Origin: Halorussus marinus
GTDB lineage: Archaea > Halobacteriota > Halobacteria > Halobacteriales > Haladaptataceae
DNA length: 64,000 nucleotides
Assembly: GCF_004765795.1 (NCBI RefSeq)
Contig: NZ_SBIV01000002.1
Coordinates: 434,001 to 498,000, forward strand
Reading direction: 5' to 3'
Positions 1 to 64,000 of the stretch are shown piece after piece. Each line of letters opens with the position of its first letter. Within the stretch, counting starts at the first letter, position 1. A program made the position numbers and the translations under genes. The notes beneath the pieces were generated by a model. It saw nothing but the letters and a program-made list of their open reading frames with translations. It was not told the origin of the DNA and ran no database searches.

Positions 1-2
1 GG

Positions 3-362
3 ACCGGCGAGGGGAAGATGTCGAGCAGTTCGGGGGTCACCATCTCGATGGAAGACAGCCCCGAGGACATAGCGGAGAAGGTCAACTCGGCGTTCTGTCC
101 GCCGACCCGCGACCCGGAGGGCGACCTCGAAAACCCCGTGCTGGAGATCTTCCGGTACCACGTCTTCCCGCGGTTCGAGACGGTCGTCGTCGAGCGCCCC
201 GACGAGTACGGCGGGGACTTAGAGTACGACGACTACGAGTCGCTCGCGGCGGACCTCGAGGGCGGCGAGCTCCACCCCGCGGACGCGAAAGGCGCGCTGG
301 CCGAGTACCTGAACGAACTCGTCGCGCCCGGCCGCGAGAAACTCCGGGAGCTCGAAGAGTAG
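3..362 (+). CDS. tyrS: Tyrosyl-tRNA synthetase, C-terminal part (5' end outside window)
   Basis: The reading frame is open from the window edge and ends at a TAG, leaving 119 residues. The visible part opens with T-G-E-G-K-M-S-S-S-S, the class I KMSKS signature in its archaeal TyrRS form, followed by GVTISMEDSPEDIAEKVNSA, a typical helical region after the signature. The acidic C-terminal tail (residues about 75-119) fits the short archaeal enzymes that lack a bacterial S4 domain. It would charge tRNA-Tyr in the cytoplasm. The catalytic HIGH region lies upstream and is not visible, so the family call rests on the KMSKS region and the general fit. TrpRS is the closest alternative, but a complete TrpRS gene lies at 3885. 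Confidence 0.85.
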   Translation, partial: TGEGKMSSSSGVTISMEDSPEDIAEKVNSAFCPPTRDPEGDLENPVLEIFRYHVFPRFETVVVERPDEYGGDLEYDDYESLAADLEGGELHPADAKGALAEYLNELVAPGREKLRELEE

Positions 363-469
363 CCGCCGCGTCCCGGTCCTAACAGCTCGCGTATAGAAGC
401 TCGCTTCACCAAGCACTCAAGTTTCCGTCAGTCGTTCGGTCCGATAGCCATGCACGCCGAGACGCGCGC

Positions 470-500
470 GGGAGCTGGCGTTCGACGCCAGTTAGCTCCC
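470..500. repeat. 12-bp interrupted inverted repeat in front of hydrolase gene
   Basis: CTGGCGT (475-481) and ACGCCAG (485-491) pair around a TCG loop. The stem is extended by GGGAG (470-474) with CTCCC (496-500) after a TTAG bulge. It ends 11 bases before the ATG at 512, so it is either a 5'-leader hairpin or a protein-binding palindrome. Confidence 0.5.
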
Positions 501-511
501 GTCGACGGGGG

Positions 512-1939
512 ATGAGTCGCATCGACCGCCGAGAGGTTCTGGCCGCCGCCGGATCGACGCTGGCCGCCGTGCTCGCCGGCTGTCAGGGCGGGGGCGCCGA
601 CCGGTCGACGACCGCGACGACCGCGGAGACGCCGACCGAGACCGCCGGAGACGCGGACGCGACGACCACCGCGGACGCGGCCGACCCGAAGCGCCGCGCC
701 CGGGAGTTCGTCGGCCTGATCGACGAGGGGGCCTACGAGCGCGCCCACGACCGATTCAACCAGACTGCCGCCGAGCAGATCAGCCCCGACCAGTTAGCAC
801 AGCTCTGGACCGGGCTCGAAGACCAACTCGGCGACTTTCTGTCGCTGTCGGAGCTCGAGACCGTCGACCAGGACGGCGTCGACGTGGTGACCGGGATCGC
901 GACGTTCGAGAACGGTCGCCGCGAGGTCGAAATCTCGTTCGGCCCGGAGGGGATCGCGGGGTTCTGGATCCGGCGAGTCACGGGCGAGTGGTCGGCGCCG
1001 TCGTACGCCGACGAGTCGGCGTTCACCGAGCGTGCGGTCTCGCTGGAAGCGACCGACGACTGCACGCTGGACGGGACCCTGACGGTGCCCGAAGGCGTCG
1101 AGGAGGCGCCGGGGGTCGTGCTCGTCCACGGGCAGGGCCCGAGCGACCGCGACGGCACCGTCGGGCCGAACAAGCCCTACAAGGACCTCGCGTGGGGGCT
1201 GGCCTCCCGAGGGGTGGCTGTCCTCCGATACGACAAGCGCACGCAGGCCTGCGACGTCGATTTCGCGGACGTGACTATCGACGAGGCGGTGACCGACGAC
1301 GCACTGACCGCGATCGAACGGCTCCGCGAGACCGACGCGGTCGCCGCCGACGACGTCGTCGTCGCGGGCCACAGCATCGGCGCGACGCTCGCGCCCCGGA
1401 TCGCGGCCCGGGACGGCGACCTCGCCGGCGTCGTCATGCTCGCGCCGCTGGCCCGGACCGTGACCGAGGCGATCACCGACCAGAGCGAGTACCTCGCCGA
1501 GCGCGACGGCACGGTGACCGACGCCGAGCGCGACCAACTCGACCAAGCCGAACGCATCGTCGAGCAGATTCGGTCGGGGAACATCACGGACGAGGAGGTC
1601 GTCTACCTCGGCGGCGACGAGTACTGGCGGAGCCTTCGGGAGTACGACGCCGTGGCGGCCGCCGCGGAGATAGACGCCCCCCGGCTGGTGTTGCAGGGCG
1701 AGCGCGACTATCAGGTCACCGTCGAGGAGGACCTCGCGGAGTGGCGCGAGGCGCTCGGCGAGGACCCGGGCGTCAGCTTCCGGACGTACCCCCGGCTCAA
1801 CCACCTGTTCATGCCGGGCGAGGGAAAGCCCGGACGGGGAGAGTACTTCCGGGAGAACCACGTCGCCAAAGCGGTCGTGACCGACGTCGCGTCGTTCGCG
1901 GCCGAAGTCACCGCCGAGGGGACGACGACCGTCGAGTAG
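512..1939 (+). CDS. Tat-exported lipoprotein, DUF3887-like domain plus alpha/beta hydrolase
   Basis: This 475-residue protein starts with a Tat-type lipoprotein signal (R6-R7, hydrophobic core, lipobox LAGC with Cys24). A Thr/Ala-rich spacer (about 30-58) follows. Residues about 60-165 resemble the DUF3887 module that often precedes secreted hydrolases. The rest is an alpha/beta hydrolase of the dienelactone-hydrolase/prolyl-oligopeptidase-like type. It has an oxyanion-side VLVHGQGPSDRDG, a nucleophile elbow GHSIG (Ser288), and a plausible acid at Asp399 (QGERD) and His431 (LNHLF). The triad is therefore intact. It likely acts outside the membrane, anchored by lipid, on an ester or amide substrate that cannot be named. 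A hairpin just upstream (470-500) may matter for expression. Confidence 0.8.
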   Translation: MSRIDRREVLAAAGSTLAAVLAGCQGGGADRSTTATTAETPTETAGDADATTTADAADPKRRAREFVGLIDEGAYERAHDRFNQTAAEQISPDQLAQLWTGLEDQLGDFLSLSELETVDQDGVDVVTGIATFENGRREVEISFGPEGIAGFWIRRVTGEWSAPSYADESAFTERAVSLEATDDCTLDGTLTVPEGVEEAPGVVLVHGQGPSDRDGTVGPNKPYKDLAWGLASRGVAVLRYDKRTQACDVDFADVTIDEAVTDDALTAIERLRETDAVAADDVVVAGHSIGATLAPRIAARDGDLAGVVMLAPLARTVTEAITDQSEYLAERDGTVTDAERDQLDQAERIVEQIRSGNITDEEVVYLGGDEYWRSLREYDAVAAAAEIDAPRLVLQGERDYQVTVEEDLAEWREALGEDPGVSFRTYPRLNHLFMPGEGKPGRGEYFRENHVAKAVVTDVASFAAEVTAEGTTTVE

Positions 1940-1943
1940 CCGA

Positions 1944-2147
1944 CTACTCGAAGCCCCCGCCCATCATCCCGCCCATCCCGAAACTCGCCAGCAGTCCCGA
2001 AACGAGCCCCCACGCGGTCAACACGAAGCCGAGCACGACCAGCCCGATGCCGGCCGCGATGATCAGGTTCTGAAGGGCGATGACGCCGACCCCAGCGACC
2101 AACAGGAGCACCCCGACGATGCCTTTCGCGCCGAGTTTGTCCAACAT
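1944..2147 (-). CDS. Small two-helix membrane protein, Gly/Met-rich tail
   Basis: This 67-residue protein has two hydrophobic helices (about 9-25 and 28-50) separated by a short polar turn, and a C-terminal FGMGGMMGGGFE tail. The start at 2147 is supported by a TTTTAAG-like element on the minus strand about 27 bases upstream (near 2170-2178), consistent with a leaderless message. It converges with the hydrolase gene, leaving 4 bases between the stops. Similar small membrane proteins occur in many haloarchaea. I know no function and infer none. Confidence 0.7.
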   Translation of the reverse strand: MLDKLGAKGIVGVLLLVAGVGVIALQNLIIAAGIGLVVLGFVLTAWGLVSGLLASFGMGGMMGGGFE

Positions 2148-2220
2148 ACCGTGGCCTGCGCCGGGCGGCGACTTAAAAGCCGTTGCTCCGGGACGATGGT
2201 CGTAGCCGCGCTGCGGCGGA

Positions 2221-2228
2221 TTTAAACG
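2221..2228 (+). promoter_or_regulatory. TATA element of tif1A
   Basis: TTTAAACG lies 23-30 bases before the ATG at 2251, the spacing expected for a leaderless haloarchaeal transcript. Confidence 0.6.
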
Positions 2229-2250
2229 TCCCCGCGACGAATGCGGGCAC

Positions 2251-2541
2251 ATGAGTGACAACGACGGCGGACGGCGGAAGAACCTCCGCATGCCCGAAGA
2301 CGACGAGGTGTTCGCCACCGTCACTAACATGCTGGGCGCGAACCGCGTGAAGGTGCGATGCGCCGACGGACAGGAACGAACCGCTCGGATCCCGGGCAAG
2401 ATGCAAAAGCGCATCTGGATCCGGGAAGACGACGTGGTACTGGTCGAGCCGTGGGACTGGCAAGACGAGAAAGCCGACATCACCTGGCGCTACGAGAAGC
2501 AGGAAGCCGACCAGCTTCGGGAAGAAGGCCACATCCAGTAG
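2251..2541 (+). CDS. tif1A: Translation initiation factor aIF-1A
   Basis: The protein has 96 residues, the usual length for archaeal aIF-1A. It has an S1-like OB fold with [20 protein letters not shown] followed by [19 protein letters not shown] and the [20 protein letters not shown] strand pair, hallmarks of the eIF1A family. The factor binds the 30S A site and helps scan for and select the start codon. As I recall, the tif1A-rio1-KH-thsA order also occurs in Haloferax volcanii, which supports the call. A strong hairpin (2544-2589) follows its stop codon. Confidence 0.95.
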
Positions 2542-2543
2542 AA

Positions 2544-2589
2544 CCGTTTGCTGGGGGCGCGCCACAAGCGGCGCGCCCTTGCAAAACGT
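2544..2589. terminator. Long GC hairpin downstream of tif1A
   Basis: GGGCGCGCC (2555-2563) and GGCGCGCCC (2570-2578) form a perfect 9-bp stem around ACAAGC. A second, imperfect layer pairs CGTTTGC (2544-2550) with GCAAAACG (2582-2589). It starts two bases after the tif1A stop, so a 3'-end processing or termination role is the simplest reading. No oligo-T tract follows. Confidence 0.45.
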
Positions 2590-2605
2590 TCATGAAAACC
2601 ACGGG

Positions 2606-2706
2606 GTCACCCCCCTCGCGCCCTCGCTTCGCTCGGGCGCTCGCCCGAGGGTTCCTCGGTTCGCTCGCCCGGGCCTGCCCTCGCTCGCGGGGCGAGCGCT
2701 AGGTGC
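2606..2706. repeat. Cluster of CTCGC/GCGAG palindromic repeats
   Basis: About 100 bases built from CGCTTCGCTCG-like units, including CTCGGGCG next to CGCCCGAG (a near-perfect palindrome around 2633-2650). Elements of this kind are common between haloarchaeal genes. No reading frame here looks coding. Confidence 0.5.
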
Positions 2707-2793
2707 TCGCTGTGGACTGTCGGGACGAGCGATTCGGCGGACGGCTCGGCGGCGCGAATCTGGGTATTCGCCGTTCGGTACCGAAGCCCACCC

Positions 2794-2799
2794 TTTTAT
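2794..2799 (+). promoter_or_regulatory. TATA element of rio1
   Basis: TTTTAT lies 26-31 bases before the ATG at 2825, consistent with a leaderless transcript starting at or next to the start codon. Confidence 0.55.
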
Positions 2800-2824
2800 C
2801 GCTGGGCGCGCTAGGTCGGGGTAG

Positions 2825-3688
2825 ATGACCGAGGAGTACGGGCTACTCGAACCCGAGAACGCCGACGGCGTCGGCGACGAGTGGGAGGAGATCGACGTAT
2901 CCGACACCGAGGCCGACAAGGTCCAGCGCCAGCGCGACCGGGAGTTCAATCAGTTCCGCGAGCGGCTCAAGAACACCGAGCAGTTCAAAGTCGAGCAGTC
3001 GGTGTTCGACGACGCGACGCTCGGGGCCCTCTACAAGCTCGTTCAGGACGGCTACGTCGACGCGTTCGGCGGGCCCATCTCCTCGGGGAAAGAAGCGACC
3101 GTCTACCTCGCTCTCGGCGGGGAGGCGTACGGCGAGGTCGCGGTCAAGATCTACCGGATCAACGCCTCGGACTTTCGGGACATGCGCGAGTACCTCGTCG
3201 GCGACCCCCGGTTCGAGGAGTTGGGCGGGAACAAAAAGCGGGTCGTACTGGCGTGGACCCGCAAGGAGTTCGCTAACCTCAAGCGCGCCGCAAAGGCGGG
3301 CGTCCGGGTCCCGACCCCGATCGCGGTCGAGCGAAACGTCCTCGTGATGGAGTTTCTGGGCGACGACGGCGACCACGCCCCCACGCTCGACGACGCCCAC
3401 CTCGAAAACCCCGAGACCGCCTTCGAAGTGGTCCGAGAGTACATGCGCCGGCTCTACGACGTCGGGCTGGTCCACGGCGACCTCAGCGAGTACAACATCG
3501 TCGTCCACGACGGCGAACTCTGTTTCATCGACCTCGGACAGGCAGTGACGGTCCACCACCCGAACAGCGACGACTTTCTGACCCGCGACTGTGCGAACGT
3601 CGCGTCGTTCTTCCAGCGACAGGGGATGGACGTACACGGCGACGATCTGGAGGCGTGGATCCGCGAGAACGCCGACCCCGACCGGTAG
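2825..3688 (+). CDS. rio1: RIO-type serine/threonine protein kinase Rio1
   Basis: The 287-residue protein has an acidic N-terminal region, then the RIO1 nucleotide loop GGPISSGKEATVYLALGG, the catalytic Lys in VAVKIYRI and the catalytic loop HGDLSEYNIVV. The metal-binding IDLGQAVTVHHP takes the place of the DFG of ordinary kinases. All key residues are present. Rio1 is an atypical kinase/ATPase needed for late maturation of the small ribosomal subunit. Its position between aIF-1A and the KH-domain (Dim2/Pno1-like) gene fits a ribosome-assembly block, although a trpS gene separates it from the KH gene here. Confidence 0.95.
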   Translation: MTEEYGLLEPENADGVGDEWEEIDVSDTEADKVQRQRDREFNQFRERLKNTEQFKVEQSVFDDATLGALYKLVQDGYVDAFGGPISSGKEATVYLALGGEAYGEVAVKIYRINASDFRDMREYLVGDPRFEELGGNKKRVVLAWTRKEFANLKRAAKAGVRVPTPIAVERNVLVMEFLGDDGDHAPTLDDAHLENPETAFEVVREYMRRLYDVGLVHGDLSEYNIVVHDGELCFIDLGQAVTVHHPNSDDFLTRDCANVASFFQRQGMDVHGDDLEAWIRENADPDR

Positions 3689-3735
3689 ACGAAAGGTTCA
3701 AATTGCCGACGCGAGTAGTCGTTTCCGATGAGTCT

Positions 3736-3774
3736 CGCTCTCCGCGCTTGGCGCTGGCGCTCGCCCGGAGAGCG
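3736..3774. repeat. REP-like inverted repeat before trpS
   Basis: CGCTCTCCG (3736-3744) is the exact reverse complement of CGGAGAGCG (3766-3774). The spacer holds three GGCGCT/GGCGCTC-like units. It belongs to the same family of GC palindromes seen at 2606-2706. Confidence 0.5.
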
Positions 3775-3884
3775 GACAGTGTCGTGACCGACGGCGCACC
3801 GGCCTCACCGGGCGCCGACGGCGGCGGCGCTCACTCGCTTTCTCGCGCACCGATCGCCGACCGACAGCGACCAGTCACGACACC

Positions 3885-5054
3885 ATGCCAGCACACGACA
3901 CCGACGAGAGTACAGTCACGCCCGAGACGGTCGAAGGCGACGTCGACTACCGAGAACTCTGCGAGCGCTTCGGTGCCGAGCAGGTGACCGACGAACAGCG
4001 ATCGCGCTTTCCCGATCCGCACCCGATGGTCCGCCGAGGAGTGTTCTTCGCGGGGCGGGACGTAGACCGGTTTCTCGACGCGGTCGAGCGGGGCGACCGC
4101 GTCTCGGTCGTGACCGGCGTCGGCCCCTCCGGACCGATGCATCTGGGTCACGCCATGCAGTTCTACCACGCAAAGCACCTCCAAGAGCAGATCGGCGCGT
4201 CGGTCTACGTGCCGCTCTCGGACGACGAGAAATACTTCACGAAGGACCTCTCGCTCGGGGAGATCGGCGAGTACGCCCGCCAGAACCTCCGGGACCTCCT
4301 CGCGGTCGGCTTCGACCCCGAGCGGACCCGGATCGTGATCGACACCGCAGACGCCGACGTGATCTACCCGCTTGCGGTGCGGTTCGCCGAGCGGCTCACC
4401 CAGTCGACGGTCGAGGCGACCTACGGCAGTCCGGACAACGTCGGCCAGTCGTTCTACCCGGCGGTCCAGATCGCCCACCTCCTCGTGCCCCAGTTACTCC
4501 GCGGGCGACACGACACCCTCGTCCCCATCGCGGCCGATCAGGACCCCCACGTCCGACTCGCCCGCGATCTCGCCGCGAAGGAGGCCGTCGACGCCGACAA
4601 GCCCGCGGCCCTGCTGAGCAAGTTCCTGCCGACCCTCGACGGGCCGGGCAAGATGAGCAGTTCCGACGACGCGCCCGCGATCCACCTGACCGACGACCGC
4701 GAGACCGTCGAGCGGAAGGTGCGAGACCACGCCCACTCGGGCGGCCGATCGAGCCTCGCGGCCCACCGCGAACACGGCGGCGACCCCGACGCGGACGTGG
4801 CCTACCAGTATCTCGCGTTCTTCTTCGAGGACGACGACGAACGGCTGGAACGGCTCGCCGAGGCGTACCGGGCCGGCGAGTTGCTGAGCGGGGAGCTCAA
4901 GGCCCACGCGTCCGAGCGCATCGCTGACTTCCTCGAAGCCCACCGCGCGCGGCGGGCGGCGCTCGGCGACCTCGAAGCCGAACTGGAGCCGTATCGGCTC
5001 ACCGCCGACGAGCGCGCGCGAGCGCGACCGGCCGGGACGGACCTGTTCGGGTGA
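3885..5054 (+). CDS. trpS: Tryptophanyl-tRNA synthetase
   Basis: This 389-residue class I synthetase has the HIGH-type motif PSGPMHLGHAMQ (about residues 83-94), the archaeal/eukaryotic TrpRS-like stretch VPLSDDEKYFTKDLS, the AADQDPHVRLARD region and the KMSKS motif as GPGKMSSSDDAPAIHL. The enzyme charges tRNA-Trp. Several haloarchaea carry two TrpRS paralogues, and I cannot tell whether this is the only copy. The ATG at 3885 is preceded by repeat-rich DNA rather than an obvious TATA element. The gene sits between rio1 and the KH-protein gene, which I recall as direct neighbours in Haloferax, so it may be an insertion into that block. Confidence 0.93.
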   Translation: MPAHDTDESTVTPETVEGDVDYRELCERFGAEQVTDEQRSRFPDPHPMVRRGVFFAGRDVDRFLDAVERGDRVSVVTGVGPSGPMHLGHAMQFYHAKHLQEQIGASVYVPLSDDEKYFTKDLSLGEIGEYARQNLRDLLAVGFDPERTRIVIDTADADVIYPLAVRFAERLTQSTVEATYGSPDNVGQSFYPAVQIAHLLVPQLLRGRHDTLVPIAADQDPHVRLARDLAAKEAVDADKPAALLSKFLPTLDGPGKMSSSDDAPAIHLTDDRETVERKVRDHAHSGGRSSLAAHREHGGDPDADVAYQYLAFFFEDDDERLERLAEAYRAGELLSGELKAHASERIADFLEAHRARRAALGDLEAELEPYRLTADERARARPAGTDLFG

Positions 5055-5125
5055 GTCGGCCGACGGGGCGGACCGGGCGGGTCGCGCGGCCGGGAGCCGC
5101 CCCGGCCCAGCGGCGCGGACAAAGG

Positions 5126-5132
5126 CTTAAAA
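5126..5132 (+). promoter_or_regulatory. TATA element of the KH-protein gene
   Basis: CTTAAAA within GGCTTAAAACG lies 25-31 bases before the ATG at 5157. Confidence 0.5.
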
Positions 5133-5156
5133 CGCTCCGAGCGACTAAAGCTACGC

Positions 5157-5705
5157 ATGCAACATGTGAAGATTCCGCAGGACCGAATCGGCGTTCTCAT
5201 CGGGGAGGGAGGCGAGACGATGCGCGAGATCGAGAGCCGCGCGGAGGTACGACTCGACATCGACTCCGAGAACGGGAAAGTCGAGGTCGAGAAGACCGGC
5301 GACCCCATCCGAGGGCTCAAAGGCCCCGAGATCGTGAAGGCCATCGGCCGCGGGTTCGCGCCCGAGGAGGCGCTGTCGCTGCTCGACGACGACATGATGA
5401 TGTTCGACCTCATCGACGTCGACGCCGCCGCCCGGAACAAGAACGACCTCGAACGCCAGAAGGGACGTCTCATCGGCGAGAACGGCCGGACGCGCGAGCT
5501 CATGGAGGAGCTGACCGGCGCGAGCGTCGTGATCTACGGCACCACGATGGGAATCATCGGCAACCCCACGCAGGTCGACGTGGTCCGGAGCGCCGCCGAG
5601 ATGATCCTGGACGGCGCGCCCCACGGCTCGGTGTACTCGTTCCTCGAACGCAAGCGCAACGAGATGAAACGCCAGGGGATGGAGTTCCACCAGTTCACCG
5701 GGTAG
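5157..5705 (+). CDS. KH-domain RNA-binding protein, Dim2/Pno1-like
   Basis: The 182-residue protein has two KH modules. The first carries the GxxG loop in GVLIGEGGETMREIE (about residues 12-26). The second contains GRLIGENGRTRELMEELTGA (about 103-122) followed by VVIYGTTMGIIGNP. This architecture matches the archaeal homologue of Pno1/Dim2, which binds near the 3' end of 16S rRNA during 30S maturation. It is the expected partner of Rio1. A dedicated TATA element upstream suggests its own transcript. Confidence 0.9.
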   Translation: MQHVKIPQDRIGVLIGEGGETMREIESRAEVRLDIDSENGKVEVEKTGDPIRGLKGPEIVKAIGRGFAPEEALSLLDDDMMMFDLIDVDAAARNKNDLERQKGRLIGENGRTRELMEELTGASVVIYGTTMGIIGNPTQVDVVRSAAEMILDGAPHGSVYSFLERKRNEMKRQGMEFHQFTG

Positions 5706-5804
5706 TCGATCGGCGGGCCGCTCGTCCCGTCTGAGCCGCGTCGGATATTTTCGCCGTGCCGAGAAACCCGGAGCGTTCGCCGCCGAGCGGGCGGTCTCGG
5801 ATTA

Positions 5805-5814
5805 GTATATAAAC
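5805..5814 (+). promoter_or_regulatory. Distal TATA-like element upstream of thsA
   Basis: TATATAAACA lies about 110 bases before the thsA start, flanked by GTAT and ATAC. It is a stronger TATA match than the proximal element. It could give a second, longer thsA transcript or a short separate RNA. Confidence 0.35.
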
Positions 5815-5884
5815 ATACCGTGATAACTGTTCCCACAATGCGTTTCCGTATCTGTGCGGTCGATTCTCACGACCCTTAGGAAAA

Positions 5885-5893
5885 GATTTATGT
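5885..5893 (+). promoter_or_regulatory. Proximal promoter of thsA
   Basis: GATTTATGT with purine-rich AGGAAAA just upstream (BRE-like), 29-37 bases before the ATG at 5922. This predicts a leader of about 10 bases, as in heat-shock-inducible haloarchaeal chaperonin genes. Confidence 0.5.
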
Positions 5894-5921
5894 AGAATGG
5901 CAATCAATCGTTGAACCGAAC

Positions 5922-7622
5922 ATGGCACAGCGAATGGGCAACCAGCCGATGATCGTACTTTCCGAGGACAGCCAGCGTACCCAAGGAAAGGACGCACAGT
6001 CGATGAACATCACCGCCGGGACCGCGGTCGCGGAAGCCGTCCGGACCACACTCGGTCCCAAAGGGATGGACAAGATGCTCGTCGACTCGACGGGCGACGT
6101 GGTCGTCACGAACGACGGCGTCACCATCCTGAAGGAGATGGACATCGAGCACCCCGCGGCCAACATGGTCGTCGAGGTCTCCGAGACCCAGGAGAACGAG
6201 GTCGGCGACGGCACGACCTCCGCGGTCGTCGTCGCGGGCGAACTCCTCGAGAAGGCCGAGGAGCTCCTCGATCAGGACATCCACGCGACCACGCTCGCAC
6301 AGGGGTACCGTCAGGCCGCCGAGGAAGCCAAAGACATCCTCGAGGAGAAGGCCATCGACGTCGACGCCGACGACACCGAGACCCTCGAGAAGATCGCCTC
6401 GACGGCGATGACCGGCAAGGGCGCCGAGAACTCCAAAGACTACCTCGCCGAGCTCGTCGTCCGCGCGGTCCAGAGCGTGGCCGACGACGACGGCATCGAC
6501 ACCGACAACGTCAAAGTCGAGACGGTCGTCGGCGGCTCGATCGACCAGTCCGAACTGGTCGAGGGCGTCATCGTGGACAAAGAGCGCGTCCACGAGAACA
6601 TGCCCTACTTCGTCGAGGACGCGAACATCGCGCTGGTCGACAGCGCCCTCGAGATCAAAGAAACCGAGATCGACACCGAGGTCAACGTCACCGACCCCGA
6701 CCAGCTCCAGCAGTTCCTCGACCAGGAAGAAGAACAGCTCCGCGAGATGGTCGACCAGCTCGCCGACGTCGGCGCCGACGTCGTCTTCGTCGACGGCGGC
6801 ATCGACGACATGGCCCAGCACTTCCTCGCCGAGGAGGGCATCATCGCCGTCCGACGTGCGAAGTCTGACGACCTCGACAAGCTCGCTCGCTCGACCGGCG
6901 CGAACCTCGTGAGCAACGTCGACGACATCGAGGACGACGACCTCGGCTTCGCCGGGAGCGTCGCCCAGAAGGACGTCGGCGGCGACCAGCGCATCTTCGT
7001 CGAGGACGTCGAGGAGGCCAAGTCGGTCAGCCTCATCCTTCGGGGCGGCACCGAGCACGTCGTCGACGAGGTCGAGCGCGCCATCGAGGACAGTCTCGGC
7101 GTCGTGCGCGTGACCCTGGAGGACGGCAAGGTCGTCCCCGGCGGCGGCGCGCCCGAGACCGAGCTCGCCCTCCAGCTTCGCGACTACGCCGACTCGGTCG
7201 GCGGGCGCGAGCAGCTCGCGGTCGAGGCGTTCGCCGACACCCTCGAAGTCATCCCGCGCACCCTCGCAGAGAACGCCGGTCTCGACCCGATCGACTCGCT
7301 CGTGGACCTCCGTAGCCAGCACGACGGCGGCGAGTTCACGGCGGGGCTGGACGCCTACACCGGCGACATCGTCGACATGGAGTCCGACGGCGTCGTCGAG
7401 CCCCTCCGCGTGAAGACCCAGGCCATCGAGTCCGCCACCGAGGCGGCCGTGATGCTGCTGCGCATCGACGACGTCATCGCGGCGGGCGACCTCTCGGGCG
7501 GTCAGGTCGACCCCGACGACGGCGGCGACGACGCGGGCGGCCCCGGCGCCGGCGGCCCCGGCGGTATGGGCGGCGGCATGGGCGGCATGGGCGGTATGGG
7601 CGGCATGGGCGGCGCAATGTGA
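5922..7622 (+). CDS. thsA: Thermosome subunit (group II chaperonin)
   Basis: The 566-residue protein carries the group II chaperonin signatures [18 protein letters not shown] (about residues 46-63), [13 protein letters not shown] and [15 protein letters not shown] (the ATPase region), then [16 protein letters not shown] near residue 410. The C-terminal GGM-rich tail is typical of thermosome subunits and points into the folding cavity. It forms hetero-oligomeric double rings that fold proteins in the cytoplasm. Position next to the KH/rio1/tif1A block matches thsA (cct1) of Haloferax as I recall it. Two TATA-like elements precede it and a T-tract hairpin terminator follows. Confidence 0.96.
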
Positions 7623-7710
7623 AACAGGCCCACAGCCAACTCACATAACCCCCACCGCACCCGCCGACCGCACCGCCTCGCCCGACGTTCGGGCCGAACC
7701 GTTCGCTGTC

Positions 7711-7741
7711 GACTGACTGCACTCGGAATCAGTCGTTTTTT
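7711..7741 (+). terminator. Terminator of thsA
   Basis: GACTGA (7711-7716) pairs with TCAGTC (7729-7734), followed by a G and six T residues (7736-7741). This is the clearest stem-plus-oligo-T in the window, 90 bases after the thsA stop. Confidence 0.6.
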
Positions 7742-7797
7742 CGACGCTCACGTCCCCAGCCGCGGCTCGAGCCGTCGGGAGAGACGCGGCCGGCGGT

Positions 7798-8454
7798 TCA
7801 GGAGAAGTCGCTCAACAGGGTGTTCGAGACCAGCTTCGAGACCCCGCGTCGGACGCGCTCGGAGGCCGACTGACCGCTGACGCCGAGCCGGTCGCCCAGT
7901 TCGTCGAGCGACACCTCTCGGGGCACGCCGAAGTAGCCCGCACGCTCGGCGGTCACCAGCGCCTCGCGCTGTTCGGCGCTGAGGCCGAACTCGTCTTCGA
8001 GCTCCGACTCACCGGGCGTGTAGAGCCGATCGAGGCTGAAAGAGACGTCGCGGTCGGCGCAAAACTCCCGCATTCGGACGACCGACTCCCGATCGGGGAA
8101 CCGAACCCGGCGTTGCCACCGCTCGTGGGTGCCGGTGGCGGCCAACGGCGCGGCGCCGAGCCGCTGGTACTCCGGGTAGATCGAGACGAGGTTCTCGACG
8201 GCGAGTCGGGTCCGATAGAGCCGCTTGCTCCCGAGTTCCTCGATGACGGTGCTGGTCCGGATGGTGTCGTCGCGGTCGAGGCCCGCCTCGAGGGCGTCGA
8301 AGTTGCCCCCCGACGCCCAGAAGACGAACACCGGGGTGCTCGACCGACTCGCCATCTGGTGTTCGAGTTCGACGGTCATCTCTCGGGCGGCCCCGAGCGC
8401 GGTCGACAGCAGGAGGTCCGGGGATCGGAGCGAGAACTCCGCGATGAGACTCAT
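7798..8454 (-). CDS. Bat-type HTH (HTH_10) transcription regulator
   Basis: About 218 residues. The N-terminal half starts MSLIAEFSL and is the haloarchaeal bacterioopsin-activator-type sensor-like domain of unknown ligand. The C-terminal half contains the HTH_10 module, with LSAEQREALVTAERAGYFGV followed by VSLDELGDRLGVSGQSASER as the recognition helix region. Two more upstream start codons (ATG 8460, GTG 8463) are possible. I chose the ATG that matches the usual start of the family. A TAAATTTTC element on the minus strand near 8487-8495 is the likely promoter. Its target genes cannot be deduced. Confidence 0.8.
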   Translation of the reverse strand: MSLIAEFSLRSPDLLLSTALGAAREMTVELEHQMASRSSTPVFVFWASGGNFDALEAGLDRDDTIRTSTVIEELGSKRLYRTRLAVENLVSIYPEYQRLGAAPLAATGTHERWQRRVRFPDRESVVRMREFCADRDVSFSLDRLYTPGESELEDEFGLSAEQREALVTAERAGYFGVPREVSLDELGDRLGVSGQSASERVRRGVSKLVSNTLLSDFS

Positions 8455-8528
8455 TTGCATCACACTTCTCTCGCTTTGTTGAAAATTTACCGGTCAGTGG
8501 ACAACTTCGTGACGATTTCGAGATATCG

Positions 8529-8987
8529 TCAGTCTTTGATGTCGAGCTCGAACTGCTCGTGCTCGCTGGCGGCGTTCAACACGACGCTGGTGTTGCTCTC
8601 TTTGATGTCGGGGTCGTTGAGGAGCGTCTTGATCTGGGCGTTCATGCCGTCGGTGTCGGTGAACTTCCCGACCGCGATGATGTCGTAGTCGCCGGTGACC
8701 TCGTAGACGCTGATCATCTGGTCGTGTTCCCGGAGCCGGCCGGTCACGTCCGGGAGCGCGTCGCCCTCGACCTTGAGCTGGACGATCGCGGTCACGTCGT
8801 AGCCGAGCGCGTCGTAGTCGACTCTCGGGGTGTAGCCGTCGATGACGCCCTCGGATTCGAGATCCTGGAGGTGGTTCGACACCGTCGTCACCGACACGTC
8901 CAGATCCTCCGCGAGGCTCCGGAGGCTGGCTCGACCGTCGCCCAACAGCGCGTTCACTAACTTCGCATCGAGGTTTTCGTACGTCAT
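8529..8987 (-). CDS. lrp: Lrp/AsnC-family transcription regulator
   Basis: The 152-residue protein has an N-terminal winged HTH ([20 protein letters not shown], then [20 protein letters not shown]) and a C-terminal RAM/AsnC ligand domain ([27 protein letters not shown]). It is divergent from glnA. In Halobacterium salinarum an lrp gene beside glnA is known to influence glnA expression, so glutamine/nitrogen control is the likely role. The ATG at 8987 is preferred over the GTG at 8996. Three AGAATT/AATTCT half-sites lie in the shared intergenic region. Confidence 0.9.
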
Positions 8988-9014
8988 TACGTTCACAGAC
9001 GAACGCCACCCTTT

Positions 9015-9057
9015 AGAATTTTACGAACATCCAATTCTGGCCGCGAGTAACAGAATT
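9015..9057. promoter_or_regulatory. Candidate Lrp operator: three AGAATT/AATTCT half-sites
   Basis: AGAATT at 9015-9020, AATTCT at 9033-9038 and AGAATT at 9052-9057 are spaced 18 and 19 bases apart, about two helical turns, between the lrp and glnA starts. The first copy sits where an lrp promoter would be. The third ends about 16 bases before the glnA TATA element. Confidence 0.5.
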
Positions 9058-9072
9058 GCGCGGACCAGTAAC

Positions 9073-9080
9073 GTTTTAAT
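9073..9080 (+). promoter_or_regulatory. TATA element of glnA
   Basis: GTTTTAAT lies 33-40 bases before the ATG at 9113, predicting a short leader of roughly ten bases. Confidence 0.5.
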
Positions 9081-9112
9081 AGTAGAGATAGTGGTGTATA
9101 CCGACGACAAAG

Positions 9113-10483
9113 ATGACGGATGGACAAATGGAAGCCGGCGACGAATCGGGGCTGACAGAGGCCGAACGGGACGTACTCGACGAGATCGAAGCGGAGAACG
9201 TGGACTTCGTGCGCCTGCAGTTCACGGACATCACCGGGACGGTCAAGAACGTGAGCGTGCCCGCCTCGCAGGTCGAGAAGGCCTTCGACGAGGGCATCTG
9301 GTTCGACGGTTCCTCGATCGAGGGGTTCGTCCGGATCCAAGAGAGCGACATGCGTCTCGAACCCGACCCCGAGACGTTCCAGATCCTGCCGTGGCGTTCG
9401 AACGGCGAGACCGCGAGCGCTCGGCTGATCTGCGACGTGGTCAACACCGACGGGACGCCGTTCGAGGGCGGCCCGCGCCAGGTGCTAAAGAGCGTCCTCG
9501 CGGAGGCCGAGGAGATGGGCTACAGCGTCTCGATCGGCCCCGAGCCCGAGTTCTTCCTGTTCGAGAAGGACGAGGACGGGAACGCGACGACCGAGCCCCA
9601 CGACGCCGGCGGGTACTTCGACCTCGCGCCCAAGGACCTCGCGAGCGACGTCCGCCGCGAGATCATCTTCACCCTCGAACAGATGGGTTTCGAGATCGAG
9701 GCCAGCCACCACGAGGTCGCAGAGGGTCAACACGAGATCAACTTCAAGTACGACGACGCGCTCGGCACGGCCGACAACATCGCGACGTTCCGCGCGGTCG
9801 TCCGGGCGGTCGCCGAGCAGAACGACCTCCACGCGACGTTCATGCCCAAGCCGATCGGCGAGATCAACGGTTCGGGCATGCACAGCCACATCAGCCTCTT
9901 CGACGAGGACGGCAACGCCTTCGCCGACGAGGACGACGAGTTCAACCTCAGCGAGACCGCCTACAAGTTCATGGGCGGCGTGCTGAACCACGCCCAGGCG
10001 TTCACCGCGGTCACCAACCCGACGGTCAACTCCTACAAGCGCCTCGTCCCCGGCTACGAGGCGCCGGTGTACGTCGCGTGGAGCGACGTGAACCGCTCGG
10101 CGCTCATCCGGGTTCCCGACGCCGCGGGCGCCAGTTCGCGGTTCGAGATCCGGAGCCCCGACCCGTCGTGTAACCCCTACCTCGCGCTGGCGGCGGTCAT
10201 CAAGGCCGGACTCGCCGGCATCGAGAACGACGCCGACCCCGGCGAGCCGGTTCGGGAAGACATCTACGAGTTCGACGAGGCAAAACGCGACGAGTACGGC
10301 ATCACCACCCTGCCGGGGAGTCTCGGGCAGGCGCTCGACGAACTCGAAGACGATCCGGTCATCGAGGCGGCGCTGGGCGACCACGTCACCGAGAAGTTCC
10401 TCCAGGCCAAGCGGACGGACTTCGCCGACTACAAGGCCCACGTCTCCTCGTGGGAGAAAGAGAAGTACCTCGAGAAGTTCTAG
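9113..10483 (+). CDS. glnA: Glutamine synthetase, type I
   Basis: This 456-residue enzyme makes glutamine from glutamate, ammonia and ATP. Visible signatures are the N-terminal [18 protein letters not shown], the metal-binding PEPEFFLFE, the catalytic-loop region [40 protein letters not shown], and [20 protein letters not shown]. The length and absence of a long central insertion fit the short type I-alpha form of archaea and Gram-positive bacteria. An internal ATG at 9128 is a possible alternative start. The gene is divergent from lrp and overlaps the PAP2 gene stop by four bases (shared CTAG). Confidence 0.96.
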
Positions 10484-11307
10484 GTCGGCGTCTCGCCGCT
10501 CGCTCTTTTCACGCGCTCGACCGCCACCGGGAGCAACAGGATCACCGGCGGCACCACCAGATTCAACACGAACACCGCCGCCAGCGACGCCGACAGGGAG
10601 TTGCCGGCGTAGCCGAGCGCGCCCAGCCCCGCGAGCGTCGCGAGCGCGACGCCGGGGCCGACCCGGCCGCGCGAGGCCACGCCGAACGCCGACCACGCCG
10701 CGGTCGCGCCGAGGACGCCCGCGACGATGGCGACGGCGTCGGGGGTGAGCCCGTTGGTCGCCAGCGCCCCCGCGGCGACCGCCGACGCGACCGCGAACCC
10801 CCGTCCGGGCTCCCAGTCGGTCGCCCGGACGAGCAGGCCGAGGTACGCCAGTCCGACCGCGACGCCGACGACGACGTCGACCGTGTAGTGGACGCCGATG
10901 ACCACCCGAGAGGTCGCGACCACGGCGACCGCGGCCCCGGCGACGAGGAGCCGCTGGGCCCGGGTCCCGCGGTCGAGCACGAGCGCGAGTACCACCCACA
11001 GCACCGACGAGCCGACGGCGTGGCCGCTCGGGAAGCCGTAGCTGTCGGCGTGGCCGACGTGGAGTTCGGCCGGCGGGCGGGGCAGGCCGAACAGCCCCTT
11101 GAGCGCGACCGTCAACGCGAGCGCGCCCAGCACCGCCGCGAGCACGAACGCTCCGCGGTCGCGGTCCTCGTACCAGTAGACGAGCGCGGTCGCGACGAAG
11201 ATGAACCACGCGTCCCCGAGCTGGGTCAGGACGACGAACGCCTCCCGGATCACCTGCGGGAGCGCCTCCGCGAGCGCGTCGACGACTCCGAGTCCGCGTC
11301 CGTTCAT
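10480..11307 (-). CDS. PAP2-family membrane phosphatase
   Basis: The 275-residue, multi-helix membrane protein has all three PAP2 motifs: KGLFGLPRP (KxxxxxxRP), [10 protein letters not shown] (PSGH) and [13 protein letters not shown] (SRxxxxxHxxxD). The active site is therefore complete. Such enzymes remove phosphate from lipid phosphates, often isoprenyl phosphates at the membrane surface. Residues from about 160 onward are hydrophobic helices without further motifs. It converges with glnA, sharing the stop-codon bases. Confidence 0.85.
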
Positions 11308-11341
11308 TCGGACGAAGTTCGACGCCCCGGAGAGTTATACC

Positions 11342-12580
11342 CTACGACCGGATGTCCCCGATTCGGTCGGCGATGCGCTTGGGGAGCCCGAGCGCGCCGA
11401 TCCCGAACCCGAACAGCACCATCAGGACGTACAGTCCGAGCGTCGAGAGCCACACCACCAGCATCGCGGCGATGGCCCACCCGCCGGTCAGTTCGAGGAA
11501 CGCGGCGACGGTCATCGCGGTCCCGTACAGCAACACGAGGTACGGCCCCCAGCCCCGAGCGCGGCCCCGGCGGAGCTGGGACCGGACGTACTGTTTGAGT
11601 TCGGACTCGACCTCCGGCTTCTCGACCGTCCGGGCCTCGATGTCCTCTTCGAACGATTCGACGTCGGCGCGCAGCTCCCGGAGCTCCTCGCGGAGCTCGA
11701 CGATGTCGGGAGCGGACTCGTCGTCTGTCATGTATTGGGCGAGTAACTCCTGTTTGCGTTCGAGCCGGCTGTCCTCCTCGTCTTCGATGCGCTCGGCGTA
11801 GCTGCCCCGCTCGGCGAGCACGGTGTTGACCACCGCCCCGAGGAGCAAGACGATGCTCCCGAAGTACAGCCACGTCACCAGCAGGATGGCGGTGCCGAGA
11901 AACTGCGACGGGCTGGTCGAGCTGACCCCCGCGTAGACCCGAAACAGCACCTGCAGGACCGTCCAGCCGACGGTCGCGACCACCGCGCCGGGAAGCGCCT
12001 CCCGGACCGACACGCCGTCGTCCGGGAAGACGACGTACAGCGGAAGGAAGACTGGGACCAGCGCGACCAGTTGGATCAGCGTCGACAGGAGGTCGACGAA
12101 CGGAAACGCCGGGAACAGCGCGGTCGCGGCGCCGGTCAACACGACGACGACGACCGCGAGGCCGATGGCGACCAGCACGATCACGGCGTCTTTGAGTTGG
12201 TCGAGGAGACCGGACGAAGAGACCGTCGCGTAGATGTTCGAGAACGCCGTATCGAGCCCGCGAAACACCTTGAGAGTACTCCATCCCAGCACGAGCAGTC
12301 CGATGAGCGTCGTCCCGCTCCCGCCGGCGGGGTTGAGGACGAACTCCCGGAGCTGGGCCTGACCGGTCGCGGTCAACAGCCCGGAGGCCTGCGTGACGAC
12401 GCGCTCGGCGAACGCCTCGCCCGCCACGAACGACGTGACGACGAACGCGAGCAACAGCGCGGGGATGAGCGAGACGAACGCGTAGTAGGCGAGGCTCGCC
12501 GCCAGAAACGTGATCTCCTGCTCTCGGGCCTCCTCGACGACCGAGCGACCGACTGACACGACAGTTCCGAGACTGGGCAC
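11342..12580 (-). CDS. YihY/BrkB-family membrane protein with coiled-coil tail
   Basis: About 412 residues from a GTG at 12580. The membrane domain carries the family signature EITFLAASLAYYAFVSLIPA, then STLKVFRGLDTAFSNIY and LLVTWLYFGSIVLLLGAVVN. About six helices are seen. A charged stretch (about residues 270-335, many Glu/Arg) likely forms a coiled coil, and two further hydrophobic helices close the protein. The function of the family is not established. A second paralogue lies at 54398. The start is uncertain because the frame stays open upstream into repeat-free GC DNA. Confidence 0.75.
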   Translation of the reverse strand: MPSLGTVVSVGRSVVEEAREQEITFLAASLAYYAFVSLIPALLLAFVVTSFVAGEAFAERVVTQASGLLTATGQAQLREFVLNPAGGSGTTLIGLLVLGWSTLKVFRGLDTAFSNIYATVSSSGLLDQLKDAVIVLVAIGLAVVVVVLTGAATALFPAFPFVDLLSTLIQLVALVPVFLPLYVVFPDDGVSVREALPGAVVATVGWTVLQVLFRVYAGVSSTSPSQFLGTAILLVTWLYFGSIVLLLGAVVNTVLAERGSYAERIEDEEDSRLERKQELLAQYMTDDESAPDIVELREELRELRADVESFEEDIEARTVEKPEVESELKQYVRSQLRRGRARGWGPYLVLLYGTAMTVAAFLELTGGWAIAAMLVVWLSTLGLYVLMVLFGFGIGALGLPKRIADRIGDIRS

Positions 12581-12650
12581 GCGACTTATTTCGCTCACCG
12601 GATACAAATATTCATTGGCACTTCCCGCGAGTCGGAGGCCGACCGTCGGA

Positions 12651-13760
12651 TCACTCCGGGCGGGTCGCCTCGCGGATCTCGGTGACCGTCGCGGGCGTCT
12701 TGAACGTCGTCCCGCCGTAGTGGGCGCCCGAGGCCACAAAGCCCGCCGCCCGGAGCCGGTCGAGGAACGTCTCCATCTTCGCGGCCGACCGAGTCCACTC
12801 CTTGCAGAGCCGGTGTTGGTCGTAGTGGGTCGGCTCGTGGAGTTCGGCTTCGAGGTCGTCGAGCAGTCGCCGCGCCCGGGTCGCGGTCCCCATGTCGTCG
12901 GTCACCGCCTCGCGGACCGCGGCCACGAAGTCGGCGTCGTGGGTGGGGCCGAGCCACACCGGCCCGGCGGTCAGGAGTCGCTCGCCGCCACACGCCGGAC
13001 AGACGTCGAGCGGGTCGGCGACGAGGCCCGTCTCGTGCTCGCGGTAGAGGCAGTCCTCGCAGTGGTAGACGTGACCCAGTTGGTCGATCGCCGCGTTGGC
13101 GTCGGTCGCGCTGTGGTCGAGTTCGAGGTACGTCCGAACGTAGTGGTTGGTGGCGTGGGTGAGGATGGGCGTCACGCCCGCGTCGTACCGGGCGGCGGTG
13201 CGGGCGAGCGCCGACAGCAGGATCCGGACGCCCATCTCGGCGTGGTAGTCGGTGTTCCGGGGGACCGCACTGTACTTGCGGACCCCGCTCTCGAAGTGGG
13301 CGCCACAGAGCGGCGCGGTGTCGGTCGCGGTCACGCAGACCAGATCGCGGGTGTTGGCGAACGCGGCGTCGGCGAACGGCATCGGCGTCCCGAACGGGTC
13401 GATGTCGACCACGTCGAACACCGAGTCGTGGAGCACGACGTTGGCGTCGCCGTGGACCACCTCGGCGTCGAGTCCGTTGCGCTCGAGATTCCGCCGACAG
13501 AGGTCGACCGCGTCGGCGTCGATGTCGGCGAGCGTGGCGGTCCAGCCCTCGGCGGCCGCCCGGACGCCCCGGACCCCGCTGGCCGCCATCGCGTCGAGGT
13601 ACGACTCGGCGCGCGGTTCCCGGTCGCGGTAGGCCCGCAGGGTCGCCACGGTCAGATCGCGGTTCAGCTCCTGGACGGGGTTGAAAAACACCTCGTCGCC
13701 GATCCCCTCCTCGCCCTGTTCGGGGACCTCGACCTCGACCCCGCCCTCGGTCACGTTCAT
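12651..13760 (-). CDS. trm1: tRNA (guanine26-N2)-dimethyltransferase
   Basis: The 369-residue protein starts [19 protein letters not shown]. It contains [20 protein letters not shown], the SAM-binding [19 protein letters not shown] and the catalytic [11 protein letters not shown], then a C-terminal zinc-ribbon-like pair (CEDCLYRE and CPACGGE). These are all features of Trm1. It dimethylates G26 of tRNAs. The ATG at 13760 is chosen because upstream residues in the open frame are low-complexity and overlap the divergent zinc-ribbon gene. Confidence 0.94.
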
Positions 13761-13848
13761 GATGCGGACTCGGGGCTCCCGGGCGAAAAACGGTGCGGGT
13801 TCCGCAGGCGACAGAAGATTGATACGAGTCGCGGACGCACGTCCGCGT

Positions 13849-14064
13849 ATGGTCCCCGAATCAGACGACCGCGGCTGTCCGAAGTGCGACCACACCGAGA
13901 CGGAGGTCGGCACCATCTCGACGACCGGCGGCGGCCTCTCGAAGATGTTCGACATCCAGACGAACAGCTTCAAAGTGGTGTCGTGTACGAACTGCGGCTA
14001 CTCGGAGCTCTACCGGGACACGACGTCCGGGTCGAGCGACATCGTCGACGTGTTCCTCGGATGA
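13849..14064 (+). CDS. Zinc-ribbon nucleic-acid-binding-type small protein
   Basis: The 71-residue protein has two CxxC pairs, CPKCDH near residue 10 and [10 protein letters not shown] near residue 47. They frame a segment [18 protein letters not shown], consistent with one zinc-ribbon. It is divergent from trm1 and overlaps the next small gene by four bases (ATGA), so the two are probably co-translated. The family is widespread in archaea and has no assigned role that I know of. Confidence 0.75.
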
Positions 14065-14222
14065 CGGCCGTCGGAGCGTCGTTGCTCGTCGTCGTCGCGC
14101 TCGCGGTCGGCGCCCCGCTCGCGCTCTACGCGCTGGTTCGGGCCGAGCGCGGCGAGCGCGAACGCATGGACCGCGAGGACGCAGAGCGGGTCGCCCGCCG
14201 CGACACCCGCGACCGGAAGTGA
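14061..14222 (+). CDS. Small single-helix membrane protein
   Basis: The 53-residue protein has one hydrophobic helix (residues about 5-27, SLLVVVALAVGAPLALYALV) followed by a highly charged, Arg/Glu-rich tail of 26 residues. Its ATG overlaps the stop of the zinc-ribbon gene by four bases. I know of no homologue function. Confidence 0.55.
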   Translation: MTAVGASLLVVVALAVGAPLALYALVRAERGERERMDREDAERVARRDTRDRK

Positions 14223-14328
14223 CCCCGGGCGTCGCGACACCGGAATCTGTTTAGGCCCGCCGTTCGAACCCTGCAGGCGTGCTCCCGGCTCCCAGCGTCG
14301 AGCGCGACCGCTCGCCCCCGCTCGGGCG

Positions 14329-14685
14329 GTGGTCGCCGTGAACGCGGTCGAACGGTGGCAGACCGACCTCGCCGAGGCCGGGACGCTCGAACCCGGCGTC
14401 ACCGACCGCATCCTCTCGGTCCACGGCGACCGCGGCGCCCGAGCCATCGAGGCCGTCTCGGAGGGCCGGGTCAAAGAGTACCGGGACTTCACCGTCGTGG
14501 TCGGCCACGACGACGAGTACGTCGTCGAGGGACAGGGGTGTGGCTGTCGGGACAGCGAGTACAACCTCGACCCAGGGGACCCGACCGAACTCTGCTGGCA
14601 CGTCATCGCGGTCGCTATCGCCGAGCGGGTCGGCGAGGTCGACGCCCACGACATGTGGTACTCCGACGTGCGGGACTTCCTCTAG
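14329..14685 (+). CDS. SWIM-type zinc-finger small protein
   Basis: The protein has 118 residues, or 115 from a second GTG at 14338, which is equally plausible. The sequence GQGCGCRDSEYN followed by ELCWHVIAVAIAERV fits the SWIM finger pattern CxC...CxH, here as a nearly stand-alone domain. SWIM domains bind DNA or proteins and often accompany helicases or Sws1-type recombination factors. Nothing around it tells which. It converges with hisH, overlapping its stop by four bases. Confidence 0.65.
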   Translation: MVAVNAVERWQTDLAEAGTLEPGVTDRILSVHGDRGARAIEAVSEGRVKEYRDFTVVVGHDDEYVVEGQGCGCRDSEYNLDPGDPTELCWHVIAVAIAERVGEVDAHDMWYSDVRDFL

Positions 14686-15350
14686 TCGTCGGCGCAGATG
14701 TCGACGAAGTTCCGGAGGATCGTCAGCCCGGTCTCGCCGCTCTTCTCGGGGTGGAACTGCGTCCCGAAGACGGTGCCCGACTCGTCGGCGACGATCGCTG
14801 GGAACTGGATCTCGTAGTCGGTGGTCGCGACCACCGCGTTCTCGTCGTCGGGCTCGGCGTAGTACGAGTGGACGAAGTAGGCGTACTCGCCGTCGACGCC
14901 GTCGACCAGCGGGTGGTCGCGCCGGACCGAGAGCTGATTCCACCCCATGTGGGGGACCTTCTGGCCCTCGGCGAACCGGACGTTGGTTCCGGGGACGAAA
15001 TCGAGCCCTCGGACGTCGCCCTCGCCGGCGCGCTCGGCCTCCTCGCTGGTCGTGAGTAGCATCTGCATCCCGAGGCAGATGCCGAACACGGGCGTGCCGG
15101 TCTCGGCGACCTCGCGGAGCGGCTCGCGGTACGGGCCGGCGTTCTCGACGCCCTCCCGGAACGCGCCGACTCCCGGTAAGACGACGCCGTCGGCCGACTC
15201 GAACGCCGCGGGATCGTCGCTGATCTCGACGCTCGCGCCGGCCCGCTCGAGGCCGCGGGTGACGCTCCGGAGGTTCCCCAGTCCGTAGTCGACGACGACG
15301 ACCGACGCGAGGTCGCCGCGCTCTCGGTCGCGGGCGCGCTGCGTACTCAT
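14682..15350 (-). CDS. hisH: Imidazole glycerol phosphate synthase, glutamine amidotransferase subunit
   Basis: The 222-residue class I glutaminase has VVVDYGLGNLRSVTRGLERA at the N terminus, the nucleophile in FGICLGMQML, the HisH-specific VPHMGWNQ and FVHSYYAEP, and the His-Glu pair in GTQFHPEKSGETG. It supplies ammonia to HisF for imidazole glycerol phosphate formation in histidine synthesis. No other his gene is in the window, as usual for the scattered his genes of haloarchaea. The ATG at 15350 gives a short charged leader before the conserved domain. Confidence 0.93.
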   Translation of the reverse strand: MSTQRARDRERGDLASVVVVDYGLGNLRSVTRGLERAGASVEISDDPAAFESADGVVLPGVGAFREGVENAGPYREPLREVAETGTPVFGICLGMQMLLTTSEEAERAGEGDVRGLDFVPGTNVRFAEGQKVPHMGWNQLSVRRDHPLVDGVDGEYAYFVHSYYAEPDDENAVVATTDYEIQFPAIVADESGTVFGTQFHPEKSGETGLTILRNFVDICADD

Positions 15351-15483
15351 GGTCGAACGTGGGCGCGGCGCGGCCAAGTTCCTTTCCCTTGGCCGGCCGT
15401 CGCCGTGCCGGTCGGCGCGCGGAGCCCCGGCCTCCTCGCGATCGAGCCCGGAATTCGACGATAGATATATAGAAAAAATAGGA

Positions 15484-15490
15484 AGATTTA
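15484..15490 (+). promoter_or_regulatory. TATA element of the phnDCE operon
   Basis: AGATTTA follows the A-rich AGAAAAAATAGG and lies 36-42 bases before the ATG at 15526. The predicted transcription start is near 15511-15515. Confidence 0.5.
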
Positions 15491-15500
15491 ACCGACATCT

Positions 15501-15516
15501 GTCTGAGGATTCAGAC
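15501..15516. promoter_or_regulatory. Perfect palindrome at the predicted phnD transcription start
   Basis: GTCTGA (15501-15506), GGAT, TCAGAC (15511-15516): a 6-bp perfect inverted repeat with 4-base spacer, placed between the TATA element and the start codon. The position suits a repressor operator. Confidence 0.45.
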
Positions 15517-15525
15517 GACTCACCC

Positions 15526-16482
15526 ATGGAACGGCGTACATTCCTCACGTCGACGGCTGCGGTCGGAACGCTCGGCCTCACGGCCGGTTGTATCGGAAAC
15601 CTCTCGGGCGGTGGCAACAGCGAGACAGTCAACTTCATCCTGTCGCCAGCCGAGTCCGACGTCGACGTCCAACAGCAGTACGAGCCGCTTTTCACCCACC
15701 TCGAAGAGGAGGCGGGCGTGACGATCGAGTCCAACGTAGCGAAAGACTACGCCGCGGTGCTTCAGGCGCTCGACAGCGGACAGGCCGATATCGCCGACGC
15801 CGCGCCCGCGGTCGCGATCGAGGGCGACAATCAGGGCTCGACCGACGTGATGGGCATCCGAGTCGCGTACGGCGCCGCCAAGTACTTCTCGTTCATCACC
15901 ACGCTCGCGGACAACGACATCGAGTCGCTCGAAGACCTCGAAGGCGAGACCATCGCGTTCGCGGACTCGCTGTCGACGAGCGGTTCGCTGTTCCCGCTGT
16001 ACATGCTCAGTCAGGCGGGCCTCGACGTGGGCGACGCCCCGCAGGGCGACCCCGTCGACTTCAAAGGCCAGTGGTCCGACCACTCGACCGCACGGGAGAC
16101 GCTCGTCAACCGCGATCCCGTGATGGCCGCCGGCACCGGCGCGTTCTCGACGATCACCCACGTCCCCAAGAGCCAGCTCCCCGACCGCGTGAAAAAGTAC
16201 AACCCCAGCGTCGAGGACGCCGGCAGCGAGGACCCCCAGCTGGACCTGCTGCAGGCGTCCGATCCGATCCCGCGCGCGCCGATTCTGGTCCGACGCGACT
16301 GGGAGGCAGACGCCCGCGACGGCGTTCGGGAGGCGCTGTTGAACGCCGAAGAGAGCGACCTCGTCGACGAGAACGCCGAGGAGGAACTCTGGTTCACCGG
16401 CGTCAACGAAGGCTCCGTGAGCGACTACGAGCCCGTTCAGAAAGTCATCGACGAACTGGGCCTCGAACTCGGTCAGGTCTAA
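15526..16482 (+). CDS. phnD: Phosphonate/phosphite ABC transporter substrate-binding lipoprotein
   Basis: The 318-residue protein has a twin-arginine lipoprotein signal (R3-R4, then TSTAAVGTLGLTAGC with the lipid Cys near residue 22). It is followed by a PhnD-type periplasmic-binding fold: FILSPAESDVDVQQQYEPL, LQALDSGQADIADAAPA, ESLEDLEGETIAFADSLSTS and PIPRAPILVRRDW. It captures phosphonate, phosphite or a similar oxyanion outside the membrane. It heads an operon with phnC and phnE. No C-P lyase or phosphite dehydrogenase gene is in the window, so the substrate is uncertain. Confidence 0.88.
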   Translation: MERRTFLTSTAAVGTLGLTAGCIGNLSGGGNSETVNFILSPAESDVDVQQQYEPLFTHLEEEAGVTIESNVAKDYAAVLQALDSGQADIADAAPAVAIEGDNQGSTDVMGIRVAYGAAKYFSFITTLADNDIESLEDLEGETIAFADSLSTSGSLFPLYMLSQAGLDVGDAPQGDPVDFKGQWSDHSTARETLVNRDPVMAAGTGAFSTITHVPKSQLPDRVKKYNPSVEDAGSEDPQLDLLQASDPIPRAPILVRRDWEADARDGVREALLNAEESDLVDENAEEELWFTGVNEGSVSDYEPVQKVIDELGLELGQV

Positions 16483-16578
16483 ACTCACACTCGATCGCAT
16501 TGTTTTAGACCCAGTACTCTCCCATTAGAGATAGGCGGACTCGGACGGGACCGGCCCGTACCGAACAGAGACCTAAGC

Positions 16579-17334
16579 ATGAGCACGATCACAGTCGAGA
16601 ATCTCACCAAGACCTACGGCGACGTGGAAGCGCTCGTCGACATCTCCTTCGAGATCCCGGACGGCGAGTTCGTCGTCCTGCTCGGGGAGTCGGGAGCCGG
16701 TAAGTCGACGCTGCTTCGCTGTCTGAACGGCCTGACCTCGCCGACCGAGGGGACGATCAGCATCGGCGACGAAGAGATAACCGGGCCGCGAGACGACGTG
16801 GCGATGATCTTCCAGCAACACTACATCATCGGCCAGATGAGCGCGTACGGCAACGCGCTCACCGGGTCGCTCAACCGGACGCCGTTCCTCCGGAGCCTGC
16901 TCCAGCGCAACGACCGCGCGGACAAGATCGAGGCGCTGAACGCGCTCGACACCGTCGGCCTCCTCGACGAGGCCGGCCAGCGCGCCGAGCGGATGAGCGG
17001 CGGCCAGCAACAGCGGGTCGGCATCGCGCGGGCGCTCGTCCAACAGCCCAGCCTCCTGCTGGCCGACGAGCCCGTCGCGAGCCTCGACCCCGCGAGCGCC
17101 GAGACGGTGATGGGGTACATCCGGGACGCGGCCAAGAGCCGCAACCTGACGACCATCGCCAGCCTCCATCAGGTGAACCTCGCCCGGGAGTTCGGCGAGC
17201 GGTTCGTCGGCCTGAAGGACGGCGAACTCGTCTTCGACGGCTACCGCGAGGACCTCACCGTCGACGTCATCGACCGCATCTACGGCAACATCGAGACCAG
17301 TTCGATCCGAAACGAGCGGGAGGCGAACGCATGA
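16579..17334 (+). CDS. phnC: Phosphonate-type ABC transporter ATP-binding protein
   Basis: The 251-residue ATPase has Walker A LLGESGAGKSTLLRCLNG, the Q-loop in VAMIFQQHYIIG, the signature MSGGQQQRVGIARAL and Walker B LLADEPVASLDP. The H-loop lies in TIASLHQVNLAREF. The conserved D-x-A-S after Walker B fits PhnC. It follows phnD after a 96-base gap and overlaps phnE by four bases. Confidence 0.92.
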   Translation: MSTITVENLTKTYGDVEALVDISFEIPDGEFVVLLGESGAGKSTLLRCLNGLTSPTEGTISIGDEEITGPRDDVAMIFQQHYIIGQMSAYGNALTGSLNRTPFLRSLLQRNDRADKIEALNALDTVGLLDEAGQRAERMSGGQQQRVGIARALVQQPSLLLADEPVASLDPASAETVMGYIRDAAKSRNLTTIASLHQVNLAREFGERFVGLKDGELVFDGYREDLTVDVIDRIYGNIETSSIRNEREANA

Positions 17335-18284
17335 GCGTCGACACCGACGACGTCAGCGACCGGGTCACCGAGCGGCTCGGCGACCTCAAGCGGATGAAGC
17401 GCATCCGGCGGTTCGGGATGCTCCTCGTCGTGGCGCTGGTCGGCGTGCTGTTCAATCTGGCGCTCGATCAGGTCGGGTTCTCTATCGGCGAGATCATCTA
17501 CTACTGGCCCTCGTTCCGGGAGGCGCTCGGGCAGTTCTTCCCGACGACGACGTACGTCGGCGGGCTCGTCTTCCTCGATTTCGACGCCTACTGGGCGTTC
17601 ATCGTCGAGCGGGGGCTGTTCGGCAAGGCGATCATCACCCTCTCGATGGGCTTTGCGGGCACGCTACTCGGGCTCCCCGGAGCGTTGCTCCTGGGCGTGC
17701 TCGGTAGCGAGCGCGTGACGCCGTTCCCGTTCAACTTCATCTTCCGCGGGATGATGAGCACCATCCGCGCGATCCCGGCGCTGGTGTGGGCGCTCATCTA
17801 CATCCCGCTCGGGGGCGTCACCCCGTTCACCGCGACCCTCGCGATCGGCACCGACACGATGGGCAACCTCGGGCGCCTGTTCACCGACGCGCTCGAAGAG
17901 GTCGAGACCGGGCCGATCGAGGCGATCGAGTCCACCGGCGCCGACCGCCGACAGACGATCGTCTTCGGCATGCTGAGTCAGGTCGTGACGCCGTTCATCG
18001 CGTGGACGATGTACATCCTCGAGATCAACGTCCGGATCGCGGTCACGATGGGGCTGATCGGCGGCGGCGGTCTGGGGTACGTCCTCTCGACCGAACGCGG
18101 GCTGTTCCACTACACCAACATGATGGCGACCATCCTCGTCATCCTCGTGTTGGTCATCAGCGTCGAGATGATCAGCCAGCGCACCCGGTCGTACATCCGG
18201 GCCGACGACGACGCCGAGACCAAGGGACTGCTCCAGCTACTGACGGAGTTCCCCCAGCGGATGGCCGAGTCGATGTGGCGGTAG
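17331..18284 (+). CDS. phnE: Phosphonate-type ABC transporter permease
   Basis: The 317-residue permease has about six membrane helices. It contains IPALVWALIYIPLGG and the EAA-type coupling loop IESTGADRRQTIVFGMLSQV, then IGGGGLGYVLSTERGLFHY, typical of PhnE. One subunit gene is present, so the channel is probably a homodimer. The ATG overlaps the phnC stop (ATGA), showing translational coupling. Confidence 0.9.
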   Translation: MSVDTDDVSDRVTERLGDLKRMKRIRRFGMLLVVALVGVLFNLALDQVGFSIGEIIYYWPSFREALGQFFPTTTYVGGLVFLDFDAYWAFIVERGLFGKAIITLSMGFAGTLLGLPGALLLGVLGSERVTPFPFNFIFRGMMSTIRAIPALVWALIYIPLGGVTPFTATLAIGTDTMGNLGRLFTDALEEVETGPIEAIESTGADRRQTIVFGMLSQVVTPFIAWTMYILEINVRIAVTMGLIGGGGLGYVLSTERGLFHYTNMMATILVILVLVISVEMISQRTRSYIRADDDAETKGLLQLLTEFPQRMAESMWR

Positions 18285-18337
18285 AGTCGGCAACTCGCCC
18301 CGTCGGCGGCGCGGGTTCGACCCTCGTTTTCGGGCTC

Positions 18338-18931
18338 TCAGAAGTCGCCGAGTTGCGACTGGCCGCCGGCTCCCCCGTCGCCCGCCATCGCGGCGGCCTT
18401 CTCGAGTGCGGCGTCGAGGGTCTCCTCCTGACTCCGGTCGTACAGCGTCGCGGCGGGGTGGACGCAGATCAGCACGTCCCGATCGGCGCCCCCGAGCGTC
18501 GCCCGCTCGATCGTGCCGGCCTCGCTGGTGACCGCCACGTCCCGTTCGAGCAGGTGCTCGCTGGGCACCTTCCCGAGCGCGACCACCACGTCGGGGTCGA
18601 TCAGTTCGATCTCGGCTTCGAGGTACCCCCGACAGTTTTCGAGTTCCTCGCCGGTGGGGTCGCGGTTCTCGGGCGGGCGACACCGCACGCAGTTGGTGAT
18701 CCGGACGTCGGCCCGCGCTAGCCCCTTCTCGCGGAGCGTGTCGTCGAGGATCGTCCCGCTCCGGCCGACGAACGGCTCGCCATCTCTGTCTTCCTGCTCG
18801 CCCGGCCCCTCGCCGACGAACAGCACGTCGGCGTCCGCGGGGCCGGTCCCGTTGACGATGCGACTCCGGGACTCGACCAGCGCCGGACAGTTCGTACACG
18901 CGGTCACGTCGAGTCCGTCCATGTCTCCCAT
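18338..18931 (-). CDS. Uracil-DNA glycosylase, Fe-S (family 4/5) type
   Basis: About 197 residues from the ATG at 18931 (GTG 18943 and ATG 18922 are alternatives). It has an N-terminal CTNC pair, the active-site motif VGEGPGEQEDRDGEPFVGRS, ITNCVRCRPPENRDPTGEEL and a later ENCRGYL, giving the four Cys that hold the 4Fe-4S cluster. The second catalytic motif is CVHPAATLYD. It removes uracil from DNA to start base-excision repair. The DUF99 gene 52 bases upstream may belong to the same repair theme. Confidence 0.88.
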   Translation of the reverse strand: MGDMDGLDVTACTNCPALVESRSRIVNGTGPADADVLFVGEGPGEQEDRDGEPFVGRSGTILDDTLREKGLARADVRITNCVRCRPPENRDPTGEELENCRGYLEAEIELIDPDVVVALGKVPSEHLLERDVAVTSEAGTIERATLGGADRDVLICVHPAATLYDRSQEETLDAALEKAAAMAGDGGAGGQSQLGDF

Positions 18932-18983
18932 GAGCGGGGACACGGGCCGGGGATAGTAAGTGTCGGTGGCCTGCGGTCGGCCG

Positions 18984-19541
18984 TCACTCCGCCCGGCGGA
19001 GGTCGTCGCCGGCCCGGGCCGCGAGCCGGGCCACCCGGAGCGGTTCGGGTCGGCCGCCCTCGGGCGTGAACGCCCGGACGAGGTCGCGGGCGGCCCCGGC
19101 GTCGAGACCGACCGACCGGACGAACACGGTCTGGTCGTTGACCGCGAGGCGCTCGCGGGGCGGCTGAGCCTCTAAGATTGCGAGTCGGCGGTCGAGCGCC
19201 TCGCCGTCGAACTCGGCGGCCAGCGCCTCGCGGAGCCCCGGACTCGCCTCGAAGGTGACCGAGACGACCGGGCGGTCGACGGCGTCGGCGAGCCGCCGGA
19301 GGTCGACGACGTTGTACCACGCCAGCGCGATCCCCGCGACGAAGACGTATCTCGCGTCCTCGCGGTCGAGTCGGTCGAAAAGGTCGATAACTGCGTCGGT
19401 GGCGTCGAGACCGCCCACGGTGGCGGTGGCGTAGGCGAACCCGTCCGCGACGCGGTCGGCGCGGACGACCGCGCCCGCGAGTGTGGTCTGTTCCGCCCGA
19501 TAGGATTCCGCGACGCCCAGCGCTCGAACGCCGGGTTTCAC
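18984..19541 (-). CDS. DUF99/UPF0215 family protein (endonuclease dU-like)
   Basis: The 185-residue protein starts with the family signature MKPGVRALGVAESYR and contains DGFAYATATVGGLDATDAVI and YVFVAGIALAWYNVVDLRRL. It is distantly related to endonuclease V, and the DUF99 family has been named for deoxyuridine-specific cleavage, which I recall but cannot check here. The gene lies between a DUF5786-like acidic protein (4 bases upstream) and the uracil-DNA glycosylase gene, all on the minus strand. Confidence 0.8.
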   Translation of the reverse strand: MKPGVRALGVAESYRAEQTTLAGAVVRADRVADGFAYATATVGGLDATDAVIDLFDRLDREDARYVFVAGIALAWYNVVDLRRLADAVDRPVVSVTFEASPGLREALAAEFDGEALDRRLAILEAQPPRERLAVNDQTVFVRSVGLDAGAARDLVRAFTPEGGRPEPLRVARLAARAGDDLRRAE

Positions 19542-19544
19542 CGG

Positions 19545-19733
19545 TCAGGCCTCGTTTTCCTCGTCTTTGATGTCTTTGAGACGGTCGATGAGTTCGTCGT
19601 TCGACGCGCCAATTTCGAAGTCCACGCTGCCTTCGTGGGAGTTTTCTTCGGTGTTGACGCCGCTGTCGTCGTCGAAATCAGAGTCGTACTCCTGATTGTC
19701 CTGTTCGGACTCGTCGTAGCTCCCAAATCCCAT
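19545..19733 (-). CDS. Acidic small protein, DUF5786-like
   Basis: The 62-residue protein is extremely acidic. The first 30 residues are Asp/Glu/Asn/Ser-rich (GSYDESEQDN...). The C-terminal part (NDELIDRLKDIKDEENEA) looks like one helix. It matches a short conserved haloarchaeal family (DUF5786) with no known role. It lies 3 bases upstream of the DUF99 gene, so the two are likely co-transcribed. Confidence 0.7.
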   Translation of the reverse strand: MGFGSYDESEQDNQEYDSDFDDDSGVNTEENSHEGSVDFEIGASNDELIDRLKDIKDEENEA

Positions 19734-19817
19734 GGCTGATTGATACTACACGCTTGGGTCACTAAAGTCTCCCGCCCGCCCGTCAGGCTTTTGAGAGGAG
19801 GGCGTAAACAGTCCGCT

Positions 19818-20429
19818 ATGGAGGTCTACAACGTCACCGACGACGCCGAGACGTTCACGTCGAACGCGTTTCTGGCGGTCGGCGACCGAACGGTGCTGGT
19901 CGACGTCGGGAGCATGCCGGGCGTCGTCGACGTCGTCCGCGAGCGCGTCGACGACGTCGACGCGGTAGTGCTCACCCATCAGCACGGCGACCACGTCGGG
20001 GAACTCGACGCGGTGCTCGACGCGTTCGAGCCCGAACTGCTGTGTTACGACGATCATCCGCGCCGGACCCGCGAGCTTCACGACGGCGACATCGTCGAGA
20101 TCGGCGACGAGACGTTCGAGGCGGTGTACTCGCCGGGTCACGCCGACGACCACCTCGCGTTCGTCTCCGAGCGGACGATCTTCACCGGCGACGTGGTGAC
20201 CTACAGCGACGGCGCGTTCGACGACGGGAGCTTCGGTCGGACCGACGCCACCGGCCAGTCGCGCGAGCGGGAGATCAAGAGCATTAGAGAGATCCTGACG
20301 CGACTCCCCGCCAGCGTCGAGCGCATGTACGCCGGGCACGGCGAGTCGTTCCACGGCGACGTGACCGCGGTCATCGAGCGCGCGCTGGAGCGGGCCGAGC
20401 GCCGCGAGCCAAAGTACCCCGACGAGTAG
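19818..20429 (+). CDS. Metallo-beta-lactamase-fold hydrolase
   Basis: The 203-residue protein has the MBL metal motif THQHGDHVGELDAV (HxHxDH in the form HQHGDH). A further His lies in YSPGHADDHLAFV, the bridging Asp is in FTGDVVTYSD, and a last His is in MYAGHGESFHGD. Both metal sites look complete. It resembles small glyoxalase II-like or thiol hydrolases. The substrate is unknown. The ATG at 19818 follows CTTTTGAG, a weak TATA element, and begins the conserved domain. Confidence 0.8.
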   Translation: MEVYNVTDDAETFTSNAFLAVGDRTVLVDVGSMPGVVDVVRERVDDVDAVVLTHQHGDHVGELDAVLDAFEPELLCYDDHPRRTRELHDGDIVEIGDETFEAVYSPGHADDHLAFVSERTIFTGDVVTYSDGAFDDGSFGRTDATGQSREREIKSIREILTRLPASVERMYAGHGESFHGDVTAVIERALERAERREPKYPDE

Positions 20430-20484
20430 CCCGGCGTCGGCGCTGTTCGGACGCGAGAGACGGTCGAGAAGCGACAGTCCGCGA

Positions 20485-20634
20485 TCAGGCGTTGCGCGGC
20501 TCTTTGCTCTTGGGCCGGAGGTTGCCGTAGCCGCACTTCCGGCAGTTGTCGGCCTCTTTGGGGTTCCGGGCGTTACACCGCATGCAGATCATCTTGTCGA
20601 GGATTCGCGACTCCGCCTTCTCGAAGCTAGCCAT
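20485..20634 (-). CDS. rpl40e: Ribosomal protein L40e (eL40)
   Basis: The 49-residue protein has the L40e zinc finger [20 protein letters not shown], with CxxC...CxxC spacing, and a basic C terminus. It is a small 50S subunit protein, encoded in eukaryotes as a ubiquitin fusion but stand-alone in archaea. A TTTAAA element 25-30 bases upstream supports the start at 20634. The neighbouring Tsr3 gene also acts in ribosome biogenesis. Confidence 0.95.
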
Positions 20635-20658
20635 AGGGGTGGGTTGGCCGCCGCCGCG

Positions 20659-20664
20659 TTTAAA
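20659..20664 (-). promoter_or_regulatory. TATA element of rpl40e
   Basis: TTTAAA within GGTTTAAACG on the minus strand, 25-30 bases before the ATG at 20634. Confidence 0.55.
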
Positions 20665-20702
20665 CCTTACCGAGTGGGCTCGGCGGGGCGCCGTCTCGGC
20701 GA

Positions 20703-21212
20703 CTACGGCGAGTCCTCGCCGGCGTCGAGGTACTCCTGCTGGACCGCCACGACGTCCGCGGAGTCCTCGCAGTCGGCGTACCGCCGGAGGGGCTCGGCGT
20801 TGAGGTCCAGAAACGTCTCGCCCCACGTAAACTTCGAGAGGATCGCCTCGGCGTGCTCGCGCTCGCCGAGGATCGTCAGGGCGCCGGCGAACGCCTCGAC
20901 GGTGTTGAGTTCGAAGGGCGTCCCGTAGCTGACGGGATTGGCCGCGACCAGAAACGGGAGCGCGCGGTGGACCCCGGGCATCTCGAACAGCGCCCGCTCG
21001 GCGGTCTCCCACGAGCAGTCGAGCGCGACCAGCCGGTCGGTCTCGGCGCGGTCGGCCGGCGAGAGCGCCCGCTCGGCGTGGGGGTTCAGGACGATGCCGT
21101 AGGGCGTCTCGCGGTCGCTCCGGTGGAGCTCGGCGAGGTCGAAGCGCGCGAGCTTGCGCGCCGTGCACTTGTCTGGGTCGTCGTCGCCCTCGTACCGGAC
21201 GTGGAGGTTCAC
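20703..21212 (-). CDS. tsr3: Tsr3-type rRNA aminocarboxypropyltransferase (DUF367)
   Basis: The 169-residue protein matches Tsr3. The N-terminal part has [18 protein letters not shown]. It continues with [51 protein letters not shown] and [12 protein letters not shown], the SPOUT-like SAM site. Tsr3 transfers the aminocarboxypropyl group of SAM to a hypermodified small-subunit rRNA uridine. Its place beside rpl40e fits a ribosome-assembly role. Confidence 0.9.
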
Positions 21213-21330
21213 TGGCGGGAGGTAGGCACGTCCGAGTCAAAAGTCGCTCGGAGGGCGATACGCCCCGAGCGCGGCCGCTGTCGAGCCGAGAATCAGACCA
21301 GTTTTGTACCCCGAAACAGACAGCCCATCT

Positions 21331-21921
21331 GTGCCGCGGTTCGACTACCCGTGTCCCGACTGCCGGACCACCACCAACCTCCACGGCCCCGACTGCCGGT
21401 TCGAGGGCGAGGAGTGGGCCGACATCGAGAAGGCCTACACGGACGTCGTGGCGGTCCTCTCGGGCGGGCCGCGAGGAGCCGACGACCTCCGGGAGGCTGT
21501 CCACGGGGCGTGGGACAAGCTCCACCAGGCCGCCGTAGAGCGACTCCAGCACGAACAGCGCGTGCTGGAGACCGAGAGCGGCGACCTCCAGTTGCTGACC
21601 GCCGAGGAGTACAAAGAGCATGTCACCGACCCGACCATCGAGCCGATCAAGACCGTCGCCCAGAAGGGGTCGGTGCCGGGCGCCCACGACAACGCCGTGT
21701 TCGCGATGATCGCGTGGTACGAGATGGTCGGCCTCTCGTGGGACGAGACCCGCGAGCGGGTCGTCGACTGGCTCCGCGAGACCGGGACGTGGTCCCGGGG
21801 CGGGTTCGAGGAGTCCTCGCCCGAGGAGCTGGTGGCCCGCAAACGCCACGTCTACGAGTCGGGGTACGGCTGGAAGGAGAAGGCCGAGGCCGCGAAGGCT
21901 GTCATCGACCGAAGCCTGTAA
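21331..21921 (+). CDS. Conserved haloarchaeal protein with N-terminal Cys cluster
   Basis: 196 residues from a GTG at 21331 that yields [20 protein letters not shown] and a third Cys (GPDCRFEG) suggest a partial zinc site. The middle is helical and acidic (about residues 30-110). The C-terminal region holds [20 protein letters not shown] and [19 protein letters not shown], a helical domain with several Trp. I do not recognise the family function. The gene is convergent with pcn, 24 bases apart. Confidence 0.65.
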
Positions 21922-21945
21922 TCGCCGGGAGCGTCGAGCGAGCGC

Positions 21946-22689
21946 TCAGTCGCTCTGGATCCGGGGCGCGAGCATGAAGGTGACGTTGCCCTGCCCTTCT
22001 GCGATCGCGAAGTGGAGCTTGACGGGGAACTCCTCGCCGAGTTCGACGGTGACCTCGGCGTCGCCCGGGACGGCCTTGTTCATGTCCTTGAGGTAGTCGA
22101 GACTGAACAGCGACCGGGCCGGCCCCGCGTCGAGGTCGATGAGGTCCTCGCGGTCGAGTTCGAGGCGCACGTCGTCGGTGTCGCCCTCGGCCTCCACGAC
22201 GAAGGTCTCGGCGTCGGGGTCGACCGCCAGCGCGATGTGGTCGCTCACCATGTCGGCGGCGGTGACCGACCGGTCGATGTCGGCGCCCTCGACGACGATC
22301 TCCGAGGAGAGGTCGAGGTCGGGGATGTCGGGCTCCTGTCGGATAGAGTCGGGATCGATGAGCGCGAGGGTGTACTCGAGGCCGTCGATCTGGATGTGGA
22401 GCTTGCGGGTCTCCTCGTCGAGTTCGAGGTGGATGGGCTGGTCGCCGCTCGCCATCCCCGCGATGTCGTCGAGTCGATCGAGGTTCACGCCGATGATACC
22501 GCCGTCGGCCTCGTAGGATTCGAACGCGGTCGCCGAGAGTTCGAGGTCCACCATCCCGACGTTCGCGGGGTCGACGGCCCGGATGGAGAGCCCGTCCTCT
22601 TCGAGGTGGATCTTGCACTCGTCCACCAGCACGCTCACGGAATCGATAGCATCCCGGAGCGTGTCAGCGCTCACGATAGCCTTAAACAT
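21946..22689 (-). CDS. pcn: DNA polymerase sliding clamp PCNA
   Basis: The 247-residue protein starts [20 protein letters not shown] and contains the two PCNA repeats with [20 protein letters not shown], the inter-domain connector region and the C-terminal [12 protein letters not shown]. It forms the homotrimeric ring that tethers DNA polymerase and many repair enzymes to DNA. As in other haloarchaea the surface is very acidic. A TTTTTTAT element 27-34 bases upstream supports a leaderless start at 22689. Confidence 0.96.
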
Positions 22690-22715
22690 CTTGCCGAGGG
22701 CTACGAACCCCCGCC

Positions 22716-22723
22716 ATAAAAAA
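22716..22723 (-). promoter_or_regulatory. TATA element of pcn
   Basis: TTTTTTAT on the minus strand, 27-34 bases before the ATG at 22689. Confidence 0.55.
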
Positions 22724-22834
22724 CACCCGTTCGGGCGCGCACGCGCGAGGCCCCGACGGTCTCGGCGTCGGGCAGTCCCGGCCCGTCGGGGCGCCTCGGC
22801 GACGAGTGTCGAGCGCTCGCGGGACCGGAGCCGG

Positions 22835-23545
22835 TCAGGGGTCGGCGTCTCGGGCGGCCGGCGTCGCCCGGGTGGCGGTCGCTTTGAACGACGCGACGAC
22901 CGCGACCCCGGGTTCGAGCCCGAGCCGGTCGACGCTGTCGAGGGTGACGACCGCGACCAGCGGCTCGTCGAGGCCCACGTCGACCGCGACCCGGCCCACG
23001 GTCTCCCCGCCGGAGACGCCCGCGACCGCCCCGGCGAGCCGGTTCCGGGCGCTGGTGGCGGTCTCGCCCGGCGCATCGACCGGCTCGTGAAGCGTCACCG
23101 CGTCGGCCCGGACGGTCACCTGCACCGTCGAGGCGTCGGGGGGCGCGAGCGCGTGGACCCGCCCGGCGTCGGTCTCGACCGCGACGAGTTCGCCGTCGCG
23201 GTCGCGGACCTCGCCACGGAGGACGTTCTCGTCGGCGGTGGTCAGGCCGGTGAACTCCGCACAGAGCCGGTCGAAGCGGGCGAGCAACGCGCGGGCGTCG
23301 GCCGTGAGCGCGCTTCCGCCGCCGTCCGAGCCCCCGCGGGTGCGCTCGACGAGCGATCCGAACGCCGCCTCGAGCTCGCCGAGCCGTCGGTGGGCGTGGG
23401 CGTACGACCGGCCCAGCTCCCCGGCGGCGGCGTTCAGCGAGCCGGCGGCCCGGATCGCCCGGAGGAGGTCGGCGTCGCGCTCGTCGAACACCACGCCGTC
23501 GGCGGCGAGGCGGGCCTCGAACTCGCGGGTGGGCGAATCGCTCAT
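22835..23545 (-). CDS. ModE-like regulator with TOBE domain (tungstate/molybdate)
   Basis: The 236-residue protein has an N-terminal winged HTH like ModE ([20 protein letters not shown], then [20 protein letters not shown]). Its C-terminal half contains TOBE-like oxyanion-binding strands ([20 protein letters not shown], then [20 protein letters not shown]). It is the last gene of the tungstate importer operon, two bases after the ATPase stop. It probably senses tungstate or molybdate and represses this operon or molybdenum-enzyme genes. Confidence 0.82.
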
Positions 23546-23547
23546 AC

Positions 23548-24423
23548 TCAGTACAGCAGCTCCCCGGTTACGAACTTTCGCGTTCTGGGGTCGTCGGGGT
23601 CGTCGAACACCTGTTCGGGCGGGCCGGTCTCGATGACGGTGCCGTCGAGCAGGACCGCCACCCGGTCGGAGATCCGCTCGGCCTGATGCATGTCGTGGGT
23701 GGCCACGACGACGCCCAGCCCCGCCTCGCGGGCCTCGGCGACGACCGCTTCCAGCACCGCGGTGTTTCGCGGGTCGAGGTTCGAAGTGGGCTCGTCGAGC
23801 AAGAGCACGTCGGGCTCGACCGCCAGCGCGCGCGCGAACGCGACCCGCTGGGCCTCCCCGCCCGACAGCGACAGCGCGTTCCGGTCGGCCTTCTCGGCGA
23901 GCCCGACGGTTTCTAGGGCCTCCCGGACGCGGTCGGACGGGTCGGTCCGTCCGATCGCGCGGGCCGCGGCGTCCCGGAGTCGGTCGCGCCACGACGATCT
24001 GACCCGGAGCCCGTAGCCGACGTTGCGCGCGACGCTCTCGTTGAACAGCGCCGGCTCCTGAAACACCGTCCCGATCCGGCGCCGGATCGCGAGGCGCTCC
24101 TCGTCGGACCGGCCCCAGACGTCCCGACCCTCCCACCGGACGGTGCCGGCGTCGGGCGGCCGAAACAGCCCGAGCAGGCCCAAAAGCGTGGTCTTGCCCG
24201 CGCCGGAGGGGCCGACCACCGTGAGCACCTCGCCAGGCGCGACCGACAGCGACGCCGCCGAGAACAGGGGTTCGTCGCCGTAGGCGTAGCGGATGTCGTC
24301 GGCGGTCAGGGTCGGGGCCCGCTCGTCAGTCGAGCGCGCCGGCGCGACGCGTCTCGAGTCGGCGGAATCTTCGCGGCGACGGGCGGCTTGCTCGACGCCG
24401 TCGTCCCGGTCGGGCGGGCTCAC
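23548..24423 (-). CDS. tupC: Tungstate ABC transporter ATP-binding protein
   Basis: 291 residues from a GTG at 24423 that overlaps the permease stop by four bases (GTGA). An unusual charged, low-complexity N-terminal extension (about 45 residues) precedes the ATPase. The domain has Walker [20 protein letters not shown]-loop [10 protein letters not shown], signature [15 protein letters not shown], Walker [13 protein letters not shown] and the H-loop in [13 protein letters not shown]. Motifs are complete. It energises the TupB permease. Confidence 0.87.
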
Positions 24424-25124
24424 TGAGACCCCCTCCCGCGGCCGCGACTCCGGACCCACGAGCCGAGCCAGTTCACGCCGAGCACGAGCGCGAGCAACGC
24501 CGCCCCGAGCACGAGCCCAGCCTCGTAACGCCCCTGACGGGCCTCGACCGTGATGGCGGTCGTCAGCGTCCGGGTGTAGGAGGTGCCGTCGCTGTAGACG
24601 ATGTTGCCCCCGACGATGAGGATCGAGCCCACCTCGCTGATCGCCCGGCCGAACCCCGCCAGCACCGCGGTGACGATGCCGTAGCGGGCCTCCTTGATCA
24701 CCGCGAGCGCCACGTCGGCGTCGGTGCCCCCGAGCGCGAACGCGGCGTCTCGAACGTCCTCGCCGACGCTCTCGACCGCCGAGAGGCTGATCGAGGTGAT
24801 GACCGGCGTCGCGAGCACGAACTGCGAGAGGATCATCGCCTTCGGCGTGAACACCAACCCGAGCTCCCCGAGCGGTCCCTGATTCGAGACGAGCAACAGG
24901 ACGAGCAGTCCCACCACCACGCTCGGGAACCCCATGCCGGTGTTGATGACCGCCGCCACCGCGCGCTTGCCGGGGAAGTCCCCGAACCCGACCGCGAGCG
25001 CGACCGGCAGGCTCGCGAGCGTGCTCAGCGCCACCGCGGTCCCGCTGACGTACAGCGAGACCGCGACGATGCTGAGAAAGTAGTTCCACCCGGCGTCCGG
25101 AAGCACGGCGGACTGGAGGAGCAT
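24420..25124 (-). CDS. tupB: Tungstate ABC transporter permease
   Basis: The 234-residue permease has about five membrane helices. It contains [40 protein letters not shown], the coupling loop with [19 protein letters not shown], and [17 protein letters not shown], all characteristic of TupB/WtpB oxyanion permeases. The ATG directly follows the tupA stop with no gap, and its stop overlaps tupC. Confidence 0.88.
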
Positions 25125-26144
25125 TCAGTAGTCGTTTGGCACCTGTGTGTCCACCCAGTAGAGGAACTGGCGGTCGCGCTTCGAGAGGGACTCGGCCTGC
25201 TCGGCGGAGTAGCCCTGCGGGACGTACTGGCCGAAGTTGGGCTCCTCCGACAGCGCGTTCGGGAAGAACAACTGCGAGCCGTTCGCGGTGTAGTTGTCGA
25301 TGATAGACTGGCCTCGCGGACTCGTCAGGTAGCCGGCGTAGGCCATCGCGGCCTCGTAGTTGACGTTGTCGTGTTTCGCGGGGTTGACCGGGATGACGCC
25401 GTAGGGGTTCTTGAGGATGGTCGGCCCGCCCTGAAGCGGCCCCTGGACGAGGATGGTGAGGTCGATCTCGTCGCGCATCGAGAGGTACGTCCCGCGGTCG
25501 GCGAGCGTGTAGCCGCCGATCTGGTTGGTCTGGACCAGCGTGTCGCCCATCCCCTTGCCTACCTGCTGGTACCACTGGCCGCTCGGCTCGGCGTCCGACT
25601 GCCCCCAGATGTTGAGTTCCTTCTTGTTCGTGCCCGAGTCGTCGCCCCGGGAGACGAACGTCTCCCCGGAGTCGGCGATGGTCGCGAACGCCTCGGTGGC
25701 GCTGTCCATCCCCTCGATGCCCGCGGGGTCGTCGCTCGGCCCGACGACGACGAAGTCGTTGAACATCACGTCGCGGCGGTTGACGCCGTGGCCGTCCTGA
25801 AGGAACTTGTCTTCGGCGCCGCGGGCGTGGACGAGGATCACGTCGGCGTCGCCGTCCCGGGCGGTCCGGATCGACGCGCCGGTCCCCTTCGAGAGCGTCT
25901 TGATCGTGACGCCGAACGCCTCCTCGAAGGGCGGGTGGAGCGCGTCGAGCAGTCCCGTGTCGTACGTGCTCGTGGTCGTCGCGAGGACCAGTTCGCCGTC
26001 GCCGATGTCCCCGCCGCCGGTGTCGGCGGACTGCCCTGTGGTCGTCGTCTCCTGTGCCGTCGAATCGCCCCCGGTACAGCCTGCGAGCCCGAGCGTCGCC
26101 GCGACGCCCGCGGTCTGCAGGAACCGCCGCCGTTGTATCGGCAT
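25125..26144 (-). CDS. tupA: Tungstate-binding lipoprotein of ABC transporter
   Basis: The 339-residue protein has a Tat lipoprotein signal (R5-R6-R7, FLQTAGVAATLGLAGC) and a Thr/Gln-rich spacer. The binding domain has the TupA signature LATTTSTYDTGLLDAL, then KTLSKGTGASIRTARDGDAD and VILVHARGAEDKFL. The Thr-Thr-Ser and Ser-Lys-Gly segments line the oxyanion site in this family. It captures tungstate, the metal used by archaeal aldehyde oxidoreductases. The promoter element TTTAATATC lies about 28 bases before the start, and it heads the tupABC-regulator operon. Confidence 0.9.
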   Translation of the reverse strand: MPIQRRRFLQTAGVAATLGLAGCTGGDSTAQETTTTGQSADTGGGDIGDGELVLATTTSTYDTGLLDALHPPFEEAFGVTIKTLSKGTGASIRTARDGDADVILVHARGAEDKFLQDGHGVNRRDVMFNDFVVVGPSDDPAGIEGMDSATEAFATIADSGETFVSRGDDSGTNKKELNIWGQSDAEPSGQWYQQVGKGMGDTLVQTNQIGGYTLADRGTYLSMRDEIDLTILVQGPLQGGPTILKNPYGVIPVNPAKHDNVNYEAAMAYAGYLTSPRGQSIIDNYTANGSQLFFPNALSEEPNFGQYVPQGYSAEQAESLSKRDRQFLYWVDTQVPNDY

Positions 26145-26168
26145 GTGAATAACGGTCGGGAAGGCAGA

Positions 26169-26177
26169 TATTAAACC
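26169..26177 (-). promoter_or_regulatory. TATA element of the tup operon
   Basis: TTTAATATC on the minus strand (within AAGGTTTAATATC), 25-33 bases before the ATG at 26144; a leaderless transcript is expected. Confidence 0.5.
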
Positions 26178-26363
26178 TTACTTTCGAATCGAAACCGATA
26201 GCGGTTGCCCGCTCGAGAGCGTGTCACCGACAGAGACGCGGCGGGATCGGTCGAGTTACCCATTCCGGTTACGAATCCGTCGAGATCGGGGGCCGGACGA
26301 GCGCCGGTCGATGCGGTCCGACAAGCGAAGCGCGTAAGGAGCGCGGCCGGCTACAAGCGGTAA

Positions 26364-27122
26364 ATGAGTCACAAGGACCACTACTACAACAAGTCGAAAC
26401 AGGAGGGATACCGATCGCGGGCGGCCTACAAGCTCGAGCAACTCGACCGCGAGGAGAACCTCCTCGGGTCCGATCGGACGGTCGTCGACCTCGGAGCCGC
26501 CCCGGGCGGCTGGCTCCAGATCGCGGCCGAGACGGTCGGGGAGGGCGGCACGGTCGTCGGCGTCGACCTCCAGCGCATCGACCCGATCGACGGGGTCGAG
26601 ACCGTCCGGGGGGACATGACCGACGAGGAGACCAAAGAGCGAGTCCGGGCGGTCGCCGGCGAGTCGGTCGACGTCGTCCTCTCGGACATGGCGCCGAACA
26701 TGACCGGCGAGTACTCGGTCGACCACGCCCGGTCGGTCCACCTCGCCCGTCAGGCGTTCGAGACCGCCCTCGACGTGCTCGATTCGGGCGGGGACTTCGC
26801 GGTGAAGGTGTTCGAAGGGCCGGACCTCGACGACCTCCGCGCGGAGATCGACGAGGAGTTCCAGTACGTCCGGACGATGAGCCCCGACGCCTCCAGAGAC
26901 TCCTCCTCGGAGGTGTATCTCGTCGCGAAGGGCCGGACGACCGCGCCCGTGAGCGAGGGCGAGGAGATCGAAGTCGAGATCGTCGACACCGGCTCGGAGG
27001 GCGACGGTATCGCGAAGGTCGAAGGGTTCACACTCTTCGTCTCGGGCGCCGACGAGGGCGAGACCGTCGAGGTGCGGATCACCGAGATCAAACCCCGGTT
27101 CGGGTTCGCCGAGCTCGCCTAA
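26364..27122 (+). CDS. rlmE: 23S rRNA (uridine-2'-O)-methyltransferase with TRAM domain
   Basis: The 252-residue protein starts with the RlmE/FtsJ pattern KDHYYNKSKQEGYRSRAAYK and the SAM site VVDLGAAPGGWLQIAA. The K-D-K-E catalytic set is visible as Lys in RSRAAYKL, Asp in VLSDMAPNMTG, Lys in DFAVKVFEG and Glu near SSSEVYLVAKG. A C-terminal TRAM domain (about 190-250, GSEGDGIAKVEGFTLFVSGA) adds RNA binding and is typical for haloarchaeal versions. It methylates the peptidyl-transferase-loop uridine of 23S rRNA. Confidence 0.93.
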   Translation: MSHKDHYYNKSKQEGYRSRAAYKLEQLDREENLLGSDRTVVDLGAAPGGWLQIAAETVGEGGTVVGVDLQRIDPIDGVETVRGDMTDEETKERVRAVAGESVDVVLSDMAPNMTGEYSVDHARSVHLARQAFETALDVLDSGGDFAVKVFEGPDLDDLRAEIDEEFQYVRTMSPDASRDSSSEVYLVAKGRTTAPVSEGEEIEVEIVDTGSEGDGIAKVEGFTLFVSGADEGETVEVRITEIKPRFGFAELA

Positions 27123-27328
27123 CGGGAGATCCAACAGTACGTCTGGATCGCGCCGAACACCAGCGCCAGCACGCCGTTCTCCACGAGTAAGAACAGCTGG
27201 GCCTGCTGGGGATCGACCTGGCGGACAACCAACAGCACGACGCCGAACAGGGTCGCCAGCACGAGGTTGTACTTCGCCAGCGCCGACCAACACGACTGGT
27301 CGAGTTCGATCAGGCCGTCGCTACCCAT
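27119..27328 (-). CDS. Small two-helix membrane protein
   Basis: The 69-residue protein has two hydrophobic helices (about residues 20-36 and 45-65) separated by the polar RQVDPQQAQ. Its stop overlaps the stop of rlmE on the other strand by four bases. The ATG at 27328 gives MGSDGLIELDQSCWSALAK. I know of no function. Confidence 0.6.
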   Translation of the reverse strand: MGSDGLIELDQSCWSALAKYNLVLATLFGVVLLVVRQVDPQQAQLFLLVENGVLALVFGAIQTYCWISR

Positions 27329-27375
27329 GCCCAAGCCACGCCGCGGGTCCTGAAAAGTCGGACGGCGAAACGCCC

Positions 27376-28152
27376 CTACGCGGTCGAACTGTTCTTGGCC
27401 TCGTCGAGCCACGACGGCTCGGCGACGGTCGTCTCGCCAACGTCCGAGACGTTCATCGAGACCGAGAGGGTGGCCGCGGAGTCGGCCTGCGCGGTGTCGA
27501 CCGAGACCTCGAAGCTGTGGACGATGCCGCGCTCGTCGACCAGCGCGGTCGCGTCGTAGGCGGTGACGTTCGTCCCGCCGGGGACCGAGACGTTGGCGCC
27601 GTCGGCTCGGAGCACGACGACCGTCGTGCCGTCGATCTCCCGGACGCCGTCGGGCGTGAGGTTCGCGTTCGTCGCCGCGGCGTACTGTTCGAGGTACACC
27701 GCGCCCGAGAGCGACGACGGGACCACCTGTGAGGCCTGAGACGTGCGGTTGGTGACGCGGTAGGCGGTCTCGTTGCCGGCCGAGAGCCGCTGGTAGCGCT
27801 TCTCGGCGGTCGCGTAGATTTCGGTGCGCTGGCCCGCGCCCGAGACGTTCGCGCGGACCCGCTCGCGGTCGGGGCCGACCGCGGCGTCGAGTTCGGCCGA
27901 CTGCTCGCCCGACGAGCCGTTCTGGGCCGTGGCGAGCGACAGCGAGAAGCCGGTGCCGTTGAGCGCCTCGGCGTGGCCGGCGGCCAGCGCGGAGACGTTG
28001 GTCCCGTTCGCGGAGACCGCGTCGGGGTAGTTCATCTCGGCCGCCGCGTCGGCGGTCGTCGGTTCGTCGGCTCCGCCCGGAAGCGCGCCCGAACAGCCCG
28101 CCAGGACGACGAGACAGCCGACCGCTAACAGGAGGAGGGCATTGCGTCGCAT
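27376..28152 (-). CDS. Secreted lipoprotein of the DUF7537-like haloarchaeal family
   Basis: The 258-residue protein has a lipoprotein signal (LLLLAVGCLVVLAGC, lipid Cys near residue 20) without a twin-arginine motif, so Sec export is likely. The mature part is Thr/Asn/Ser-rich. It has repeated beta-strand-like segments (GTGFSLSLATAQNG, YATAEKRYQRLSAGNETAY) and ends with a domain on VSVDTAQADSAATLSVSMNV. This looks like an LolA/LppX-type lipid-binding fold, but that is an inference. Many paralogues are usual in haloarchaea. Confidence 0.7.
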   Translation of the reverse strand: MRRNALLLLAVGCLVVLAGCSGALPGGADEPTTADAAAEMNYPDAVSANGTNVSALAAGHAEALNGTGFSLSLATAQNGSSGEQSAELDAAVGPDRERVRANVSGAGQRTEIYATAEKRYQRLSAGNETAYRVTNRTSQASQVVPSSLSGAVYLEQYAAATNANLTPDGVREIDGTTVVVLRADGANVSVPGGTNVTAYDATALVDERGIVHSFEVSVDTAQADSAATLSVSMNVSDVGETTVAEPSWLDEAKNSSTA

Positions 28153-28255
28153 GTACCGCCCGAAGTCGCGGGAGCCAAAAAGAGGTGTCGGTGTCCGCAC
28201 GATCCCGGCCCATCGAGGGCGAGTGCGGAGCGCGACCGACGGCGGACGCCGAGGC

Positions 28256-28996
28256 TCAGTCGGCGGCGCTCGCCGGAGTCGGGACGTGGCCCCGCGAACG
28301 GAGGTAGCCCACGACCGCGTAGACGAACGGCGTGTCCGCGAGCGCGATCAACAGCTTCAGGACGTACTGGCCGACCGCCAGCGAGACGAGCGCGCCGAGC
28401 CCCTGCGGGTCGGCCCCGCGGAGTGCGGGCATGACCGCGAACCCGACGCCGACGAAGATGACGGTGTCGAGAAGCTGGCTCGACGCGGTCGAGACGAGGT
28501 TGCGCGCCCAGAGGTGGGCTCCGCCGGTGAGTTCGCGGACGCGGTGGAAGACCGCCACGTCCCAGTTCTGGCTCACGACGTACGCGAGCAGACTCGCGAC
28601 CACGATGTTCGTGCTCGCGCCGAGCACCCGCTCGAAGGTCGCGGGATCGACGTCGCTGAACGGTGCGGCAGGCGCGGCGATGGTCGACCACACCAGTCCG
28701 AGCAACACGAAGTTCATCGCGAAGCCCACGAGCACGACCTTCCGGGCCTCGGTTGGGCCGTAGAGCTCGGAGTAGCAGTCCGAGGCGAAAAACGTCAGCG
28801 CGTACGCCAGCGCCGCGCCGGGCATCACGAGCGACTCGCCGGCGAGCGGGAGCGCGACCGGCACCGAGAACGCGAGCAGTTTCGAGGCGGTGAGCTGGGC
28901 GGTCACCAGCGCGGTGACGAACAGCGCCACGAGGGCGATCCGGCCCGTCGCGAGCGCGTCGACCTCGCCGCGGTACGGGTTCGACCCGCTACTCAT
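28256..28996 (-). CDS. YhhQ/VUT-family queuosine-precursor-type transporter
   Basis: The 246-residue membrane protein has about six helices. It contains the family signatures ALVTAQLTASKLLAFSV, ALTFFASDCYSELYGPTEAR, VVSQNWDVAVFHRVRELTGG and WARNLVSTASSQLLDTVIFV. Bacterial YhhQ imports queuosine precursors such as preQ0/preQ1. In archaea preQ0 feeds archaeosine synthesis, so the same substrate is plausible. Its ATG lies inside the 3' end of the RHH gene (8-base overlap), marking a regulator-transporter pair. Confidence 0.82.
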   Translation of the reverse strand: MSSGSNPYRGEVDALATGRIALVALFVTALVTAQLTASKLLAFSVPVALPLAGESLVMPGAALAYALTFFASDCYSELYGPTEARKVVLVGFAMNFVLLGLVWSTIAAPAAPFSDVDPATFERVLGASTNIVVASLLAYVVSQNWDVAVFHRVRELTGGAHLWARNLVSTASSQLLDTVIFVGVGFAVMPALRGADPQGLGALVSLAVGQYVLKLLIALADTPFVYAVVGYLRSRGHVPTPASAAD

Positions 28997-29162
28997 CCTC
29001 CAGCCTCCCGTGGCGCTCGTCGATCTCGTCGAGCACGTCGAGCATCTTGCGAACCGACGCCCGCACCGCCTCGCTCCGATTGACGAACTTCCCCTCCTCC
29101 CCGACGTGGTCGTCGAGGTCGTCGAGTAGCTCGTCGGGCACTTCCACGCTTATCTTGGTCAT
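28989..29162 (-). CDS. Ribbon-helix-helix (CopG-type) regulator
   Basis: The 57-residue protein reads MTKISVEVPDELLDDLDDHV at its N terminus, a classic RHH strand-helix, followed by KFVNRSEAVRASVRKMLDVL (second helix) and an acidic end. RHH proteins dimerise and insert a beta ribbon into the DNA major groove. It overlaps the start of the YhhQ-type transporter gene by eight bases, so it likely regulates that transporter and itself. The short length makes it easy to miss. Confidence 0.8.
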   Translation of the reverse strand: MTKISVEVPDELLDDLDDHVGEEGKFVNRSEAVRASVRKMLDVLDEIDERHGRLEDE

Positions 29163-29264
29163 ATCCGAGTATTATCGCTCGGTCGTATAAACTGTTCGAC
29201 GCCGGAGAGGTAGGGCCGGCGCCGACGAGTCACGGACCGACGGGCGGATCGAAAAGCGGAGCGG

Positions 29265-31493
29265 CTACCGACGCCCGCCCACGGTCACCAGCCAGAGCAC
29301 GCCGAGTCCGACGCCGTACGCCAGCGAGATCGGGATCGCGAGCAGGAACATCGTGTAGAGGCTGTCTGGAGTCACGAGGCCGGCGACCGCGAACACCGCG
29401 ATGGTGACCTCGCGCCACCGATCGAGCATCGCGTCGAACGGGACGATGTCCCCCCAGTGGAACAGCCACATCGTCAGGGGCACGTCGGCGAGCAGTCCGA
29501 TGCCGGCGGTGGTGAAGAACACGAGCCAGAAGAAGTTGCTGACCCGGTAAGAGATCACCATCTCGGCCCGAACCGCGTCGGCGACCAGCCACGAGATGAC
29601 GCTCGGCGCGACGAACAGGTAGCCAAGCGCGCTCCCCGCGAGCAGTCCGACCCCGATAGTGGCCGCCCAGACGCCGAACACCCGGCGGTCGCCCGACGCC
29701 AGCCCGCGCTCTTTCATCGCGGGCCACGCCCAGTACAGCAGGACGGGCACGACCGCGACCCCCGCCAACAGCGTCGATATCTTCACCTCGAAGATGAGCG
29801 CCTCGACCGGGTGGAGCACCACGATGTCGAGGATTTCGCCGCTCGACCCGGGCTCGGGGCGGACGTCCGCCGGGACCCGTTGGAGGAAGTCCTGGCGGAT
29901 GATACCGATCCCGCCCATGTAGAGGGCCGTGAACACCGCGGCGAGCACGGCCATGAAGATGCCGACGAGCCAGAACACCTTCGAGGTGAGGCTGTCGAGG
30001 ATGAACCGGATGTCGTAGTACCATCCGCCGATGTCCTCCTCGGTGGTCTCGTCTTCGGTGAACGCGTCGGCCATCCCCGCGGCGGTGCTCTGGACCGGAT
30101 TGGCCGAGTCCTCGGGGTCGTCAGGGGACGACTCCCCGGCGTCGCCGTCGGCGACCTCGGCGTCCCCGGTCGCGGCCGCCGCGGCTTCGTCGTCGGCCTC
30201 CTCGTCGTCGGGGTTGAGTTCGTCGTAGCGGTCGAGGATCGCCTGGGCCTTCTCGGCCTCGTCTTCGTCCATCGCCTGCCGTGCGTAGCCGACCGCGTCC
30301 TCCTCGCTCATCTCCTCGAACACCTCCGGCGGAGCGGCCCGGACCGCGCCCGCGTCGAGCGGGCCGAGGTCGATGTCGGCGGGCGAGCCGCCGCGAGCGG
30401 GCCTCGGACCCGTGTCGACTTCGTCGAGCGCCCGGAAGAAGTAGTAGAGCACCGCGAGCGCGAGCGTCACGACCGCGAGCGCGCCGGCGACCGCCAGCAC
30501 CGACTGGGTCCGCGGGAGCCCGACGACCGACTCGACCGGCGGGAGCTGGTAGTCGGCCGGGAGCGAGTCGTTGACCGTCTCGCGGCCGCCGCCGGTCAGC
30601 GCCATCCGGACGCCGAGGAAGACGAGGACGGGCGCGCCGAGGATCCGGATCCAGTCGTCGCGGATCACGCCGGCGAGGCTGAGCTGTTCGCTCCCGCGCT
30701 TGAGCGTCACCACGGCCTTGGTGAGATAGAGGCTAAAGACGTACAGCAGGATGAGCGGCGTCGCCCACATCAGCTGGGTGAACGGGTCCGGAGGCGAGGC
30801 GAGGGCGCCGAACAGGAAGATGCCGAGGATCGCGTAGCGCCACTTGTCCCGGAACGTCTCGTAGGGGACGATCCCCGTGTAGCCGAGCCCGCTCATCGCG
30901 AGCGGGAGCTCGGCGGCGAGGCCGAACGACAGCGAGAGAAAGAGGATGAACTCGGTCCACTTCACGATCGAGTAGTTGGTCTGGAACCCCGCGGACGTGG
31001 CGTTGTCCGCGAGAAACTGGAACATCAGCGGGAAGAAGACCAGATAGCCGTAGAGGATGCCGCCGAAAAAGAGCGCGAACGCGAGGACCGCGAGCGTCGC
31101 GATCTTCCACCGGGCGATCGGGGACTGGGGGTGCCACGACTTGTCCCGGAACTCGTCGCGGGCGTAGTACAGCAACATCGGCACCGAAAACAGGATCCCG
31201 ACGACGAGGCCGATCTTCGCCTGCAGGAGGATGACGTCGAACGGCGTCACCGCGACGACGTTGATGCTCTCGGCGAGGTCCGGCGACATCTGGGCGGTCG
31301 TGACCTCCTTGAGATAGGGCCAGCCGGCGCCCCGGATCGCGTAGAAGCTCGCCAGAAAGCCCAGCAGGAACACCACGAACACCTTCCGGAGGTGGTCCTG
31401 GGCGGTCGAGAGCATCGCACCGACGGTCTCGCGCCCGCTGTTGACCGCGCGGGCGGTGTCCTCGTCGACGATGCTACTTCCAGTTCCAGACAT
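29265..31493 (-). CDS. tatCt: Double-length Sec-independent translocase TatCt
   Basis: The 742-residue protein has two TatC units in tandem. Unit one (about 1-350) has RKVFVVFLLGFLASFYAI, PFDVILLQAKIGLVVGILFS and ALASPPDPFTQLMWATPLIL. Unit two (about 470-742) has VLHPVEALIFEVKISTLLAG and GLVTPDSLYTMFLLAIPISL. They are joined by extra helices and a strongly acidic Ala/Asp/Glu-rich linker (about 370-450). This double TatC exists only in haloarchaea and is essential for Tat export, used here by most secreted proteins. It is divergent from tatCo. Confidence 0.95.
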   Translation of the reverse strand: MSGTGSSIVDEDTARAVNSGRETVGAMLSTAQDHLRKVFVVFLLGFLASFYAIRGAGWPYLKEVTTAQMSPDLAESINVVAVTPFDVILLQAKIGLVVGILFSVPMLLYYARDEFRDKSWHPQSPIARWKIATLAVLAFALFFGGILYGYLVFFPLMFQFLADNATSAGFQTNYSIVKWTEFILFLSLSFGLAAELPLAMSGLGYTGIVPYETFRDKWRYAILGIFLFGALASPPDPFTQLMWATPLILLYVFSLYLTKAVVTLKRGSEQLSLAGVIRDDWIRILGAPVLVFLGVRMALTGGGRETVNDSLPADYQLPPVESVVGLPRTQSVLAVAGALAVVTLALAVLYYFFRALDEVDTGPRPARGGSPADIDLGPLDAGAVRAAPPEVFEEMSEEDAVGYARQAMDEDEAEKAQAILDRYDELNPDDEEADDEAAAAATGDAEVADGDAGESSPDDPEDSANPVQSTAAGMADAFTEDETTEEDIGGWYYDIRFILDSLTSKVFWLVGIFMAVLAAVFTALYMGGIGIIRQDFLQRVPADVRPEPGSSGEILDIVVLHPVEALIFEVKISTLLAGVAVVPVLLYWAWPAMKERGLASGDRRVFGVWAATIGVGLLAGSALGYLFVAPSVISWLVADAVRAEMVISYRVSNFFWLVFFTTAGIGLLADVPLTMWLFHWGDIVPFDAMLDRWREVTIAVFAVAGLVTPDSLYTMFLLAIPISLAYGVGLGVLWLVTVGGRR

Positions 31494-31691
31494 TCCTTGG
31501 ACGTGGTAGCCGTGTCTCGGTTATCAATCTTCTTGTTAAACCGGAGAATCGACCGTCACGCGCCCGCGCTCGCCCGGCGACGAGGTCGGTTCGATCTCGT
31601 CGCGAAGGAGGTATCAATCCCGGTCGAGTCGCGCGGGGCCGGCGCTTGGACCCCTCGTGGCGCCCGGTTTTCGGGGCGCTCGCAAAAGGCC

Positions 31692-31698
31692 TATAATA
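31692..31698 (+). promoter_or_regulatory. TATA element of tatCo
   Basis: TATAATA lies 24-30 bases before the ATG at 31722, consistent with a leaderless transcript. Confidence 0.55.
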
Positions 31699-31721
31699 GA
31701 GCCCGCGCTTAGACCGACTGA

Positions 31722-32561
31722 ATGGCTGACGAACCGGAGGCGACCGCGAGCAACATTTCCCCAGCGACGCCCGAGGACGGCTCGGAGTCGCTGGGGGACC
31801 GCGACCCTACCGGCCCGACAGCGCCCGAAGAGCCCCTCGAAGACGAGGAGATGCCGCTCGCCGACCACATCGAGGAGATGGTCAAGCGGCTCGCGGTCGT
31901 CGTCGTCGTCGCCGGCGGGATCACCGCCATCGCGCTTCCGTTCGCCGAGGAGGTCATCAACTTCCTCTGGAACGACATCATCTCGATCGCGGAGGTCGGC
32001 GATCAGGGCCGCCCCCGGATCTACCACCCGCTCGCGCTGGTGTTGACCGAACTCAAGGTCGCCAGCCTCGCGGGCATCATCGTGGCGCTCCCGATCTTCG
32101 TCTACCAGACGTACCTTTTCATGCGACCCGGCCTCTACCCCCACGAGCGGCGCTACTACCTCGCGGCGGTGCCGACGAGCCTCGTGTTGGCGTTCGTCGG
32201 CGTCAGCTTCGCCCACTTTGCCGTGTTGCCCGCGATCTTTACCTACTTCATCTACTACACCGAGGGCCCGACCGACCTGCTCGCGTTCGGGCTGACCAAG
32301 ACGTTCAACCTCATCCTGATGCTGATGGGGTATCTGGCGGTGGTGTTCCAGATCCCGCTGTTTATCATGCTCGCCATCATGATGGGGCTGACCACCCGAC
32401 GGTGGCTCGCCGACCGGCGGTTGCTGTTTTGGGGGGCGTTCCTCGGCGTCTCGTTCCTGTTCACCCCCGACCCGACCGGGATGGCGCCGATCCTCACCAC
32501 CGCGACGATGATCCTGCTGTTCGAGGGCACGCTGTTGCTCCTGAAGTGGACCGGTCGGTGA
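31722..32561 (+). CDS. tatCo: Sec-independent translocase TatCo (single TatC)
   Basis: The 279-residue protein has an acidic cytoplasmic N-terminal extension (about 45 residues), then MPLADHIEEMVKRLAVVVVV and six helices. They include LVLTELKVASLAGIIVALPI, FVYQTYLFMRPGLYPHERRY (the conserved FxxPGLxxxER loop that contacts the twin-arginine signal) and FLFTPDPTGMAPIL. It is the ordinary single TatC of haloarchaea. The tatCt/tatCo divergent pair is conserved in the class. Confidence 0.94.
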   Translation: MADEPEATASNISPATPEDGSESLGDRDPTGPTAPEEPLEDEEMPLADHIEEMVKRLAVVVVVAGGITAIALPFAEEVINFLWNDIISIAEVGDQGRPRIYHPLALVLTELKVASLAGIIVALPIFVYQTYLFMRPGLYPHERRYYLAAVPTSLVLAFVGVSFAHFAVLPAIFTYFIYYTEGPTDLLAFGLTKTFNLILMLMGYLAVVFQIPLFIMLAIMMGLTTRRWLADRRLLFWGAFLGVSFLFTPDPTGMAPILTTATMILLFEGTLLLLKWTGR

Positions 32562-32640
32562 GGAGTCCCGTCCGGTCAACGACAAATTTCACGAGCGTAA
32601 TCGGCATATAACTAAGGCGGGCGAATCCGTAGGTGTTCGT

Positions 32641-32722
32641 AGCGTTCGTGCCTGCCACTTAGCTCGCGTGCCAGCAGCTACAATACGCAGTTCGCGTGCC
32701 AGCAAACTGCCACCCTGGGTGC
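32641..32722 (+). ncRNA. Candidate structured RNA: tandem hairpins with an identical loop
   Basis: Hairpin A: TAGCT (32660-32664), loop CGCGTGCCAGC, AGCTA (32676-32680). Hairpin B: GCAGTT (32687-32692), loop CGCGTGCCAGCA, AACTGC (32705-32710). The loops are identical over 11 bases while the stems differ and remain complementary. A third, looser copy (TCGTGCCTGCCA, 32646-32657) precedes them and CACCC/GGGTG (32711-32721) follows. A TATA-like CATATAACTA (32604-32613) would start a transcript near 32635. The strand is inferred from that element. No open frame here looks coding. Confidence 0.4.
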
Positions 32723-32775
32723 GAACGCCCATACAACTTTCTCGGGTCCCGAGCCGACAGCGACCGCGCCGGGCG

Positions 32776-33663
32776 CTACTCGCCGGTCGGGTACTCCGCC
32801 GCGAACACGTCCTCGACCACCGGCTCGTCCGCCCCGTCGGCGTCGGGGTCGGCCTCGCGTTCGGGGCTGACGCTCCCCGTCTGGTAGCCGTGGAGGTCGA
32901 GAGTGACGTGTTCGAAGCCGATCTCGGTCAGCCGGTCGCGGACCGCCGCCGCGAAGTCGGGGTCGAGCGCGACGTCGAGTTCGTCGCGACCGACCTCGAT
33001 GCGGGCGAGTCCGTCGTGGTCGCGCACTCGAAACTGGTCGAACCCCCAGTCCCGGAGCACCGCCTCGGCGCGCTCGACCCGGGTGAGTTTCTCCTCGGTG
33101 ACCTCGAGGCCGGTGGGGATCCGCGAGGAGAGACACGCCATCGAGGGCTTGTCCGCGACCGAGAGATCGTACTCGTCGGCGAGCTCGCGGACCTCGTCTT
33201 TGGTGACTCCGTGGGCGAGCAACGGCGAGTAGGCGTCGAGCTCCTCGACCGCCTGGAGTCCCGGGCGGTGGCCGCCGTCGGCGTCGCTGGCGTTGGTGCC
33301 GTCACAGACCACCGGGATGTCGAGTCGCTCGGCGGTCTCGAACATCTTGCCGAGCCGCATCGTCCGGCAGTGGTAACACCGGTCGCCGTCGTTCTCGACG
33401 AAGTCGGGGTCCTCGAGCTCCGAGAAGGAGACGATCTCGTGGCGGATGCCGATCTCCTCGGCGACCCGGGTGGCGTCGTCCAGTTCGGCGGCCGGCAGGG
33501 TCTCGCTCTTGGCGGTACACGCCACGGCGTCCTCGCCCAGCGCATCGCGGGCCAGCGCCGCGACCACGCTCGAATCGACGCCGCCCGAGAACGCGACCAC
33601 GACGCCCTCCCGGTCGGCGAGGTCGTCTCTGATCGCCTGCGCTTTCGCCTCGACTGAAGCCAT
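32776..33663 (-). CDS. larE: Sulfur transferase LarE for nickel-pincer cofactor
   Basis: The 295-residue PP-loop enzyme has VAFSGGVDSSVVAALARDAL near residue 23, RCYHCRTMRLGKMFE, CDGTNASDADGGHRPGLQA and the sulfur-donor region KPSMACLSSRIPTGLEVTEE. The Cys in SMACLSSR corresponds to the sacrificial Cys of Lactobacillus LarE. The additional CxxC (CYHC) is the pattern of the Fe-S type LarE, so sulfur may come from a cluster instead. It inserts sulfur into the pyridinium biscarboxylic acid adenylate. The larB gene is 6.8 kb away. Confidence 0.9.
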   Translation of the reverse strand: MASVEAKAQAIRDDLADREGVVVAFSGGVDSSVVAALARDALGEDAVACTAKSETLPAAELDDATRVAEEIGIRHEIVSFSELEDPDFVENDGDRCYHCRTMRLGKMFETAERLDIPVVCDGTNASDADGGHRPGLQAVEELDAYSPLLAHGVTKDEVRELADEYDLSVADKPSMACLSSRIPTGLEVTEEKLTRVERAEAVLRDWGFDQFRVRDHDGLARIEVGRDELDVALDPDFAAAVRDRLTEIGFEHVTLDLHGYQTGSVSPEREADPDADGADEPVVEDVFAAEYPTGE

Positions 33664-33770
33664 GTCCCGAGCTTTGGGACGGACGGGAGAAAAGCGCGTT
33701 GGACGCCACGTCGGCGGGGTCGGCGAACGCGGCCCGTCCCGGGCGTCGACGCCCCGCCGACCCGCGAACG

Positions 33771-33778
33771 TTTTTAAA
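33771..33778 (+). promoter_or_regulatory. TATA element of the MutS-like gene
   Basis: TTTTTAAA lies 24-31 bases before the ATG at 33802. Confidence 0.55.
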
Positions 33779-33801
33779 CCAGCGGTCGGAACTACGCCCC
33801 G

Positions 33802-35781
33802 ATGGAGCTGGAGGCCATATCCGGCGTCGGCTCGAAGACCGCCGCGGCGCTCGCGGAGCTCGACGACCCCGAGGGCGCGCTCGAATCGGGCGACGTGGCC
33901 GCGCTCGCGAGCGCGCCGGGCATCTCGGAGGGCCGGGCCGCCAGTATCGCGCGGGCGGCGATCCGAGAGCGCCACGACGACCCCGGCGGCTTCCTGGCGA
34001 CCGATCGAGCGACCGAGCTCTACCGGGCGGTGCTCGGCCTGCTTCGGGAGCGCACCGTCACGAGCTACGGCGAGAAGCGCCTCGAAACGCTCTACCCGAG
34101 CGGCGTGCGCTCGCGGATCGAGGAGGTCAGGGCGTTCGCCGAGCGGGCGCTCGACCGCGACCCCGACGAGGACGTACTGGGGGCGCTCGCCGACGTCGAA
34201 CCGCTCGCCGAGCCCCGCGACGTGGTGGTTCGAGACCGGTGTCTGGCGACCGCCGACGCCGAGCGCTACAGCGAGGCCCAGCAGGCGATCCCCGAGCTCA
34301 GCGTCGAGGTGGTCGAAGACGCCCGGGACCTCGCGGACCTCGCGCGGGGGTACTCGACGGTCGTCGCGCTCGACGAGGCGTTTGCGGGCGTGAGCGTCGA
34401 CGGCGACGTGCGAGTCGAGCCCGACGCCCTGGAGCGGCCGGCCGACGTGGTGCCCGAGCGCTCGCTCGCGTTCTTCGCGGCGAACCGCGACAGCCTCCGG
34501 GCCGCCGCCGCGGTCCACCGGGCGGCCGGCATCGACCCGCCGCTGGACCTCGACGCGCTGGAGGACGCCCTCGACCGGGTCGACGCCGACGGCACCGTCG
34601 TCGGCGACGACGAACTCGACCGGCTGAGTCGGGCGATCGACGATCTGGACGCCGCGGTCGCGACCGCCGAGAGCGTCGCCAACGACCACCTCCGGGACGC
34701 GATCGAGGAGCGGGACGTGACCGTCGAGGGGTCGGACCTGCTCTCGCTGGTCGAACAGGGCGCGGGCGTCGACTCGCTTCTGTCCCGGGAGCTCAGCGAC
34801 GAGTACGCCGCCGCGGTCGCGGCGGCCCGCGACCACCTCGCGGAGGCGCTCGACCTCGACAGCGGGGAAGCCGAACTCGCCCGCCGGGCGTTCCCCGAAG
34901 AACCCGCCTTCCCGGTCGAGCACGACGAGGAGACGGTCTCGCGGCTCCGCGAGGACCTCGTCGCCGCCAGAGACCGCCGAGCGGCCCGCCGCAAGCGCGA
35001 GCTCGCGGCCGACCTCGCCGACCGGCGCGAGGACGCCGCGGCGCTCGTCCGGACCGCGCTCGAACTCGACGTCGAGCTCGCGGTCGCGCGGTTCGCCGCC
35101 GACTTCGACTGTACGATGCCGGCGTTCGTCGGCGACGGCGAGTCCGGCTTCGACATCGAGGCCGGGCGCTCGCCGCTTTTGGACGTCGGGTTCGATGCCG
35201 TCGAGCCGGTCGACTACGCGGTCTCGGACGTGGCGTTGCTCTCGGGGGTCAACAGCGGCGGGAAGACCTCGACGCTCGATCTGGTCGCGCTCGTGGCGAT
35301 TCTGGCCCACATGGGGCTCCCGGTGCCCGCCGAGTCGGTCCGGATCGAGCGCGTCTCGGAGCTCCACTACCACGCCAAGACCCAGGGGACGCTCGACGCG
35401 GGCGCGTTCGAGTCGACGCTCCGGGAGTTCGCGGGGCTGACCGACGGGAGCGCCGACCGGCTGGTGCTGGTCGACGAGTTAGAGAGCATCACCGAGCCGG
35501 GCGCGTCCGCCAAGATCATCGCGGGCATCCTCGAAGCGCTCCGCGGCGAGGACGTGACCGGCGTGTTCGTCTCGCACCTCGCGGCCGAGATCCGCGAGAT
35601 GGCCGACTACGACGTGCCGGTCGACGGCATCGAGGCCGAGGGGCTCGAAGACGGCGAACTGGTGGTGAACCGCTCGCCGGTGAAAAATCACCTCGCGCGC
35701 TCGACGCCCGAACTCATCGTCGAGAAGCTCTCGGACGGCGACGACGGCGGGTTCTACGACCGACTGCTAGAGAAGTTCTGA
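33802..35781 (+). CDS. MutS-like ATPase with N-terminal helix-hairpin-helix domain
   Basis: The 659-residue protein begins with two HhH-like motifs (ISGVGSKTAAALAELDD, ASAPGISEGRAASIARAA). The long middle is helical (about 150-440). The C-terminal ABC-type ATPase has Walker A LLSGVNSGGKTSTLDLVAL (about residue 480), a MutS signature-like stretch (ELHYHAKTQGTLDAGAFEST) and Walker B RLVLVDELESITEPG. This fits the archaeal MutS5/MutS2-like group without a mismatch-recognition domain. A role in recombination intermediates or stalled-structure processing is likely, not canonical mismatch repair. It is transcribed toward the orc1/cdc6 gene. Confidence 0.82.
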   Translation: MELEAISGVGSKTAAALAELDDPEGALESGDVAALASAPGISEGRAASIARAAIRERHDDPGGFLATDRATELYRAVLGLLRERTVTSYGEKRLETLYPSGVRSRIEEVRAFAERALDRDPDEDVLGALADVEPLAEPRDVVVRDRCLATADAERYSEAQQAIPELSVEVVEDARDLADLARGYSTVVALDEAFAGVSVDGDVRVEPDALERPADVVPERSLAFFAANRDSLRAAAAVHRAAGIDPPLDLDALEDALDRVDADGTVVGDDELDRLSRAIDDLDAAVATAESVANDHLRDAIEERDVTVEGSDLLSLVEQGAGVDSLLSRELSDEYAAAVAAARDHLAEALDLDSGEAELARRAFPEEPAFPVEHDEETVSRLREDLVAARDRRAARRKRELAADLADRREDAAALVRTALELDVELAVARFAADFDCTMPAFVGDGESGFDIEAGRSPLLDVGFDAVEPVDYAVSDVALLSGVNSGGKTSTLDLVALVAILAHMGLPVPAESVRIERVSELHYHAKTQGTLDAGAFESTLREFAGLTDGSADRLVLVDELESITEPGASAKIIAGILEALRGEDVTGVFVSHLAAEIREMADYDVPVDGIEAEGLEDGELVVNRSPVKNHLARSTPELIVEKLSDGDDGGFYDRLLEKF

Positions 35782-35865
35782 GAGCCGTTTCCGGTCGCGT
35801 CTGGGCGCCGAGCGTGGGTTCGTTGGACCGACGGGACGGCGACGGCCGGGTCGGCGCCGCGGGTG

Positions 35866-35898
35866 GGGCCCGACTCGCGCGGAGATCCGAGTCGGCCC
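35866..35898. repeat. 11-bp interrupted inverted repeat between mutS-like gene and orc1
   Basis: CCGACTCG (35870-35877) pairs with CGAGTCGG (35888-35895), extended by GGG/CCC past a one-base bulge. It lies 85 bases after the mutS-like stop, so a terminator hairpin or Orc-related site are both possible. Confidence 0.4.
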
Positions 35899-36025
35899 GG
35901 AAGGTAGATCTAGTGACAGATGATACATCCTACATCGTTCGAGCGCAACGGCCACCAGTCCCGATCCCGACCCCCGAATCGGTCGGGAGGACGCCTCTAC
36001 GCGCCGGAATTTCCGGGCGCCGAAA

Positions 36026-36034
36026 GATTAAGTA
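36026..36034 (+). promoter_or_regulatory. TATA element of orc1/cdc6
   Basis: GATTAAGTA lies 24-32 bases before the ATG at 36058, supporting that start over further upstream codons. Confidence 0.5.
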
Positions 36035-36057
36035 GTTGGAAGAGCGTGGTGAAAGTG

Positions 36058-37188
36058 ATGGCAGAGGACCCCGACGAGGGGATGCTCTCGTGGGACGAGA
36101 CCGTGTTCCGGGACGAACACGTCTTCGAGATCGACTACGTGCCCGAGACCTTCGCTCACCGGGAGAGCCAGATGGAGAGTCTCAAGTACGCGCTCCGTCC
36201 CGCCGCACGCGGGTCGCGGCCGCTGAACGTCATCTCCCGCGGGCCGCCGGGCACGGGCAAGACCACGGCGGTCCAGAAGCTGTTCGGCGAGCTGTCGTCC
36301 CAGACCGACGTCCGCACGGTGCGGGTGAACTGTCAGGTCGACTCGACGCGCTACTCGGTGTTCTCCCGCATCTTCGAGGGGATCTTCGAGTACGAGCCCC
36401 CGTCGTCGGGCATCTCGTTCAAGAAGCTGTTCCGCCAGATCACCGAGAAGCTGGTCGAGGACGACGAGGTGCTGGTGGTCGCGCTCGACGACGTGAACTA
36501 TCTCTTCTACGAGGGCGAGGCCTCGGATACGCTCTACTCGCTGTTGCGAGCCCACGAGGCACACTCGGGCGCGAAGATCGGGGTCGTGGTGGTCTCGTCG
36601 GACCTCAACCTCGACGTGATCGAGGAGCTCGACGGCCGGGTCCAGAGCGTCTTCCGGCCCGAGGAGGTGTACTTTCCGGTGTACGACCCCGAGGAGATCG
36701 TCGACATCCTCGGCGCACGCATCGACCGGGGGTTCCACGACGACGTCGTCCCGCCGGCGGTCCTCGACGAGGTGGCCAAACTCACCGCCGAGAGCGGCGA
36801 CCTCCGGGTCGGGATCGACCTCCTGCGGCGGGCGGGGCTGAACGCCGAGATGCGCGCGAGCAAGACCGTCAGCGTCGACGACGTCGAGGAGGCCTACGAG
36901 AAGTCCAAGTACGTCCATCTCAGTCACAGCCTCCGGGCGCTCAACGAGAGCGAGCTCGAACTGCTAGAGGTCATCGCCGAGCACGACGGCGAGCAGGCCG
37001 GTGACGTGTACGACGCCTTCCACGACCGGACCGATCTGGGCTACACCCGCTACTCCGAGATCATCAACAAGCTCGATCAACTCGACATCATCGACGCGAC
37101 CTACACCAACGTCGAGGGCCGGGGCCGGTCCCGACAGCTCTCGCTTCGCTACGACCCCGAAGCGGTGTTGAACCGACTGGAAGAGTAG
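36058..37188 (+). CDS. orc1: Orc1/Cdc6-type replication initiator
   Basis: 376 residues from the ATG at 36058. The AAA+ domain has the region VPETFAHRESQMESLKYAL, Walker A VISRGPPGTGKTTAVQKLFG, Walker B VLVVALDDVNYLF and sensor 1 in IGVVVVSSDLNLD. Sensor 2 is in SGDLRVGIDLLRRAGLNAEM. A winged-helix domain follows (SELELLEVIAEHDG to the end). It binds and opens origins or acts as an accessory Orc. Haloarchaea carry many paralogues, and I see no origin-recognition-box array beside this one. In Walker B the usual DE is DD (LDDVN), common in this subgroup. Confidence 0.9.
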   Translation: MAEDPDEGMLSWDETVFRDEHVFEIDYVPETFAHRESQMESLKYALRPAARGSRPLNVISRGPPGTGKTTAVQKLFGELSSQTDVRTVRVNCQVDSTRYSVFSRIFEGIFEYEPPSSGISFKKLFRQITEKLVEDDEVLVVALDDVNYLFYEGEASDTLYSLLRAHEAHSGAKIGVVVVSSDLNLDVIEELDGRVQSVFRPEEVYFPVYDPEEIVDILGARIDRGFHDDVVPPAVLDEVAKLTAESGDLRVGIDLLRRAGLNAEMRASKTVSVDDVEEAYEKSKYVHLSHSLRALNESELELLEVIAEHDGEQAGDVYDAFHDRTDLGYTRYSEIINKLDQLDIIDATYTNVEGRGRSRQLSLRYDPEAVLNRLEE

Positions 37189-37203
37189 CGGTCCGTCGAC
37201 CGG

Positions 37204-38445
37204 TCACTCGTAACGGAGCGCGTCGATGGGGTCGGTCCGGGCGGCGTTCCACGCCGGATACAGCCCCGCGACGACGCCGACGAGCAGGCCGACCCCGACC
37301 GCGATGGCGAACCACTCGAGGGGAAACACCAGCGACAGCCCGACGTACTCGGCGGCGGCGTACGCGCCCAGGATTCCGACCGGAACGCCCGCGACCGCGC
37401 CGAACACGCCGAGCATCACCGCCTCCAGCAAGAACAGCTGGAGCACGTCGCGCTTCTGGGCGCCGACCGCCTTCATGATCCCGATCTCGCGGGTCCGTTC
37501 GGTCACGCTCACGAGCATCATGTTGGCGATCCCGATCGAGCCGACGATCAGCGAGATGACCGCGATCCCGGTCACGAAGTCGGTGAGCGTGCTCAACAGC
37601 TCCTCGATCTGGTCGACGAGGTCCTGATCGGTCCGGACCGAGAAGGCGTAGTCGTCGGGCACGAGCGCCGCGGCGTCCGAGCGGTCGTCGAGGTACGCCC
37701 GGACGTCGGTCTTGGCGCCGGCGACCGCGCCGAAGTCCTCGGCGATCACCGTCACCGTCGGATAGACGCGCTGGGTCTCGCCGGTCTCGGGGCTCTCGAT
37801 GGTCGTCCCGTAGAAGGGGTCGGTCGGCACGAACACCAGCGGCTGGGAGTCCAGCCCCGCGAAGGGGCCCCCGCCCGCCGAGGCGTTGAGCAGTCCGACC
37901 ACCTCGGCGCCGACCGACTCGCCCGACGCGAGCCGCAGGGTCACCTCGTCGCCGACGACCGCCTGCGTCTCGAACAGCCGGGCGGCCCGCTCGTTCAACA
38001 CGACCTCGCGCTCGCCCTGCCGGAAGGGCCGGCCGGCGGCAAACGACGCCGAGTCGAACGACGCCGGCGAGGTGGCGATCACCTGCCGCTGGGCGACCGT
38101 GTCCCCGCCCGACGAGACCGCCGCCGTCGGGACGATCCCGCGCGGAACGACCGCCGAGACGCCCGAGAGCGCCCGGAGTTCGTCGAGGTCGCGCTCGGTG
38201 AACACCGGCTGGGCGCCCGCGCCCGGCCCGCCGTTCTGACCCTCCGGGCCGGCCCAGACGTAGACGTTCGGGGTGCGCTCGCCGCCGACCTGCCCGAGGA
38301 TGTCGGCCTGCAGGCTCGCCCCGAGGGTGACGAAGGTGATGACCGCGCCCACGCCGATCACGACCCCGAGGACGGTCAGCGCCGACCGGAGCTTGTGGCT
38401 CCGGATCGCCCGCCAGCTGAGCCGGAAGCTCTCGGCGGCGTCCAT
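37204..38445 (-). CDS. MacB/FtsX-type ABC transporter permease
   Basis: The 413-residue protein has an N-terminal helix (RSALTVLGVVIGVGAVITFV) and a large extracytoplasmic domain (about 45-280, MacB-PCD-like). Three C-terminal helices follow, with VISLIVGSIGIANMMLVSVT and RTREIGIMKAVGAQKRDVLQ, the FtsX/MacB signature. Its ATPase is encoded immediately upstream with a one-base overlap. Such exporters move lipoproteins, peptides or lipids, or only transmit force. The substrate is unknown. Confidence 0.88.
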   Translation of the reverse strand: MDAAESFRLSWRAIRSHKLRSALTVLGVVIGVGAVITFVTLGASLQADILGQVGGERTPNVYVWAGPEGQNGGPGAGAQPVFTERDLDELRALSGVSAVVPRGIVPTAAVSSGGDTVAQRQVIATSPASFDSASFAAGRPFRQGEREVVLNERAARLFETQAVVGDEVTLRLASGESVGAEVVGLLNASAGGGPFAGLDSQPLVFVPTDPFYGTTIESPETGETQRVYPTVTVIAEDFGAVAGAKTDVRAYLDDRSDAAALVPDDYAFSVRTDQDLVDQIEELLSTLTDFVTGIAVISLIVGSIGIANMMLVSVTERTREIGIMKAVGAQKRDVLQLFLLEAVMLGVFGAVAGVPVGILGAYAAAEYVGLSLVFPLEWFAIAVGVGLLVGVVAGLYPAWNAARTDPIDALRYE

Positions 38446-39200
38446 CAGACGTCGGTCTCGACGCGGCGGGGCGATTCGATCTCCTCGACGCGCTCGATCG
38501 TGCCGTCAAGGACGTGGATCACGCGCTCGGCGTGCTCGGCGATGGGCCGCTCGTGGGTCACCATCAGGACGGTGTGGCCCTCGTCGTGGAGCCGCTGGAA
38601 CAGGCCCATGATCTGCTCGCCGGTCTCCTGATCGAGGTTGCCGGTCGGCTCGTCGGCGAGGATGATGGCGGGGTCGGTCACGAGCGCCCGCGCGATCGCG
38701 ACCCGCTGGCGCTGACCGCCCGACAGCTCGTTGGGCCGGTGGTCGGTCCGGTCGCCGAGCCCGACCTCCGCAAGCACCGCCTCGGCGCGGTCGCGCCGAT
38801 CGCTCCGCGAGACGCCCTGAAACACAAGCGGGAGCGCGACGTTCTCGGCCGCGGTGAGCTTCGGCATGAGGTTGAACGTCTGGAACACGAACCCGATCTC
38901 GTCGCCCCGGACCCGCGTGCGGTCCCGATCGGAGAGCTCCGAGACCTCGGTGCCGTTGACGAACACCTCGCCCTCGCTCGCGGTGTCGAGACAGCCGATG
39001 AGGTTGAGGAGCGTGCTCTTGCCCGACCCGCTCGGTCCCATGACCGCGGTGTACGAACCGCGGGGTATCGAGAGGGTCACCCCGTCGAGCGCGTGGACCG
39101 GTTCGCCGAGGTAGTAGGTCTTTCGCACGTCGCGAAGCGACACCGCGTCCTCGCGGTCGGGCCCCACGTCGGGCGCGGAGTCCGAGTGACTGGCGGCCAT
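38445..39200 (-). CDS. MacB/LolD-type ABC transporter ATP-binding protein
   Basis: The 251-residue ATPase has Walker [21 protein letters not shown] and Q-loop [20 protein letters not shown], typical of the MacB/LolD group. The signature is [20 protein letters not shown], Walker [16 protein letters not shown] and the H-loop [18 protein letters not shown]. The stop TGA shares a base with the ATG of the permease gene, indicating coupled translation. Confidence 0.9.
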
Positions 39201-39310
39201 TTCACACGAGGTACGGGGCCGACTGGCAAAACGGTGGCGCCCGTTGGGCACCCAAACGGATCGTTGCGAGGTCGGCCACACTTTTGGGGGCGGAAACCGG
39301 AGGTGGCGCC

Positions 39311-39997
39311 ATGAAGGCGACCGGCGGTAGCGACGAGGAGAAGCGCGCGGCGGGCGAGAGCGCCGCCGAGGCGGTCGAAGACGGGATGGTGGTCGGGCTC
39401 GGAACCGGCTCGACCGCGGCCCACGCGATCCGGGCGATCGGGCGAGCGGTCGACAGCGGACTCGACGTGCGGGGAGTCCCGACGTCGTTCCAGTCGCGCG
39501 AACTGGCCCGGGAGGTCGGGATCCCGCTGGCGTCGCTCGACGCGGTCGACGGCGTGGACCTCGCGATCGACGGCGCCGACCAGTTCTCGGGGCCCCACCT
39601 CGTGAAGGGCGGGGGCGCCGCCCACGCTCGCGAGAAGATCGTCGACGCGGCGGCCGACCGTCTGGTGGTGGTCGCGGACCCGAGCAAGGCCGCCGATCGA
39701 CTCGATCACCCGATCCCGCTCGAAGTGCTCCCGGACGCTCGCACGACCGCGACCGCGGCGGTGCGGGCGCTCGGGGGTGCGCCCGCGCTCCGGCGCGCCG
39801 AGCGCAAGGACGGGCCGGTCGTGACCGACAACGGCAACCTCGTGCTCGACTGCGAGTTCGGCGGCGTGGCGCGGCCGGCGGAGCTCGCGGCCGACCTCGC
39901 GGCGATCCCCGGCGCGGTCGAACACGGCCTGTTCGTGGGGATGGCCGACGAGGTCCACGTCGGTCGCGAGGACGGCGTCGACGTCAGACGCTTCTGA
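39311..39997 (+). CDS. rpiA: Ribose-5-phosphate isomerase A
   Basis: The 228-residue enzyme has [19 protein letters not shown], the phosphate-binding loop, [32 protein letters not shown] and [20 protein letters not shown]. Late in the sequence come [15 protein letters not shown] and [16 protein letters not shown]. It interconverts ribose-5-phosphate and ribulose-5-phosphate, needed for nucleotide synthesis since archaea lack a complete oxidative pentose pathway. The ATG at 39311 is preferred to an open upstream extension. Confidence 0.95.
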
Positions 39998-40087
39998 GCC
40001 GTGGTTTCGGTCGGCAGTCGCGTTCGAGACGAGAAGCCGGCGGCTCAGAAGTCGAGCGTTCGATAAAAGGGAACGGAATCGCCCGAG

Positions 40088-40255
40088 TTACAGGTCGCGC
40101 GGCTGGACGGTCTTTCGGTCGTTCGCCTCGGCGCGACGGGCCGACTCGTCGAGGAGTTCCTCGACGCGCTCGTCGAGCGCGTCGTAGAAGTCCGACGCCA
40201 CGTTCTTGTCGTCCAGTGCGTCCTTGACAGCGGCTTTGACGATGAGGTCTGCCAT
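40088..40255 (-). CDS. Histone-fold-like miniprotein (DUF1931 family)
   Basis: The 55-residue protein is mostly helical: MADLIVKAAVKDALDDKNVA, then DFYDALDERVEELLDESARR and the end RAEANDRKTVQPRDL. The last segment has the N-x-RKT-V-x-P-x-D pattern at the end of histone folds. It may form dimers that bind DNA or act as a histone-like factor. The family is widespread in archaea and its role is not settled. The minus-strand element CTTTATTAC near 40282-40290 is the likely promoter. The divergent larB gene begins 179 bases away. Confidence 0.8.
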   Translation of the reverse strand: MADLIVKAAVKDALDDKNVASDFYDALDERVEELLDESARRAEANDRKTVQPRDL

Positions 40256-40357
40256 ACGACCTTGGTTTTCCGCCCGCCAGTAATAAAGCTTCCCAAATAT
40301 TCGCATGAACGCCGCCAAGTGGCTCGGTTCGCGGATATCTCCGGCGATAGCCAAAAC

Positions 40358-40366
40358 TTATAAATA
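40358..40366 (+). promoter_or_regulatory. TATA element of larB
   Basis: TTATAAATA is one of the strongest TATA matches in the window. It lies 69-77 bases before the ATG at 40435 and 48-56 before a possible GTG at 40414, so the transcript should carry a leader. Confidence 0.55.
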
Positions 40367-40434
40367 GTATACGGTTGTTTTGCGCCGACCGCGAAGTCGC
40401 AGGGTAAGAGTACGTGGAGCCCCCAGCGTGGGGT

Positions 40435-41190
40435 ATGCGCGAACTCCTGGAGGCGGTGGCGGCCGGCGAGGTCAGCCCGGCGGACGCCGAGGCCCGACTC
40501 GCCGGCTACGCGACCGACGAAGCCGGGCGCTTCGACGCGGCCCGCGAGCGCCGCCGCGGCGTGCCCGAGGCCATCTTGGGCGACGGCAAGACCCCCGCCG
40601 AGGCGGCGTCGCTGGCCGCGACGGCGGTCGAAACCGCCGGGCGAGCGATCGTGACTCGGACCGACCCCGACCAGCGACGGGCGATCCGCGACCGACTCGG
40701 CGAGGCCCACCCCGACGCCGACGTGACGGTCCGCGACCGATCGGGCGTGGTGGTCGCCCACGGCCCGACCTTCGAGCCGCCGTCGCTGGACGCGACGGTC
40801 GGGATCGTCACCGCGGGGACGAGCGACGCGGTACCGGCGGGCGAGGCGGCGGCGATCGCCGCCGAGATGGGCGCGACCGTCGAGCGGATCGACGACGTGG
40901 GCGTGGCGGCGCTCACCCGGATCGTCGACCAGCTCGAAGCCCTCCGGGCGACCGACGCGCTCGTGGTCGCGGCGGGCCGCGAGGGCGCGCTCCCGACCGT
41001 GGTCGCCGGGCTGGTCGACACCCCGGTGATCGGCCTGCCGGTCTCGACGGGCTACGGCCACGGCGGCGAGGGGGAGGCCGCGCTCTCGGGGATGTTGCAG
41101 TCCTGCACCGTCCTATCGACCGTGAACGTCGACGCGGGGTTCGTCGCCGGCGCGCAGGCCGGTCTGATCGCTCGCGCCGTCGACAGGTAG
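40435..41190 (+). CDS. larB: Nickel-pincer cofactor biosynthesis carboxylase LarB
   Basis: The 251-residue protein has an N-terminal helical part (MRELLEAVAAGEVSPADAEA) and a C-terminal PurE-like domain: ATVGIVTAGTSDAVPAGEAA, DDVGVAALTRIVDQLEALRA, DALVVAAGREGALPTVVAGL, VIGLPVSTGYGHGGEGEAAL. This is LarB, which carboxylates and hydrolyses nicotinic acid adenine dinucleotide in the first step of the lactate racemase-type nickel cofactor. It partners with LarE, encoded at 32776. LarC and LarA-like genes are not in the window. Confidence 0.92.
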   Translation: MRELLEAVAAGEVSPADAEARLAGYATDEAGRFDAARERRRGVPEAILGDGKTPAEAASLAATAVETAGRAIVTRTDPDQRRAIRDRLGEAHPDADVTVRDRSGVVVAHGPTFEPPSLDATVGIVTAGTSDAVPAGEAAAIAAEMGATVERIDDVGVAALTRIVDQLEALRATDALVVAAGREGALPTVVAGLVDTPVIGLPVSTGYGHGGEGEAALSGMLQSCTVLSTVNVDAGFVAGAQAGLIARAVDR

Positions 41191-41286
41191 GGCGACTCCG
41201 AGTATACGGAAAATATTCTTGCGGTTCGGGAAATTTGGGACAGATATTGGGAAGCACTTTTTACGATGGGGGACAAACGATCGAAC

Positions 41287-41307
41287 GCTGGCAGTTACCC
41301 TGTCAGC
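41287..41307 (+). other. Leader hairpin before zinc-finger microprotein
   Basis: GCTGGCAG (41287-41294), loop TTACC, CTGTCAGC (41300-41307): an 8-bp stem with one G-U pair ending 7 bases before the ATG at 41315. A TATA-like CTTTTTAC near 41257-41264 would place the transcript start at the hairpin base. Confidence 0.4.
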
Positions 41308-41314
41308 TGTGAAC

Positions 41315-41470
41315 ATGCCTAAGTGTGACCACTGCAGTGCGCACGTCTCCGAGCGATTCGTTCGTGTGTTCGCCGACGCCGACGGTCAGGTCAGAGCCTG
41401 CCCCGACTGCTCGGCGAACGCCGGAATCGCGGAGGTCGCGCGCGAACGCGCCAGAGAGGCTCGAGTATAG
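41315..41470 (+). CDS. Zinc-finger microprotein (DUF7563-like)
   Basis: The 51-residue protein has CDHCSAHVSERFVRVF at the N terminus and CPDCSANAGIAEVARERA after a 17-residue loop, giving a CxxC...CxxC zinc site. It belongs to the abundant class of short zinc-finger proteins of haloarchaea, some of which affect biofilm or stress responses in Haloferax. Its own role is unknown. A hairpin lies just before the start codon. Confidence 0.75.
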   Translation: MPKCDHCSAHVSERFVRVFADADGQVRACPDCSANAGIAEVARERAREARV

Positions 41471-41529
41471 CCCATCAAATCGGGCGGGAACCGAAGGGCA
41501 AAAGAACCACCACGCGAAGCCTGTCGGGC

Positions 41530-41784
41530 GTGACGGTCCACTGGGTCTACGTTATCGAGTGCGACGACGGGAGTTTCTATACTGGCTACACCACCGACGT
41601 CGAGCGTCGAGTCCGCGAACACGACCGGGGCGAGGGCGCGAAGTACACCCGCGGGCGCACGCCCGTCGAACTCGTCCACACCGAGGCGTTCGAGACGAAG
41701 TCGGCGGCGATGTCCCGCGAGTACGAGATCAAACAGCTCTCGCGACCCCGAAAAGAACGGCTGGTCGAGGGGCCGAGCGAGTGA
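41530..41784 (+). CDS. GIY-YIG nuclease superfamily protein
   Basis: The 84-residue protein has WVYVIECDDGSFYTGYTTDV, the GIY-YIG core in the Y-V-Y...Y-T-G form, then RRVREHDRGEGAKYTRGRTP and a conserved Glu in SREYEIKQLSRPRK. It matches the stand-alone UPF0213 group, probably DNA repair or RNA-related, with no proven function. The start is a GTG at 41530. The gene converges with the flavodoxin-like reductase, 10 bases apart. Confidence 0.85.
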   Translation: MTVHWVYVIECDDGSFYTGYTTDVERRVREHDRGEGAKYTRGRTPVELVHTEAFETKSAAMSREYEIKQLSRPRKERLVEGPSE

Positions 41785-41794
41785 GCGGGGCCCG

Positions 41795-42379
41795 TCAGTC
41801 GTCGCCGGCCGCGCCCTCGGCGTCGGCCTGTTCGGCGGTCACGACGGGGTCGATGAAGGCGTACTCGACCGCCTGCTCGCCGAGCGTCCGGACCCGGTCG
41901 GCGATGTCCTCGTCGACGATCTCGCCGTCCCGAATCTTGTCGCCGGCGTTCCGGATCCCGACCTGATGGGGCAAGACCCACGCGTGGACGCCGCGGGCGG
42001 TCACCCGCATGTGATCGAGCGTGCTCCCGAACGAGCCGCCGCCGGCCGCCACCAGCAGGCCGACGGTGGTGTCCTCGTACTCGTCCCACCCGCAGTAGTC
42101 GTGGACGTTCCTGAACGCCGCCGAGTACGAGCCGTGGTACACCGGGCTCCCCCACAGGACCGTGTCGGCGCCTCGGATGGCGCGCTTGAGGTCGGTCGCC
42201 GCGGACGGTTCGTCGGCGTCGGGATCGAACACCGGCAGGTCGTACTCCCGGACGTCGAGGAGTTCGGTCTCGGCCCCTCGGTCGGCGGCGACCGCGAGCG
42301 CGTGACGGAGGGCGACGCGGGTGTAACTGCCGTCGCGCATGCTTCCGGCGAGCGTGACGACGGTCGGCGTGGCGGTCAT
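41795..42379 (-). CDS. NADPH-dependent FMN reductase-like flavoprotein
   Basis: The 194-residue protein has the flavodoxin-like FMN loop VVTLAGSMRDGSYTRVALRH. The site is completed by RGADTVLWGSPVYHGSYSAA and TVGLLVAAGGGSFGSTLDHM. The length and motifs fit the NADPH-dependent FMN reductase family (SsuE/azoreductase-like). The electron acceptor is not deducible. Its divergent neighbour is the phosphohexomutase gene. Confidence 0.85.
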   Translation of the reverse strand: MTATPTVVTLAGSMRDGSYTRVALRHALAVAADRGAETELLDVREYDLPVFDPDADEPSAATDLKRAIRGADTVLWGSPVYHGSYSAAFRNVHDYCGWDEYEDTTVGLLVAAGGGSFGSTLDHMRVTARGVHAWVLPHQVGIRNAGDKIRDGEIVDEDIADRVRTLGEQAVEYAFIDPVVTAEQADAEGAAGDD

Positions 42380-42536
42380 ACTGGTCGGAATTACGGGAGC
42401 GATCGGTAAAGCGCTTTCCGGAACTCGGTTTTTGTACGGTCCGTGAGACGTTTCGGCGGGGCGGGGACCCCCGGCCGGACGGTGTGCGATCGACCCTCGC
42501 GGTGGTTTTTTCGGCGCGCGCACAGAGAGTCGGGGT

Positions 42537-43967
42537 ATGGAGACGCCGATTTCGTTCGGAACCGACGGCTGGCGAGCCACGCTGGACGAGTTCACCGCGC
42601 CCCGCGTCCGGATGGTCGGGCAGGCGGTCGCCGACTACCTCCGGGAGGTCGAGGACCGGGAGGGCGGGACGGTCGCGGTCGGCTACGACGCCCGCGAGAC
42701 CTCCCGAGGGTTCGCCGAGGAGCTGTGTCGGGTGCTGGCGGCCAACGGCTTCGACGCGCTGGTGCCCGAACGCGACTGCCCGACGCCGCTTGCGGTCTGG
42801 GCGATCGCCGACCGGGATCTGGCGGGCGCGCTGGTGGTCTCGGCGAGCCACAACCCCCCGAACTACAACGGCGTGAAGTTCTTCCCCCACGACGCGGCGC
42901 CAGCCCTCCCCGAGGTCACCGACGAGATCATGGCCCGGATCGGCGAGCCCCGCGCGCTCGAGGAGGCCGACCACGGCTCGGTCGAGGAGGTCGACTTCCT
43001 CGAACCGTACGCCGAACACGTCTTCGACCTCGTCGACCCCGACCTCGACGGGCTCACCGTAGTCTACGACGCGATGCACGGCTCGGGGCGAGGCTACACC
43101 GACGAACTCCTCGAACGCGCCGGCGCCGACGTCGAGCGCCTGCGGTGCGACCGGGACCCCGAGTTCGGCGACACCAACCCCGAGCCAAGCGCGGAGAACC
43201 TCCGGGGGCTCGTCGAGGCCGTCGAGGAGGGCGACGCCGATCTGGGCATCGCCAACGACGGCGACGCCGACCGCATCGCGCTCGTGACCCCCGAGCGGGG
43301 GTTTCTGGACGAGAACCTCTTTTTCGCGGCGACGTACGACTACCTGCTCGAAGACGCTTCCGCGAGCGAAAGCTCGTCGGGCGAGCGAAGCGAGTCCGAC
43401 GGTGACTCGGGGCCGGCCGTCCGGACGGTATCGACCACCTTCCTGATCGACCGGATCGCCGAGGCCCACGGCGAGGACGTGATCGAGACCGCGGTCGGCT
43501 ACAAGTGGGTCGCCGAGGCGATGGGCGACCACGACGCGCTGATCGGCGGCGAGGAGTCGGGCGGGTTCTCGATCCGGGGCCACAACCGCGAGAAAGACGG
43601 CGTGTTGATGGCGGTGCTCGCCGCGCAGGTCGAGTCCGAGCGCTCGTACGACGACCGGGTCGACGCCCTGCTCGATCAGTTCGGCGAGGTCCACCAGCAC
43701 AAGGTGAGCGTCGACTGCCCGGACGACCGGAAGGCCGACGTGCTCGTCGATCTCGAAGCCGCCCTCCCCGAGGAGGTCGCGGGCGAGCGCGTCGACGACG
43801 TCAACGCCACCGACGGCTTCAAGATCCTGCTCGAAGACGGCTCGTGGCTACTCGTCCGGCCGAGCGGCACCGAGCCCAAGATGCGGGTGTACGCCGAGGC
43901 CACAAGCGAGGCCCGGGTCGACGCCCTGCTGGAGGCCGGCCGGGAACTGGTCGAACCGCTGGTGTAG
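42537..43967 (+). CDS. Phosphomannomutase/phosphoglucomutase-type phosphohexomutase
   Basis: The 476-residue enzyme has the N-terminal SFGTDGWRATLDEFTAPR, the phosphoserine loop VVSASHNPPNYNGVKFFP, the metal loop GIANDGDADRIALV, the sugar-binding GGEESGGFSIRGHN and the phosphate-binding SGTEPKMRVYAEA. All active-site loops are present. It shifts phosphate between C1 and C6 of glucose, mannose or glucosamine for polysaccharide and glycoprotein precursors. Residues about 276-298 (Ser/Glu-rich) look like an in-frame insertion of a palindromic repeat. Confidence 0.9.
   Translation: METPISFGTDGWRATLDEFTAPRVRMVGQAVADYLREVEDREGGTVAVGYDARETSRGFAEELCRVLAANGFDALVPERDCPTPLAVWAIADRDLAGALVVSASHNPPNYNGVKFFPHDAAPALPEVTDEIMARIGEPRALEEADHGSVEEVDFLEPYAEHVFDLVDPDLDGLTVVYDAMHGSGRGYTDELLERAGADVERLRCDRDPEFGDTNPEPSAENLRGLVEAVEEGDADLGIANDGDADRIALVTPERGFLDENLFFAATYDYLLEDASASESSSGERSESDGDSGPAVRTVSTTFLIDRIAEAHGEDVIETAVGYKWVAEAMGDHDALIGGEESGGFSIRGHNREKDGVLMAVLAAQVESERSYDDRVDALLDQFGEVHQHKVSVDCPDDRKADVLVDLEAALPEEVAGERVDDVNATDGFKILLEDGSWLLVRPSGTEPKMRVYAEATSEARVDALLEAGRELVEPLV
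43361..43402. repeat. Palindromic repeat translated inside the phosphohexomutase gene
   Basis: CGAGC (43363-43367), GAAA, GCTCG (43372-43376), then CGTCGG (43375-43380) pairing with CCGACG (43396-43401) across GCGAGCGAAGCGAGT. It has the same GCGAGCGAAGCGAG unit as the intergenic repeats at 2606-2706 and keeps the reading frame. Confidence 0.5.
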
Positions 43968-44012
43968 GGCGACCCGGCCCGGCCGGGATCTCGAAAGGCG
44001 CCGATCACGGAC

Positions 44013-45245
44013 TCACTCGGAGGTCTCGTACGTGACCGGGAGCGACTCGACGCCGTAGACCAGCGAGCTCCGGGTCGGCTGGAGTTCGGTGTCGGCGACC
44101 TCGACGGTCGACGTGCGGTCGAGGAGTTCTTCGATCGCGACCTTCGCCTCGAGGCGGGCGAGCGGCGCGCCCAGACAGTAGTGGGTCCCGTGGCCGAAGC
44201 CGAGGTGCTGGTTCGGCGTCCGGTCCGGGACGAACGCGTCGGCGTCGTCGAACTGGCGTTCGTCGCGGTTCGCCGACCCGAGCCACACGATGAGGCGATC
44301 GCCCGCCTCGATGGTCGAGCCCCGGATCGTCGCGTCCTCGGTCGCGACCCGGCTCATCGCCTGCACCGGCGATCGGTACCGCAACACCTCCTCGATCGCG
44401 GTCTGGACGCTCGCCTCGCCCCGGAGTTCCTCGAACAGGTCGTGGTCGCTGAAACACCGGACGGCGTTCGTGATGAGGTTCGTCGTGGTGATGTTGCCGG
44501 CGACGAGCAACAGGATACACGTCCCGAGCGCCTCCTCCTCGGAGAGCCGGGAGCCGTCCTCGAGCTCTCGGGTGACGATCTGGGTCATGAGGTCGTCGCG
44601 CGGCGACTCGCGGCGGTCCTCGATCATCTCGAAGAAGTAGCTCGCCATCTCCATCTGGGCGGCCCGCTGGCGCTCGTTGTACTCCTCGGTGTCCTCGTCG
44701 GCGCTCGTGGCCTCGACGAGGGTGTCCGACCAGCGCTTGAACCGATCGCGGTCCTCGGCCGGCACCCCGAGGAGTTCGGCGATGACGGTGACCGGGAGCG
44801 GGTACGCGAACGCGTCGACCAACTCCGTCGTCCCGTCCTCGCCCGCGAACGCCTCCCCGAGGAGGTCGATCGCGAACTCGCGGATCTTCGGTTCGAGGTC
44901 CGTGAGGGCTCGCGGTTCGAACGCGTCATCGACGATGCCCCGGAGTTCGTCGTGGCGCGGCGGGTCCTGAAACAGCATCGTCTCGAATATCAGCCCCTCC
45001 TCGGGGCGGTCGGGCTCTCGGAACCCGTCGGCCATCCTCGGGTTGACCGAGAACGTCTCGTCGTCGTCGAGGATCCGCTTGACGTCCTCGTACCGAAAGA
45101 CGTCCCAAGTGCGACGGTCGGAGTCGTACCGGACCGGCGCGTCCTCGCGCATCGTTCGGTACCAGTCGAACGGCTCGAGCCACGCCTCGCGTGATTCGAG
45201 CTCCTCGGGCAGTACCTGCAGGCCGCCGGGGTCGGCAGAACTCAT
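44013..45245 (-). CDS. Cytochrome P450
   Basis: The 410-residue protein is a bacterial-type soluble P450. It has the heme loop LGFGHGTHYCLGAPLARLEA with the proximal Cys, the ExxR pair in IEEVLRYRSPVQAM, and the I-helix LLVAGNITTTNLITNAVRCF. The normal acidic residue before the T-T pair is Ile/Asn here (GNITT), which may alter proton delivery. No ferredoxin or reductase gene is next to it. The substrate is unknown. The ATG at 45245 is the only convincing start. Confidence 0.92.
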   Translation of the reverse strand: MSSADPGGLQVLPEELESREAWLEPFDWYRTMREDAPVRYDSDRRTWDVFRYEDVKRILDDDETFSVNPRMADGFREPDRPEEGLIFETMLFQDPPRHDELRGIVDDAFEPRALTDLEPKIREFAIDLLGEAFAGEDGTTELVDAFAYPLPVTVIAELLGVPAEDRDRFKRWSDTLVEATSADEDTEEYNERQRAAQMEMASYFFEMIEDRRESPRDDLMTQIVTRELEDGSRLSEEEALGTCILLLVAGNITTTNLITNAVRCFSDHDLFEELRGEASVQTAIEEVLRYRSPVQAMSRVATEDATIRGSTIEAGDRLIVWLGSANRDERQFDDADAFVPDRTPNQHLGFGHGTHYCLGAPLARLEAKVAIEELLDRTSTVEVADTELQPTRSSLVYGVESLPVTYETSE

Positions 45246-45364
45246 GGTCGGTGGACGCCAGAGAGAGCCAAAAGCGTTCGGGTGGCGGCGTCGAATCGCC
45301 AGACTGCGGTGTGGTCGCGCCCGTCCTCACGGTCGGCCCGCGCGTTCGCGGACAGTCGACGCCC

Positions 45365-46189
45365 TCAGAACCGCGCCGCGACTCGATCGAACGTCTCGAA
45401 CTCGACGCTCGGCGTCGCTCGTAGTTCGGCGACCAGCGATTCGAGGTATCGGAGCCGCGGAGGCTGGCCGACGACCTGCGGGTGGAACGTGAGCGAGAAC
45501 ACCCCGTCGTCGACGCGCTCGCACATCCACTCGAACTGCTCGCGCCACGCATCGAACACGCCGGGCTCGTCGGGCGCCGTCCGCCCGGAGGCGTCGGGGA
45601 CGTACTGGAGGGCGGGCCAGTCGTCGCGGTGCCACGACACCGGGAGTTCGAGGATCTCGGTCTCGGTGCCGGGATCGTACGCGCCGTCGGTCGGGGCCTC
45701 CCGGCCCGTCCGGAGGTAGTACGGCCGGAAGTCGTGGCCCATCTGGCTCGAATCCCACTCGAAGCCCAGTTCCCGGAGCACGTCGAGAGTGTGGGCCGAG
45801 AAGTCCCACGCGGGCGAGCGGTAGCCGGTCGGGGTCTCGCCGATCGCGTCCTCGATGCTCTCGATGCCCCGGACGACGTCGGCGCGCTCGGCCGCCCGGC
45901 TCTCGAACGAGCCGGGGTGCCTGTGGCTCCAGCCGTGGTGCTGGACGTCGTGGCCGCGCTCGTGGACCTCTTTGACGCGCTCGGGGAAGCTGTCGACCGT
46001 GTGGCCGGGGGTAAAGAACGTCGCCGGGACCCCGAGCCGGTCGAGACAGTCGAGGAGTCGAGGGACCGCGACCTCCGCGCCGTACTCGCCCCGAGAGAGC
46101 GTCGTCGGGCTGTCGGCCGCGCCGTAGGCGTGGATCCAGATCGAGACCGCGTCGAAGTCGAACCCGAGACAGACGGTCGGACCGCTCAT
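45365..46189 (-). CDS. Polysaccharide deacetylase-family protein
   Basis: The 274-residue NodB-fold protein has CLGFDFDAVSIWIHAYG (metal Asp), GVPATFFTPGHTVDSFPERV, HGHDVQHHGWSHRHP (the HxxxH-type metal site), GYRSPAWDFS and the late FHPQ motif. The arrangement is closer to PuuE/allantoinase-like deacetylases than to chitin deacetylases. It removes an acyl group or opens an amide from an unknown substrate in the cytoplasm, since no signal peptide is seen. It follows the GNAT gene by 24 bases. Confidence 0.85.
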   Translation of the reverse strand: MSGPTVCLGFDFDAVSIWIHAYGAADSPTTLSRGEYGAEVAVPRLLDCLDRLGVPATFFTPGHTVDSFPERVKEVHERGHDVQHHGWSHRHPGSFESRAAERADVVRGIESIEDAIGETPTGYRSPAWDFSAHTLDVLRELGFEWDSSQMGHDFRPYYLRTGREAPTDGAYDPGTETEILELPVSWHRDDWPALQYVPDASGRTAPDEPGVFDAWREQFEWMCERVDDGVFSLTFHPQVVGQPPRLRYLESLVAELRATPSVEFETFDRVAARF

Positions 46190-46213
46190 GGGTCGAACTC
46201 TCCTCGCCGAACG

Positions 46214-46663
46214 TTAACGTTTGGGATGGCTCCCGCAGTCGGGCGGCCACACTCCCCGGAGCCGCCCGTCTCCGGCGGGCGAGACGTCGAATCCGAGCGA
46301 CTCGTAGAAGGGGCGCACGTCGGGATCGAACGCCGCGACGAGCCGCGAGCGGTCCGCGGCCGCCGCCCGAACGAGCGCGGTGCCGACGCCCCGCGCCCGA
46401 CGAGCGCGCCGGACCGCGACCGCGTCGATGCGCGCGCCCGACTCGATCGGAACCGCGACCAGCGCCCCGACCACGGGGCCGTCGGCGTCTCGCGAGTCGG
46501 CCGACGAGTCGCCGGGGTCGGGGCCCGACCCGACCGCGACCAGCACGTCGCCCGCCTCGATCCGCTCGGGGAGATCCGCCCGAACGTCGAGCATCGCGGC
46601 GTCGAGGACCCGACGCACCCCGAGTCCGTCGTCGGGCGTCGCCGCCCGGACCGCGACGCTCAT
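46214..46663 (-). CDS. GNAT-family N-acetyltransferase
   Basis: The 149-residue protein has the acetyl-CoA loop RRARRARGVGTALVRAAAAD and the terminal AFDPDVRPFYESLGFDVSP, standard for GNAT enzymes. The segment around residues 50-65 is a short Asp/Ser-rich insertion. Its ATG overlaps the stop of the SAMP2-peroxiredoxin gene by four bases. The substrate, possibly a protein amine or small molecule, is unknown. Confidence 0.85.
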   Translation of the reverse strand: MSVAVRAATPDDGLGVRRVLDAAMLDVRADLPERIEAGDVLVAVGSGPDPGDSSADSRDADGPVVGALVAVPIESGARIDAVAVRRARRARGVGTALVRAAAADRSRLVAAFDPDVRPFYESLGFDVSPAGDGRLRGVWPPDCGSHPKR

Positions 46664-47514
46664 TCGGCGTCGGCGAGCAGGCGGTCGACCATCGCCAGCA
46701 CGTCCTCGACGGCGGGACGGTCGCTCGGCCCGTCACCCCGGTGGATCGCGTACAGCTCCGGGTCGGCGCGCGTGTCCAGAATCACGACCTGCGGGAGCCG
46801 ACCGAGGAGGTCGTGGAGCCCGCCGAGCCGGCCGAACCGGGTCGGCTGGCCGTACTGCTCGGCCACCCGCTTGTCGGCGTCGGCGACGAGCGCGAACGGG
46901 AGGTGGAGCCGGCGTTGCCACGTCTCGGCGCGGGCTTTCGGCTCGGGGACCACCGCCACCGCCGCGGCCCGACGAGCCCGGAACTCGCCGTAGCGGTCCG
47001 CGACCGCCCGGAGCTGTTCGCGACACGTTCGGCTGTGGTAGTCCCGCTGGAAGAACAGGACGACGGCGTCGTTGTGCGGCGTCGTCGGGCGCCGGGGGAT
47101 CGGCCGGCCGACGCCGTTGGTCGGGTCGGCCGCCAGCGTCGAGAGCGCGAGCGGGTCGGGGCCGACCCCGGCGTTCGGGAGTTCGAAGTCGAGGGCCGAG
47201 ACCCCGAACGCCGAGAGTCCGTCCGGGCCTTCGCGCGCGTCGAGGCCGGTCCGGTTCGGGGCGCCGTCGGGGGCCGAGCCGTCAACCTCGGCGTCGACGG
47301 TCCCGACTCCGTCGGCGCTCCCGCCCTTGATGAGTCGCAGGACTCTGACGTGGTCGGTCTCGACCGGCTGGTCTTCGGGCACCGGGCGGCCGTCGACCAT
47401 CACCGACACCTCGTGGGGGCTCAGGCCCACCGCGTCGAGCAGGTCGGCGTAGGTCGCGTCCTGAACTTCGAGGTCGTGGCTGTCCTCGCCGACGACCTCG
47501 ACGGTGACGTGCAT
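46660..47514 (-). CDS. SAMP2 ubiquitin-like domain fused to a peroxiredoxin domain
   Basis: 284 residues. Residues 1-65 closely resemble the ubiquitin-like modifier SAMP2 of Haloferax: VTVEVVGE, YADLLDAVGLSPHEVSVMVD, GRPVPEDQPVE and VRVLRLIKGG, ending at Gly64-Gly65 where SAMP2 normally stops. Here translation continues through a Gly/Asp/Ala linker (66-100). It then enters a peroxiredoxin-like domain (ALDFELPNAGVGPDPLALST, VVLFFQRDYHSRTCREQLRA, FALVADADKRVAEQYGQ, PQVVILDTR) with a likely peroxidatic Cys164 in the S-x-x-C context. The usual Prx proline before it is absent. The nearby rfcS and alaS genes match the samp2 neighbourhood I recall in Haloferax. It is the first gene of an operon with GNAT and deacetylase genes. 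Confidence 0.8.
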   Translation of the reverse strand: MHVTVEVVGEDSHDLEVQDATYADLLDAVGLSPHEVSVMVDGRPVPEDQPVETDHVRVLRLIKGGSADGVGTVDAEVDGSAPDGAPNRTGLDAREGPDGLSAFGVSALDFELPNAGVGPDPLALSTLAADPTNGVGRPIPRRPTTPHNDAVVLFFQRDYHSRTCREQLRAVADRYGEFRARRAAAVAVVPEPKARAETWQRRLHLPFALVADADKRVAEQYGQPTRFGRLGGLHDLLGRLPQVVILDTRADPELYAIHRGDGPSDRPAVEDVLAMVDRLLADAE

Positions 47515-47579
47515 GCCACAGGATTGCTCGCGGCGGGTGGTAAGCGTGTCGGGCTACGCGCTCGCGGGAGGGCGTCGGA

Positions 47580-48641
47580 CTACGAGGCGCCCGTCCCGAC
47601 GGCCGAGCCGCGACCGGCCGGCCGGTTCCGATTCTGGTACCGGTCCCAGATCGCGAGCGCGAGCGCCCCGAGTCCGAGCAGGACGACGACGAACTGCACC
47701 AGCCCGCTGACGACCGGCACGAAGTCCGCGATCGAGACGACGAGCACCCCGACCGCGAGCGCGAGCCATCGGTTGTCGACGTCGGCGATCGCGAGTAGCC
47801 ACGTCCCGATCGAGAACGAGCCGTACACCAGCCCGGTCCAGATCGCGAGGCCGTAGACGACCGCGCCGAACAGCGACAGCGGGATCCCGACCAGCGTGAT
47901 CGCGAACACCACCAGCAAGACCGGCACCCCGACGAACAGCGCGAGCCCGACCCCGGCCGACCGGAGCGGGCGCTCGATCGCCCGGCCGGCGACCGCGCCC
48001 GAGAACCGCGGGAACACCAACAGCAACACCGCCCCGAGCAGGAGGTTGACCAGCAGGCCGTACGCCCAGCCGAGCCAGCCGGGGAAGCTCGGACCGGTGA
48101 TGCCGACGTCGAGGTCGTCGGTCTGGCGGACCTGCCCGTCGACGGTCGCACCGTCGGCGAGATCGAGCTGGCCGCTGTACTCTAGGTCGCCGCCGATCGC
48201 CGCGCTCGGCCGGACGGTCACGGTCCCGCCGCCGAGTCGGGCGTCCGAGCCGACCTCGCCTTCGAGCACGACGTTGCCCGCCCCGGCGTCGAGCTGGCCC
48301 CCGACCCGGCCGCTCTGGGCGAGAAAGACGTTGCCGCCGGCCGCGCTGGCGTCGCCCTCGACGGTGCCGTTGATCCGGACGTTGCCGGCGAACGCCTCCA
48401 GATCGCCGGTCACGGTGCCGTCGACGAACACGTTGCCCGCGAACGCCGTGAGGTCGCCGTCGACCGTCCCCCGGACCACGACCGTGCCGGCGAACGCCGT
48501 CAGATCCTCGTCGACCGTCTCGTCGGCGTCGACGACGACGGTGCCCCCCGACCGCGTCTCCTCGGCCGCGACCGGCGCGGGCACGGCCGCCAGCGTCACC
48601 ACCACCGCGAGCGCGATCGCGAGCGCGAACCGTCGTTCCAT
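47580..48641 (-). CDS. Exported bactofilin-like beta-helix protein with C-terminal membrane helices
   Basis: The 353-residue protein has a signal peptide (FALAIALAVVVTLAAVPAPVAA). At least six 17-18-residue repeats follow (about 40-150), of the form DLTAFAGNVFVDGTVTGD and LEAFAGNVRINGTVEGD, which resembles the right-handed beta-helix of bactofilins. The C-terminal half has about five hydrophobic helices (LLVNLLLGAVLLLVFPRFSG, LFVGVPVLLVVFAITLVGIP). The repeats would be outside the cell. A scaffold role is plausible but unproven. Confidence 0.75.
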   Translation of the reverse strand: MERRFALAIALAVVVTLAAVPAPVAAEETRSGGTVVVDADETVDEDLTAFAGTVVVRGTVDGDLTAFAGNVFVDGTVTGDLEAFAGNVRINGTVEGDASAAGGNVFLAQSGRVGGQLDAGAGNVVLEGEVGSDARLGGGTVTVRPSAAIGGDLEYSGQLDLADGATVDGQVRQTDDLDVGITGPSFPGWLGWAYGLLVNLLLGAVLLLVFPRFSGAVAGRAIERPLRSAGVGLALFVGVPVLLVVFAITLVGIPLSLFGAVVYGLAIWTGLVYGSFSIGTWLLAIADVDNRWLALAVGVLVVSIADFVPVVSGLVQFVVVLLGLGALALAIWDRYQNRNRPAGRGSAVGTGAS

Positions 48642-48811
48642 GTCGGAGCACTCACCCGTCAGGTAAATAGTAATTTCCCCGTTGTGAACGAGCCACACGG
48701 TTAAGCCCGACTTACGCCGCGCCGGCCCGTCCCGCCCCGGGGCGTAACCGTCGTTTCGGCGCCCGACGGCGCCGAGCCGCCGTCGGGGCCGCGTGCGGGG
48801 CACCTCGCGGG

Positions 48812-48819
48812 CTTTAAGA
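48812..48819 (+). promoter_or_regulatory. TATA element of rfcS
   Basis: CTTTAAGA lies 24-31 bases before the ATG at 48843. Confidence 0.55.
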
Positions 48820-48842
48820 CCGGCAAGCCCCTCGGGACACAC

Positions 48843-49835
48843 ATGAGCGAGGCCGAGAGCGAGGGCGACGGCGAGCAGAGGCCGGGTCGCCAGGAGATCT
48901 GGATCGAGAAGTACCGACCCCAGACGCTCGACGAGGTGGCGGGCCACGAGGATATCACCGCGCGCCTCCGGAGCTACATCGAGCGCAACGACCTGCCGAA
49001 CCTCCTGTTCTCCGGGCCGGCCGGCGTCGGGAAGACCACGTCGGCGACCGCGATCGCCAAGGAGCTGTACGGCGACGACTGGGAGCAGAACTTCCTCGAA
49101 CTCAACGCCTCCGACCAGCGGGGCATCGACGTGGTCCGAGACCGGATCAAGAACTTCGCGCGGTCGTCGTTCGGCGGCTACGACTACCGCATCATCTTCC
49201 TCGACGAGGCCGACTCCCTCACGTCCGACGCCCAGTCGGCGCTCCGGCGGACGATGGAGCAGTTCTCCTCGAACACCCGATTCATCCTGTCGTGTAACTA
49301 CTCCAGTAAGATCATCGACCCGATCCAGTCGCGGTGTGCGACGTTCCGGTTCGGGCCGCTGGACGAGGCGGCGATCGCCGAGCAGGTCCGGATCGTGGCC
49401 GAGGCCGAGGGGATCGAGACGACCGAGGAGGGCGTCGACGCGCTGGTCTACGCCGCCGACGGCGACATGCGCAAGGCGATCAACGCGTTGCAGGCCGCCG
49501 CCGTGATGGGCGAGACCGTCGACGAGGACGCGGTGTTTTCGATCACCAGCACCGCCCGCCCCGAGGAGATCGAGGAGATGGTCCGGCGAGCGCTCGACGG
49601 CGACTTCGCGAAGGCCCGCTCGATCCTCGACGACCTGCTGTCGAACAAGGGGATGGCGGGCGGGGACATCATCGACCAGCTCCACCGCTCGGTGTGGGAG
49701 TTCGACCTCGACGACGAGGCCGCCGTCCGACTCATGGACCGGGTGGGCGAGGTCGACTACCGCATCACCGAGGGCGCCAACGAGCGCGTCCAGTTGGAGG
49801 CGCTGTTGGCGTCGCTGTCGCTCGAAGACGAGTAG
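48843..49835 (+). CDS. rfcS: Replication factor C small subunit
   Basis: The 330-residue AAA+ protein has [20 protein letters not shown], Walker [21 protein letters not shown], Walker [21 protein letters not shown], the SRC arginine-finger motif in [13 protein letters not shown] and a sensor 2 region around [13 protein letters not shown]. It forms the clamp loader that places PCNA (encoded at 21946) on primer-template DNA. No intein is present, unlike some archaeal rfc genes. The acidic N-terminal tail of 15 residues is typical for haloarchaea. Confidence 0.95.
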
Positions 49836-49855
49836 CCCGGGACTGACCGACGCCC

Positions 49856-49922
49856 AATCGCGCGTTTTCGGCGCGAGATCGCGACGGGGGGTCGCGCCCG
49901 ACGCGGAAATCGCGCGTTTCGG
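49856..49922. repeat. Direct and inverted repeats between rfcS and zinc microprotein
   Basis: AATCGCGCGTTTTCGG (49856-49871) recurs as AATCGCGCGTTTCGG (49908-49922). Between them GGCGCGA (49870-49876) pairs with TCGCGCC (49892-49898). The hairpin could end the rfcS transcript. Confidence 0.4.
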
Positions 49923-49987
49923 AGCCGAACGATCCCGAACGGCCGGCCCGCTTATGCCGGGGTCCGGCGTATCGGGGAGCGGACATC

Positions 49988-50155
49988 ATGGGACGCTATC
50001 CGAGACAAGTACGGGACGCGCGCCTGAAGTGTATCGAGTGTAACGCGCCCGTCGTCGAGACGGTCGAGGGCAACTACGCCTGCGTCGACTGCGGGGCCGA
50101 GCCGGTTCGAACGCGGACCGGCGAGGCGGGACCGCGCCCGGCCGCCGACGACTGA
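49988..50155 (+). CDS. Zinc-finger microprotein, CxxC...CxxC type
   Basis: The 55-residue protein reads [20 protein letters not shown], then [20 protein letters not shown] and a short Gly/Pro/Ala tail ending ADD. The two CxxC pairs, 17 residues apart, form one rubredoxin-like zinc knuckle. It lies between rfcS and alaS with CTTATG about 37 bases upstream as a weak TATA element. It belongs to the short haloarchaeal zinc-finger proteins whose functions are mostly unknown. Confidence 0.7.
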
Positions 50156-50295
50156 TCGGTCGGCTCTCCGGCCGACTGGGTGCGGGCCGGGTGCGCGACC
50201 GTGTGAGGACGCGTCGGCGAGGCGTCCGCTCGGCGACGCGCGCCGGTGGGCTTGCGGAACTGTTTTACCCGTTCGTTGGCGAAATACGCACAATA

Positions 50296-53073
50296 ATGAG
50301 CGAACTCGAAGCGGAGTATCGCCTCGAGTATTTCGAGGACGAGGGCTTCGTTCGAAAGGAGTGTTCGGAGTGTGGCGCCCACTTCTGGACGCGCGACGCC
50401 GACCGCACCACCTGCGGGGAGCCCCCGTGCGAGGAGTACGGCTTCATCGACAACCCGGGATTCGACGACGAGCACAGCCTCGAGGAGATGCGCGAGGCGT
50501 TCCTCTCGTTCTTCGAGGACCACGACCACGAGCGCATCGACCCCTACCCGGTCGCGGCCAACCGGTGGCGCGACGACGTGTTGCTCACCCAAGCGTCGAT
50601 CTACGACTTCCAGCCGCTGGTCACGTCGGGCGAGACGCCGCCGCCGGCCAACCCGCTGACGATCAGCCAGCCCTGCATCCGGATGCAAGACATCGACAAC
50701 GTGGGCAAGACCGGACGCCACACGATGGCGTTCGAGATGATGGCCCACCACGCGTTCAACGCCCGCGAGGACCTCGAAGACCCCGACAAGTACGCCTATC
50801 AGGGCGAGGTGTACTGGAAAGACGAGACCGTCGAGTACTGCGACGAGTTCTTCGAGTCGATGGGCGCGAACCTCGACGAGATCACCTACATCGAGGACCC
50901 GTGGGTCGGCGGGGGCAACGCCGGCCCCGCGATCGAGGTCATCTACCGGGGCGCCGAACTCGCCACCCTCGTCTTCATGTCGATGGAGCAGGACGCCGAC
51001 GGCGACTACGAGATGAAAGACGGCAACCGCTACTCGAAGATGGACACGTACATCGTCGACACCGGCTACGGGCTGGAGCGGTGGACGTGGGTCTCGCAGG
51101 GCACGCCGACGGTGTACGAGGCGGTCTACCCCGAGATGATCTCGTTCCTCAAGGAGAACGCGGGCATCGACCACTCCGAGGCGGAGGCCGAGCTGGTCCA
51201 CCGCGCCTCGAAACTCGCGGGCCACATGGACATCGACGAGGCCGAGGACATGGAGGCCGCCCGGGACAACATCGCCGACCAGCTCGGCGTCGCCACGAGC
51301 GAACTCGAGGCGCTACTCGAACCCCTCGAAGACATCTACGCCGTCGCCGACCACTGCCGGACGCTGGCGTACATGCTCGGGGACGGCATCGTCCCGAGCA
51401 ACGTCGGGACGGGGTATCTCGTCCGGATGGTGCTCCGGCGGACCAAGCGGCTCTGTGACAACGTCGGCGTCGACGCGCCCCTCGACGAGCTCGTCGACAT
51501 GCAGGCCGACCGGCTGGGCTACCAGAACCGCGACACGGTCCGGGACATCGTCCGGACCGAGGTCGAGAAGTACCGCGAGACCCTCGAACAGGGCGGGCGC
51601 CGGGTCGAGCGCCTCGCCAAGCGCTACGCCGAGGAGGGCGAGCCGATCCCGACCGACGAGCTGGTCGAGCTGTACGATTCGCACGGCATCCAGCCCGACA
51701 TGGTCGAGGAGATCGCGGCCGAGTTCGGCACCGAGGTCTCGGTGCCCGACGACTTCTACAGCCTCGTCGCCTCGCGCCACGACGGCGAGCAGGCGTTCGA
51801 CGAGGAGGAGGGAGACGACGACACGCTGGCCGAACTCCCCAAGACCGAACGCCAGTACTACGAGGACCAGTACGGCACCAACTTCGAGGCGGTCGTCCTC
51901 GACGTGTTCGATCGCGAGGACGGCTTCGACGTGGTGCTCGACCAGACGATGTTCTACCCCGAGGGCGGCGGCCAGCCCGCCGACCGCGGGACCCTCTCGA
52001 CCGACGACGCCAGCGTGCAGGTCACCGACGTCCAGATCGAGGACGGGGTCGTCCTCCACCGGACCGACGAGGCGGTCTCGAAGGGCGACATCGTCCGCGG
52101 GCAGATCGACGCCGAGCGCCGCCGCCGGCTGATGCGCCACCACACCGCGACCCACATCGTGGTCCACGCCGCCCGCGAGGTGCTTGGCGAGCACGTCCGG
52201 CAGGCCGGCGCCCAGAAGGGCGTCGACAGCTCGCGCATCGACGTGCGCCACTACGAGCGCATCGACCGCGAGACCCGCGAGGAGATCGAACGGGTCGCCA
52301 ACGAGCTGGTGATGGAGAACACCTCGGTCCAGCAGGAGTGGCCAAACCGCCACGAGGCCGAAGAGGAGTACGGCTTCGACCTCTATCAGGGCGGCATCCC
52401 GGCGGGGATGAACATCCGGCTCATCCACGTCGCCGAGGACGTTCAGGCCTGTGGCGGGACCCACGTCCAGCGCACCGGCGACGTGGGGACGATCAAGATC
52501 CTGAACACCGAGCGCGTTCAGGACGGCGTCGAGCGCCTCACGTTCGCGGCCGGCGAGGCCGCCGTCGAGGCGACCCAGCGCACCGACGCCGCGCTCGCCG
52601 ACGCCGCCGAGATCCTCGACGTGACCCCCGAGGAGGTCCCCGAGACCGCCGAGCGGTTCTTCGAGGAGTGGAAGGCGCGGGGCAAGCAGATCGAGGACCT
52701 CAAAGAGGAGCTCGCGGCCGCCCGCGCGAGCGGTTCGGGCGGCGGCGAGGAGGTCGACGTCGGCGACGCGACCGCGGTGGTCCAGCGCATCGACGCCGAC
52801 ATGGACGAGCTCCGGGCGACCGCGAACGCGCTCGCAGACGAGGGGAAGATCGCGGTCATCGCCAGCGGCGCCGACGGCGCGACGTTCGTGGTCGCGGTCC
52901 CCGACGGCGTCGGCGTCAACGCCGGCGAGGTCGTCGGCGAACTCGCCGCCAAGGTCGGCGGGGGCGGCGGCGGTCCCGCGGACTTCGCGCAGGGCGGGGG
53001 CCCCGACGCCGAGAAGCTCGACGAGGCGCTCGAAGACGCGCCGGACGTGCTCAAGACGGTCCGGAACGCGTAG
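50296..53073 (+). CDS. alaS: Alanyl-tRNA synthetase
   Basis: 925 residues from the ATG at 50296. It is the archaeal form, with a zinc-like N-terminal [20 protein letters not shown] and the catalytic motifs [40 protein letters not shown] and [15 protein letters not shown]. The editing domain has [19 protein letters not shown] and [13 protein letters not shown] (metal-binding HxxxH and Cys-His). The C-Ala domain ends in a Gly-rich stretch ([15 protein letters not shown]). It charges tRNA-Ala and clears misacylated tRNAs. TGTTTTACC near 50262 is a likely TATA element. Confidence 0.96.
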
Positions 53074-53101
53074 CGAGTTGGTCCCTCGCGAGGAGGCCCG
53101 T

Positions 53102-53115
53102 CGGGCGAGAGCCCG
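53102..53115. terminator. GNRA hairpin between alaS and convergent gene
   Basis: CGGGC (53102-53106), GAGA, GCCCG (53111-53115): a 5-bp stem capped by a GNRA tetraloop in the 52-base gap between two convergent stops. It could serve both transcripts. Confidence 0.4.
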
Positions 53116-53125
53116 CAATCGACGG

Positions 53126-54163
53126 TCAGCGCTCGGATTCTCGGAGGATCAGCGGGCCGATAGCGAGGGTGCGCTTTGCCACCGTGGCGATGCGCAGGAT
53201 GTACGAGACGAGTAACAAGAACGGGACGACCGTCGCGGTGAACCCCACCGAAACGGCCCAGAGGAGGTTGCTGACCCCGAGCGTCGCGCCGGGGAACGAG
53301 TCGGGGCCGACGAACGTGATCCCGACCCCCGCGACGACGATGGCGGGGATGGCGGTGTACATGATCAGCCGCGAGAGGTCCACGAGCGCCCACTGGAAGT
53401 ACAGCGTCTTGACGTGCTCGCGGGCCGGCGCGAACATCACCAGCGCGGTCCGAAGCTCGTCCAGCACCGCCCGCTGGTCGTCGGTGAGGTCGTACTCCTC
53501 GTCGATCCGCTCGGCGTGAAACACCTTCCACGAGTAGTTGAAGCTGAGCGCCGCCGACAGTACGTCGAACGTGCCGAACTGCGCGCCGTCGAGGCGGGCG
53601 TCGACGACCGCGGCGTTCTCGATGACGTCGCCGGTGAGCACCGCGGTCTCCTCGCGGAGGTCCTCGGAGGTGGCGTCGGCGACCGCGTCCCGGAACGCCT
53701 CGGCGCGGTCCCGACTCTGGCGGACCAGCGCGGCGAGAAACGACGACGGGTCCGCCGGCGGCGTCCCGCCGATCAGGTCCGCGACGTACTTGCGGACGTC
53801 CATCGCGTTGCTCATCCGCTGGTGCTGGTCGCCGAGCGGGCCGGTCTCCTGAGAGAGCACCAACTGATTGATCGTCACGACGAGCGTCACGCCGGTGATG
53901 AGCGCCCCGAGCATCGACGAGAACAGGTAATCGAGGACGCTGGTGTTCGCGGCGACGGTTCGAAACGAGGCGGTGAGGACCGCGCCCGCGCCGGCGAACG
54001 CGGCGAAGACGACGCCGGCCAGCCCCGCGGTCACCACGAGGCGGTTCGTCTGGAGCAACAGTCGGAGTTTGAGACTGCTCTCGTCGGCGCGGGCGCGGAC
54101 GGTGTCGCCCGTCTCGACGTCGTCTCCGGTCAGGGGGTGGTCGTCGCCGTCGCCCTCACGCAT
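53126..54163 (-). CDS. Multi-helix membrane protein of unknown function
   Basis: The 345-residue protein has a charged N-terminal 35 residues. Two helices (about 42-66 and 80-108) are followed by a long soluble helical section (about 115-245, Asp/Arg/Glu-rich) and two further helices near 250-275 and 285-320. I recognise no motif. The layout resembles haloarchaeal DUF2254-like or channel-like membrane proteins, but that is a guess. Its start overlaps the small DUF4177-like gene by eight bases, and the two probably form an operon. Confidence 0.65.
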   Translation of the reverse strand: MREGDGDDHPLTGDDVETGDTVRARADESSLKLRLLLQTNRLVVTAGLAGVVFAAFAGAGAVLTASFRTVAANTSVLDYLFSSMLGALITGVTLVVTINQLVLSQETGPLGDQHQRMSNAMDVRKYVADLIGGTPPADPSSFLAALVRQSRDRAEAFRDAVADATSEDLREETAVLTGDVIENAAVVDARLDGAQFGTFDVLSAALSFNYSWKVFHAERIDEEYDLTDDQRAVLDELRTALVMFAPAREHVKTLYFQWALVDLSRLIMYTAIPAIVVAGVGITFVGPDSFPGATLGVSNLLWAVSVGFTATVVPFLLLVSYILRIATVAKRTLAIGPLILRESER

Positions 54164-54353
54164 GCGCGTCCTCGCTCCCCGACGCCGGCCGTTTGAGGAT
54201 CAGGTACTTGGTTCCGCCCCCGATGTAGTCGACCGTCTCGACGAGTTCCCATCCCTCGGCGCCCAGTTCGTTCAGTTCGGCTTCCGGATCGATCGCCTCG
54301 TCCATCGTCTTCGAGCGAGGCGGTCGAAGCGTCCGATACTCCCACGTCGGCAT
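54156..54353 (-). CDS. DUF4177-like small protein
   Basis: The 65-residue protein MPTWEYRTLRPPRSKTMDEA continues with AELNELGAEGWELVETVDYI and GGGTKYLILKRP. The pattern W-E-Y...L-N-x-x-G-x-x-G-W-E-L-V is the DUF4177 signature. It is a single-domain alpha/beta protein of unknown role. The start at 54353 is followed by an operon-like overlap with the membrane protein gene. Confidence 0.8.
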   Translation of the reverse strand: MPTWEYRTLRPPRSKTMDEAIDPEAELNELGAEGWELVETVDYIGGGTKYLILKRPASGSEDAHA

Positions 54354-54397
54354 ATGTGCGATAGTCGAGACATAGCCGTATATGTTGTGGGGCCGCG

Positions 54398-55504
54398 CTA
54401 CTCGCCGAACAGTCGTCGTCTGGCCCGTTCCCACACCGACTCCGAGTCGCGCTGGCGCTCCAGATGCCGGGTGAGTGCCTCGTTGCGCCGCTTGAGGCGC
54501 TCGTTTTCGGCCGCGAGTCGCGCGACCTCCGCGCCGAGGTCGGCGTCCTCGGCTTCGACGGTCGGTTCGAGGTCGGCTCCCCGGCCGTCGCGGGCGACGA
54601 CGCGCGGCCGGTCGTCGGTGCCGTCGATCGACCGGACGCCGGCGTCGGGGCCGCGCTCTTCGATCGGTCCCGCGGCGCTCGCTTCGTCGGTGATCCCGAG
54701 CGCGTGCTCGTCGCGCGTCCGGCCCGCCAACACCGCGTTGAGCACCGCGCCGAACAGGAGGATCACCCCGCCGAAGTAGAGCCAGACGAGCACCAGAAAG
54801 ACGCTCCCGAGGGTCCCGTAGGCCGCCTCGTACCGGCCGGCGACCGTCACGTACGCGTGAAAGATCCCCTCCAGGGTCGCCCATCCGATCGCCGCCAGCA
54901 CCACGCCCGGGAGGACTTCGCGGGCGGTGACGGGCACGTCCGGGAACACGTAGTAGATCGGGAAGAACGCGACCGAGAGCCCGACCACCAGCAGTAGCGG
55001 ATTGAGAACCGTCCGGTAGGGGAGGTCGGGCGTCAGCGAGCCGATCGCGCCGGCGAGAGCCAGGAGCCCGACCGCGAACCCGAGCGCGAGGAAGACGACG
55101 GCGGCGTTCTCGAACTGCTCGAGTAGCGACTTGCGCTCGCGGATCCCGTAGATCTGAGAGAACGCCACGTCGAGCCCGCGGAAGATCTTCGACATCCCCC
55201 ACAGGAGGGTGAGCGCACCGAGAACCGAGATGCCGGCCAGCGCCGACCCGGCGTCGAGCGAGTCGAACAGCAGTCGCCGGGCGTACGGCGTGAGAAACGT
55301 CCCCGCGATCGACGTGAGCCGGCGCGTGAGCGCCGCGTTACCGACCGTCGAGAGCGCGAACAGCAAGAACAGCAACAGCGGGAGCAACGAGACGAACGCG
55401 TGGTACGCGATGCTCCCCGCCATGAACGTGACGTGCCGGTCGCGAGCCTCGCGCCACGTCTCGACGGCGACGCGGCCCACCTCTTCCGGAACCCCCACGG
55501 ACAC
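54398..55504 (-). CDS. YihY/BrkB-family membrane protein with coiled-coil tail (second paralogue)
   Basis: About 368 residues. The start is uncertain: GTG codons at 55510, 55504 and 55498 all precede the conserved region. The membrane domain has HVTFMAGSIAYHAFVSLLPL, SKIFRGLDVAFSQIYGI and VFLVLVWLYFGGVILLFGAV. The tail (about 290-368) is charged, with LGAEVARLAAENERLKRRNE giving a probable coiled coil. Unlike the paralogue at 11342, it lacks extra helices after the coiled coil. The function is unknown. Confidence 0.75.
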   Translation of the reverse strand: MSVGVPEEVGRVAVETWREARDRHVTFMAGSIAYHAFVSLLPLLLFLLFALSTVGNAALTRRLTSIAGTFLTPYARRLLFDSLDAGSALAGISVLGALTLLWGMSKIFRGLDVAFSQIYGIRERKSLLEQFENAAVVFLALGFAVGLLALAGAIGSLTPDLPYRTVLNPLLLVVGLSVAFFPIYYVFPDVPVTAREVLPGVVLAAIGWATLEGIFHAYVTVAGRYEAAYGTLGSVFLVLVWLYFGGVILLFGAVLNAVLAGRTRDEHALGITDEASAAGPIEERGPDAGVRSIDGTDDRPRVVARDGRGADLEPTVEAEDADLGAEVARLAAENERLKRRNEALTRHLERQRDSESVWERARRRLFGE

Positions 55505-55558
55505 ACACACGGGCGCGCGGACCAAAACGCCTCTGCCCGTGGCGGCCGGCCGCCGGAT

Positions 55559-56722
55559 TCAGGTCTCGATCCCGAGCGCGCGCTCGGCCGCCGCGCCGAC
55601 CTCGGGGACCGACTCGGCGGGCGCGTAGACGCCGAACCGCCACTGGGCCCGGCCCGCGGCCCGCAGTCCCTCGACCAGCGGCGACTCCTCGCTCAGCCGA
55701 CGGATCTCGCCGTCGACGACCACCCGGGTGGACGACTCGGGCACCCCGGGCTCGCCGGGGGTGTCGACCAGCACCGACTCGGGATCGACTCCGGCGGTCG
55801 AGGCGATCTCGCGCTCGAACGCCCGGACGGTCTCGTGGTCGGCGGTGACAACCGACTCGGGAACGTCGTCGAGTTCTGCCCACACCGCCCGCTTGTAGAG
55901 GTCCCGCTCTTCGAGCCGGCGGGCGGCGTCTTCGGTCGCCGGACAGTCCCGGAGCGCCCCCAGCAGTCGGTCGTCGGTCATCCGGGCGAACGCCTCGGTC
56001 CGGAGGTCGGTCGAGTCGAGCAGGCGCTCGCCCGCGCGTTCGAGCATCGCGCCCGCGATGCGCGAGACGTGGTGGCGATACACCGTCGCGTTCATCAGCG
56101 TGCGGGCGACAAGCGTGCTCTCGGCGGCGTGGACGTTGCCCTCGGCGAGGACGAGGTCCTCGCCGCGCAACCGCAACGCCGCCAGTAGCCGCGAGTGGTC
56201 GATGGTGCCGTAGGGGACGCCGGTGTGGTGGGCGTCCCGGACGAGGTAGTCCATCCGGTCGACGTCGAGCTCCCCGGCGACCAGCTGGCCGAGCGCCCCC
56301 TCGCCGGCGACGAGCGCGGCGACCTCGCCGGGGTCGAGCCCGTGGGCTTCGAGCACCGCCGCGAGGTCGCCGTCCGCGAGCAGGTCGGCGACCTCGTCGT
56401 GGTGGCGCCCGAGCCGGCGTTCGAGTATCCCCTCGGTCTGGTGGCCGTACGGACCGTGGCCGACGTCGTGGAGGAGCGCGGCGGCCCGGACCGCCAGCGC
56501 GGATCGGTCCTCGACCCCGAGCAGGTCGAGCGCCTCGCTGGCGAGGTGATAGACCCCGAGGCTGTGCTCGAACCGGGTGTGGTTCGCGGAGGGGTAGACC
56601 AGCCGGACCGTGCTGAGCTGCTTGATGTGGCGGAGCCGCTGGAGCTCGGGGGTGTCGAGCAGGTCGGCCGCGAGGTCGCAGACGGGGATGTGGTCGTGGA
56701 CGCTGTCCTTGATCGCTTCCAT
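55559..56722 (-). CDS. HD-domain phosphohydrolase (dNTPase-like)
   Basis: The 387-residue protein has IKDSVHDHIPVCDLAADLLD, then RFEHSLGVYHLASEAL with the first metal His, LLHDVGHGPYGHQTEGIL with the HD pair and RMDYLVRDAHHTGVPYGTID with the last Asp. This matches the SAMHD1/dGTPase-like HD group (COG1078). Such enzymes hydrolyse dNTPs or related nucleotides. The C-terminal 150 residues are less conserved. It is divergent from the degenerate hydrolase gene. Confidence 0.87.
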   Translation of the reverse strand: MEAIKDSVHDHIPVCDLAADLLDTPELQRLRHIKQLSTVRLVYPSANHTRFEHSLGVYHLASEALDLLGVEDRSALAVRAAALLHDVGHGPYGHQTEGILERRLGRHHDEVADLLADGDLAAVLEAHGLDPGEVAALVAGEGALGQLVAGELDVDRMDYLVRDAHHTGVPYGTIDHSRLLAALRLRGEDLVLAEGNVHAAESTLVARTLMNATVYRHHVSRIAGAMLERAGERLLDSTDLRTEAFARMTDDRLLGALRDCPATEDAARRLEERDLYKRAVWAELDDVPESVVTADHETVRAFEREIASTAGVDPESVLVDTPGEPGVPESSTRVVVDGEIRRLSEESPLVEGLRAAGRAQWRFGVYAPAESVPEVGAAAERALGIET

Positions 56723-56830
56723 GGTCCGGGAGTTGCCCCACGCGGGACAAAAAGCGTCCGTCTCCCGGCGGGGAGCCGAAAGCGGCCGGAGAGCGAACCA
56801 CTCAAGCGCCGGCGCGCCGAACCGCCGGCC

Positions 56831-57625
56831 ATGCCATACGCGGACAACGGCGGCGTCTCGCTCTACTACGAGGTCGACGGCGACGGCGACCAGACCGTCG
56901 TACTGCTCGCCGACGCGGGGTACGGCGCCTGGCAGTGGAGCTGGCAGTACCCCGGGCTCGCCGGCGGTCGCGAGATCGTGGTCCCGAACGCGCGCGGGAC
57001 GGGGCGCTCGGACGATCCGGGCGAGTACTCGGTCGCGGCGATGGCGGCGGACCTCGACGCCGTGCTCGCCGACCACGGCGCGCGCAAGGCCCACCTCGTC
57101 GGCGCGGGACTGGGCGGGATGGTCGCGCTCCAGTACGCCCTCGAGTACTCGCGGGGCCGGAGCCTGAGCCTGCTCGGGACCTCGGCCGGCGGCCCGCGCA
57201 CAGAAATGTTCCCGGACGGCGTGCGCGACCGACTGCTCGCGGACGCCGACGACCCCGCGGCGCTCCGACGGTCGCTCGACCCGGTGGCCGGCGAGGAACT
57301 GCTGGACACCGACGAACTGGTCGAAGACGTCGTGGCGTGGCGCCGCGAGGAGGACGCCGACCGCGACGCCGCGCGCGGCCACCTCGACGCGATGGCGGCG
57401 TTCGACGCGAGCGACCGGCTCTACGAGATCACCCTGCCGGCGCTCGTCCTGCACGGCGAGGGCGACCGGGTGGTCCCGATCGAGGACGGCCGGCGGCTGG
57501 CCGACGGCCTGCCGAACGGGGAGTTCCGGGGGTTCCCCGGCGAGCGATTCTTCTTCGTCGAGCGCTCGAAGGCGGTCAACGACGCGCTGGTCGGCTTTCT
57601 GGACGAGCGTCGCGAAGACGAGTAG
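56831..57625 (+). CDS. Degenerate alpha/beta-hydrolase-fold protein
   Basis: The 264-residue protein has the alpha/beta hydrolase layout: VVLLADAGYGAWQWSWQYPG, VVPNARGTGRSDDPGEYSV, then LVGAGLGGMVALQYALEYSR and LPALVLHGEGDRVVPIEDGR. At the nucleophile elbow the expected Ser is Gly93 (GAGLG). Near the C terminus the expected His is missing (FPGERFFFVERSKAVN). The acid Asp in HGEGDRVVP remains. It is therefore probably not a hydrolase and may bind a ligand or partner. The neighbouring acyl-CoA-synthetase-like gene is similarly degenerate. Confidence 0.8.
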   Translation: MPYADNGGVSLYYEVDGDGDQTVVLLADAGYGAWQWSWQYPGLAGGREIVVPNARGTGRSDDPGEYSVAAMAADLDAVLADHGARKAHLVGAGLGGMVALQYALEYSRGRSLSLLGTSAGGPRTEMFPDGVRDRLLADADDPAALRRSLDPVAGEELLDTDELVEDVVAWRREEDADRDAARGHLDAMAAFDASDRLYEITLPALVLHGEGDRVVPIEDGRRLADGLPNGEFRGFPGERFFFVERSKAVNDALVGFLDERREDE

Positions 57626-57710
57626 CTCGGGCGGTAGAGCGACCGGGCGCCGCCCGAATCGCGCCCGTTCCGCAACAACGCCTACGGTGGCCGGCGTCGA
57701 ACCCGCGTGC

Positions 57711-59222
57711 ATGACGCTCTCGCTCGAACGCCGGGCGGCGCTGTGGGGGGACCGAACCGCCGTCGCCGACGCGACTGACGGCCGGGACGCGAGCTACGCC
57801 GACCTCGACTCGCGGGCCGACGCGCTCGCGAGGGGGCTCGCCGCCCGCGGGATCGGCGCCGGCGACGCGGTCGCGGTCGTCTCGCGCAACCGGATCGAGA
57901 CGATCGCGTTAGTGTTCGCGGCCCGGCGGCTCGGTGCGGTGCTCGCGCCGATCTCCCACCGGCTCACGCCCGCGACGGTCCGGGCGCCCCTCGACGCGAT
58001 CGACCCGGCGGTCGTGGTCCACGAACCGGCCCAGCGCGACCTCGTCCGGGAGGTGGCCGACGATCGGAGCCGGTCGTTCGACGACCTGCGCGGCGGCGAG
58101 GGGGCCGACTACGAGGCCGCCGACCCCGACCCGGACCGGTCGTTGCTCTACCTCCACACCCGCGAGGAGGCCGACCGGTCGGCGGTCGGCGAGACCGATT
58201 CCGAACCGGATCGGCCGGGCGAGTCGCTGAACGCCGACCCGCCGGCCGCCGGGCGCGTCGTCGACCTGCCCGCGCGCGCCGTCGAGTGGAACTGCATCAC
58301 CGCCGCGGCGGCGTGGGGGCTCGGTCGGAGCGACCGCGCGCCGACCCTGTTGCCGGTGTCGGACACCGACGGCCTCCACCGGCTGGTGTTGCCGCTGTTG
58401 TACGTCGGCGGCCGGGTCGACCTCCTCCGGGCGTTCGCTCCCGAGCGCGCGCTGGCGGCGATCGAGCGGGGCGCGACCGCGCTGTTCGCGGGCGCGACCG
58501 AGTACCGCGAACTGATCGCCGACGACGCGTTCGAATCGACGGACTTCGGGAGCGTCGAGTGGATCGGCGCGCGGTCGGCGCTCCCGACCGACGCTCGCGC
58601 GGCGCTGGCCGAGCGGGCCCCCGTCGTGCGAGCCTACGGCCGGGGCGAGACCGGGCCCAACGACCTCTACCGGCCGGTCGACCGCGGGGACGCCGACCCG
58701 CCCGACCCCGACTGCGTGGGTCGGCCGTTCCCCGATTGCGAGGCCCGGATCGTCTGGGAGGGCGAGCCGGTCGCCGAGAGCGAGGTCGGCGAGCTACAGA
58801 TCCGGGGCCCCGTCACCGCCCGAGGGTACGTCGGCGACGCCGAGACGTTCCCCGAGTGGGTCCCGAGCGGCGACCACGCCTACCGAGAGGGCGGCGACTA
58901 CTTCGTGCTCGGGCGGGCCGCCGAGGCCGCGGTCGGCGACGAGCGCCGGGTCCACCCGCGGGAGGTCGAGCGCGAGCTGGAGGCTCACGAGGAGGTCCGA
59001 GAGGCCGGCGCGGTCGTCGGGGGCGGCGAGTCGCTGGCGGCGGTGGTCGGCGACGCCGAGCCCGGCGAGCTCCGGGCGTTCGTCGCCGACCGGCTCCCCG
59101 ACGCGGCGGTGCCCCGCGAGGTCACCGTCGTCGAGTCGCTCGCGCGCCGATCGACCGGCGAGCCCGACCGCGCGAAGCTCCGGCGCGAACTCGGCGGCGA
59201 GGAGCGTTTCGACACCGAGTAG
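57711..59222 (+). CDS. Degenerate acyl-CoA-synthetase-like (ANL) protein
   Basis: 503 residues from the ATG at 57711. The N-terminal part follows the ANL fold: RRAALWGDRTAVADATDGR, GAGDAVAVVSRNRIETIALV, RLGAVLAPISHRLTPATVRA. The phosphate loop (normally TSGTTGxPKG) is replaced by YLHTREEADRS at 147-157. The later YGxTE is YGRGETG, and the catalytic Lys motif near the end reads STGEPDRAKL with no Lys in the usual place. TGD persists as SGDHAY. Adenylation is unlikely to work. It lies 85 bases after the degenerate hydrolase gene, same strand. Confidence 0.82.
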   Translation: MTLSLERRAALWGDRTAVADATDGRDASYADLDSRADALARGLAARGIGAGDAVAVVSRNRIETIALVFAARRLGAVLAPISHRLTPATVRAPLDAIDPAVVVHEPAQRDLVREVADDRSRSFDDLRGGEGADYEAADPDPDRSLLYLHTREEADRSAVGETDSEPDRPGESLNADPPAAGRVVDLPARAVEWNCITAAAAWGLGRSDRAPTLLPVSDTDGLHRLVLPLLYVGGRVDLLRAFAPERALAAIERGATALFAGATEYRELIADDAFESTDFGSVEWIGARSALPTDARAALAERAPVVRAYGRGETGPNDLYRPVDRGDADPPDPDCVGRPFPDCEARIVWEGEPVAESEVGELQIRGPVTARGYVGDAETFPEWVPSGDHAYREGGDYFVLGRAAEAAVGDERRVHPREVERELEAHEEVREAGAVVGGGESLAAVVGDAEPGELRAFVADRLPDAAVPREVTVVESLARRSTGEPDRAKLRRELGGEERFDTE

Positions 59223-59263
59223 CGGTCCCGATCCGGAATACCGGCAGAACTGCCCGTAGGGGA

Positions 59264-59283
59264 ACCTCTTTTGTCCGAGAGGT
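59264..59283. promoter_or_regulatory. Palindrome over the amidotransferase promoter
   Basis: ACCTCT (59264-59269) and AGAGGT (59278-59283) flank TTTTGTCC, the only TATA-like stretch before the ATG at 59299. An operator covering the TATA region is possible. Confidence 0.4.
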
Positions 59284-59298
59284 GTTTGGAACAACACG

Positions 59299-60009
59299 AT
59301 GAGTCGACTTCGCATCGCATTCGTAAACGCCGCCCACGAGGGCGACGCGACCCGGCGGAACTTCCGGCGGGAACTCGACGCCGACCTCGTGGAGTTCGAC
59401 GCGACGGGCGGCGAGCTACCCGAGAGCCTCGACTTCGACGGGGTCGTCATCTCGGGGTCTCGCTCGTCGGTCTACTGGGACGAGGAGTGGATCGAGCCGA
59501 CCCGCGAGTGGGTCGGCGAGGCGGTCGAGGCGGGTCTGCCGTGTCTGGGCGTCTGTTGGGGCCACCAGCTTCTGGCCGACGTGCTCGGCGGCGAGGTCCG
59601 GGACATGGGCGAGTACGAGATCGGCTATCGGGAGGTCGAGCGGACGAGCGAGTCGGTCCTGTTCGAGGGCGTCGACGACCGCTTTACCGCCTTTACCACC
59701 CACTCGGACGCGGTCGCCGAGCTCCCGCCCGGCGCCGAGGAGCTCGCGGTCAACGACTACTCGAACCACGGCTTCCGGAAGGGCCACGCCTTCGGCGTCC
59801 AGTTCCACCCGGAGTACGACATGGCGACCGCCGAGGAGGTCACCAAGGGCAAGGACCTCCCGGACGAGCGGCTCCAGCGGGTCCTCGACGGCATCCACGA
59901 GGAGAACTACGACGCCGCCTGCGAGGCGAAGATCGTCTTCGAGAACTTCTGCGAGTACGCCCGCGAGGTCCGGGACGCGGACGCCGAGACCGACGCGGCC
60001 GCGGCCTGA
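59299..60009 (+). CDS. Class I glutamine amidotransferase-like protein
   Basis: The 236-residue protein has LDFDGVVISGSRSSVYWDEE, the nucleophile loop GLPCLGVCWGHQLLADVLGG and the His-Glu pair in AFGVQFHPEYDMATAEE. The fold is like the glutaminase part of GMP synthase, but no synthase partner is encoded here. It may be a stand-alone amidase of the GuaA/YfeJ-like group acting on gamma-glutamyl compounds. The catalytic triad is complete. The tail is Ala/Asp-rich. Confidence 0.85.
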   Translation: MSRLRIAFVNAAHEGDATRRNFRRELDADLVEFDATGGELPESLDFDGVVISGSRSSVYWDEEWIEPTREWVGEAVEAGLPCLGVCWGHQLLADVLGGEVRDMGEYEIGYREVERTSESVLFEGVDDRFTAFTTHSDAVAELPPGAEELAVNDYSNHGFRKGHAFGVQFHPEYDMATAEEVTKGKDLPDERLQRVLDGIHEENYDAACEAKIVFENFCEYAREVRDADAETDAAAA

Positions 60010-60166
60010 CGCCGGCTCGTCCGGCACGGGACCGACGGCGACTCCGCGCCCGCCGCGAGCCGACGTCGTCGAGGATCGCAGTCGGGCGATTCTCGACGAG
60101 ACGCTTTTAAACACCGTTATCAGTGAACCACCAGACACACGCCCGTCGAGATCGTATCAGTGGGGA

Positions 60167-60586
60167 ATGAGAGACAAATTAGCCGGCGGTAGCCCGATCG
60201 CGGACGGCGACCCGACGGCGACGACCCGACGGCCGGACGCCGACACGCCCCCGGTGTCACAGGACAACGTCTTCGACGCGCTGGCGTCTCGCCGGGGGAG
60301 GTACGTACTCGCCTGCGTGCGCGAGGCCGACGCGGCCGTCGACATCGAAGACGTCGTCGAGTGCGTCGCGACCTGGGAGACCGGCAAGCCGATCGATCTG
60401 GTCTCCGAGGAGCACCGCGAGCGCGTGGCCACCTCGCTGACACACACCCAACTGCCGAAGCTGTCGATGATGGGGATGGTGGAGTACGACGAGCGCGAAG
60501 GCGTGGTTCGGCGGGGGCCACACGCCGAGCAGGCCGACGCGTACCTCGACGTCGCTATCGAGCGCGACGGCAACGTCGATCTGTAA
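60167..60586 (+). CDS. DUF7344-like haloarchaeal regulator
   Basis: The 139-residue protein has a disordered acidic N-terminal 35 residues, then the conserved VFDALASRRGRYVLACVREA, DIEDVVECVATWETGKP and HTQLPKLSMMGMVEYDEREG. The last segment resembles a winged-helix wing. This is the large haloarchaeal family of putative transcription regulators near membrane or stress genes. The TATA-like CTTTTAAAC (60104-60112) gives a leader of about 35 bases. TATCAGTG occurs twice in that leader region (60119 and 60156). Confidence 0.7.
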   Translation: MRDKLAGGSPIADGDPTATTRRPDADTPPVSQDNVFDALASRRGRYVLACVREADAAVDIEDVVECVATWETGKPIDLVSEEHRERVATSLTHTQLPKLSMMGMVEYDEREGVVRRGPHAEQADAYLDVAIERDGNVDL

Positions 60587-60652
60587 GCGACCTACCGGCA
60601 ACCCGCCCGTGGAGTAGGAGCGTTTTTCACGGTCGGGGCCACACCCTCTTGT

Positions 60653-61816
60653 ATGCTCGATTACGTCTCGCTGGAGGAGGACCTCGGCGAAGAAGAGCGA
60701 ATGATCCGGGACACCGCCCGACGCTTCGTCGACGAACAGGTCAAGCCCGACATCGCCGACCACTTCGAGAACGGCACCTTCCCGACCGAGCTCATCCCCG
60801 AGATGGGCGAGCTCGGGTTCTACGCGCCCAATCTGGAGGGGTACGGCTCGCCGAACGTCAGCGAGAAGGCCTACGGCCTGCTGATGCAAGAGCTCGAGGC
60901 CGGCGACTCCGGCATCCGGTCGATGGCGAGCGTGCAGGGCGCGCTCGTGATGTACCCGATCCACGCCTTCGGGAGCGAAGAACAGAAAGAGCGGTGGCTC
61001 CCCGGCCTCGGGGAGGGCGAGCTCGTGGGCTGTTTCGGGCTGACCGAGCCCGAGCACGGCTCGAACCCCTCCGGGATGGAGACCGACGCCGAGAAGGAAG
61101 GCGACGAGTACGTCCTCAACGGCTCGAAGACGTGGATCACCAACTCCCCGATCGCCGACGTGGCGATCGTGTGGGCCCGCGACCGGTCGGCCGACGACGA
61201 CCCGGTCCGGGGCTTCCTCGTGGAGACCGACCGCGACGGCGTCTCGACCAACAAGATCGACGACAAGCTCTCGATGCGGGCCTCCGTCACCGGCGAGATC
61301 GGACTCAGCAACGTCTACGTCCCCGAGGACGCCGTCCTGCCCGGCGTCGAGGGGATGAAGGGCCCGCTGTCGTGTCTGACCCAGGCGCGGTACGGCATCG
61401 CCTGGGGCGCGGTCGGCGCGGCCCGCGATAGCTTCGAGACCGCCCGCGAGTACGCCACCGAGCGCGACCAGTTCGGCGGTCCGATCGCCCGTTTCCAGAT
61501 GCAACAACAGAAGCTCGCCGAGATGGCGACCCAGATCACGACGAGCCAACTGCTCGCCCACCGGCTGGCCGACCTCAAAGAGCGGGGCGATTTGCGCCCC
61601 CAGCACGTCTCGATGGCCAAGCGCAACAACGTCCGGATGGCCCGCGACCAGTCGCGGGTCGCCCGCGAGATGCTCGGGGGCAACGGCATCACCGGCGACT
61701 ACTCGCCGATGCGCCACATGGCGAACTTGGAGACGGTGTACACCTACGAGGGCACCCACGACATCCACACCCTGATCCTCGGCGAGGACCTCACCGGCAT
61801 CGCCGCCTACGAGTAG
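60653..61816 (+). CDS. Acyl-CoA dehydrogenase, glutaryl-CoA-dehydrogenase-like
   Basis: The 387-residue flavoprotein has MIRDTARRFVDEQVKPDIAD, GCFGLTEPEHGSNPSGMETD and YVLNGSKTWITNSPIADVAI. It continues with LTQARYGIAWGAVGAARDSF, the FAD-binding Arg-Met region AREYATERDQFGGPI, and the catalytic Glu in VYTYEGTHDIHTLILGE. The last motif is the glutaryl-CoA dehydrogenase type. It oxidises and possibly decarboxylates an acyl-CoA, passing electrons to ETF. No other beta-oxidation gene is adjacent. GTTTTTCAC near 60621-60629 is a likely TATA element. Confidence 0.92.
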   Translation: MLDYVSLEEDLGEEERMIRDTARRFVDEQVKPDIADHFENGTFPTELIPEMGELGFYAPNLEGYGSPNVSEKAYGLLMQELEAGDSGIRSMASVQGALVMYPIHAFGSEEQKERWLPGLGEGELVGCFGLTEPEHGSNPSGMETDAEKEGDEYVLNGSKTWITNSPIADVAIVWARDRSADDDPVRGFLVETDRDGVSTNKIDDKLSMRASVTGEIGLSNVYVPEDAVLPGVEGMKGPLSCLTQARYGIAWGAVGAARDSFETAREYATERDQFGGPIARFQMQQQKLAEMATQITTSQLLAHRLADLKERGDLRPQHVSMAKRNNVRMARDQSRVAREMLGGNGITGDYSPMRHMANLETVYTYEGTHDIHTLILGEDLTGIAAYE

Positions 61817-61922
61817 TCTCGCCGCGCCCTCCGTCGTCCGGACGCCGCGGTCGGCCCGACCGCGGAGGGGGCCCGCGGACGCGACCCAAACCGTTATTTC
61901 GCTCGGCCCGCTTCGGCCCGAC

Positions 61923-62015
61923 ATGGACGATGACACGCGTCAGAAGCTCATCTCGCTGTTCCTCGTGTTGCTGATGATCACCTCGGGCGTGGCCTACGCG
62001 GCGTCGTTCTTCTGA
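61923..62015 (+). CDS. 30-residue single-helix membrane microprotein
   Basis: The reading frame MDDDTRQKLISLFLVLLMIT continues with SGVAYAASFF and ends in TGA. A charged N terminus precedes one hydrophobic helix of about 20 residues. Near-identical microproteins occur in many haloarchaea as I recall. The region upstream has TTATTTCG about 30 bases before the ATG, a plausible TATA element, supporting real expression. The role is unknown. Confidence 0.6.
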   Translation: MDDDTRQKLISLFLVLLMITSGVAYAASFF

Positions 62016-62067
62016 GACCGCGACGCGCTCGCGGCGGTCGTCGCCTCGTCGGCGCTTCCTCCGGCGG

Positions 62068-63897
62068 CTACACGCTGTCGTCCCACACGTCGGCCATCGG
62101 GCTCTTTCGGTCCGAGCCGCCCGCCGAGCGCGACCGGGACCGGCCGCCGGATTCGGACTCGTCGGCCGCCCCGGCGTTCCGTGAGGACCCGGCGTCCCGC
62201 GACGGCGTGCCGGCCGACGACGACCGGCCGCCCGACCGGCGTCCCGACCCCGCGACCGACCGGCTCGCGCTCGCCGGATCGAAGGCGGGCAGGTCGGGCG
62301 CCGTCATCCGGTCGATCTGGTCGGCGAACCACGGCGGCGTGTCGCTCTCGGCCCGATCGAACACCTGCAGGAGACTCGAATCCGCGAGGTAGGTCGCGCC
62401 GTAGTCGTCGGGCGACCGGACCACCCGCCCGCAGGCCTGGATCACCGTCCGGAGCGCGGCGCGGTAGTACCACGCCCACTGGCCGGCTTCGAGCCGGTGG
62501 GCGACCCGGGAGTCGCTGGTGTTGAGAAACGGCGCCTTGCAGATGACCTGCCACCGCGCGAGGTCGCCTTTCAGGTCGAGGGCCTCCTCCATCTTGACCG
62601 AGAGGAACACCTCCTCGCCGTCGGTCGCCTTCCACGCCTCCAGTTGGGCGTCGCGGTCGTCCTTGTCGTGGAGCCGTAGCCGGTCGTCGACGCCGAACTC
62701 CCCGAGCAGGTCGGCGAGTCGCTCCTGAATCGCGTACGAGTGGGCGTGGACGATCCCCTTCTCGCCGCGGTGGGCCTGCATGATTCGGACGAGCGCGCGG
62801 GCGATATCCGGTAACGTGTCGTCGCGGTGGTCGTAGGTCATCTTCCCCTGGGTCACGTCGTACAGCGGGCGGTTCTCGACCGGGAAAGTGTGGTCCACGT
62901 CGACCAGCGCGACGTCGTCGGGGGCCAGCCCCACCTGCCGGCAGAAGGCGTCTTTGTTGAGCATCGTGGCCGACAGGAGGGCGAACTTGTTCCCGCGCTC
63001 CCAGACGGTGTGGGTGAGGTATCGCTCGGGGTTCATCGGCTTGATCGTGATTGCCGTGCCCGCGCCGTCGGGCTGGTCGACGACCCAAGTCGTCGCGCTC
63101 TCGGCGTCGCGGTAGTCCTCGACGAACCAGTCGAGTTCGCCGATCAGCTCTTGCAAGCGGTCGCGCTCGGCGGCCTCGCTCGGCTCGAGCGCCTGCTGGG
63201 CGAGAAGTTCGTCCTTGCGCCGCCGACAGACGTTGGCGAGCCGGTCGGCGTACGCTACCGCGCGGTCGAGCCCGGTGATCTCGGGCACCTTCAGGTCCTC
63301 CCAGATCGGCACGGTCCGGGGGTTCAGGTCGATGGTCGCGTACATCTCGGCCCACTCGGCGAGCCCGTGGGCCTCGTCGACGACGACCACGTCGCGTTTG
63401 CGAAACACCTCCGAGCCCGCGGTCCGCATGAAGTACGCGAGGGTCATCGCCGCGATGTCCCGGTTGCTGGCGATGGCCCGGTCCGAGAAGTACGGACACC
63501 GGTGTTTGACCGAGCAATCGTACCCCGTCTCGCGGGCGCAGGGGGCCCGATCGACGGGTGTGTCGGTCTCGTCGGGCAGGATACAGGAGTAGTTGCGCTT
63601 GCCCCGGATGATCTTGAGGTCGGTCAGGAGGTCGTCTTCGGCGACGTCGTCGAGCTGGGACACCTGCGGGGTGGTGTAGTACGCGCCGGTCGCGTCGCTC
63701 GGCGCGGCGTCGTCGGGCCGGCGGGCACAGCCCGCGATTGCCCGGGCGAGCAGGGATTTGCCGCTGCCGGTCGGCGCCCGGACCAGCACCACGTCGTTGC
63801 CGTCGGCGAACGCGTCCCGGATGTCTTCGAGCGCGGCGCGCTGCGTGCCGCGATAGGAGGGCGCCGGAAAGGCTTCGAAAATCCGCTCGGGGTTCAC
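62068..63897 (-). CDS. XPD/DinG-type Fe-S helicase
   Basis: 609 residues from a GTG at 63897, with a TATA element (GCTTTAGGCT, 63921-63930) 24-33 bases upstream, so a leaderless GTG start is likely. The SF2 domain has Walker A VLVRAPTGSGKSLLARAIAG, four Cys for a 4Fe-4S cluster between residues about 105 and 140 (NYSCIL, PCARE, YDCSVKHRC), DEAH as VVVDEAHGLAEW and motif VI QACGRVVRSPDDYG. The family unwinds 5'-to-3'. The C-terminal 80 residues are a Ser/Arg/Gly-rich disordered tail. Whether it is the Rad3/XPD or DinG type cannot be decided. Confidence 0.88.
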   Translation of the reverse strand: MNPERIFEAFPAPSYRGTQRAALEDIRDAFADGNDVVLVRAPTGSGKSLLARAIAGCARRPDDAAPSDATGAYYTTPQVSQLDDVAEDDLLTDLKIIRGKRNYSCILPDETDTPVDRAPCARETGYDCSVKHRCPYFSDRAIASNRDIAAMTLAYFMRTAGSEVFRKRDVVVVDEAHGLAEWAEMYATIDLNPRTVPIWEDLKVPEITGLDRAVAYADRLANVCRRRKDELLAQQALEPSEAAERDRLQELIGELDWFVEDYRDAESATTWVVDQPDGAGTAITIKPMNPERYLTHTVWERGNKFALLSATMLNKDAFCRQVGLAPDDVALVDVDHTFPVENRPLYDVTQGKMTYDHRDDTLPDIARALVRIMQAHRGEKGIVHAHSYAIQERLADLLGEFGVDDRLRLHDKDDRDAQLEAWKATDGEEVFLSVKMEEALDLKGDLARWQVICKAPFLNTSDSRVAHRLEAGQWAWYYRAALRTVIQACGRVVRSPDDYGATYLADSSLLQVFDRAESDTPPWFADQIDRMTAPDLPAFDPASASRSVAGSGRRSGGRSSSAGTPSRDAGSSRNAGAADESESGGRSRSRSAGGSDRKSPMADVWDDSV

Positions 63898-63920
63898 TGT
63901 CGGAGGGGACGGGAGCCGGG

Positions 63921-63930
63921 AGCCTAAAGC
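63921..63930 (-). promoter_or_regulatory. TATA element of the Fe-S helicase gene
   Basis: GCTTTAGGCT on the minus strand, 24-33 bases before the GTG at 63897. This placement decides the start codon in favour of 63897 over the GTG at 63933. Confidence 0.55.
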
Positions 63931-64000
63931 CACCGGAACCGCCGGTCGGCCGCCCCGGCTCGCCCCGGGCCGGCCGTCACGCCCGATCGAGCGCGGCCAC

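Follow-up and report, generated by a model that had tools for sequence, protein, structure and literature searches.

In Halorussus marinus, the only gene for the ubiquitin-like modifier SAMP2 encodes this protein fused in frame, through a linker, to a peroxiredoxin (Prx), and the fusion was found in all but one of the Halorussus genomes searched. The architecture is real and conserved, and its mechanism is most likely that of a known class, the JAMM-matured precursor of a ubiquitin-like protein (Ubl) and its partner. We consider it probable that the gene encodes a precursor of SAMP2 and Prx that is cleaved by the protease JAMM1. The window analyzed here, 64,000 nucleotides of contig NZ_SBIV01000002.1, contains the gene and its conserved neighbors, whose coordinates are collected in Table 1.

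Table 1. Coordinates in the window of the SAMP2-peroxiredoxin gene, its parts and its neighbors
Feature	Coordinates	Strand	Remarks
SAMP2-peroxiredoxin fusion gene	46660..47514	minus	284 aa; kept in 17/18 Halorussus genomes
SAMP2 (ubiquitin-like, beta-grasp) domain, residues 1-65	47320..47514	minus	PF21965, NF041919; pLDDT ~95
Gly64-Gly65 codons; predicted JAMM1 cleavage after Gly65	47320..47325	minus	invariant in all fused Halorussus proteins
Linker, residues 66-103, predicted disordered, variable	47206..47319	minus	always in frame; pLDDT
Peroxiredoxin (AhpC-TSA) domain, residues 104-284	46663..47205	minus	PF00578 and structural matches
C164, likely peroxidatic cysteine (S161-R-T-C164)	47023..47025	minus	alignment with BcpB TPGC Cys; predicted helix
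GNAT N-acetyltransferase gene	46214..46663	minus	overlaps fusion stop by 4 bases (ATGA)
rfcS, conserved neighbor marking samp2 locus	48843..49835	plus	locus comparison

The gene is read from 47514 down to 46660 and comprises 284 codons closed by a TGA stop. The initial annotation had placed this ORF correctly at 46660-47514 but gave no strand, which is minus. Its assignment of residues 1-65, up to the Gly-Gly, to SAMP2 was borne out by the Pfam profile PF21965 (E 1.7e-30, 105.7 bits against a cut-off of 27), by the NCBIfam SAMP2 equivalog NF041919 (114.4 bits against a cut-off of 70) and by the PDB sequence of Haloferax volcanii SAMP2 (HVO_0202; PDB 2l32, 4hrs), which aligns with the fusion protein through the Gly-Gly. 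The two species share this domain and the same type of rfcS-samp2-GNAT locus. The H. marinus protein differs in having 219 residues past the Gly-Gly, which is thus not the C-terminus of the encoded chain, and in having Arg57 at the position of Lys58. Since the ending of the chain at the Gly-Gly is also variable in the family, we file the protein as a SAMP2 precursor rather than as free SAMP2. Gly64-Gly65 itself is invariant across the fused Halorussus proteins. All the other Halorussus have Lys at residue 57. Lys58 of H. volcanii SAMP2 is presumably the lysine that forms polySAMP2 chains and, if so, the SAMP2 of H. marinus would be unable to form that chain. In several loci of family f4, as well as in L056 and L059, SAMP2 has extra residues rich in Asp, Ser and Gly, up to about 30 of them, inserted into the beta-grasp domain ahead of TYADLL.

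AlphaFold2, run with a 20-sequence alignment, predicted the SAMP2 and peroxiredoxin domains as separate folds, each with a pLDDT of about 95, and gave pLDDT values below 50 for residues 64-89. The Gly-Gly junction is thus predicted to be disordered and so accessible, as a protease requires. The initial annotation had recognized a linker of 35 residues; the linker exists, but by our domain boundaries its length is about 38.

The C-terminal domain matches PF00578 (AhpC-TSA) over approximately residues 104-284 with an E value of 1e-13 and 51.7 bits against a cut-off of 26; the Prx domains of relatives score 64-66 bits. When the model of residues 102-284 was compared with known structures, the best matches were peroxiredoxins (human Prx1: Z 19.6, rmsd 2.1, 153 aligned residues), so as modeled this domain has a peroxiredoxin fold. 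The weaker match to a SelL-related model (39 bits) falls far below its cut-off of 120, although the domain exceeds the AhpC-TSA cut-off, and only the second cysteine is present (S161-x-x-C164). There is a single cysteine, C164, located in the first turn of a predicted helix (residues 162-173); its counterpart in the alignment is the TPGC cysteine of Mycobacterium tuberculosis BcpB. By this alignment C164 is likely the peroxidatic cysteine. S161 occupies the Thr position of the BcpB motif, so that S161-R-T-C164 aligns with TPGC, but the Pro position of the pattern PxxxT/SxxC is occupied by Arg157. Most relatives carry CxxC at the Prx active site. Within Halorussus the pair is mostly CxxC, with SxxC in H. 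marinus (47023-47034) and some others and CxxS in L018, which retains just the first cysteine of the pair, H. marinus retaining just the second. The loss of either cysteine in some Halorussus suggests a shifting chemistry. A stand-alone Prx of the same haloarchaeal family (45% identity) is encoded on a contig from a metagenome-assembled genome labeled Thermoplasmata (L048) and reflects either transfer or mis-binning.

Conservation in relatives had been proposed in the initial annotation as a check on the fusion. Each of the 18 Halorussus genomes has one such gene, and in 17 of them it is a single reading frame of SAMP2, linker and Prx. The profile matches and the intact ORF confirm the in-frame fusion, and the agreement among genomes shows that it is neither a chance event nor a local error. 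Linkers in the 17 species range from 13 to 51 codons; 11 lengths occur, and none of the linkers shifts the frame or contains a stop. Ten changes of linker length, each with a one-in-three chance of keeping the frame, would all do so by chance with a probability of about 2 in 100,000, an estimate that ignores shared ancestry. Median pairwise dN/dS was lowest in SAMP2 (0.09), higher in Prx (0.35) and highest in the linker (0.65), a contrast that points to a loose tether between two constrained domains. No ATG, GTG or TTG lies in frame between residues 66 and 125 in H. marinus and three other Halorussus, and translation of Prx from its own start codon was therefore rejected for these species; the H. 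marinus Prx can hardly be made except within the fusion. Some congeners do have in-frame start codons at the head of Prx, and in these a separate start may be used.

A stop codon after Gly65, or separate genes in relatives, had been named as observations that would speak against the fusion. Neither was seen, save for a one-base difference in a single congener (G016; L024 / L174). There SAMP2 ends ...KGGAV-stop and Prx lies in another frame, with a GTG start that overlaps the stop. At the Gly-Gly codons the DNA of this genome reads AAGGGGGGAGCGG and that of L021 reads AAGGGGGGAAGCGG; the one-base difference falls in a homopolymer stretch, GGGGGG(A)AGCGG, beside these codons, and translation in the shifted frame continues as GSG...LGVTETDFELPNAG. 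Either the assembly is in error at this base or the gene has truly been split. The branch position of this genome in the Halorussus clade would fit either case, as well as an ancestral two-gene state.

The samp2 locus was also read in 90 other haloarchaeal genomes, hand-picked as one to a few per genus. In a comparison of samp2 loci, an rfcS gene upstream and a GNAT gene downstream recurred with and without the fusion, and the fusion is thus the positional orthologue of samp2, as had been proposed from the nearby rfcS and alaS genes. Both of these are present, and rfcS adjoins samp2 in non-fused relatives as well. In most of the loci compared, across families, the GNAT gene follows samp2 or samp2-prx, and from the ATGA overlap at 46660-46663 it is probably co-translated with the fusion in H. 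marinus. GNAT genes beside arCOG00535 Ubl genes in Halobacteria were listed by Makarova and Koonin in 2010 (PMC2948915 Table 1).

In 16 of the 90 genomes a prx gene of the same family lies directly downstream of samp2 on the same strand, beginning approximately 40-170 bases past the samp2 stop; further samp2-prx gene pairs were found in family f8. Three of the 90 genomes, from two other genera of family f5, encode separate SAMP2-Prx fusions, and within these genera every genome examined has one (g12, 3/3 genomes; g59, 1/1). In a tree of 62 Prx domains, those of Halorussus group in a single clade with support 100/99, and its sisters are the prx genes adjoining samp2 in f8. Fused domains occur at three places in this tree, and the non-Halorussus fusions fall outside the Halorussus clade. 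An AU test of all fused Prx domains as one clade gave p 0.058, so that a single origin of all fusions, with later splits, is disfavored although not formally rejected. The fusion was probably made more than once.

All 90 sampled SAMP2 proteins keep the Gly-Gly. Of the 87 that are not fused, 66 end directly at it and 21 carry tails of 1-11 residues. Tails of 5-24 residues past the Gly-Gly were seen in L152, L160, L161, L162, L132, L133, L135, L118, L059 and L051; examples from several genera are ATDGDATDGGA, SSGATLGPPS and SKPPIDRNR. SAMP2 precursors that need trimming are thus not confined to Halorussus.

The initial annotation had also suggested looking for a second, free SAMP2 and for JAMM proteases in the same genome. 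Our genome search found no second SAMP2 in H. marinus, leaving the fused copy as the only one. A family search likewise found exactly one SAMP2 in each of the 18 Halorussus genomes; of 164 sampled haloarchaeal genomes, 163 had exactly one. Besides SAMP2, H. marinus encodes a pair of SAMP1 equivalogs, one SAMP1-like protein with the ending PIHGG and one further Ubl that ends in FIFCC. All of these end directly at GG or CC, and SAMP2 alone is extended. The gene for the Cys-Cys protein lies about 1.4 kb from a SAMP1 gene (L002, L004; G000:C6:169694-171353). The genome encodes the E1 enzyme UbaA (503.7 bits against a cut-off of 450) and the tRNA thiolase NcsA (624.7 bits against 500). With one SAMP2 per genome and both of these equivalogs present, it is the fused copy that must supply the pathway. 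JAMM proteases are present too, including an over-cut-off HvJAMM1 orthologue, the desampylase JAMM1 (NF041370, 158.4 bits against 130), whose JAMM motif HSHPRGPAEPSATD has the pattern HSH-x7-S-x2-D; a second JAMM protein has the motif HSHPNGVLKPSDAD. Each of the 32 genomes tested has a protein above the NF041370 cut-off, whether it carries the fusion or not, and all fusion carriers are among them. Because relatives whose SAMP2 is free possess JAMM1 equally, the protease is no special adaptation to the fusion.

In H. volcanii, SAMP2 is the Ubl assigned to NcsA-dependent tRNA thiolation, and its C-terminal glycine must be free for adenylation by UbaA before thiolation or conjugation can follow (PMC4048286). 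Fused SAMP2 therefore probably must be cut free before use. HvJAMM1 is stated to hydrolyze linear and isopeptide linkages of SAMP1-3 (PMC4048286). A linear SAMP1-MoaE protein was cut by HvJAMM1 exactly after the Gly-Gly in vitro, and its functional parts were freed in vivo in a jamm1-dependent manner (PMC4443979); the cleavage that we predict after Gly65 is modeled on this reaction. Similarly, SAMP precursors of C. subterraneum are cut by CsJAMM (PMC6043591), and activation of the natural MoaD-MoaE fusion of Deinococcus requires DRJAMM (PMC8832034).

We therefore propose that the only SAMP2, a Urm1-type Ubl, would be made as a precursor joined by an in-frame flexible linker to the peroxiredoxin. 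A desampylase of the HvJAMM1 type would cut after Gly65, yielding equal amounts of free SAMP2-Gly-Gly and Prx, in a manner resembling the processing of ubiquitin-ribosomal-protein and Ubl-MoaE fusions. The freed SAMP2 would then enter UbaA activation, NcsA-dependent tRNA thiolation and conjugation. If the equal amounts are of benefit, the joint output of modifier and peroxidase would serve the role of SAMP2 in oxidative stress. Proteolytic maturation best explains why UbaA, NcsA and an invariant Gly-Gly are kept although the only SAMP2 is capped. It would count against a precursor that JAMM1 would be needed here for all SAMP2 output and is dispensable in laboratory H. volcanii, in which jamm1 deletion strains grow (PMC4443979). 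Cutting by a second protease could also occur.

Alternatively, the fusion might stay intact as a permanently encoded 'sampylated peroxiredoxin', with SAMP2 serving as a docking or regulatory module (through proteasome, Cdc48 or UbaA contacts) and another Ubl carrying sulfur to tRNA. In favor of such a protein are the long, flexible linkers of most species, the predicted separate folding of the two domains, the known conjugation of Urm1 to peroxiredoxins and the presence in the genome of other Ubls with a free Gly-Gly (the two SAMP1 equivalogs and the SAMP1-like protein). We nevertheless regard it as unlikely, because the Gly-Gly is invariant although it is useful only with a free carboxyl end, because there is no other SAMP2 to take on the NcsA-dependent tRNA thiolation that SAMP2 serves in H. 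volcanii (PMC4048286), and because a desampylase is encoded. A compromise in which both forms are used, with partial cleavage set by redox state or by the supply of JAMM1 and the fusion acting as a redox-linked reservoir that yields SAMP2 on demand, seems to us distinctly improbable. It would fit the rise of SAMP2 conjugation with oxidants in H. volcanii (PMC5587910), the need for JAMM1 to act on each molecule and the absence of separate Prx start codons in several species, but the linker sequence contains no conserved element able to act as a switch. That the fusion results from an error in sequencing or assembly, or is no more than a read-through ORF, the genes being truly separate as in Halohasta and its kin, is rejected as very improbable, for although GC-rich genomes contain many long spurious ORFs and one congener reads as two genes, the agreeing Halorussus assemblies are independent, their varied linkers all keep the frame, the exceptional genome differs by one base with its shifted frame continuing, and two other genera have fusions as well. 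Although sequence alone does not decide between release and a fixed redox module, we favor release, given that the Gly-Gly is invariant, that SAMP2 has no second copy, that the UbaA/NcsA pathway is intact and that cleavage of SAMP1-MoaE has been published.

The proposed maturation has its closest parallel in linear Ubl-MoaE and MoaD-MoaE fusions, which occur naturally in bacteria and Crenarchaeota and, as SAMP1-MoaE, were engineered in H. volcanii (PMC4443979, PMC8832034). In these, as in H. marinus, one chain holds a sulfur-carrier Ubl followed, past a Gly-Gly junction, by a functional partner, and the H. marinus genome also encodes a JAMM protease. JAMM release of both parts is a feature of those systems and would by analogy extend to this one. 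In H. marinus the partner is a peroxiredoxin rather than molybdopterin synthase, and the Ubl is SAMP2, which acts in tRNA thiolation and conjugation. In the ubiquitin-ribosomal fusions (UBA52, RPS27A) and the Ub/SAMP precursors of C. subterraneum, a C-terminal extension is likewise removed to expose the Gly-Gly (PMC6043591). Eukaryotes, however, have other free or polyubiquitin genes, whereas here SAMP2 has no gene other than the fused copy.

Proteins of the Urm1 type are considered a surviving connection between sulfur carriers and ubiquitin; among their conjugation targets in eukaryotes, the best known is a peroxiredoxin. Yeast Ahp1 is of a different, Prx5-like type of peroxiredoxin. The Urm1-Ahp1 pair of yeast and the urmylated peroxiredoxins of Saccharolobus likewise join a Urm1/SAMP-type modifier to a peroxiredoxin, but by a post-translational isopeptide bond, where the Halorussus fusion has an encoded peptide bond (PMC7016264, PMC12625751, PMC12645042). 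Urmylation of Ahp1 requires its peroxidatic cysteine (PMC7016264), Sulfolobus Urm1 placed in yeast conjugates to Ahp1 (PMC12645042), and two Saccharolobus peroxiredoxins are among the Urm1 targets (PMC12625751). Mutation of samp2 or ubaA makes H. volcanii hypersensitive to oxidants, and SAMP2 conjugates increase under hypochlorite (PMC5587910). In Thermococcales, Ubl genes were found beside genes for OsmC-type peroxiredoxins by Makarova and Koonin, who did not describe a SAMP2-Prx fusion (PMC2948915). A 2024 survey of fusion proteins in archaea names neither ubiquitin nor peroxiredoxin in its main text, and no earlier report of a SAMP2-Prx fusion was found in the open-licence literature. The architecture is thus apparently unreported.

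The repeated fusion and pairing of samp2 and prx is a further, independent line tying Urm1/SAMP to peroxiredoxins. The Prx may be a target, a helper or merely a co-regulated stress enzyme of SAMP2. A more specific suggestion, which we offer tentatively and think rather doubtful, is that it is a dedicated partner that senses peroxide via C164 and stimulates or guides the thio-activation and conjugation of SAMP2, the fusion being an encoded form of an old Urm1-peroxiredoxin pathway. This suggestion draws on the role of MsrA in Haloferax and on the Urm1-Ahp1 chemistry of yeast.

The genus-wide fusion of samp2 and prx, with further fusions in other genera and neighboring gene pairs elsewhere, provides independent evidence from genomes for cooperation between the two proteins, and it ties SAMP2, an ancient relative of ubiquitin, to peroxide defense. 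If the precursor is processed as we propose, the whole genus Halorussus would have become dependent on this processing for its only SAMP2. The genus would then offer a clean test of whether the main task of JAMM1 can be maturation and not merely SAMP removal. The fusion also bears on how oxidant defense, tRNA thiolation and sampylation are coupled.
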